From a virus, in the IMG/VR virus record IMGVR_UViG_3300008952_000181, positions 1 through 32,314 of that record: a stretch of DNA of 32,314 bases, one strand, 5' to 3'. The position numbers were made by a program, and so were the translations under genes. The notes beneath the pieces are model-generated. The model ran no database searches. It worked only from the letters and a program-made list of their open reading frames with translations, and was not told where the DNA came from. Of this stretch, positions 1-32,314 are shown piece by piece (position 1 is the stretch's first letter; every line of letters starts with the position of its first letter).

Positions 1-474
1 GGGTCCCATCCTCATTTGGACAGCATGCAGAACAATCAGTTCACCTTCTTTTATGACAGCGCGACGCTCAAGGTGTCCATGAAGGTCGACGGTGCAGAGT
101 TGACTGGCAGCGTGGCCAGCATAGCTGCTCCTGCCGGCAGTAGCCTTTCGGCTGCTGGCCTGTACGGCGAGAGCTCTTACAGTAGCGGAGGAGCTTCCGG
201 CTACAGCTCGGGCATGAATGCGTGCTCGGCAGCCGGCAGTTCTTCGGGCACCTCACAGGGTTGGTACCGAAATTCAGACGGCACACAAGTCTACGAAGAC
301 AGTGCAGGTTCCACTGCGGTCAGCCTCAGTGCCGGCGGCTACTTCTGGCTAGCCAATGGAGGCTCGAAGTATCGTTTCTACATAACCACTGCTGGAGTAG
401 TATATACACGACCCTCAGCCTCCGGAGGATCAACTACCAATCTGGATTCCACGGCCGGCAGTGTCAGCTGCTGA
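1..474 (+). CDS. 5'-truncated Gly/Ser-rich protein, probable virion structural protein (C-terminal part)
   Basis: The reading frame is open from the first base of the window to a TGA at 472-474, so the true start lies upstream. A TTG at 16 and an ATG at 25 exist, but neither has a Shine-Dalgarno sequence. The visible 157 codons begin with a beta-strand-like stretch (QFTFFYDSATLKVSMKV). A low-complexity Ser/Gly/Ala segment follows, then an aromatic-rich tail (GWYRNSDGTQVY, GGYFWLANGGSKYRFYITT). Such composition is typical of exposed fibre or decoration regions of virion proteins, but I recognise no family. Its place just ahead of a run of structural genes supports a virion role; that is inference. 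Confidence 0.6.
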   Translation, partial: GSHPHLDSMQNNQFTFFYDSATLKVSMKVDGAELTGSVASIAAPAGSSLSAAGLYGESSYSSGGASGYSSGMNACSAAGSSSGTSQGWYRNSDGTQVYEDSAGSTAVSLSAGGYFWLANGGSKYRFYITTAGVVYTRPSASGGSTTNLDSTAGSVSC

Positions 475-568
475 TACCACCTCCGTTTACTACTACAGCC
501 GCTGAACATATTATACACTACTGAGGGAGGTAGTTGCATGGTTTTTCGGTTGTTTTGCCACATTTATC

Positions 569-588
569 CGCCCTCTACAAGCAGGGCG
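569..588 (+). other. Short hairpin in the 475-606 intergenic gap
   Basis: CGCCCT and AGGGCG form a perfect 6-bp inverted repeat around an 8-base loop, 19 bases before the next start codon. No T-run follows, so it is not a convincing intrinsic terminator. The rest of the 132-base gap holds a TATTATA-like run near 509-514 and an AGGGAGG at 523-529 not followed by a supported gene. It may be a leader structure or an mRNA processing site; function unknown. Confidence 0.25.
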
Positions 589-606
589 ATGCGATAGTTA
601 TAAGAG

Positions 607-1581
607 ATGGCAGGCATACTAAACAATAAAGAGCGCATCATTGATTTCATTGTCACCACAGAAGGCATGCGTCAAGCGACAGCTGGTCAGATGAAGATCG
701 AGTTTGCGTCTTTTACCGACTATCACACGTTTTATGCTCAGAGCGGCTCTTCTGGCGGAGGCGATCCCATTGGAGCCCCTGGCGTGGCAGCTGATGCTTC
801 GAAGCGCATTTTTTTCGAAGCCACCAATCGGTTTCAGGATGTGATAGTTCCTGAGCTTGAGGCAGGCATTGCTATGCGCCCACTCAAGACAGCAGATTTT
901 GATTTTGGCGGTAAATTAATAGCTTCGGGTTCCTATAACGCTGGGTTTGCTCAACAGACAACAATCCTCTCGGGTAGCAATCTGCTTGCTGATGCTGACC
1001 GAGCACTAAAGGGGCTAGCCAACAACTTTAAAGATCAGCGCATTCTGGCTACTGCAGATGAGTTTTCTGATACTAGTGATTTTATTCTAGCATTAGCAAC
1101 AGGCAGTTATAAACTTACAGATTCTACTCAATATCTGCGCGCAGATGCGCACGGCCTCGCGAACATTGAAGATGCGCCGAGTTTATTTTCTGACTTTCGC
1201 TTTTCGCATTTTCCTAATTTTCGTTACCTCCCTCCAAGGAACGTGCCTTCTCCAGATAACCCCGGTGGAACTACGTTGGGAATGTATCCTCGACTCAATG
1301 AAGAAGCTCCAAAATCGCTGGCAGAGCTAGAAAGTTTTTTGGCACTTAAAAACCGCGTAGTAGTTAATTTTGAGGATACTTCTCGGGAGAATAATTTGAT
1401 AGGCCAAGTTTTTGAGATCCATGGCCGAGAATGCGATAAGCTTTCTATTGTTGACTTTGGAGAATTCGGTGACGATGATCCGTTTAGCCCTGGTAAAAGA
1501 GTATTCTTTGTAGGAAAGTTGCGAAAGGACGAAAGCGGATCTGAGACATTTTTGGGTATTTTTACGATAGTGTTTGATTGA
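607..1581 (+). CDS. Virion structural protein, paralogue of the 10141-10848 product
   Basis: 324 residues, ATG start with only a weak AAGAG just upstream. The N-terminus (GILNNKERIIDFIVTTEGMR, then KIEFASFTDYHTFY) matches in pattern the start of the protein at 10141-10848 (IIIDAVLTDEGRR, FQIAFFSLADDEVDY). Both later carry an FFEA/IFEA segment. This shared opening of about 45 residues recurs, to my recollection, in uncharacterised structural proteins of large marine T4-like phages. The C-terminus (VFFVGKLRKDESGSETFLGIFTIVFD region) loosely resembles the closing module of the 10862 and 12256 products. The stop overlaps the next start by one base (TGATG), implying translational coupling. The exact role (baseplate, neck or surface) is not determinable here. 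Confidence 0.7.
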   Translation: MAGILNNKERIIDFIVTTEGMRQATAGQMKIEFASFTDYHTFYAQSGSSGGGDPIGAPGVAADASKRIFFEATNRFQDVIVPELEAGIAMRPLKTADFDFGGKLIASGSYNAGFAQQTTILSGSNLLADADRALKGLANNFKDQRILATADEFSDTSDFILALATGSYKLTDSTQYLRADAHGLANIEDAPSLFSDFRFSHFPNFRYLPPRNVPSPDNPGGTTLGMYPRLNEEAPKSLAELESFLALKNRVVVNFEDTSRENNLIGQVFEIHGRECDKLSIVDFGEFGDDDPFSPGKRVFFVGKLRKDESGSETFLGIFTIVFD

Positions 1582-2924
1582 TGAAAGTAGTTGTTCCTCC
1601 AATTAAGGCGGTTAGGTTCAAGGATGTTGGTGAGTTTTCTCATGGCAAAAGCGATCTGACTTTAGTGGACGTAATCAACGATACTAAGCAAGAAGTTTTC
1701 CAAAATGATTTTATCGATACCCCTGGAGCTTTTGTCTATGAGATAGACTTGGCGATCAATGTTGCACGAGCAACGTCTATGGGAGTAGAGTCCTTAGCCC
1801 TAGAATTTTATATGGATAATCCTAACGTGCGACGACCGATTGATCGATCACAATCTAGAGCGCAGCGCGCTGTCGGCAGTCATGATGCAGAACGTAGTTT
1901 TTTCAATAAACAAAAACCAGCTTTTGCATCTGCTGTAATAGATCTAGGCCTAAATTTACCTGACCTTAATTTTACAGGTGAGAATAGTTCCCAAGTAGGG
2001 TTTGTTACACAGAGAGTGCTTTTGCCTACCAAGCCTACTACGCGCGGCCCTCTTTCGGCATCTCCTATCAGAGCAACGCCTACGCAGACGTCTGATCCTC
2101 GCGCAGCACCCGTTATCCGTAAAGAGATTCTTCAGAACGGTGGTGATCCCTTTAACATGCTTTCAACTCCTAAGCTGGGCATTCCGTTACTTGGGTCTCA
2201 AGCTATGCGCGGGAATAGCAAATATGATTCTATTCCAATGCAAGATCCTGCGCCTCTCATTTCCAGTGTCGATATTCAAGAAAGAAGATCACTAATTCAG
2301 ACTTGGAAAAAACTGAGGGAGCTAGATGAGGGCGACTCAAACGATGCTTATGCGTTAGCTAACGCGCTAGCTGGCAATGCTAACAGCTACTCCACTAAGA
2401 CCTTGGGTTATAGCGCTATTTTGGTTGGTAGTAAAACGAGGATTCGCAGAAGGATAGAACTACCAAAGAGGGTCGTGGGATTAAAAAACAGGTTTTTTGT
2501 AAAGATGACACCCATCGTGAGGACTGATAACCTCACTTCTACCCAAGCCTATGCGATTCCTTCGTTTTTTAGTGTTGGTCACCTTAAGAAGGTAGATTCG
2601 ATTTTTCATCCGCGCATTGCACCGAGCTTGATCATAAGAAGCAGCGCGCCGGGCAGAATAGAGTTGGCAGTAGAGCAAATAGACCCTACTGCAAGAAGCA
2701 TCGTTGTCACTAGGCGAATATACTCGCCACGTTTAAGCCCGTCCTTGGGGCCCGCAACTGTCATTCAACGAATATCGACCCCTCCTGGGGAAACTTTTCA
2801 CACGATCGTAGATCTAGGTGTGCCCAATAATACACTGAACACAGTCGTATATCGAGCAACTGCTATTGGCACGACCCCAGGGCATACTCCAACGAGAGGT
2901 CTTTCTATTAAGGGGGCAGAGTAA
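1581..2924 (+). CDS. Virion structural protein with C-terminal fibronectin-III-like segment
   Basis: I start it at the ATG at 1581, which shares its A with the upstream TGA, rather than at the TTG one codon earlier. The 447 residues are Ser/Pro/Arg-rich with no transmembrane segment or signal peptide. An N-terminal part (about 1-100) contains predicted strands (TLVDVINDTKQEV, AFVYEIDLAINVARA). The last 100 or so residues (IELAVEQIDPTARSIVVTRR, HTIVDLGVPNNTLNTVVYRA) have the alternating-strand pattern of a fibronectin-III-like beta sandwich. It sits between related-looking structural genes and is probably a virion component. I recognise no named family, and the fold call is by eye. Confidence 0.65.
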   Translation: MKVVVPPIKAVRFKDVGEFSHGKSDLTLVDVINDTKQEVFQNDFIDTPGAFVYEIDLAINVARATSMGVESLALEFYMDNPNVRRPIDRSQSRAQRAVGSHDAERSFFNKQKPAFASAVIDLGLNLPDLNFTGENSSQVGFVTQRVLLPTKPTTRGPLSASPIRATPTQTSDPRAAPVIRKEILQNGGDPFNMLSTPKLGIPLLGSQAMRGNSKYDSIPMQDPAPLISSVDIQERRSLIQTWKKLRELDEGDSNDAYALANALAGNANSYSTKTLGYSAILVGSKTRIRRRIELPKRVVGLKNRFFVKMTPIVRTDNLTSTQAYAIPSFFSVGHLKKVDSIFHPRIAPSLIIRSSAPGRIELAVEQIDPTARSIVVTRRIYSPRLSPSLGPATVIQRISTPPGETFHTIVDLGVPNNTLNTVVYRATAIGTTPGHTPTRGLSIKGAE

Positions 2925-2926
2925 AA

Positions 2927-4255
2927 ATGGAGATGGCGAACTCGGTGCCTCCTATGGCTATAGTTGCATACAACATGCAGGACCACGTCGCGATCGTAGC
3001 GACCCACATTCCGGAAGATGTTGTAAGAATGAGACTATTGAGAGAAGATCTTGCAAATACAGGCGATCTAGCGAGCCGAGTGGCAGTTATTGCTGCCACA
3101 AGCGACAACACTTTCCAGGTTGCTACATCCCCAGGCGGCCGCTATGTTTTTTATGATCGTTCAGCACTGCCGGGCCGTGGTTATCGCTACTTTGCTGTGC
3201 TTCAAAAGCAGCGTGGAAAAGAATTTATTGGAGAATCAGAAGAGCTGTTTGTTAGAATCTATCCCAGCGCTGCCATTCCTTTTGATGTGTCGCTAGAAGA
3301 CCTTTCGTTAGCACCATATAGGGGTGCTAACGGGAATTCGAGTCCTACTAAACAAGTGTCTTTTAACATAGTTTCGACGCCGTTAGATACAAAGATAGAC
3401 GAAGTGTTAGGACTCATGCAACAGGCCGGGGTATCACAAATTTTTATACAAGAAGTAGAGACTAATCGTGCACGATTTCGAGATTTGATAATGTTAAATG
3501 TGGAAAGAGTGAACATGCAGACGGGTAACAGGGAGTCGTTCGGACTCCACCCGCCCGGAATATTCAGAGACAATAGAGACACGCGCTCTGTCAACAATGT
3601 AGTGGACTTGGAAGACAATTCTAGATACACATATTTTGTCAAGATCTGCGTACGCCCAGCTCAAGCACTACTTAGTAGCGTGTTTGTCGGTTATTCAGAT
3701 GCTGCGCAGCCCGGAATAGAAAGCAAGAAGTTTCTTGCTCAGAAGTTTCTTAGCATTTATACCAATGTTTTTGCGGGAAGCCCGGGCGGTGCCCTTCCGT
3801 CTGATACCGAACTGTTGGAAGGTATTCCCCCTTTGGATAGCTTCGAAGCTGGCTATACCGGCCGGGAAGTGACGATTGACGCCAGCTTCCCTTCCACGGG
3901 GCCCCAGCCCACCAATCTCAAAGGCCACGTCACGCGGCCCTATTATTGTGATATAGACTGGGACGTTTCAGGTGAAGTAACGAGGCACGTCGATTACGCT
4001 GTGGTTTTAGTCAACGTCAATGGCGAAAGTTCTACCCTCGCCAGCGTCGATGTCAGCGACGCTGGCGCGACGGCTTACTATCGTGACTACTCCGGAATAT
4101 GGAACACTCCGGGAACAGTAACTTATACAGTGAGATACATGTACAGAAACGGCCGGCCGAGTGTAGCGAGCCGAGCATTCACAGTTACAAACCCTAGTGA
4201 TTTGCCGTCTGGCTTTGACGACGGCGTCATTGAAGGGGACGGAGCCACCCAATGA
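2927..4255 (+). CDS. Virion structural protein with fibronectin-III-like domains
   Basis: 442 residues, ATG at 2927, two bases after the previous stop and preceded by an AAGGGGG run that can pair with 16S rRNA. Residues about 25-110 (RMRLLREDLANTGDL, YVFYDRSALPGRGYRYFAVL, GESEELFV) follow the fibronectin-III strand pattern, with the typical D..L..G..Y.Y.. edge. A second beta-sandwich-like region lies near the C-terminus (YYCDIDWDVSGEVTRHVDYA, TVTYTVRYMYRNGRPSVASR). Such domains are common on phage surface and tail proteins, where they may contact cell-surface carbohydrate. The stop overlaps the next ATG by four bases (ATGA). A function beyond virion component is inference. Confidence 0.65.
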   Translation: MEMANSVPPMAIVAYNMQDHVAIVATHIPEDVVRMRLLREDLANTGDLASRVAVIAATSDNTFQVATSPGGRYVFYDRSALPGRGYRYFAVLQKQRGKEFIGESEELFVRIYPSAAIPFDVSLEDLSLAPYRGANGNSSPTKQVSFNIVSTPLDTKIDEVLGLMQQAGVSQIFIQEVETNRARFRDLIMLNVERVNMQTGNRESFGLHPPGIFRDNRDTRSVNNVVDLEDNSRYTYFVKICVRPAQALLSSVFVGYSDAAQPGIESKKFLAQKFLSIYTNVFAGSPGGALPSDTELLEGIPPLDSFEAGYTGREVTIDASFPSTGPQPTNLKGHVTRPYYCDIDWDVSGEVTRHVDYAVVLVNVNGESSTLASVDVSDAGATAYYRDYSGIWNTPGTVTYTVRYMYRNGRPSVASRAFTVTNPSDLPSGFDDGVIEGDGATQ

Positions 4256-7200
4256 GCCTCTCCCCAGACTCCAATACTGCTCCAATTTCCCCATCGGAAG
4301 CGTTAGACAGAAATATTTTGACGGTGGGCACAGACCCTCCAGAGATCGAAGAGAACCTCCCGTTGGTGCAGCTCGAACTTCAACCTGCCGACGAAATACC
4401 CAGCAGTGATGGCAGTCCAGAACCAGGTTTTGCAAACCTTGAGACGGATCGCACCGTTCCTTATGCGGTGGTTTCGATCCAAGGGAAGAATATAGATAAA
4501 TTGCTGGATTTAATCGATGCAAAAAGATTAGAGAAGCAATTGCAAGAAACCGTTTTGGCGCACCTTTACTCAGTCACGGAAGGCCCAATTGGCAATCCTG
4601 ATTTGGTATTTTCACTGTTGGAACAAGTGGATCAAGAGGTTGAAGACGTCGCTTCTTCTCTTGCAGCAGTTGAGTCGCTCACTCTGTTGTACGAAAACCT
4701 TAATGCAGATTTCGATCGTTTAGTACAAACTTCGAATGCCACTAATTTAGTGATGAATAACATAGAAAAGCTGGGGATTGATCCACTGGTGTATGCAGAA
4801 AAGACTTCTGTGACAGATTACGTACAGTTGATTGAGAGAGCATCAGGCATGCCAGACTTGGCAGACAGGTCTAACCTTAACAATTCGCAAATGTACTTGC
4901 AAGCCCTGTGGGAGATGGATTTTACTTTGAGGTATGGTGCATCAGCAGGCTTCGTGGATGCCGGTGCACTGGATCGAAATGCACCATTAGGCGATCGCCT
5001 CGCCGTAAATCCGTGGAGTGGACATGGTCAACAAGGCGTCGCCGGCGTGGAGGACTTGCAAGCAGGCCTAATGCCCATGAGCAGAATGGCCCCAGCTGAT
5101 CAACAACGGGAGGTCACCCGGACCTTCGGCGTCGGATACGATGGTTTGGCCACCCATGACCCCTGGGATTCCAGGCCCGAAGCGACGACGACGAATTCGG
5201 TTATTACCAACAGGAGCATGCTGTGGCGTACTGGTTACTTCTGCGCTGTGGTGGCTAGAGAGTTTCTGGTGTCAGCTGGTATCTCGCGGATTGGAGCCAC
5301 CCCGACGGCCCAATCTTTTGGCTTCGCCTCAGGCGATTTGCTCGCGTCATCACTCGGCCTTCATGAGTTCGATGGCTCCGATGTGTCAGACATCCCCGTG
5401 AACTCCTTAGCGAGCTTGATCTCAGCTGGATCGCTCCCAGGTTCACCCACCGGACGCGCAGATTTGCTAGAACTGCAGCACGGTGGATACCGAGAACAAG
5501 CTGATTTAGATTCGGGCGATGTCCGGACCGCTAAGTATTGGTTGGACTCCGTTAAGAGTCATCCGTTCGACAACTACGTGGGAGATTATACGGATAAGCT
5601 ACACAGTGCGCAAGGGAGGCTTTCTGCTGCAGAAGGGCTGTTTGGCACTCTGCTCAACAGAGATCAAAAGAGGGTTCTCACCACTCCACGAGGCCTCTTT
5701 ACGAGGGTGATCAAGGATTTTGCCATCATGATGGAAGGCATAACGTCGGCTAAATCCGATCCTGCCATCCTGCAGCAGACACTGGCCAGTTTTTTGTTAT
5801 TGAAGCAGGCCATGGCCGACGATGGAACCATAGACTCTCCTGCCCACATAAATGCGGACAACTTCGGCATCTCGGACCCTGGCTTGAGCAAAGAAGGCCT
5901 GGACGACCCCACTCTTCGTAAATGGCTGAGGCGAGTTTTAGTGCGTCGCATCGCGGCTGTTGTTGTCAACTCTCGAAAGGCCGCAGGCTTGGCAGATTAT
6001 TATAGTAGCGTAGCAGATTACGCCGTCCTGACCCGCGCGCAGGGCGCCGGCGCCGGTGGACACCATATCCAGGCGTCACCAGAATCAGCGAAGGCGATGA
6101 GGCTCAGCGGCCGTCCAGAGAGTATTCCAGCAGCTCACGGCGATCCCCACTACGACAGCAGCTGGTTAGGGTATTGCATAAGTACTTATGCATTGGCCGC
6201 CAAGCACAAGAGCTCGGGTGCTGCATGGGATGCCCCCGGGCCCCATGTGGACCAAATCACCGTTCCGGGCTGGGTGCTGGCATATCAAATCGTCCAACAA
6301 GGCAGACCCGACGGACCGGTGGCATCCCCCTATAGTATCGTGACAGTGATTGCTAAGATATTCGAAGATCTAGAGGCGGAAGCACTAGCTTTGGCCGGCT
6401 CAGACGGCAATTATCTTCGGCCTTCGAGGACATCGTTGTTCTCTGGCTGGGATTTTTCTGGGGTCGTCTCAAAGATCGCCAGTTGCTTCATGTACTTGAC
6501 CTACCAGTTTACCAATGTTCGCATCTACGCGAACGGAAGACGGATCGATGCTGGCGAACCCAGCGGACCCTGGGGCCAGGTCCAGGGCGATTTCATGCAA
6601 CTCGAGCAGCGGGTGCTCTTCGAGGGCAGCACATCCATCGACGACCCCACTAACAACAGCCGGTTGTTTCTTGCTGCGCTCGCTGCAGCTTCGGAATCTG
6701 ATGATCTTTCCGGATTGGTCACGCCTGACGGCTACCTCACAGCTACCCCGGTCGGAGGCGACCGCATCCCAGAGCTCCGGTCTCTGAATAGGTCGGCCCG
6801 CTGCCCGTCGGCTAGAGAGTTGATCGACATGATGAATGATTTGGCCTATGAAGACGGAGTGCCTACTGATATGTTTGCGATCGCTAAGGCTTTAGTAGGT
6901 AATACTGTTAAGAGTACTGCCGCTTTTCGCACGATGGCAGCGACGTTAAATGGCAATACCCCGGCTGAGTCTTCTAATGAGGCTGCCATATTCCGAAAGA
7001 TCCAATCTAGCGATCGCGAGGCAGACTTTTTAAAAAGCCTGTCAATAGCTCAGATCACTGCAGCACGCGCACGGTTGCATTCCATAAAAAACGCTTCCGC
7101 GCCAGGCTACTCAGTCAACCGATCTTCTGCAGCACTCTATAAGGCCTATAAGATGCTGTGGCATAAGAAGCTTAGCCAATGGAGCGTCCGCGGTGAGCAT

Positions 7201-8235
7201 GCGGCACTGTGCTTCATAGGTCTTCCTGCAGGTTCCATGAACGCGAAGATCGCAGCGCTGGAATCCCCGCCACAAGAAACCCTTCCACCGGTTCTTGAAT
7301 ACAATATAGATAAAGTCGGCGGCGCGCTTCCTACCATGGTCTTTAGCCCTAGGCACTACCAGTTTCTTTTAGGATGCAGCACTACTACAGAGCTGCTAGA
7401 ACAAGCATTCATGACAGAACCGATTCCGACGACTTTTGACGATCTAGTCATGAGCATCAAGTTCAACTTTCGAAGGAATTTAGAGCCGCAGTCTGGACTA
7501 GAATTGCTAGATCAAGCCCAGCAGGCTGGAATCGCGCGCGATAATAGGCTGGGAGTGTTACACAACACCCTAGAGTCCTTCCTATGGAAGAACTTGTATC
7601 AAGAGTTGACTGGCTATGCGTTTTTGGATCACCAGCTAGTATTAGAGCCTTTGGATGCTCGTTCTGCATCAACCATGCAGTTAGCGCGGGAATTAGTAAA
7701 ACCGATGGGAGTAGAAGAGGGAGATGTAAACAACTTCTTTCGATTCGAGGGCACTGACGTGCTGTTGCCTGGAAGTACACAGTTAGAAAGGTTGCTGCAG
7801 CCTCAAGTGACTAGCATTTCTGGATCCTATGCGTATAGCGTACCTAGGATTACGCCTGCACAAGCCGAAGTTATCTACAGTTTTTTTTCTACCAAACCTT
7901 TTTTTGTTGGTAAAGTGAGAGAGATGACGATGGCTCGAGTGGCGTTTGATAGAATGGATGCAATATTTCAAGACATAGAGGGCTTTCATTTAGACTTCGG
8001 AGCGTCCTCGCCGCCACATGGCACAGCAGAACGTGATGCATTCGACGCCTACGGAGAGGAAGCTGCAGCTGCTGAGGCCGTCCACAACGCCGTCACTGCA
8101 GGAGGCCAAAACCGTGGCACTAATACCCATCCCGAACCCGACGCCTTTTTCACCCAAGGCCTAAGGGCAGACAAGACTGTTCAGCTGCCTTCGTTATACG
8201 TTGGCGCTCGACTGTGGGACGGAGGCGAGTATTGA
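4252..8235 (+). CDS. Very large protein of unknown function, probable virion structural protein
   Basis: 1327 residues, starting at an ATG that overlaps the preceding stop (ATGA). After a Pro/Glu-rich first 70 residues comes a helical, possibly coiled-coil stretch (about 80-190: NIDKLLDLIDAKRLEKQLQE, FSLLEQVDQEVEDVASSLAA). The remainder is mixed and soluble-looking, with no hydrophobic segment, signal peptide or enzymatic motif I recognise. The central part (about nt 5000-6800) is visibly richer in G+C than the first 700 bases and the last kilobase, hinting at a mosaic gene. Size and neighbours suggest a structural component, such as a baseplate or head-associated protein or a protein injected with the DNA; none of these is demonstrated. 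Confidence 0.65.
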   Translation: MSLSPDSNTAPISPSEALDRNILTVGTDPPEIEENLPLVQLELQPADEIPSSDGSPEPGFANLETDRTVPYAVVSIQGKNIDKLLDLIDAKRLEKQLQETVLAHLYSVTEGPIGNPDLVFSLLEQVDQEVEDVASSLAAVESLTLLYENLNADFDRLVQTSNATNLVMNNIEKLGIDPLVYAEKTSVTDYVQLIERASGMPDLADRSNLNNSQMYLQALWEMDFTLRYGASAGFVDAGALDRNAPLGDRLAVNPWSGHGQQGVAGVEDLQAGLMPMSRMAPADQQREVTRTFGVGYDGLATHDPWDSRPEATTTNSVITNRSMLWRTGYFCAVVAREFLVSAGISRIGATPTAQSFGFASGDLLASSLGLHEFDGSDVSDIPVNSLASLISAGSLPGSPTGRADLLELQHGGYREQADLDSGDVRTAKYWLDSVKSHPFDNYVGDYTDKLHSAQGRLSAAEGLFGTLLNRDQKRVLTTPRGLFTRVIKDFAIMMEGITSAKSDPAILQQTLASFLLLKQAMADDGTIDSPAHINADNFGISDPGLSKEGLDDPTLRKWLRRVLVRRIAAVVVNSRKAAGLADYYSSVADYAVLTRAQGAGAGGHHIQASPESAKAMRLSGRPESIPAAHGDPHYDSSWLGYCISTYALAAKHKSSGAAWDAPGPHVDQITVPGWVLAYQIVQQGRPDGPVASPYSIVTVIAKIFEDLEAEALALAGSDGNYLRPSRTSLFSGWDFSGVVSKIASCFMYLTYQFTNVRIYANGRRIDAGEPSGPWGQVQGDFMQLEQRVLFEGSTSIDDPTNNSRLFLAALAAASESDDLSGLVTPDGYLTATPVGGDRIPELRSLNRSARCPSARELIDMMNDLAYEDGVPTDMFAIAKALVGNTVKSTAAFRTMAATLNGNTPAESSNEAAIFRKIQSSDREADFLKSLSIAQITAARARLHSIKNASAPGYSVNRSSAALYKAYKMLWHKKLSQWSVRGEHAALCFIGLPAGSMNAKIAALESPPQETLPPVLEYNIDKVGGALPTMVFSPRHYQFLLGCSTTTELLEQAFMTEPIPTTFDDLVMSIKFNFRRNLEPQSGLELLDQAQQAGIARDNRLGVLHNTLESFLWKNLYQELTGYAFLDHQLVLEPLDARSASTMQLARELVKPMGVEEGDVNNFFRFEGTDVLLPGSTQLERLLQPQVTSISGSYAYSVPRITPAQAEVIYSFFSTKPFFVGKVREMTMARVAFDRMDAIFQDIEGFHLDFGASSPPHGTAERDAFDAYGEEAAAAEAVHNAVTAGGQNRGTNTHPEPDAFFTQGLRADKTVQLPSLYVGARLWDGGEY

Positions 8236-8236
8236 T

Positions 8237-10066
8237 ATGAGCCATGGCAACGAACTGTGGTTAGACAGCCGGCATATTAGCCTATTTGATGTGCCAGAGC
8301 CTACGGAGGTCACAGCCGCGTTTCGTTACAATTTTTTTGTTCGTGATGAGAAGACGAATTCATCCGGTATGCCCGAATTCCAAGGCGTGCCTGCCGAAGA
8401 GACTCAGAGGAGTATAGAGGCTGGCAACCTAGACCGTCGCATACCCAGATACGTAGAAATAAACTTTGCTCCGGCGACCGCCGGGTTTCATAACATACGA
8501 GACTTGTTAGGCCAAGGTGTGCTTGTCGAAAATAAAGGCATGGTGCAATCGGAAGCGTCCATAACTACTGGCAGGGATGGCGTATTAAGTTTTCAAGAGC
8601 CAGCTATACAGAGTAGAATAGCAGACAAAGCGACTCTTTTGTTACAACTGCTAGGGGCTGAAAGCAATAACCCCTCTGAATTCGAATTGATAACTAACTT
8701 GGAACCAGCTATAGACTCTAAAAGATTGATTGAAATACTAGCAGTCAATTCTAATGCTGGAAAGCGGTTGGTGAATGATGTAGGCGACGCAATTGCCAGG
8801 CCAGTGTTCAGAAAAGCATCCGCAGCGATCATTGATGGGTTAGTAGATCGCCGTTTATTACAGTCGTTCTTTGGCAGTAATTACTCCGTTTCAGGACGAT
8901 CCAAGTCACATTTGGTTGAAGTAGCAAAAGATGACGCATTAACATTTTTGCCTTTAGGTTGGGATGATTCTAGTGAAGATGCTGACGCCCCGCTAGTGCG
9001 AGCCTTCCAGTCTTATGACATTCCTAACTATAGCTCCATAGTAAAGTCGGTGACGATAGGTTACATCATAGAAAGGAGGGAGATGACCCCAGCCGGCACC
9101 GTTAGTGGATTAGAGCACTTCTATGTGGAAGCTGGCCCTAATTTGACACAGACCAGTTATCGTTTTCTAGATACGCAAGTTTTGTACGGGAGGGGTTATT
9201 ATTACACTGTGAAAACCGTAGCCTTAGTATCTGTAGAGACGCCAACACAACCGATCGAGCTAACCACCTGGTCAGAACGTATAAATGATACTCCTACAGA
9301 ATGCCTATTCCTTCTTTCTTCTAGAGGGGAGACGACTCCCGTTATCCGTACTGTCGAAACCGTGCCGCCGCAGCCTCCAGACGGCATCTTTTATAGGTTC
9401 AATTACGGTAATGATAAAGGCATGTACATCACATGGCAGACTCCGGTGGGTAAGCAACGAGATACCAAGTACTATCAAATATTCCGACGCAGGAGTATCC
9501 ATGAGCCGTTTGCTTGCATTGCAGAGATAGATTTCGACAATTCAGAAATTCGATCTGCCAAAAAAGAGAGGGTGGATCCATCGAGAGTGATTCGGTCAGA
9601 CGGCCCTAAGACTGCTTTCATGGATCCCGAGTTCGAGATCTCTTCAGCTTACATCTATGCAGTAGCCGCAGTAGATGCGCACGGCCTGTCCTCAGGATAC
9701 AGTGCTCAAACCATGGTGCGCCTTAACGAATACGGCACCGAATTAGAATTGACGCGCGTATCACAAGCTGGAGCACTCAAGCAATATCCTAACTTTTTTA
9801 TAGATCCTAATCTAGATGAGAACTTGTTTGTAGACAGCCTAACCGATGACTCTATGCAGTGCAGCAAAAAGTCTTCTGTAAGTATTTATTTTACTCCAGA
9901 TGCAGTTAGGTTTAGCACAGCCGGTGAAGGATATCCTTTATTAGCGCTCAGGCCTGGAGGGCTTTACAAGCTACTGTTGTTGAATGTTGATAGGCAAAAA
10001 TCATCAATTGTAGATTTGGAGATCAATGATCTACGAACCTCTCCAAATTCATCGGAGGCTTCATGA
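8237..10066 (+). CDS. Virion structural protein with two fibronectin-III-like domains
   Basis: I choose the ATG at 8237, one base after the previous stop, with GGAGG at 8221-8225. A TTG at 8201 would add 12 residues inside the upstream gene. The 609-residue product has an N-terminal half of unknown fold. A first beta-sandwich lies at roughly 258-341 (VTIGYIIERREM, YGRGYYYTVKTVALVS). A clear fibronectin-III pattern follows at roughly 375-498 (GMYITWQTP, YYQIFRRRS, AYIYAVAAVDAHGLSSGYSA). The strand order with conserved W, Y and the AVDAHGLSS loop is diagnostic of the fold. Probably surface exposed on the virion and involved in adhesion or decoration; the exact location is unknown. Confidence 0.7.
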   Translation: MSHGNELWLDSRHISLFDVPEPTEVTAAFRYNFFVRDEKTNSSGMPEFQGVPAEETQRSIEAGNLDRRIPRYVEINFAPATAGFHNIRDLLGQGVLVENKGMVQSEASITTGRDGVLSFQEPAIQSRIADKATLLLQLLGAESNNPSEFELITNLEPAIDSKRLIEILAVNSNAGKRLVNDVGDAIARPVFRKASAAIIDGLVDRRLLQSFFGSNYSVSGRSKSHLVEVAKDDALTFLPLGWDDSSEDADAPLVRAFQSYDIPNYSSIVKSVTIGYIIERREMTPAGTVSGLEHFYVEAGPNLTQTSYRFLDTQVLYGRGYYYTVKTVALVSVETPTQPIELTTWSERINDTPTECLFLLSSRGETTPVIRTVETVPPQPPDGIFYRFNYGNDKGMYITWQTPVGKQRDTKYYQIFRRRSIHEPFACIAEIDFDNSEIRSAKKERVDPSRVIRSDGPKTAFMDPEFEISSAYIYAVAAVDAHGLSSGYSAQTMVRLNEYGTELELTRVSQAGALKQYPNFFIDPNLDENLFVDSLTDDSMQCSKKSSVSIYFTPDAVRFSTAGEGYPLLALRPGGLYKLLLLNVDRQKSSIVDLEINDLRTSPNSSEAS

Positions 10067-10116
10067 ATCAGCTAAATTGTATTTTTTTTGACGATTTACG
10101 GCAAATCAAGGCATAC

Positions 10117-10124
10117 TATATTTA
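10117..10124 (+). promoter_or_regulatory. Candidate late-promoter-like element TATATTTA
   Basis: In the 74-base gap before the gene at 10141, a CTATATTTAC element at 10116-10125 lies 16 bases before the ATG, ahead of a GAGAGG ribosome site (10129-10134). The same CTATATTTA word recurs ahead of the scaffold gene (28068-28076). It differs at two positions from the T4 late consensus TATAAATA. A TTGACG at 10088-10093 could act as a host-type -35, but the spacing to a -10 is poor. Whether it functions is untested. Confidence 0.3.
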
Positions 10125-10140
10125 CAATGAGAGGTAAGAA

Positions 10141-10848
10141 ATGGGATTTTTAGATCATTCAACTAATAACATAATCATCGATGCCGTATTAACAGACGAA
10201 GGGCGCCGGCTACTTGCGAACAATATGGGAGCGTTTCAGATAGCATTTTTTTCGTTAGCAGATGACGAAGTAGATTATAGCATCATAGAAAAGTTTGGAA
10301 GAGCTGTAGGGAAGGAGAAGATCGCCAAGAATACCCCTATTTTCGAAGCACAAACGCAAGCACCTCTTGCGATGAAGCACAGGCTATTATCTCTGGCTGA
10401 TCCTACGATAGTCAGGCTTCCTACTCTTAGTTTGACTAGTGATGCCACTAACGTAATCACCTTTAATCAGACTAACGGGCCTACGGCGAAAAGCGTAAGG
10501 CTAGAACAACAGATCGAAGGCGAGACTCGAATCCCAGCTGGGCTTTCGGACACTAGTTTTCGCGTGGAAGTGCCTAATAGATTTATAATCGTCGACGTCC
10601 CCGGCGGCCCTACGTCAGTAGACCCAATTTCTCAAGTGGCCACTTATTTCGTCGGCACATCTAACAGCGTCAATGATTCCAATGGTGCGATCGTTGAATT
10701 TATTATGAGGCTCCAGAGTCTAGACAACACTAGTTATAGCATCTACGGAAATTCCGGCGACAAGAACAAGATCACTGGAGTAGTTTCTGTGACAGGCGAG
10801 CAATCAGGCATTCGGAAGGAATTCACCATCATAATAAGAAAGACGTAG
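10141..10848 (+). CDS. Virion structural protein, paralogue of the 607-1581 product
   Basis: 235 residues, ATG preceded by GAGAGG six bases upstream. The N-terminus (MGFLDHSTNNIIIDAVLTDE, then AFQIAFFSLADDEVDYSII) is a motif I recall from uncharacterised structural proteins of T4-like marine phages. It aligns in pattern with the first 45 residues of the product at 607. The middle contains NTPIFEAQTQAPLAMKHRLL, matching the FFEATNRF segment of that paralogue. The C-terminal half is beta-rich (RVEVPNRFIIVDV, FTIIIRKT). It opens a sub-block with its own possible promoter, followed by two proteins sharing a C-terminal module. Probably a tail or baseplate-linked component; not proven. Confidence 0.7.
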   Translation: MGFLDHSTNNIIIDAVLTDEGRRLLANNMGAFQIAFFSLADDEVDYSIIEKFGRAVGKEKIAKNTPIFEAQTQAPLAMKHRLLSLADPTIVRLPTLSLTSDATNVITFNQTNGPTAKSVRLEQQIEGETRIPAGLSDTSFRVEVPNRFIIVDVPGGPTSVDPISQVATYFVGTSNSVNDSNGAIVEFIMRLQSLDNTSYSIYGNSGDKNKITGVVSVTGEQSGIRKEFTIIIRKT

Positions 10849-10861
10849 TAAAGGCAATATA

Positions 10862-12241
10862 ATGGCATTGACAGGCGGCAGTTTTAAAGCAATCAGCGCA
10901 GGCGATATTAAGGTTCGTCAATCGACGCTGAACCAGTTAGTAGATGTGATCCAAGAAGACGTTTCTGGGTCTGCAACTAGAAGAAAGTATCAAGTGTTCG
11001 TGACTGGCGGCGTAGGCCCAGGAGTTACCAGTTCACTGTTTCAGACCATATATGATCAAGACTTCTCCCTACAGACAGCGAATGCCATTCTAGACATGAC
11101 GGTTGGTCTATATGTCTCTGGCGGGGTTGTGACAGGCTCCGCTACAGGCCAGGATTCTGCCGGCAAGTTGCTGTTTCCTTCCAACAGCCTGATGATGAGG
11201 GAGAAGGTTGATGTCTATAAGCAGTATGCTGCCAACCTCCTGGGCGACGCGAACGCTGCCTTTGCTGCCCCCTTTGGGAGTGCAGTTCGCGGCAATCAGA
11301 TCGACGAAGCACTCTTCCTCTCTTTCAAGCGGCTGTTCTCGCGAGACCAGATCAAGCGAGAGACATTTGCGATCCGGATATATCGCAGCGGCGCGTTGGA
11401 CGGATCGCCCAATACGGGCAAGGCGGGCACCGGGCACTTTCCTCAGTGGGCCAGTGGTGCCATGAACAACGGCGAGGCCTCGGCCATAAACGGATACACC
11501 GGTTCGAACCTGGCCGTGACGTCTCCTTCTGGCAGCGCCATATTCAGCGACATCGGTGCGGCTTCTAACGTTCGCAGAGGCTTCGGCGGTGGCTTCGGCA
11601 ACATAGTCAATGCTGCGAATACGGCTGAGACGGTGGGGCTGATGTTCTACGATGCCGGTACCGCTGTATTCGATATGCGAAAAGTGTTCTTCTATGATCA
11701 GCACATGAGCGGCGTGATCAAATCCATGTCCCTCGCCGGGACGATAAACAGCGCTTCCATCCCGACCGGCCATACCGTGATGGGCGCGTGTTTGGTGGAG
11801 AAGGGCGACCCGACCCCACACACCGGATCTACCGGTGCATTCAAGGGTTTCGGCAACACCATAGCCAAGTTCATCCCGGACTTCCTTGTTTCGGCATCCA
11901 TCGATCAGATCGTTGATCACGTCGCTTCGACTCGATTCCAATCGGGCTCGCTCACAGCGAGCACGTTCCAGAACGTCACCAACATCAATTCGACGTTGAT
12001 ATTCTGCAGAGCTACAGCAGACGAGTTCAATTTCTCTACCAACCCTTCTTACACGAATGCGAATGGGAGAATTCGGGTGATCGACGTCGGACAAGAAAAT
12101 ACGCAACGATCTTTTGCGTTCCCGACGACAGTAGGTTTGCACGATCAACATGGAAGACTTTTGGCAGTTGCAAAGATGTCTAGGCCCATTGAGAAGAACG
12201 ATGAGAAGGACATCACTTTCCGAATACGGTTGGACTTCTAA
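10862..12241 (+). CDS. Virion structural protein with C-terminal module shared with the 12256-14880 product
   Basis: 459 residues, ATG with AAAGG about nine bases upstream. The N-terminus (about 1-75) and the last 40 residues (GLHDQHGRLLAVAKMSRPIE, then ITFRIRLDF) look like conserved modules. The ending matches the close of the next gene's product (GINLHDNNFNVIGRANFAQP, then VVKLRMDF). The central part is Gly/Ser/Ala-rich (RRGFGGGFGNIVNAAN) and its DNA is much more G+C-rich (41 of 60 bases at 11401-11460). No catalytic motif or membrane segment is visible. I believe this ending is widespread in structural proteins of large T4-like phages, which supports a virion role. Which virion part is unknown. 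Confidence 0.7.
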   Translation: MALTGGSFKAISAGDIKVRQSTLNQLVDVIQEDVSGSATRRKYQVFVTGGVGPGVTSSLFQTIYDQDFSLQTANAILDMTVGLYVSGGVVTGSATGQDSAGKLLFPSNSLMMREKVDVYKQYAANLLGDANAAFAAPFGSAVRGNQIDEALFLSFKRLFSRDQIKRETFAIRIYRSGALDGSPNTGKAGTGHFPQWASGAMNNGEASAINGYTGSNLAVTSPSGSAIFSDIGAASNVRRGFGGGFGNIVNAANTAETVGLMFYDAGTAVFDMRKVFFYDQHMSGVIKSMSLAGTINSASIPTGHTVMGACLVEKGDPTPHTGSTGAFKGFGNTIAKFIPDFLVSASIDQIVDHVASTRFQSGSLTASTFQNVTNINSTLIFCRATADEFNFSTNPSYTNANGRIRVIDVGQENTQRSFAFPTTVGLHDQHGRLLAVAKMSRPIEKNDEKDITFRIRLDF

Positions 12242-12255
12242 AAGGGGCCGCTTGA

Positions 12256-14880
12256 ATGGCCATCATCCGCCTAACCGATGATAACTTCGAACGACTAGAG
12301 CTTCTCGCGAACCCAGAGAGGAAGTTTACATCATCCTCGATAGGCTCCGCTGGGACCGGCTCTATCGCTCCCAGCCTAGCATCGTCTGGCATCACCGGAT
12401 CCGTTCCTCTTTTCGCGGATGCTACGTCTGGCATCAAGGATCTCGAGCGTACTTTTGGGGAGGCCTTCACCGAGCGCTCTGCGCGCCAAGGGGAACTGGG
12501 ATCGATCTCTGCATATTTTGCCAATAACATTGACGAGTTTAGAAACGAAATAGTCGTGGTCGAAGCTCAAGGTCTGGTTGCTCCCGAAGACTCCCAAGTC
12601 ATCTTATGGCCTTTCATCGATCCGGGTGCGGCATACCCTTATCCTTTCCGACCTGCCGGGCCATCCAACGTGCGTCCTCCGCTAACAAGGTACTTGAGGA
12701 TGGTGAACAGCGCATCTGCTCCTGCGCGCCTGTCTAAACGCCAAGAGGTGCTTAGATTCACTCCTGGTGTCACCCTTGAATCAAATTTTTTGAGAAAGAC
12801 TGTGGTCAAAGACGTGCTGTTTCCGTATTGGCGCAAACATTACCCTTCTGCTCAATGGGCTTATTCCAATTATCACTGCCTGAACTTTGTGACTGGAGCC
12901 AACCTATCAACCAGTTCAGTGATGATATATCCGGCTGGCACTGGATCGCTTTCTCCGAACGTCGTCGGCAATCCTTATGGGCCGTCCAAAGCGTTTACTT
13001 TTGATTTTTATATCAATCCTAGATACTCGTCTGAAAGTCCAGGTGGCGTCTTCAAAGCCGGCACTATTCTGCACATGTCATCTTGTTATGCAGTCAGCTT
13101 AGTTACCGGTACCTCTATGGGTCCAGATGGAAAAAAGGATGGATTTAGGCTATTACTGCAGCTCAGCTCGAGTGCTAACATAAGGCCTAGCTCATGTGCT
13201 ATATCCGGCAATAAAGTCACTACCAGCATGTCAGGCGAAGACGCTAGTCAACTATATGTCTCCTCAGATAATTCACTCAAAAGGAATTATTGGCACCACG
13301 TGGCTATACGGTGGGGTGGCCCGCTAGTCAATAACGGCACCGGTTCTTTCGTCATTGACGGCACCATTGATAATCGTTTTGTGATAAGCTCTTCTAGTAT
13401 CATGCAGACGACATCTTCAGGGGGGTTTGCTAATCCGGATGGCCTGTTTGTGGGCAATTTTTACGAAGGAAGCAACTCTGGCACGAGTGCGATCGCTTAT
13501 TTTTTCAATCCTGCAGCTAGTCGTGACGAAGGAGTAGTAAATTTTAGTAATGACCTAGCGAGCCAAGATCCACTAAGTTTTACTTTTGAGCACCCTCTGA
13601 ATGCAGAGGTACACGACCTTAAGATCTATAACAAATTTAAAATTACAGATGAGATTCTGACTAGCTCTGAAAAGGGGACATCTCTCACTAAGAACCTGCT
13701 GTTCTACGTGCCCCCTCTTTTTACCAAAGATTCGCGTACAAGACTAGTGTTACAGACTCCGTTTTTTGACACCCTAACTTCAACTGAAGATCCTTTTAAT
13801 GTGGCTCTATCTTTCGGCATCGGCGGATTCGAAGTCAATACGGAGAATTTTGTCAGAGATTTTGTAACTAATCAATACCCTAGGCTGTTGCATCTGTCTG
13901 CAGCAAGAATAGATACTGCAGTACAAATTCCTAGGACTGCAAATTACTTATTGTATGAGTCTGGCTCTACTATCAAGCGCAATGTTACCATTCTTCCCTG
14001 CGATAATGGGAGGTTTTTTCCTAATTACGATTTAATAAAAAAATCTCCTGCCCAAGGTCTTTCTAACATAGCTTCTGGGACGTCTTCGACTGCGAATTTT
14101 AGCGGTTCTTTTGATGATAGGTTCGTCGATGATTTTGGGGTCAAGGATTATTCGCTGATCAATTTAAGGTCCCTAGTATCAACAGCTAGTATCGTTCCTG
14201 GATTAGTTTCCGTTCCCGCTGCGCCGTCCACAGGTTCGATTTTGCCTTCTATTCTTTCTTCGTTGGAAGGTGCCACTCCTGAAGATCCGGGTATTTCCCC
14301 TGGTAGTACGCTGACCGTGCTTCAAAGGACCCACGATCCTAGTTCTAACGAGGTGGTATTTTTCGACATGTCTAACATGTTTTACGGAGAGAAGATAGAG
14401 CCTGGGACAGTAGTTCTCGAGGATCTGTGCGTGTCCGGAACTCACGGCCGCATGACTTTTAAGGTCAAAGATGACTCCCGCGGAAACCTCTACAGGGCTG
14501 ACGGTTTATCTTCTCATGCAACTTGGGCATCAATTGGTAACGTTCTCTACGAAGAAGGCATAATCGTGATAAAGACTCCGCATATGCCGTTTTTTGGAAA
14601 AGACGCATTTAGGGTATCTTTTTCTGGCCATCGCAATGTCTACGTCCTAGAAGTCACGGTCCCAGCTAAGGCGTCGCTGTTCAATTCATCTACTAATCCT
14701 ACATACCGAGATTTGGCTCCGACTACATACGATAACGAAATAGCCAAAAGGTTTTCTTATCTGACTGGAATAAATTTGCATGATAACAATTTCAACGTGA
14801 TAGGCCGAGCTAATTTCGCACAACCTATTATCAAGAGGGAGTCTGACAAGGTGGTCGTTAAATTGAGAATGGATTTTTGA
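12256..14880 (+). CDS. Large virion protein with LamG/concanavalin-like domain
   Basis: 874 residues, ATG with AAGGGG about ten bases upstream. Residues about 250-465 show a LamG-type jellyroll pattern: FTFDFYINPRY, a strand with GFRLLLQLSSS, the signature NYWHHVAIRWGG, FVIDGTIDNRF, and the closing HDLKIYNKFKITDEI. In the concanavalin A-like superfamily such domains often bind carbohydrate, so contact with the host surface is plausible. The last 40 residues (INLHDNNFNVIGRANFAQP, then VKLRMDF) repeat the C-terminal module of the upstream protein. The stop overlaps the following start by one base. Probably a tail-fibre, baseplate or capsid-surface protein; ligand unknown. Confidence 0.7.
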   Translation: MAIIRLTDDNFERLELLANPERKFTSSSIGSAGTGSIAPSLASSGITGSVPLFADATSGIKDLERTFGEAFTERSARQGELGSISAYFANNIDEFRNEIVVVEAQGLVAPEDSQVILWPFIDPGAAYPYPFRPAGPSNVRPPLTRYLRMVNSASAPARLSKRQEVLRFTPGVTLESNFLRKTVVKDVLFPYWRKHYPSAQWAYSNYHCLNFVTGANLSTSSVMIYPAGTGSLSPNVVGNPYGPSKAFTFDFYINPRYSSESPGGVFKAGTILHMSSCYAVSLVTGTSMGPDGKKDGFRLLLQLSSSANIRPSSCAISGNKVTTSMSGEDASQLYVSSDNSLKRNYWHHVAIRWGGPLVNNGTGSFVIDGTIDNRFVISSSSIMQTTSSGGFANPDGLFVGNFYEGSNSGTSAIAYFFNPAASRDEGVVNFSNDLASQDPLSFTFEHPLNAEVHDLKIYNKFKITDEILTSSEKGTSLTKNLLFYVPPLFTKDSRTRLVLQTPFFDTLTSTEDPFNVALSFGIGGFEVNTENFVRDFVTNQYPRLLHLSAARIDTAVQIPRTANYLLYESGSTIKRNVTILPCDNGRFFPNYDLIKKSPAQGLSNIASGTSSTANFSGSFDDRFVDDFGVKDYSLINLRSLVSTASIVPGLVSVPAAPSTGSILPSILSSLEGATPEDPGISPGSTLTVLQRTHDPSSNEVVFFDMSNMFYGEKIEPGTVVLEDLCVSGTHGRMTFKVKDDSRGNLYRADGLSSHATWASIGNVLYEEGIIVIKTPHMPFFGKDAFRVSFSGHRNVYVLEVTVPAKASLFNSSTNPTYRDLAPTTYDNEIAKRFSYLTGINLHDNNFNVIGRANFAQPIIKRESDKVVVKLRMDF

Positions 14881-15443
14881 TGATATCGTTAGGATTAGAC
14901 GTTTCGACATCTATTACTGGTTTTTGTCTAGTGGACACAGAAGCTCCACTCGAATCGCGGTTGATCCGAGCTGGCGGCATTATAACGAGTAATAAAAAAG
15001 ATTTCTATTCTAAAGCGCTTGAGGTCCGCCGTGTGTTTAGTGACTTACACAACAGCATGACGATTGAGAGCGTGGTAATCGAAGAGAACTTGCAAGCTTT
15101 TAGACGGGGGTTATCTTCTGCCAAAACTTTGTCGACGCTAGCTAGATTTAATGGCATCGTTTCTTTTTTGGCGCAAGATATTTTTGGTGTTTCGATTGAT
15201 AGGTTGAATGTTAACAGCGCAAGGTCGCAGCTGGGTGTGAAACTAGATAGAAAAAGTGATGTCCCTATCAAAGAACAGATTCTACTTTGGGTAAAAAACA
15301 TGCCAGAGTTTGAAGCTTTTGATTGGCCTATGAAGACCCTCAAGAGCGGTCCTAGGAAGGGGCAGATCATTCACGCTCCTGAATGTTTTGACATTGCAGA
15401 TGCTGCTGTAGTATGTTTTGCCAGTCTAGAACTTGAACAATAA
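14880..15443 (+). CDS. RuvC-like Holliday junction resolvase (RNase H fold)
   Basis: The ATG at 14880 shares its A with the upstream TGA, giving 187 residues (a TTG one codon earlier is less likely). RuvC-family enzymes cut four-way DNA junctions using four acidic residues in an RNase H fold. Here they are seen as D7 (LGLDVSTSITGF), E68/E69 (VVIEENLQAF) and a C-terminal D171-x-x-D174 (CFDIADAAVV), the same D-x-x-D spacing as in RuvC. T4 itself uses the unrelated endonuclease VII (gp49), so this would be an analogous replacement that trims branched DNA before packaging. Adjacent primase and Mre11-Rad50 genes fit recombination-coupled replication. Family call fairly sure; substrate inferred. 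Confidence 0.8.
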   Translation: MISLGLDVSTSITGFCLVDTEAPLESRLIRAGGIITSNKKDFYSKALEVRRVFSDLHNSMTIESVVIEENLQAFRRGLSSAKTLSTLARFNGIVSFLAQDIFGVSIDRLNVNSARSQLGVKLDRKSDVPIKEQILLWVKNMPEFEAFDWPMKTLKSGPRKGQIIHAPECFDIADAAVVCFASLELEQ

Positions 15444-15463
15444 GTGAAAGCTTTTAGATTTAG

Positions 15464-16423
15464 ATGATGGGTCTCGAAAGGGACATAAAAACTCTACTGG
15501 ATCGTGCCTTTGGAAAAGGGCTGCTCTCTAGAGATGGCATAAACTATGCTTTGTGCTGTCCTGCGTGTAATGATTCTCGTAGAGGCAAAAAGAAGCTGAT
15601 AGTGCGTCTAGACGATGGACGATACCACTGTTGGGTGTGTGGAGCCAAGGGCTCGAACGTTCTTTGGTTGATATCCAAGTTTCGATCAGATCTCTTGAGC
15701 GACCGCGATCACATAGACTTCAGGAAGTTACACGACGATCCGGGGGAAACCTCTCCGGATATCTCTCTCCCTCCAAAAGCAGTGATGCTAGGGAGCAGCA
15801 GGATCCAGCCCGACCCAGACATTCAGGCCGCCAGGAATTATCTGATCAAGCGAGGCTTGGATCGGAAGGATATGTGTCGATGGCGCATACTGTCCTGTTC
15901 CGTAGGCCGATTCCGCCGCCGCGTGATCATTCCTTCTTTTGATAGTGAAGGAAACCTGAATTACTACGTCACACGGACGATCGATGCGACTAAAAAAATG
16001 AAGTACCAAAATGCGGATGTTCCTAAAGCCGAAGTCATCTTTAACGAACTTGACATGGATTGGGCTAAAGAAGTGCTTTTGGTTGAAGGGGTTTTTGATG
16101 CGATCAAATGCCCAGAAAACACGTTGCCCATTCTAGGGTCTAGTTTCTCTAAGCGATCGATGGTATTGCGTACCCTGATGAAGCATCAGACGCCGTGTGT
16201 GGTCTCTTTGGACCCTGACATGAAGCAGAAGGCCTACAAGATAGCAGACCTGCTAGTTTCAGCTGGCTGTTCCGTAAGGATTGCTTTTGCGCCGACTGGG
16301 AAAGATTTAGGTGATCTTACGAAGAACGAAGTTTCGAAGCTCGTAAAATCGGCACCGGCGTACAACGATATGATGAGGATAACACACAAGATCAGCGAGA
16401 TAAAATCCGGCTCGTTGCTGTGA
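15464..16423 (+). CDS. DNA primase, DnaG/T4 gp61 type
   Basis: 319 residues; two successive ATGs (15464, 15467) with no clear ribosome site. The N-terminal zinc-binding domain shows C32-x2-C35 and C56-x2-C59 (LCCPACNDS, YHCWVCGAKG), a four-cysteine version of the CHC2 finger. The Toprim domain has E208-G209 (VLLVEGVFDAI), D250-x-D252 (VVSLDPDM) and a later acidic pair, DLGD (281-284), which coordinate metal in DnaG-type primases. Length is close to T4 gp61. It should synthesise RNA primers for lagging-strand replication, normally with a gp41-type helicase not found in this window. It lies between the resolvase and Mre11-Rad50 genes, probably co-transcribed. Confidence 0.87.
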   Translation: MMGLERDIKTLLDRAFGKGLLSRDGINYALCCPACNDSRRGKKKLIVRLDDGRYHCWVCGAKGSNVLWLISKFRSDLLSDRDHIDFRKLHDDPGETSPDISLPPKAVMLGSSRIQPDPDIQAARNYLIKRGLDRKDMCRWRILSCSVGRFRRRVIIPSFDSEGNLNYYVTRTIDATKKMKYQNADVPKAEVIFNELDMDWAKEVLLVEGVFDAIKCPENTLPILGSSFSKRSMVLRTLMKHQTPCVVSLDPDMKQKAYKIADLLVSAGCSVRIAFAPTGKDLGDLTKNEVSKLVKSAPAYNDMMRITHKISEIKSGSLL

Positions 16424-16429
16424 AATAAT

Positions 16430-19400
16430 ATGAAATATAAATTTGCACATTTTGCTGACGTGCATTGGCGCGGCCTGAGTAGACACAGTGAGTATCGTCG
16501 GGCTTTCTCTGAGGCTTTTGATATATTGAGGGAAGAGGGCGTCGATGCGATCTTCGTAGTAGGAGACATTGTTCATTCTAAGACGCAAGGTATCTCTCCT
16601 GAGCTGATCGATAGTCTGTGTTGGTGGTTCAGAGAGATGAACAGCATAGCAGAGACGTACATTACATTGGGTAATCATGACGGCTTGATTATGAACAAGG
16701 ATCGAGAGGACGCGATCAGCCCTATAGTGCGTGCACTGGATCTCCCTAATCTACATTTGGTTAAAATGACCGAGAAGGTGGCGTACGACGAAGCTTTAGA
16801 CATCAGCAATTTTTCTTGTTTTGACGAAGTTTCGTGGCCCAACCTCAGCCCAACCCCGGGAAAACTCAATGTAGCTCTCTTTCACGGCGCGGTCCGCGGT
16901 AGCAAGACGGACATCGATTGGGAGCTGGATGGAGAGGTCGATGCACAGATGTTTGAAGGCTATGATTTCGTCTTCCTAGGCGATATTCACAAGTATCAAT
17001 ACTTGGACGAAAAAAATACGATTGCCTATTGCGGTTCGACGATCCAACAGAACTTTGGTGAGAACCCAGACAAAGGGTTCATGCTTTGGGAGATCGATTC
17101 TGAAAGCCAGTATCAATCTAGGCATATTCGCGTACCTCACGACCGGCCTTTTGTCACAGTCGATTGGCAGGGCACGGTGGTGGACACTTTGGATGCGGCA
17201 GAAATGTATCCCGACCGTGCCAGGTTCAGGATAAGGACTCACTCTACCATCTCTCAAGGCGAGATAAAGCAGCTGTACGCTTCGCTCAAAGAGTTTAAGT
17301 CTGCATCAGAGATCGTGATGAAACACGAGCCGACAAAGATCGAAGGCGCGTTCGACAGCGCAGAGGATGGCCGTAAACTGGACCTGAGAGATCCTAAGTT
17401 CGTTTCTCAAATGGTACAAGACTACTATCGAAAGGCCGGTTTGAGCGATCGAATGAATTCCAGGCTGGATGAATTGTTGCATCGATTGTGGAAGTCTGCC
17501 ATTAAAGCTGACCCTTCTCGAGGCGGCCGGTGGTCGCTCAAGTCTTTAGAGTTTGATAACACTTTTGGTTTTGGTAAGAACAATAAAATAAGTTTTGACG
17601 TCGCTGATGGCATTTTGGGAGTGTTTGGAAAAAACAGGATAGGCAAGTCTTCCATTTGTGGCACACTCATGTATAGCTTGTTCAACGCCACGGATCGAGG
17701 TTCTATGTCCAACCTTCATGTGATCAACACGAGAAAGGGCCACTGCAAGGCTCGTGCGGTCATAAGCAAGTCCAGTAAGAATTATCTGGTAGAAAGACAG
17801 ACCGTTAAGAAGCAAGCCCGATCGGGCCGACTGAGTGCAGCAACTCATCTCAACCTGCTGGAAGTCGATGAAAAGCTGGATGTGGTCAAGGATCTGTGCG
17901 GGGACCAGCGCCGCGAAACTGAGAAGGTCCTACGGGAGATCGTCGGGACTTCGGAAGATTTTTTGTTGACCTCGTTTGCTGCCCAAGGAGAGATGAATGC
18001 GTTTCTCAAGCAGAAAGCATCTTCCAGAAAAACGGTACTCTCTAAATTTCTACAACTGGATGTATTTGAGCGCCTCCATGATGCTGCTAAGGAGGAGAGT
18101 GCCGGAGTCAAACAGCTGCTCAAGAATGTGCCCGATAGAGACTTCGATGTTGCGATCGTTGATCTGCGCAGCAAGCTGGCGGCCAGGGAGGCTGAGCGAG
18201 AGTTGCTTTGGGGCCGCTTAGAAAACCTTCGTCGTAAAGCGAGGGAGCTCGAGCTGACGCTAGCAACTAGATCGGATGGAAACTTGGTGACTCAACAGGA
18301 CATCGATGATCAGCAAGAAAAGATGCGAGAGTTAAAAACAGAGATAACGCGCAGGGAGTTGAGAGAAGCTCAACTCGTTACAGAAGCAGAAGACTTGCGC
18401 GAGAAATCAGAAAAGCTGTTTACGTTTAAAGAGAGCTTTCCCATCGATAATTTGAAGGTGTCGTTTGTGGAACAGAAGGAGCTTGAAGCTTCGGTATCTT
18501 CCATCAAACACAGTGTAGAAAAAGAGAACCAAAAACTAAAGACGTTGCACAAGCAAGTAGATAGGCTAACGGACGTTCCGTGCGGTGATTCTTTCCCTGA
18601 ATGCCAGTATATCGTGAGTGCTCAAAAGGCTAAAAAGCAACTGAGTGCGCAACAGAATAAGGCTGAAGAATTAAAAGAGGACTTGAAGGCAACCAGAAAG
18701 TATCTGAAGAAGCTATTGGACCAAGGCTTGGAAGACAAGCTCGAGCGCTATAACGAGTTGCTAACAAAGCATAACGCTATCAACATTGAGAAGAGCCAAA
18801 TCGAATTTAAGCTGAATACCGAGCACAGCAATCTGGAAAAAGCGAAGGAGACCCTCCGAGTGGAAGACGCTAGCATCGATGAGATGAAAGCGAACCTGGC
18901 TACGGACGATGCTGCTGCTCAAGTAAAACAACTCCGAGAGAAGCTGGGCGATCTCAAGAAGAAGATAGCGACTAGCGAAACCAAGCATGCAGCGCTTTCG
19001 GAAACGATAGGCTTACTATCTTCTGATATATTGAAGCTCAAGAACGATAAGGAGCAGTTCAAGAACCTCATCGAACAGTGGAAAGTATTCGAGCTGTTCT
19101 TACAAGCAACTTCCAAGAATGGGATCCCGCTTGAAGTAATCCGATCCAGGCTGCCCGAGATCAATACAGAGATTGCTAGTGTCTTACAAGGAGTGACTGG
19201 CTTCACTGTGGAGTTGGAGTCAGACGAGGGCTCGAATGAAATGGTCATCTACATAAACTATGGAGATTCACGACGGATCATTGAGTGCGCGTCTGGGATG
19301 GAAAAGATGATGTCTGCTTTGGCGATCCGCGTGGCATTGATTAACGTTTCTTCTCTGCCTAAATCTGATATACTGATCATAGATGAGGGTTTCGGAGCTT

Positions 19401-19564
19401 TAGACGGAGCTAACGTTGAGGCATGTGGTAGGTTCTTGGAGGCTCTTAAGAAGTGGTTCAAGACCATACTGGTCATTTCGCACGTAGATGCCATAAAAGA
19501 TAACGTGGACAATGTATTAGAGATTGGACGCGATGGGATCGATTCGCATGTCGTATTCAGCTAG
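16430..19564 (+). CDS. Single-chain Mre11-Rad50 (SbcD-SbcC; gp47-gp46) fusion, recombination nuclease/ATPase
   Basis: One uninterrupted frame of 1044 residues. Residues 1 to about 345 are an Mre11/SbcD/gp47-type calcineurin-like phosphoesterase with all metal-binding motifs: D10-x-H12, GD46-x2-H49, GNH83D84, H152, GDIH187. From about 368 a Rad50/SbcC/gp46-type ABC ATPase begins, with Walker A GKNRIGKS (400-407). A long coiled coil follows, then the signature ASGMEKMMSALA (from 954), Walker B LIIDEG (D985-E986) and the H-loop H1018. The hook at the coiled-coil tip is C718-x6-C725 instead of the usual C-x2-C. The complex resects DNA ends for recombination-dependent replication. In T4 and cells the two subunits are separate genes. 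No ribosome site is evident; the 3' end overlaps the next gene. Confidence 0.9.
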   Translation: MKYKFAHFADVHWRGLSRHSEYRRAFSEAFDILREEGVDAIFVVGDIVHSKTQGISPELIDSLCWWFREMNSIAETYITLGNHDGLIMNKDREDAISPIVRALDLPNLHLVKMTEKVAYDEALDISNFSCFDEVSWPNLSPTPGKLNVALFHGAVRGSKTDIDWELDGEVDAQMFEGYDFVFLGDIHKYQYLDEKNTIAYCGSTIQQNFGENPDKGFMLWEIDSESQYQSRHIRVPHDRPFVTVDWQGTVVDTLDAAEMYPDRARFRIRTHSTISQGEIKQLYASLKEFKSASEIVMKHEPTKIEGAFDSAEDGRKLDLRDPKFVSQMVQDYYRKAGLSDRMNSRLDELLHRLWKSAIKADPSRGGRWSLKSLEFDNTFGFGKNNKISFDVADGILGVFGKNRIGKSSICGTLMYSLFNATDRGSMSNLHVINTRKGHCKARAVISKSSKNYLVERQTVKKQARSGRLSAATHLNLLEVDEKLDVVKDLCGDQRRETEKVLREIVGTSEDFLLTSFAAQGEMNAFLKQKASSRKTVLSKFLQLDVFERLHDAAKEESAGVKQLLKNVPDRDFDVAIVDLRSKLAAREAERELLWGRLENLRRKARELELTLATRSDGNLVTQQDIDDQQEKMRELKTEITRRELREAQLVTEAEDLREKSEKLFTFKESFPIDNLKVSFVEQKELEASVSSIKHSVEKENQKLKTLHKQVDRLTDVPCGDSFPECQYIVSAQKAKKQLSAQQNKAEELKEDLKATRKYLKKLLDQGLEDKLERYNELLTKHNAINIEKSQIEFKLNTEHSNLEKAKETLRVEDASIDEMKANLATDDAAAQVKQLREKLGDLKKKIATSETKHAALSETIGLLSSDILKLKNDKEQFKNLIEQWKVFELFLQATSKNGIPLEVIRSRLPEINTEIASVLQGVTGFTVELESDEGSNEMVIYINYGDSRRIIECASGMEKMMSALAIRVALINVSSLPKSDILIIDEGFGALDGANVEACGRFLEALKKWFKTILVISHVDAIKDNVDNVLEIGRDGIDSHVVFS

Positions 19565-19763
19565 CTCGAAGGTCGTGTTCGTAGGGAAGAAGCAGCCTTA
19601 CAAGTGTGAAGTGTGCCAATTCGTATTACGGGACATAGAGGACGTCAAGTCGGCCAAGGAGCACGGAGCATGCACCAATTGTGTCATGGTGTTCAAGTAT
19701 GTGCGTTACGATGATTGGGAAAATGGTTGGCGGCCTACTATCTCTGAGGCAAGGTCAGCATAA
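19548..19763 (+). CDS. Small zinc-ribbon protein
   Basis: 71 residues if started at the ATG at 19548, which overlaps the Mre11-Rad50 gene by 17 bases; an ATG at 19533 would add five residues. Neither start has a strong ribosome site, so translation may be coupled to the upstream gene. Two CxxC pairs (C20-x2-C23 in YKCEVCQFVL and C42-x2-C45 in ACTNCVMVF), 18 residues apart, form a probable zinc ribbon. The C-terminal part is aromatic (KYVRYDDWENGW). Such small ribbons are often nucleic-acid or protein-binding adaptors. Its place after the recombination genes and before packaging genes suggests a DNA-related or transcription-related role, but no specific function can be assigned. Confidence 0.65.
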   Translation: MSYSASSKVVFVGKKQPYKCEVCQFVLRDIEDVKSAKEHGACTNCVMVFKYVRYDDWENGWRPTISEARSA

Positions 19764-19780
19764 GCATGATAATTATTTTC

Positions 19781-19790
19781 GGAGGATAAA
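19781..19790 (+). promoter_or_regulatory. Strong ribosome binding site, leader shared with the gene at 26040
   Basis: GGAGGATAAA immediately precedes the ATG at 19791, with GGAGG at 19781-19785 and a five-base spacer. The identical ten bases precede the ATG at 26040. This is the strongest ribosome site in this part of the window and fixes the start of the 123-residue protein. The upstream 17 bases (19764-19780) are AT-rich (GATAATTATTTT) and could hold a promoter, but no convincing TATAAATA element is present. Confidence 0.55.
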
Positions 19791-20162
19791 ATGAATTTAG
19801 AAACCGTACGACAGATTGCAGAGATTCTCGAGAACTCGTGGGGACGCGAGTCTAGTCCAGATGGGACCTATTCGATCAAGCATGACTTGCAAGGCAATAA
19901 GCTGACTCTCAAGTTTACCACCGTGGTTCATTTTGCTGATGAAGCCGGCCTACGGCCCCAGATTGAAGCGGCCAGCAACCAAGCCACCCAACTGTTAGAT
20001 GCAAAAGTTGCTACGCTGAAAAGCACTTACAGAGAGGCTTTGGGCGAGACTTTGAGGCTGGAAGATCTCGGCGGGACAGATGACGTTGACCTGATAATGC
20101 CAGTGGGCCCTAGAAAGGTTGCATATTATCGATACAACCATTCGTTCGCTGTTCAAGAGTAG
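19791..20162 (+). CDS. Conserved-looking small protein of unknown function upstream of terminase
   Basis: 123 residues with a well-defined start (GGAGG five bases upstream). N-terminal helix (NLETVRQIAEILENSWGR), two strands (TYSIKHDLQGNKLTLKFTTV), then a charged helix (about 55-88) and a C-terminal strand (VAYYRYNHSFAVQE). No cysteine or enzymatic motif. It ends two bases before the GTG of the large terminase. In T4 the small terminase gp16 occupies this position, but I see no helix-turn-helix or coiled-coil pattern that would justify that name; position is the only argument. A packaging accessory is possible. Confidence 0.6.
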   Translation: MNLETVRQIAEILENSWGRESSPDGTYSIKHDLQGNKLTLKFTTVVHFADEAGLRPQIEAASNQATQLLDAKVATLKSTYREALGETLRLEDLGGTDDVDLIMPVGPRKVAYYRYNHSFAVQE

Positions 20163-20164
20163 TA

Positions 20165-21781
20165 GTGGCCAAGATCAGCAAGCAAAAGCAGATCAAGGAA
20201 ATAATCAAGTGTGGCAAAGGCCCGGTCTACTTTGTCAACAAGTACGTCAAGATCCAACACCCCACCCGCGGTTTGATCCCATTCGATACTTACCCTTTCC
20301 AAGACGATTGCTTTGGAGCGTTTGTTGATCACCGATTCAACATAATCCTCAAATCCCGTCAACTGGGCATCTCCACCCTGACGGCATGTTATGCAGTCTG
20401 GTTGGCTGCTTTTTACAGGGACAAGAATATTCTTGTCATTGCAACTAAACTGGCCGTTGCACAGAATTTCATCAAGAAAGTAAAGACTGCTCTTCGAAGC
20501 ATGCCGGCATGGTTGATGATTCCAGAAATAACGTCCGCCAACAAACAAGGCGTAGAGTTCAGTAACGGCTCGACCATCAAGGCAGTGCCGACCTCCGACG
20601 ACGCCGGCCGGTCAGAAGCACTCTCTTTGTTGATCGTCGATGAGGCAGCATTCATCAGGAACTTCGACGAACTGTGGATGGGCTTGTACTCTACGCTCTC
20701 GACCGGAGGCCGCGCCATCGTCTTGTCGACTCCTAACGGCGTCGGCGATAAGTACCACGAGCTGTGTACGGGAGCTGAAAACGGAGAAAACGATCTCAAT
20801 TTCATAAAGCTACTTTGGGACGTCCACCCCGAAAGGGATGCTGAGTGGTTCGATACTGAGACGAAAAACATGAGCAGAAAGCAGATTGCGCAAGAGCTCA
20901 TGTGCGATTTTGCTGCTAGTGGCGATACGTTCTTGACTAGTTTGGACCTAGAGAAGATGTCCTTGCAGATACAAACTCCTTTAGAGCGATGGGGCCCGGA
21001 CATGGGGGTCTGGGTGTGGAAGTACTCCTTATCTGAGCACAAGTACATCATCTCTGCCGACGTTGCCCGAGGCGATGCTGCTGACTATTCTGCCTTTCAA
21101 GTGTTCGATTCCACTACCGCTGAACAAGTCGCCGAATACAAGGGGAAAATACCGCCCGATCAATTTGCAGTACTCTTAGCAGAAGCCGGCAAGAGGTACG
21201 GTGATGCACTGATATGCCCTGAAAACAACACGTATGGTTATGCGACTGTCATGAAGCTCGTCGACGTAGGCTATCGCAACCTATACTTTAAAAATGAAAA
21301 GGATAAGTTTGCGGCACTCTATGGTCAAGGCGTCCCAGACGTTTCTAAGATCGGATTTCAGACTAATTCACAAACGCGCAACCAGATCTTGACGAAGCTA
21401 GAGGAGACCATAAGGACCAATACGGTAAGGTTTTACTCTGCTAGGCTGTATGATGAACTGAAGACGTTTGTATGGAAAGGCTCCAAGGCACAAGCGCAGA
21501 AGGGCAAAAACGATGATTTAGTCATATCAGCAGCGATTGGAGTCTGGCTCTTTGATGCCAGCCCTGTATACAACTCACAAACTCAAGATATCAATAAGGC
21601 TATTTTAGCCGGCTTTGGAGTGAACCAACAGGAGTTGCCCACACAAGCTTCTCCGTGGGACCCTCAAGCACACAACCCGTTTAAACATTACATGCAATAT
21701 CATCCCCACCGACCGGCCGGTGAGATGCACAAGAGCGGCTCTTTGGATGAAACAGATTACAGCTGGGTTTTATCAGACTGA
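20165..21781 (+). CDS. Terminase large subunit (T4 gp17-like packaging ATPase-nuclease)
   Basis: 538 residues, GTG start two bases after the previous stop with AAGAG just upstream. It powers DNA translocation into the prohead and cuts the concatemer. ATPase: the Walker A region is K63-SRQLGIST, lacking lysine at the classical GK(S/T) place but with K63 and R65 at the front, a deviant arrangement known in some terminases. Walker B LLIVDE (D159-E160) and the coupling motif STP (189-190 region) follow. Nuclease: D299 (SADVARGD), E353 (CPENNTYG) and D450-D451 (KNDDLVISAAIG) give the RNase H-like acidic set. Length is slightly under T4 gp17 (610). The portal gene follows directly, with no sheath or tube genes between as there are in T4. 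Confidence 0.93.
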   Translation: MAKISKQKQIKEIIKCGKGPVYFVNKYVKIQHPTRGLIPFDTYPFQDDCFGAFVDHRFNIILKSRQLGISTLTACYAVWLAAFYRDKNILVIATKLAVAQNFIKKVKTALRSMPAWLMIPEITSANKQGVEFSNGSTIKAVPTSDDAGRSEALSLLIVDEAAFIRNFDELWMGLYSTLSTGGRAIVLSTPNGVGDKYHELCTGAENGENDLNFIKLLWDVHPERDAEWFDTETKNMSRKQIAQELMCDFAASGDTFLTSLDLEKMSLQIQTPLERWGPDMGVWVWKYSLSEHKYIISADVARGDAADYSAFQVFDSTTAEQVAEYKGKIPPDQFAVLLAEAGKRYGDALICPENNTYGYATVMKLVDVGYRNLYFKNEKDKFAALYGQGVPDVSKIGFQTNSQTRNQILTKLEETIRTNTVRFYSARLYDELKTFVWKGSKAQAQKGKNDDLVISAAIGVWLFDASPVYNSQTQDINKAILAGFGVNQQELPTQASPWDPQAHNPFKHYMQYHPHRPAGEMHKSGSLDETDYSWVLSD

Positions 21782-21784
21782 ATT

Positions 21785-21797
21785 CATAAATATTATT
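21785..21797 (+). promoter_or_regulatory. Candidate T4-type late promoter upstream of portal gene
   Basis: CATAAATATTATT differs from the T4 late promoter consensus TATAAATACTATT at only two positions. It lies between the terminase stop (21781) and the portal ATG (21821), a position that would start the mRNA about 20 bases before the start codon. A related CATAAATAT occurs at 26011-26019. In T4 such sites are read by RNA polymerase carrying the gp55 sigma factor with gp33 and the gp45 clamp; none of those genes is in this window. Confidence 0.6.
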
Positions 21798-21820
21798 AGC
21801 CGTGTAGCAACGAGGATAGG

Positions 21821-23755
21821 ATGCCCAAACAGCCCAGCCTTTTTAATCGCCTGACCAAATTATTTAGGTCAGGCCCGGTGGTCAAACGCCGCGTCAAGAA
21901 CTTTAATCAGCCAGCAGCATCTTCAGCACTCGAGGTTTTCAAGAGAGCTCACAGCGACATTTATAACAATACCATAAGTGCATACGGCGCTTATGACAGG
22001 ATGTCTCGGTACAGTGACTTTTCTGAAATGGAGACTACCCCGGAGATTGCTTCTGCATTAGACATTTATGCTGAAGAATCTGTGTCGCCGGACGAACACG
22101 GAAGAGTCCTGCACATCTATTCTGATAACAGAAAGATACAAGAGCACTTAGAGCATCTTTTTCGGGACGTCCTGAATGTTGAATTCAACTTGGTCATGTG
22201 GGTACGAAACTTGTGCAAGTATGGAGACTTCTTTCTGTTCAACGATGTGTCTCCGGAGTTCGGCATCATCGCTGCTTACCCCATCGCGATCTCTGAAATG
22301 GAACGAGAGGAAGGGTTCGATCCAGATGATCCATTGGCCACTCGGTTTAGGTGGGTCACACAAGGGAACCAATTATTAGAAAATTGGCAGGTGGCTCATT
22401 TTAGGCTGCTTGGCAATGATGCATTTCTGCCTTACGGGAGTTCGGTCTTGGAGTCAGGCCGTCGAATATGGCGGCAACTGATACTCATCGAAGACGCGAT
22501 GCTAGTATACAGGGTGATCCGAGCTCCTGAACGACGAGTGTTTTATATCGACGTGGGTAACGTGCCTCCTGAGGATGTATCCAACTATCTTCAGCAAGCT
22601 CAAACTTCCTTAAAGAGGAACCAAGTCGTTGATCGAGATTCAGGAAAGGTAGACCTCAGATACAATCCTCTGAGCGTCGACGAGGACTATTTTTTGCCGG
22701 TTCGTGGCGGCGAGTCCGGTACCAAGATAGACACTCTTGCTGGTGGGCAGAACACAGCAGCGATTGAGGATGTGGAGTACATACAGAAGAAACTGTTTGC
22801 AGCCCTGAAGATTCCTCGCGCTTACCTGGGTTACGATGAGGACGTCGGTGCAAAAGCAACATTGGCGCAAGAAGATATCAGGTTTTCACGCAGCATCCAG
22901 CGCATCCAAAAGACGGTCATCTCTGAACTGAACAAGTTGGCCATGATCCACCTCTACTGTCATGGTTATGACGGTGAAGAGCTCGCCGATTTCGAACTAC
23001 GCCTTTCCAATCCTTCGACGATAGCTCAACAACAAAAACTGGAACTCATTAGGACCAGATTCGAGATCGCCGGTACTGCGCCCGAGGGTTCAGTTAACAG
23101 GTCTTGGATCCAGAAGAACGTCTTAGGTTTGACTGAGGAAGAGATCAAAGACGTCGTAAAAGGAAGGATTCAAGACAAGGTTGATGATGCAGAGGTCGAA
23201 GCTGCGGCCACCGTGGAAGAAGAGGTCGGCGGAGCGCCTGCCGGCGGCGCTGAGGCCGGCGGGGATGAAGGAGGCTTATTTGCAGCAGATGAACCAGAAG
23301 GTGAGCTGCTGACGGCGCTGCCAGCCTCAGGTGATGACGAAGAATCCGAGTTGGAGGACGACGACGTAATATTGAACTTGTCCATCGATGACGACGATGC
23401 TCCCATCAAAGCTCAAAATGCCATCATGAATGCTTTTGGGCAGCCAGCGCAGACCAGAAGGGTGTCTCGTCATGGACCAGCTTCGACTCACACACCGGAT
23501 TTTGCTACGATGACTTCGGTTGGCCGTCCTGGCCGAGGACAAGATACCTTGAACCAGCCCTTTGATGATGATTTCATCAAATCTCCTTTTAAGGAGGCTC
23601 ATGATGCGCCATTAGTTGCTCCAAGGTTGACAATCGATCTAGTTAAGACGCTTGGACACATGTCGAACAAGATAGGTATATCTAAGCAGACTCTGCTTTC
23701 GGAGTCTGACGAAGAACTAAGTACGAGAGGTGAAGACCACAATGGCGAAGCATAA
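21821..23755 (+). CDS. Portal vertex protein (T4 gp20-like) with acidic C-terminal extension
   Basis: 644 residues, ATG with GAGG five bases upstream. It forms the dodecameric ring through which DNA passes and on which prohead and neck assemble. Family-typical segments include the N-terminal helix (LEVFKRAHSDIYNNTISAYG), RYSDFSEMETTPEIASALDI, the SLKRNQVVDRDSGKVDLRYN region and FAALKIPRAYLGYDED (about 325-345), followed by the helical LAQEDIRFSRSIQRIQKTVI. T4 gp20 is 524 residues. The extra length is mostly an Ala/Gly/Asp/Glu-rich segment (about 450-530) that looks disordered, then a conserved-looking tail. It follows the terminase with a possible late promoter between; the 3' end overlaps the next gene by 14 bases. 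Confidence 0.92.
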   Translation: MPKQPSLFNRLTKLFRSGPVVKRRVKNFNQPAASSALEVFKRAHSDIYNNTISAYGAYDRMSRYSDFSEMETTPEIASALDIYAEESVSPDEHGRVLHIYSDNRKIQEHLEHLFRDVLNVEFNLVMWVRNLCKYGDFFLFNDVSPEFGIIAAYPIAISEMEREEGFDPDDPLATRFRWVTQGNQLLENWQVAHFRLLGNDAFLPYGSSVLESGRRIWRQLILIEDAMLVYRVIRAPERRVFYIDVGNVPPEDVSNYLQQAQTSLKRNQVVDRDSGKVDLRYNPLSVDEDYFLPVRGGESGTKIDTLAGGQNTAAIEDVEYIQKKLFAALKIPRAYLGYDEDVGAKATLAQEDIRFSRSIQRIQKTVISELNKLAMIHLYCHGYDGEELADFELRLSNPSTIAQQQKLELIRTRFEIAGTAPEGSVNRSWIQKNVLGLTEEEIKDVVKGRIQDKVDDAEVEAAATVEEEVGGAPAGGAEAGGDEGGLFAADEPEGELLTALPASGDDEESELEDDDVILNLSIDDDDAPIKAQNAIMNAFGQPAQTRRVSRHGPASTHTPDFATMTSVGRPGRGQDTLNQPFDDDFIKSPFKEAHDAPLVAPRLTIDLVKTLGHMSNKIGISKQTLLSESDEELSTRGEDHNGEA

Positions 23756-24569
23756 CAAGAAGCGTAACGTCGGTCTCTTGCACGAACAACTTGTCAGGCA
23801 CGCTAGCGAGAATCTAGTGGACGGCGAGAAGGAGAAGGCAGAACTGGCCATCAACATATTGCAACATCGTTTCAGGGACCACACCGAGTTGCAGAGGGAG
23901 TTTAGGCTTTTCAACGCCCTCATTCATACCAATGTACCCAATCGCGATATCGCCAAGCAGATCATAACAGAGAGTAGGATCGCTTGTAGAAACCACGATG
24001 CAAGTAGGCTTCGAACTGAGAAGTCACATCTCATAAAAGAGATCAACCATAAACTAGATCAAGAAGACTTCTATAAGCGCAAGATTGAAAAATATCGCTT
24101 GTTTGCCACTGTACAAGCACTTCTTAACGAATGGCGAGGCGCCCAGAAGCTAGGCCCGGATGAGATAGTCAAATATGAGAACGTTTTGGAAGAATGGTTG
24201 ATCAGGGGTGACAGCGCGGCTGAGTTAGAAAAAACGGCTCATGCCGATCCTCTCACGCTGAAGATAATGACGGAAAAGTTCAACAAGAAGTATGATCTGT
24301 TGCTAAATGGTGAACAGAAGGAGATGATGGAGAACTGCTTGATAGGAGATCAAAAAGAGCTCACTAGACAAGTAGGACTCATTAAAGAGCGCGCCCTCAC
24401 GGCTCTGGAAAGGTTTTATCATCATTGCGATAACAAGATCCTACTGGAAAAGCGAGAGCAAGTAGAAGAGAAGATTTTGGCACTAGACCCCAATTCGACA
24501 GACGAATCTATTTCTCGAGCGCTAGTAGTATCGGCACTAATCAGGGAGTTGGAGGGAGATGATGAATAA
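23742..24569 (+). CDS. Helical protein of unknown function between portal and protease
   Basis: I start it at the ATG at 23742, inside the end of the portal gene, with GAGAGG upstream. The GTG at 23730 is possible but falls too close to that ribosome site. The 275 residues are almost wholly helical and charged (LVRHASENLVDGEKEKAELA, SHLIKEINHKLDQEDFYKRK, ILLEKREQVEEKILAL). A basic N-terminus AKHNKKRNVGLLHEQLVRHA resembles, from memory, a conserved uncharacterised protein of T4-like phages at this locus. T4 has small prohead-core genes (67, 68) between 20 and 21, so a prohead-core role is plausible by position only. Its end overlaps the protease start by 11 bases. Confidence 0.7.
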   Translation: MAKHNKKRNVGLLHEQLVRHASENLVDGEKEKAELAINILQHRFRDHTELQREFRLFNALIHTNVPNRDIAKQIITESRIACRNHDASRLRTEKSHLIKEINHKLDQEDFYKRKIEKYRLFATVQALLNEWRGAQKLGPDEIVKYENVLEEWLIRGDSAAELEKTAHADPLTLKIMTEKFNKKYDLLLNGEQKEMMENCLIGDQKELTRQVGLIKERALTALERFYHHCDNKILLEKREQVEEKILALDPNSTDESISRALVVSALIRELEGDDE

Positions 24570-25173
24570 CAGAAAGCTTTTGACCGAGTGGCTAGCATTC
24601 GAATATTCTACGGAGATGATTACTGAATCTAAGGAGCAAAATGGCGGCAAAATCCTGATGAATGGGATCTTACAAAAAGCTGACACTCTTAACCAAAACG
24701 GTAGAGTGTATCCTGCGCCCATCCTAGACAGGGAAGTTCGCAATTACCAAAAGTTCATTCAAGAAAATCGGGCGTTAGGAGAATTGGACCATCCCGACTC
24801 TTCAGTAGTGGAACTCAAGAATGCATCTCATATAGTGCGAGATGCTAATATGCGAGATGGCGTCTGTTATGGTACGGTAGAGATATTAGACACTCCATCG
24901 GGCAAGATCTTGCAGAGCTTGATAGAATCCGGAGTCACCCTGGGGATCTCTTCACGAGGTGTCGGTAGCACACAGCGGGACGGCGATCACGATGTGGTGC
25001 AAGACGATTTCCAACTGATCTGTTGGGACTTTGTGTCTGAGCCCTCGACGCCTGGCGCATTCATGATGGCAGAAGGCAAGAGTTTTACTCATGCTGATCT
25101 GCGAAAACACTTTACGAAATCGGATCGTATCGATCGCATCGTTAACGATATTCTCGATTGGGAGGACAAGTAA
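24559..25173 (+). CDS. Prohead core protease (T4 gp21-like serine protease)
   Basis: 204 residues. Two adjacent ATGs (24559, 24562) follow GGAGGGAG at 24551-24558; the second has the better spacing. The gp21 family cleaves scaffold and capsid proteins after (L/I)xE during head maturation. The catalytic histidine is seen as H78 in GELDHPDSS and the nucleophile as a serine of GISSRGVGS (S131/S132), with the family's preceding NGRVYP segment (48-52) and a following FQLICWDFVSEPSTPGAFM. Length matches T4 gp21 (212). A MAE|G sequence (about residues 170-173) could be an autocleavage site. Gene order portal-protease is as in T4. Its end overlaps the next start by one base. Confidence 0.92.
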   Translation: MMNNRKLLTEWLAFEYSTEMITESKEQNGGKILMNGILQKADTLNQNGRVYPAPILDREVRNYQKFIQENRALGELDHPDSSVVELKNASHIVRDANMRDGVCYGTVEILDTPSGKILQSLIESGVTLGISSRGVGSTQRDGDHDVVQDDFQLICWDFVSEPSTPGAFMMAEGKSFTHADLRKHFTKSDRIDRIVNDILDWEDK

Positions 25174-25589
25174 TGGGACAGTGGGCCTCATCTAATCATA
25201 ACAACGCCGACGAATATGTCGGGTCTTCATTACCCTTTGTTACAGGGTCTTTAGTCCTTTCAACGACGCCATTTCAGATAAAATTTCCCTATGTAACCAG
25301 GTGGATCGTTGTATCCAATACTCACGCAACGGTAGAGATGCGCTTTGGATTCACTGAGAACGGTGTCAACGCAAATCCAGCAGCGAATTCGAATTATTTT
25401 CTGCTCAATGCACAAGACACCGGCGATGGAATGCAAGCAACGCCGATGCTCGAGGTGAAGTGTACAAGCATTTGGGTCAGATCTGATGCAGGTACCGGTG
25501 CATGTTCTGTCATCGCGGGCTATACGAATATTCCAAAGAATCAGTTCTTAAACCTCACAGGCTCTGAGAACTTCTCCGGAGTAGGTTGA
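25173..25589 (+). CDS. Small beta-rich protein, possible head or neck structural protein
   Basis: 138 residues from the ATG at 25173, which shares its A with the protease stop; GGGAGG at 25160-25165 serves as ribosome site. Strand-rich and uncharged (TTPFQIKFPYVTRWIVVSN, VEMRFGFTENGVN, CTSIWVRSDAGTGACSVIAG), with neither signal peptide nor membrane segment, suggesting a compact beta-sandwich. T4 has no equivalent between genes 21 and 22. A capsid-decoration or neck role is the simplest guess given its neighbours, but I do not recognise a named family. The stop overlaps the next ATG by one base. Confidence 0.6.
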   Translation: MGQWASSNHNNADEYVGSSLPFVTGSLVLSTTPFQIKFPYVTRWIVVSNTHATVEMRFGFTENGVNANPAANSNYFLLNAQDTGDGMQATPMLEVKCTSIWVRSDAGTGACSVIAGYTNIPKNQFLNLTGSENFSGVG

Positions 25590-25981
25590 TGGCAAAAGTA
25601 ACCAAAAAGCAACTAAAAGCTGTGGTAAAAGAGTGCTTAGTAGAGATACTCTCGGAGGGCCTGGACGGTAATATTGCAGGCTTATCCGAAAAGAGGCAGC
25701 GTGTTCAGCGTCAGAACGCAGAAGAGCAGAGGCTGGTAGAGCACCGCAAGCGCTTTGAGCACACTGTGGAGTCTGCAGTCACCAACGTGACTGATGACCC
25801 TGTCATGAGAGGTATATTGCAAGACACAGCAAGGACCACCCTACAGGAACAGATATCTAATGATTCTCCGGGATCCCCAAGTGCACCGCAACTCTCCTCA
25901 GGCGGTGCCGCTGGGATAGATTTAGGCAACATCTTCGGTGAGCCGGCCCAGAATTGGTCAAAATTAGCATTCAAAGAGTAA
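25589..25981 (+). CDS. Small charged helical protein with candidate protease cleavage site, possible prohead core component
   Basis: 130 residues from the ATG at 25589 (TGATG overlap with the previous gene). Basic amphipathic N-terminus (AKVTKKQLKAVVKECLVEI) followed at residues 21-24 by L-S-E|G, which fits the gp21-family cleavage rule (L/I)xE|(A/G/S). Then a charged helix (EKRQRVQRQNAEEQRLVEHR) and a Ser/Pro/Gly-rich tail. A cleavable short helix at the front is the pattern of prohead core or internal head proteins in T4-like phages. That role is inference from sequence pattern plus position next to the protease; no family is recognised. Confidence 0.6.
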   Translation: MAKVTKKQLKAVVKECLVEILSEGLDGNIAGLSEKRQRVQRQNAEEQRLVEHRKRFEHTVESAVTNVTDDPVMRGILQDTARTTLQEQISNDSPGSPSAPQLSSGGAAGIDLGNIFGEPAQNWSKLAFKE

Positions 25982-26010
25982 AGTCGGCCGTCGCTTTGCG
26001 CGATGAATGA

Positions 26011-26020
26011 CATAAATATG
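26011..26020 (+). promoter_or_regulatory. Candidate T4-type late promoter CATAAATATG
   Basis: CATAAATA at 26011-26018, one base from TATAAATA, lies in the 58-base gap and 22 bases before the ATG at 26040. The strong AGGAGG ribosome site is at 26029-26034. The same CATAAATAT word precedes the portal gene at 21785. Position and context match T4 late promoters; activity not shown. Confidence 0.55.
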
Positions 26021-26039
26021 AATAGGACAGGAGGATAAA

Positions 26040-26324
26040 ATGTCGCGACGCGTAAAGAAGATAACGCCGGCCGTTCTTAAGAGGATGATCGTCGATGAGG
26101 CAAGAAAACTTCGGACTGAGGTCTTGGAGACAGGGCAGTCTGATTCTGAGAAGGTGGCCAAAGCAGCCCCTGAGGTGGATGCTGACGAGCTAGCAGACAC
26201 GTTAGAGAATGATATTGATTACATCAAAGCGCTCAAGATCAAAGAAGCCAGACTCAAGAAGAGGCTTCGCGAAGTCAAGCGAGCTAAGCTTAAGTTGCGG
26301 AGACGCATTACAAAGAGGTTATAA
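26040..26324 (+). CDS. Small, highly basic coiled-coil protein, unknown function
   Basis: 94 residues, ATG with AGGAGG five bases upstream (identical GGAGGATAAA leader to the gene at 19791) and a candidate late promoter before it. N-terminus SRRVKKITPAVLKRMIVDEA resembles the short basic helix that opens the preceding protein. The middle is acidic (SEKVAKAAPEVDADELADTL). The end is a strongly basic helix (EARLKKRLREVKRAKLKLRR) likely to bind nucleic acid or the acidic scaffold. Small charged prohead-core proteins (gp67, gp68) occur in T4 near here; equivalence is only a positional suggestion. Confidence 0.6.
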   Translation: MSRRVKKITPAVLKRMIVDEARKLRTEVLETGQSDSEKVAKAAPEVDADELADTLENDIDYIKALKIKEARLKKRLREVKRAKLKLRRRITKRL

Positions 26325-26327
26325 CAG

Positions 26328-26804
26328 ATGCCTACACACAAACAAAACATGGTCGAGTCAGTCCCTCGAGAATATGCACAAGGATCCGCATCCACTCAAC
26401 GGTTGCAAGGAATCTATTCCGCCAGCCCAATTTATTTGGGTGAAATCACGAATAGCGGTTTAGTAGAACAGTACCAGACTGAAGTCATGGATGCAGTGAT
26501 AAATGACAACGGCCATACCTTTGGCACTTTCGATACTTCTTTTACTGAAGCACCTGATCTTGCTGAGGTGGAGACCGGCGGCGGCGGTTTGCCTGCCACT
26601 CCATACGTCCCTAACCCCACTTCTCCCGGTCCAGGAAGCATGGATCCCACGAAGCAGGCCGAAGCTCCTGAGGGCTTCGGAGAAAACCCGAATTCGCAAT
26701 GGGGTTCTGGTGTGGGCCACGCGCTGCAACCGAAGGCTTCTTCCGAGAAGATCTCCAGCCAAAAGTTGGGCGATTACGTGATGGGCGCGGCCGCCAAGGA
26801 GTAA
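26328..26804 (+). CDS. Uncharacterised Gly/Pro-rich protein between protease and scaffold
   Basis: 158 residues, ATG three bases after the previous stop with AGAGG upstream. The first 60 residues look ordered (YAQGSASTQRLQGIYSASPI, TNSGLVEQYQTEVMDAVIND). The centre is a low-complexity linker (GGGGLPATPYVPNPTSPGPG) and the end is mixed with a short final helix (KISSQKLGDYVMGAAAKE). No cysteines, membrane segment or catalytic motif. It is the first of three consecutive proteins of similar extended, Pro/Gly/Thr-rich style (with 26810 and 27454) that have no counterpart in T4. Likely a head-associated or prohead protein by position; function unknown. Confidence 0.6.
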   Translation: MPTHKQNMVESVPREYAQGSASTQRLQGIYSASPIYLGEITNSGLVEQYQTEVMDAVINDNGHTFGTFDTSFTEAPDLAEVETGGGGLPATPYVPNPTSPGPGSMDPTKQAEAPEGFGENPNSQWGSGVGHALQPKASSEKISSQKLGDYVMGAAAKE

Positions 26805-26809
26805 CCTGA

Positions 26810-27445
26810 GTGGCCATCACTCAAAACGGCGGTCACATGACGCATGTGACGACGACTGCAGATCGCAGCATGGTGTCTCCTGCTGCGAAAAATACCGGTG
26901 GCGTCAATCAAGCTGAGTCCGATGAAGCACGTCTGATAAGTGCCTTTCCTGGATCCCCCATGATGGGTGCCGGCGCTACTTATAATGCCGAGGAAGTCAG
27001 CAAATATAAGTACAAAATCCTGACCAACACAGTAGATGCATCTGACCTTGGCGACGCTGCAGCTTATTGGGGCTTCGCAGTGCCAGAATCGGAGGCTACC
27101 GTCGGTCAGGCCTCCTCCGCAGATCTAAGGTGGACGGGTGCCCCTGACATGGATGAGGTTCTTGAAAAAGATTCTGCAGATAAGAAGCTGGCATCCAACT
27201 ATATGCCTAATCTGGTGGTACCTCCTATAGACGCACCCACTACGGAAGTAGAAAACTTCGCCATTACAACGCCTTCGGATCCGCCTGGAGTCGGTAACGG
27301 ATTAGCGAATCCTAAGCAGACTAGCACTGCCATCCAAGAGCACATAGTTGAGTCTCAAGTAGATGGCAACACTCCCACTCCCGGCGGCCCAACAGCTGAG
27401 GGCGCAGCCGGCGGTGATCATGTCAGAGTTCCTTCGACTGCGTAA
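26810..27445 (+). CDS. Uncharacterised protein between protease and scaffold
   Basis: 211 residues with a GTG start at 26810, supported by AAGGAG eight bases upstream. It has an N-terminus rich in Thr/His/Met (GGHMTHVTTTADRSM), a middle with some helical character (ARLISAFPGSPMMG, AEEVSKYKYKILTNT, DLGDAAAYWGFAVPE) and a long Pro/Thr/Gly-rich, probably disordered C-terminal third (from about residue 140). No recognisable motif. Tightly linked to its neighbours on both sides (five- and eight-base gaps), so probably made with the head proteins. Function unknown. Confidence 0.6.
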   Translation: MAITQNGGHMTHVTTTADRSMVSPAAKNTGGVNQAESDEARLISAFPGSPMMGAGATYNAEEVSKYKYKILTNTVDASDLGDAAAYWGFAVPESEATVGQASSADLRWTGAPDMDEVLEKDSADKKLASNYMPNLVVPPIDAPTTEVENFAITTPSDPPGVGNGLANPKQTSTAIQEHIVESQVDGNTPTPGGPTAEGAAGGDHVRVPSTA

Positions 27446-27453
27446 GGAATTCG

Positions 27454-28065
27454 ATGTGGCCCAACACACAGATTGCTAAATTTGTAGTTCCGCAAGTTGC
27501 GACTCACGGTGATGATAGATTAGGGTTAGGCTATGGCCTGATCAAGCAACGATTTCATAAACCTCGTCTGTACGATAAAACTTATCCTTACATCGAGCCT
27601 GACGATCCTGCTTTGGAGGAGACGGAAGTAGGCGAAGAATCGCAGGAGTCTGTACGCACCAAAGTATATGATTTTCCAGTAGTTGACCCGGGGGACGTTA
27701 AAACATCGGATCCACTTTATTTCGTGGGCGCCGCGACTAAGCTCTCTGCTTGTTTTGACCGGCCGAATGAGATATTGGCAGAGATCATCAATGTTGCACG
27801 TGATGGAGGCGTTGCTCCCATCCCCGGGCTTTACGGCAAAGGAGTCGACGGTGGTGCAGTAGGTGGCTTCAGTGCGTGGAAGGCGTTCGACCAAGGCCCT
27901 TACATGAGGACGGGCACTTCTAGGGGCTGGGCAGGAGTCCCTCCGGATAGCGACGTCGAAGCTGAATTAGAGTACGAAGAGGAAGTAGGCCCAGAAGAGT
28001 TTTTTGATCTCGAAGATCTGTCCCGTATACAAAGACTGCGATTGGGCGAGTGTTTCTTTTCATGA
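27454..28065 (+). CDS. Uncharacterised acidic protein upstream of scaffold
   Basis: 203 residues, ATG with AAGGAA about five bases upstream. N-terminal part basic and aromatic (GYGLIKQRFHKPRLYDKTYP); then an acidic stretch (PDDPALEETEVGEESQESVR), a Gly-rich centre (DGGVAPIPGLYGKGVDGGAV) and an acidic, helical end (VEAELEYEEEVGPEEFFDLE). No enzymatic or membrane signature. The last gene before the scaffold and separated from it by a 35-base gap holding a promoter-like element. Possibly a prohead core or portal-associated protein; this is positional inference only. Confidence 0.58.
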   Translation: MWPNTQIAKFVVPQVATHGDDRLGLGYGLIKQRFHKPRLYDKTYPYIEPDDPALEETEVGEESQESVRTKVYDFPVVDPGDVKTSDPLYFVGAATKLSACFDRPNEILAEIINVARDGGVAPIPGLYGKGVDGGAVGGFSAWKAFDQGPYMRTGTSRGWAGVPPDSDVEAELEYEEEVGPEEFFDLEDLSRIQRLRLGECFFS

Positions 28066-28068
28066 GGC

Positions 28069-28076
28069 TATATTTA
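28069..28076 (+). promoter_or_regulatory. Candidate late-promoter-like element TATATTTA before scaffold gene
   Basis: CTATATTTATC at 28068-28078 occupies the 35-base gap, ending 23 bases before the scaffold ATG at 28101. It repeats the word found before the gene at 10141 and differs from TATAAATA at two central positions. The matching placement at both sites suggests a variant promoter, but AT-rich gaps make coincidence possible. Confidence 0.35.
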
Positions 28077-28100
28077 TCAAAAGCTAACAATGGGTGAAAG

Positions 28101-29654
28101 ATGAACAAATCACTTTACGAAGAAGCGATCGCTGATGCGCAAAAATTGAGAGAGCTAGCTGAAGAGACGGCCAAAAACAGGGTTGTAGAGGCTGTGATGC
28201 CCCAAATCCGCACTCTTGTTAATAGGCGCATTCTAGGCGAGCAAGTCGAGGATCTTGAGGCAGAGGAAGATTTTGTCGATGATGGATTGATAGACGCAGA
28301 AATTGCTGTTGAAGAATTGCCAGCAGCCCCAGCTATTGATGCTGAGAGCGACGGGCCCGGATCGGTCATAAATGTTTCCGCTCAAGGGGATGTTAATATA
28401 GAGGTCGAACCCGGAGATGATGACGAGGAAGATTTCGTCCTGACTGACATGATGGCAGAAGCTTTGGCTTCGTTGATTCGCGGTCCTTCTCCCGAAGATA
28501 GCCGATTAGAGGCTATCGAAGAGGCAGTCGCCAAGATGAAAAAACTCAGAGAGAGTACTGCAGGATCTAAACTGACCGCAGATCAGCAAAGAAAATTGAA
28601 TCATTATTTCAACCACTGCTTAAAAGAGGCAATGGATTTACACAATTCGATCATACTTAGTGAGGAGAGTGCTCGAAATGAACTCGGGCATAGATTGACC
28701 GAGGTTATTAAGGAGATGAAAGGCATGGCAAAGTCAAACCGGCAGAACGTTTTCGATTTTTTATTTGAACAAGACGAAGAATTAGATGTTGGCGTCGATG
28801 TTGAAGAGGAAGTCGAAGTGGAAGAAGAGCTAGAGTTAGAGCCCGTCGAAGTCGACCCTGAAGAGGCCGGCGACGCTCTCGTAGATCTAGGAGCCGTTCT
28901 TGGACTCGACGTTACAGTCGGCGAAGAGGTCGAGGAAGAGGTCGAGGTCGAGGAAGAGGTCGAGGTCGCTGGAGAAGAGGAGCTCGAGCTTGAAGGCGTA
29001 TATGAGATCGACGAGGGTATGCTCCGTCGCGAGCTGCGCCGCATGCGCCGCCTCCGTGAGCAGGAAGAGTCTTCCGCCGTCGATGCGTCTCCGGCCCCGG
29101 GCGGTCTTGATGGAGAGGATCTTGGAGACGTCATTCTCGATGTTTCTGAGGAGGATCTCATCAATGCTCTGGCTGATGAAGTAGGCGACGTGCCTGCTCC
29201 TGTTGTAGAGAGAGCCCGCCGCCGTCAACCTCGAAGGCGCTCTCGTGCCCCTCGCGCCTCCCGGCGTGTTAACGAAGCACGCCAGGCACGCCGTCAGGTG
29301 TCCCAATATCGTAACGCACTTTCTGGCATGAAGAAGCAGTTGGTGGAGATGAATCTCTTCAACGCCAAGCTCCTCTATGCTAATAAGCTCATGCAAAACA
29401 CGGATCTTTCTATGAAGCAGCAGCGAGCAATTGTCGAGGCTTTGGATAATGCCAAGACGCTCCGTGAAGCCAAGCTTCTTTACAAGAGTCTGTCGGAGTC
29501 CCTCTCCCGGCGAGCTCGTGGCAGAAAACTGAATGAGGGAAATTTACGGACGCTCGGATCGTCTTCCAGATCAACCCGGTCGGCTCAGCCGGCTTCCAGT
29601 GGTGTTGAGGTAGATCGATGGGCAGTCCTCGCCGGCATTGACGGCAAGAACTAA
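28101..29654 (+). CDS. Prohead scaffolding core protein (T4 gp22-like)
   Basis: 517 residues, very acidic and mostly helical. It lies directly before the capsid gene, as gene 22 does in T4. The protein would fill the prohead as a core and be digested by the gp21-type protease. Sites fitting (L/I)xE|A are visible at E141|A142, E176|A177 and E456|A457. The centre carries Glu/Val repeats (residues about 234-247 and 275-292). An Arg-rich segment (RRRQPRRRSRAPRASRRV region) precedes a C-terminal helical domain (MNLFNAKLLYANKLMQN, LDNAKTLREAKLLYKSL) that I associate with scaffolds of T4-like phages. T4 gp22 is 269 residues, so this one is almost twice as long. Codon use changes near nt 28900-29000 from AGA/AGG/TTA to CGT/CGC/CTC. 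Confidence 0.82.
   Translation: MNKSLYEEAIADAQKLRELAEETAKNRVVEAVMPQIRTLVNRRILGEQVEDLEAEEDFVDDGLIDAEIAVEELPAAPAIDAESDGPGSVINVSAQGDVNIEVEPGDDDEEDFVLTDMMAEALASLIRGPSPEDSRLEAIEEAVAKMKKLRESTAGSKLTADQQRKLNHYFNHCLKEAMDLHNSIILSEESARNELGHRLTEVIKEMKGMAKSNRQNVFDFLFEQDEELDVGVDVEEEVEVEEELELEPVEVDPEEAGDALVDLGAVLGLDVTVGEEVEEEVEVEEEVEVAGEEELELEGVYEIDEGMLRRELRRMRRLREQEESSAVDASPAPGGLDGEDLGDVILDVSEEDLINALADEVGDVPAPVVERARRRQPRRRSRAPRASRRVNEARQARRQVSQYRNALSGMKKQLVEMNLFNAKLLYANKLMQNTDLSMKQQRAIVEALDNAKTLREAKLLYKSLSESLSRRARGRKLNEGNLRTLGSSSRSTRSAQPASSGVEVDRWAVLAGIDGKN
28923..28967 (+). repeat. Tandem Glu/Val-coding repeat inside scaffold gene
   Basis: Three head-to-tail units starting GAAGAGGTCGAG (28923, 28935, 28953; 12, 18 and 15 bases) encode EEVEEEVEVEEEVEV. 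A protein-level copy of the same pattern (EEEVEVEEELELE) lies 120 bases upstream at 28803-28841 but uses different codons (GAA, GTG, CTA, TTA). The recent copy therefore looks like a slippage expansion in the newer-looking half of the gene. Confidence 0.7.
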
Positions 29655-29682
29655 CCATCCATTACCCTAAGGAGTAATACAA

Positions 29683-31593
29683 ATGTCAAAATCATTTTCA
29701 CTGGATCAACTGACTGAAGGCATCCGCCAGAGGAATCTGGGCGGTCAGAATAAGCAGTTGGTCGAAAAGTGGGCCCGCACGGGTCTGCTTAGAGGCCTCG
29801 AAGGAGTTCACCGCGAGAACATGGCGCGTCTGATGGAGAATCAGGCCAGTCAGGTCCTCAAGGAGGCTTCCTCGATTTCAACTGGTGGCGGTAACCTGAC
29901 TAGCTCAGGCGACCTCCGCGGTTTCACTAACATCGCATTCCCGATCGTGCGCCGAGTCTTCGGTGGCCTGATCGCGAACGAGCTGGTTTCCATCCAGCCG
30001 ATGAGCCTGCCTTCCGGCCTGCTCTTCTATCTGGACTACACCTACGGCTCTCCCCACGGCGATCTCGCTGCTGAGGGTGCGGCTTACAACACTGGATCAT
30101 CCATCTATGGTAATCCAGCTGGTAAGGGCATCCAATCCGGCTCGAACGCAGTCGGCGGTTTGTATAACCTCGCCGGCCAGGGGTACTCCCGTGTGATGAA
30201 CACCCAGTCCCTGACCGTTTCGACGGAGATCCTGCTTTCTGGAGCTGTGCGCGGTACGAATAATACCATTACTACGAACCAAGCCGCTGAGGCAACTGGT
30301 TCTGATGGTAAGCTCATGCAATTCGACCCGCAGATCGTGAAATCTATTGAGAACAACTCTGGTGGCGCTGGAGCTTCTACGGGTGACGGTGTCTATTCGT
30401 TCGCTGTTCTGCAGGCTTCGGCACTCAGCAATCTCGAGAGTTCGCTGATCAAAGAGGTCACGATGCTCGCAGATGATGTCGGTACAGAGCCTACTGGCAT
30501 CGTCGACATCGGCAACGACACTGACGGCAAGCCCATCCAGGGCGGCACTAACGTCTTGAACGTGCGTCGCCTGAATCAGCTAGGCACGGTTGCCGGCAGC
30601 GTGTTCACAGTGGATCCGTTCGCTGACGTTGCGGATACCACCACTGGTATTCTTTGTGTGGTGTCTGGGGTAGCTGGAGATGACGGTGCATTCGCTCAGC
30701 GAATGACGATATCGTTCCCGCTTACGTCGGTGTTGAATTCCGCTAACGGAAGCACACTCGTCATTCCGGCCTTCGAGTCCAACTTCGCAACTACGCCTTC
30801 GCCGGCGATCCCCGAGATCGACATCAAGGTCGAGGCTCTTCCAGTTGTTGCAGAGACGCGAAAGTTGCGTGCCAAGTGGTCGCCGGAGCTTGCTCAGGAC
30901 CTGAATGCTTACCACAGCCTAGACGCTGAGGTCGAGCTCACTCAGATTCTCTCCGAGCAGATCGCTCTAGAGATCGACCGTGAGGTTCTCAACGACCTGC
31001 TTACGCAGGCGCAGGCAGCCAATTACTACTGGTCGCGTGCTCCTGGTAAGTTCATCAACAAGGAGACTGGTGTTGAGGTCAATGCTAGCAACTCTCTGGC
31101 TCCCGGCCCTGCCTTCCGTGGTACGGTTCGTGAGTGGTACGAGACCTTGGTCGAGACCTGCATCGACGTTGCCAACCAGGTGCATCGTAAGACGCTCCGT
31201 GGTTCGGCTAACTTCATCGTTGTCGGTCCGGACGTTGCTACCATCCTCGAGTCCTCGCTCTTCTATAAGCCTTCCTACACATTGGACGGTGATGGGCAGG
31301 TTTCGCAGCCTATGGTACTCGGCGCTGAGCGCGTCGGCAATCTGAGCAACCGCTTCACGGTCTATAAGGACCCTTACTTCCCCCGGAATAAGGTCCTCGT
31401 CGGCTACAAGGGCGGAAGCTACCTTGAGACTGGTTACGTCTACGCTCCGTACGTACCGCTGATTGTCACTCCGACGATCTTCGCGCCTGAGGACTTCACC
31501 CCACGTAAGGGTGTCATGACTCGCTACGGCAAGAAGATGGTCCGAGCGGACTTCTACGGTACCGTTACGTGCCTAGACATGAGTGTCATCTAA
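29683..31593 (+). CDS. Major capsid protein (T4 gp23-like, HK97 fold)
   Basis: 636 residues, ATG with TAAGGAG eight bases upstream. It forms the icosahedral shell. Family-typical segments: VEKWARTGLLRGLEG (27-41), MARLMENQASQVLKE, the strongly conserved FTNIAFPIVRRVFGGLIANE and VSIQPMSLPSGLLFYLDYTY. At the end come KDPYFPRNKVLVGYKGGSYL and APEDFTPRKGVMTRYGKKMV. A maturation site LKE|A lies at E61|A62, matching T4 gp23, which loses its first 65 residues. It is about 115 residues longer than T4 gp23 (521), with extra sequence around 260-390. Codons are biased to CGT/CGC for arginine, as expected for the most abundant virion protein. An intrinsic terminator follows 28 bases after the stop. Confidence 0.96.
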   Translation: MSKSFSLDQLTEGIRQRNLGGQNKQLVEKWARTGLLRGLEGVHRENMARLMENQASQVLKEASSISTGGGNLTSSGDLRGFTNIAFPIVRRVFGGLIANELVSIQPMSLPSGLLFYLDYTYGSPHGDLAAEGAAYNTGSSIYGNPAGKGIQSGSNAVGGLYNLAGQGYSRVMNTQSLTVSTEILLSGAVRGTNNTITTNQAAEATGSDGKLMQFDPQIVKSIENNSGGAGASTGDGVYSFAVLQASALSNLESSLIKEVTMLADDVGTEPTGIVDIGNDTDGKPIQGGTNVLNVRRLNQLGTVAGSVFTVDPFADVADTTTGILCVVSGVAGDDGAFAQRMTISFPLTSVLNSANGSTLVIPAFESNFATTPSPAIPEIDIKVEALPVVAETRKLRAKWSPELAQDLNAYHSLDAEVELTQILSEQIALEIDREVLNDLLTQAQAANYYWSRAPGKFINKETGVEVNASNSLAPGPAFRGTVREWYETLVETCIDVANQVHRKTLRGSANFIVVGPDVATILESSLFYKPSYTLDGDGQVSQPMVLGAERVGNLSNRFTVYKDPYFPRNKVLVGYKGGSYLETGYVYAPYVPLIVTPTIFAPEDFTPRKGVMTRYGKKMVRADFYGTVTCLDMSVI

Positions 31594-31620
31594 CATCTAG
31601 TTGATACAGTCTTAGCCTTT

Positions 31621-31658
31621 GGGCGTCCTAGTGAAAACTAGGACGCCCTTTTTATTTT
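31621..31658 (+). terminator. Rho-independent terminator after major capsid gene
   Basis: A perfect 11-bp stem, GGGCGTCCTAG (31621-31631) with CTAGGACGCCC (31638-31648), closes a six-base loop TGAAAA and is followed at once by TTTTTATTTT (31649-31658). This is a textbook intrinsic terminator and the only convincing one I found in the window. It should end or attenuate the head transcript after the capsid gene. Confidence 0.93.
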
Positions 31659-31774
31659 AAAGTCTGTGCTTAGCCGGCCGCTTAGGGATACTTACATTCA
31701 GGTACGGGCCAAGCAACCAGCCGACCCCGCCGGAGGCCTGAAATCATGCGGACAAAACATAAAAGGAGAAAGGT
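31659..31774 (+). promoter_or_regulatory. Post-terminator leader of the last gene
   Basis: These 116 bases hold no gene. A short direct repeat GCTTAG flanks a CCGGCC palindrome (31668-31685 region). The segment ends with a strong AAAAGGAGAAAGGT ribosome site before the ATG at 31775. CATAAAAG at 31758-31765 resembles the CATAAATA elements but overlaps the ribosome site, so it is unlikely to be a late promoter. Since a strong terminator lies upstream, a promoter for the last gene is expected here, but I cannot point to it. Confidence 0.35.
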
Positions 31775-32290
31775 ATGCCCTCAGTAAAATACACGAATAA
31801 GCAAGGATTGATTCAGAAAGGCGGAAGCGGAATCGATCTATCCGGTGGAACACTATACAGCAAAGTGAACGTCATCGCTCTCACTGACGCCGCGGCGGCT
31901 TCGGCCATCAGGGACGCAATAACAGTCAGCGAATCCGGTTCTTGGTTTACGGTGCCAGCACTCACAACGGGCACTCAGACGATCACACTTCCCGCACTGG
32001 CAGCTGACGTTATCGGATGCACATACAAGTTCGTCACGATCGCCACGACTGGCCAGATAATGAATGTCCTAGGAGCCGACAGCGATCTGATCATGGCTGT
32101 CATACCCGACGGTGCCGGAAACAATACTGCAATCTCGCAGGGGTACGATTCGGTCGGATTCACGGCAGCTGCCGTTCTAGGATCCAGCTTTACCGTTACG
32201 TGCATCTCTACCACTGCCGGCGTCGGCTGGTTTTGCCACGACGTCGTCGATGGCCTCGCAGCCAACGTGGGATGCTTAGTTGTCACTTAA
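31775..32290 (+). CDS. Small Ala/Thr/Gly-rich beta protein, possible capsid decoration or surface protein
   Basis: 171 residues, ATG with a strong AGGAG ribosome site. After a short basic start (PSVKYTNKQGLIQKGGSGID) the protein is neutral, strand-rich and almost free of Lys/Arg (SWFTVPALTTGTQTITLPAL, YKFVTIATTGQIMNVLGADS, SSFTVTCISTTAGVGWFCHD). Three or four cysteines are present but in no zinc pattern. The composition recalls phage surface beta-proteins and, coming right after the capsid gene with its own leader, a decoration protein made in quantity is a reasonable guess. I do not recognise a family. After its stop only 24 bases of window remain. Confidence 0.62.
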   Translation: MPSVKYTNKQGLIQKGGSGIDLSGGTLYSKVNVIALTDAAAASAIRDAITVSESGSWFTVPALTTGTQTITLPALAADVIGCTYKFVTIATTGQIMNVLGADSDLIMAVIPDGAGNNTAISQGYDSVGFTAAAVLGSSFTVTCISTTAGVGWFCHDVVDGLAANVGCLVVT

Positions 32291-32314
32291 TAGATGAAGC
32301 TTTCGGGGCGGGGG

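Follow-up and report, generated by a model that had tools for sequence, protein, structure and literature searches.

Fusions of the nuclease Mre11 and the ATPase Rad50 into one polypeptide were described in 2011 by Yoshida, Claverie and Ogata, to those authors' knowledge for the first time (PMC3175470). The fusions listed came from Mimivirus, Bacillus phage 0305phi8-36, plasmids, bacteria and eukaryotes, with the same domain order in all of them. Relatives were abundant in aquatic viral metagenomes, where phage primases were found among the neighbouring ORFs; the fusion itself was confirmed on only a few GOS scaffolds, and no phage lineage was defined (PMC3175470).

The gp47 and gp46 proteins of phage T4 contain the same two domains as the protein analysed here but are encoded by separate genes. 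The hook of this pair is of the CXXC kind (CPTC), its Mn site reads GHFH and its gp46 is shorter; its known roles are recombination-dependent replication and host DNA degradation. E. coli SbcCD and T. maritima Mre11–Rad50 likewise share the catalytic motifs and the fold, but consist of two chains instead of one; E. coli SbcC alone has 1048 residues and a CXXC hook (CPLC).

The window studied here covers an IMG/VR virus record of 32,314 bases from end to end. As its relatives sit on records of 163–237 kb, it is probably part of a larger genome. It contains a 1044-residue ORF that begins with ATG and has no internal stops (Table 1). Residues 1–358 match the SbcD-like PHROG phrog_100 (E 9e-36) and residues 370–1035 the SbcC-like phrog_77 (E 9e-45), in agreement with the first-pass annotation, which had placed Mre11-type and Rad50-type domains in one continuous frame. 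In Pfam, Metallophos covers residues 4–189, and SMC_N and the SbcC Walker B profile give weak matches. Solved Mre11 and Rad50 chains match both halves by sequence and by fold, the Foldseek matches being Mre11–Rad50 and SMC structures. The same annotation had been aware of no described family with this architecture. That statement has to be withdrawn, given the fusions published in 2011 (PMC3175470), those deposited for giant viruses and phages, and the hundreds of relatives in IMG/VR. The protein belongs to the already described viral Mre11/Rad50 (SbcDC) fusions, an architecture known since 2011.

Table 1. Features of the fused gene and its neighbours (positions in the window)
Feature	Position	Strand	Evidence
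RuvC-like Holliday junction resolvase	14877..15443	+	phrog_159 E 8e-7; upstream in 102/128 fused loci
DnaG-like primase, gene immediately before the fusion	15464..16423	+	phrog_47 E 8e-45; upstream in 113/128 fused loci
Fused SbcD–SbcC (Mre11–Rad50), 1044 aa	16430..19564	+	ORF, PHROGs, fused homologues
Mre11/SbcD nuclease and capping region, residues ~1–300	16430..17329	+	phrog_100, Metallophos, conservation, AF2
Helix-loop-helix (predicted Rad50-binding tail), residues 322–357	17393..17500	+	AF2 helices, low dN
Inter-domain linker, residues 358–366	17501..17527	+	AF2, alignment
Rad50/SbcC N-lobe, residues 367–565, Walker A 400–407, Q519	17528..18124	+	phrog_77, alignment, AF2
Apex hook between coiled-coil arms, residues 716–728, CX6C (C718, C725)	18575..18613	+	alignment, AF2, pattern scan
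Rad50/SbcC C-lobe, residues 899–1044	19124..19561	+	Pfam, phrog_77, alignment, AF2
Small cysteine-rich ORF overlapping the fusion 3' end, start codon uncertain	19524..19763	+	homologue downstream in 62/72 fused loci
123-aa ORF	19791..20162	+	homologue downstream in 63/72 fused loci
Terminase large subunit	20165..21781	+	phrog_2 E 4e-47; downstream in 66/72 fused loci

With Mimivirus R555 and the other viral SbcDC fusions, the window protein shares the Mre11-then-Rad50 order, a retained helix-loop-helix, a linker of about 9–12 residues, an Asp in place of P. furiosus H206, abundance in aquatic samples and phage-primase neighbours. R555 differs in its length of 1351 aa and its coiled coil of cellular length. 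The same fusion is present in Microcystis phage Mel-JY01 (WWT39521.1, 1066 aa, deposited as 'AAA domain containing protein'), with a DNA primase-like gene upstream; the two proteins are 27% identical overall, and the Mel-JY01 hook is CXXC (CKHC) instead of CX6C. Full-length matches in the fold search include Tenacibaculum phages pT24 and PTm1 as well as the giant viruses Tupanvirus, Harvfovirus and Catovirus.

Both catalytic sites are conserved. In an alignment of 88 sequences (the query and 87 homologues), D10, H12, D46, H49, N82, H83, H152 and H187 of the nuclease half are invariant or nearly so, as are Walker A (400–407), S955-G956-x-E958, D985-E986 and H1018 of the ATPase half. The Rad50 motifs are where the first-pass annotation had located them, the signature SG(M/A)EK reading S955-G956-M-E958 in this protein and the Q-loop also being present. 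The ligands of the nuclease half are D10, H12, D46, N82, H152, D185 and H187, plus H49 and H83, and the SbcD/Mre11 metal-site motifs DxH, GDxxH, GNHD, H and GxxH can all be recognized, with a substitution at D185. The residues named earlier for the five Mre11 metal-binding motifs are all in place, but the description of a complete set needs one correction: the second Mn ligand, corresponding to H206 of the P. furiosus enzyme, is Asp in 86/86 aligned sequences (D185, 'GDIH', where the usual GHxH has its first histidine). The same replacement has been reported for Mimivirus R555 (PMC3175470). Judging from this residue, nuclease activity could be altered, the Mn2 ligand being Asp rather than His.

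A scan of viral contigs with the fusion alignment returned at least 544 relatives, the best 80 of which were all fused. Because ranking over the full length favours fusions, the scan of IMG/VR viral contigs was repeated with the nuclease half only. Seventy-seven loci were fused, three were cut by the end of a contig or stretch, and none was split; nine split controls, including phage T4, E. coli and Herelleviridae, scored as split in the same analysis. On the question of how widespread the fusion is, which the first-pass annotation had raised, the scans show that it is common and has gone to fixation in a large lineage of aquatic phages (77/77 untruncated IMG/VR loci from the nuclease-half scan). 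No SbcC other than the fused gene occurs in any of the 11 large records (163–237 kb), one of which has the C-terminal piece of this gene read separately; in 10 of the 11, the fused protein is also the only Metallophos protein. Each of the 11 also has one RecA-family protein above the cut-off. What had been a hint from a few short scaffolds in 2011 becomes a large phage lineage with a fixed fusion, present as a rule in one copy and in a conserved gene order.

In a quick tree, in which the split rows are very long-branched, all 59 fused sequences fall on one side of a branch (SH-aLRT 95), which suggests a single origin of the fusion for this sample, from which R555 and the cellular fusions are absent. 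The scan of cellular genomes (genome_contigs) gave two weak loci: a fused gene of 26% identity on a 3.9 kb contig of a deltaproteobacterial MAG (L090), and a nuclease half alone, accompanied by RuvC-like and primase-like genes, on a contig binned as Bacteroidales (L091, 453–5831). The SbcD relative at the latter locus has GHIH, with no SbcC within 10.8 kb, and the contig probably belongs to a phage that was not recognised as such, its SbcD being truncated or encoded separately. Among plasmids, the nuclease half found six weak partial matches and did not recover the plasmid fusions of the 2011 paper.

The surroundings of the gene are also conserved. The order RuvC, primase, fusion, two small ORFs, terminase and portal (14877–23755) is kept in most fused loci, as counted with profiles built from the window genes at the 128 fused loci testable upstream and the 72 testable downstream. 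The first small ORF has CxxC pairs in its translation, and the 123-aa ORF matches nothing in PHROGs or Pfam. In the window, the terminase is followed by genes for the portal, the prohead protease and the major capsid protein. This terminase is closest to those of Flavobacterium phage immuto (41%) and Microcystis phage Mel-JY01 (42.8%); no SbcCD annotation is present in the 16 kb around the immuto terminase.

The structure of the junction was predicted with AlphaFold2 as a monomer from a 47-sequence alignment (mean pLDDT 83.4). The relative placement of the domains is uncertain in this model, because it is a monomer with a pTM of 0.51. In the prediction, the nuclease and capping domain are followed by a poorly ordered loop (301–315), and helices 322–332 and 340–357 occupy the place of the Mre11 helix-loop-helix. 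A linker of ~9 residues leads to the first Rad50 strand (367–376), and the coiled coil extends to about residue 894, ahead of the C-lobe, with helices 672–715 and 729–763 flanking the apex. The motif 'RNVxW' marks the junction in the family alignment, with R364 in 43/47 sequences and W368, just past the linker, in 46/47. From the T. maritima complex, a linker of 9–12 residues had been estimated for a gap of ~28 Å (PMC3175470). Since the helix-loop-helix is retained and the modelled linker length agrees with that expectation, the fusion most likely keeps the ordinary Mre11–Rad50 docking and does not replace it. The geometry proposed in the first-pass annotation stands in so far as the Mre11 C-terminus precedes the first Rad50 strand; the model still has the helix-loop-helix tail, with the linker in between. 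Its suggestion that the fusion fixes a 1:1 stoichiometry adds little, as the M2R2 complex is already 1:1.

Adjacent or nearly adjacent sbcD and sbcC genes, as found in other phages and as neighbours in T4 and E. coli, are the kind of arrangement that an assembly or sequencing error could join into an artefactual fusion. The probability of such an error is negligible here, and it can be rejected for practical purposes, since the same fusion is found on independent contigs from many metagenomes and in every untruncated locus, is carried as a CDS by the isolate phage Mel-JY01, and has a conserved junction. Ungapped 1044-aa homologues come from other metagenomes (L005, 79% identity; L002, 77%), and another independent contig (L010, 74%) has the same fusion. 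Compared with L005 and L002, the window has a pS of 0.67–0.97 by segment, with synonymous sites near saturation, and a dN of 0.12–0.15 over residues 321–400; as dN is low while synonymous sites are nearly saturated, the junction is, by this substitution pattern, under purifying selection. It is very improbable that two working chains are made from the gene, whether through internal initiation or through cleavage of the protein between the helix-loop-helix and Rad50. Residues 280–420 do contain a few in-frame ATG, GTG or TTG codons, but none is a convincing start for a separate Rad50 and none falls cleanly at the Rad50 strand; the sole Shine-Dalgarno-like match (5/6) belongs to a CTG at residue 317, and conservation of the linker residues also argues for a single chain.

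The gene combines one frame, two intact catalytic sites, a retained helix-loop-helix, a short linker with conserved residues and a coiled coil that ends in an apex hook, and its neighbours are conserved too. With high probability, it encodes the single-chain Mre11–Rad50 (SbcDC) complex of a large aquatic T4-superfamily-like phage, of the gp46/gp47 type, which would resect or clip ends for recombination-dependent replication. Two chains would dimerise through their ATPase heads and nuclease domains, and possibly their hooks; the helix-loop-helix of each would bind the root of the coiled coil, either in the same chain or in the partner. On ATP-gated opening, the nuclease would resect or clip DNA ends, and the resulting 3' ends would be used by the phage RecA-like recombinase, as with gp46/gp47. 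Alternatively, the enzyme could mainly degrade host DNA. Once the neighbouring genes had been joined, balanced production and assembly of two chains was probably no longer necessary. The main rival is a role nearer to packaging, because terminase and RuvC are among the neighbours of the gene: together with the RuvC-like resolvase, the complex would clear hairpins, branches or ends from concatemers before the terminase acts. The position between RuvC/primase and terminase/portal in most relatives and the cleavage of hairpins by SbcCD (PMC3175470) are in keeping with this role, but it is unlikely: the usual upstream neighbour is a primase and not a structural gene, all the large records checked contain a RecA-like gene, recombination-dependent replication is where the T4 homologues act (PMC3175470), and timing is not set by gene order alone. 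If the gp46/gp47-type complex is indeed formed by a single chain with a short coiled coil, it would be convenient for structural work on docking in cis versus trans.

The apex hook is the one less-expected feature of an otherwise known design. The window protein lacks the CXXC zinc hook and carries CX6C at its apex (P-C-G-D-S-F-P-E-C). CXXC is not essential to the definition of the SbcC/Rad50 family, and the hook varies within the fused clade: 124 distinct complete fused proteins comprise 86 with CX6C, 24 with CXXC and 14 with other spacings, as assigned by a regular expression on the central region that may misassign a few. CXXC is found in seven of the eight split pairs examined; the eighth, from a Moorella phage, has no CXXC and one CX7C match (CNDKLKPSC). 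When viral contigs were searched for DNA encoding PCG[DE]xFPxCx[FY]I, regardless of fusion, all 79 places examined lay in SbcC-like frames, 64 of them fused, 15 cut at the end of a stretch and none split. No CX6C hook was found in the split SbcC proteins examined, and this class so far appears confined to the fused lineage. The 2011 paper makes no mention of a hook (PMC3175470), and a literature search, with subscription journals mostly outside its reach, found no published CX6C hook. The CX6C hook may bind zinc or dimerise. It is possible, and proposed here tentatively, that the fused lineage has a distinct Rad50 apex hook, P-C-G-[DE]-x-[FY]-P-x-C-x-[FY]-I, which replaces CXXC, forms dimers with another loop or metal geometry and occurs only in single-chain Mre11–Rad50. 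Such a hook could indicate how rigidly the CXXC rule applies.

Three of the loci collected have additional or displaced reading frames. In a 484-kb uncultured phage (L006, LR756508.1), a 305-aa ORF whose cysteine pairs resemble zinc fingers interrupts the fused gene (3944–8166) within the SbcD half; it looks like an intron or an inserted homing-endonuclease gene. At about 5400–5832 of L149, a piece running from Walker B to the C-terminus lies in a separate frame behind the end of a homing-endonuclease-like ORF, and at about 7900–8360 of L050 a partial second copy of the C-terminus follows the intact one.
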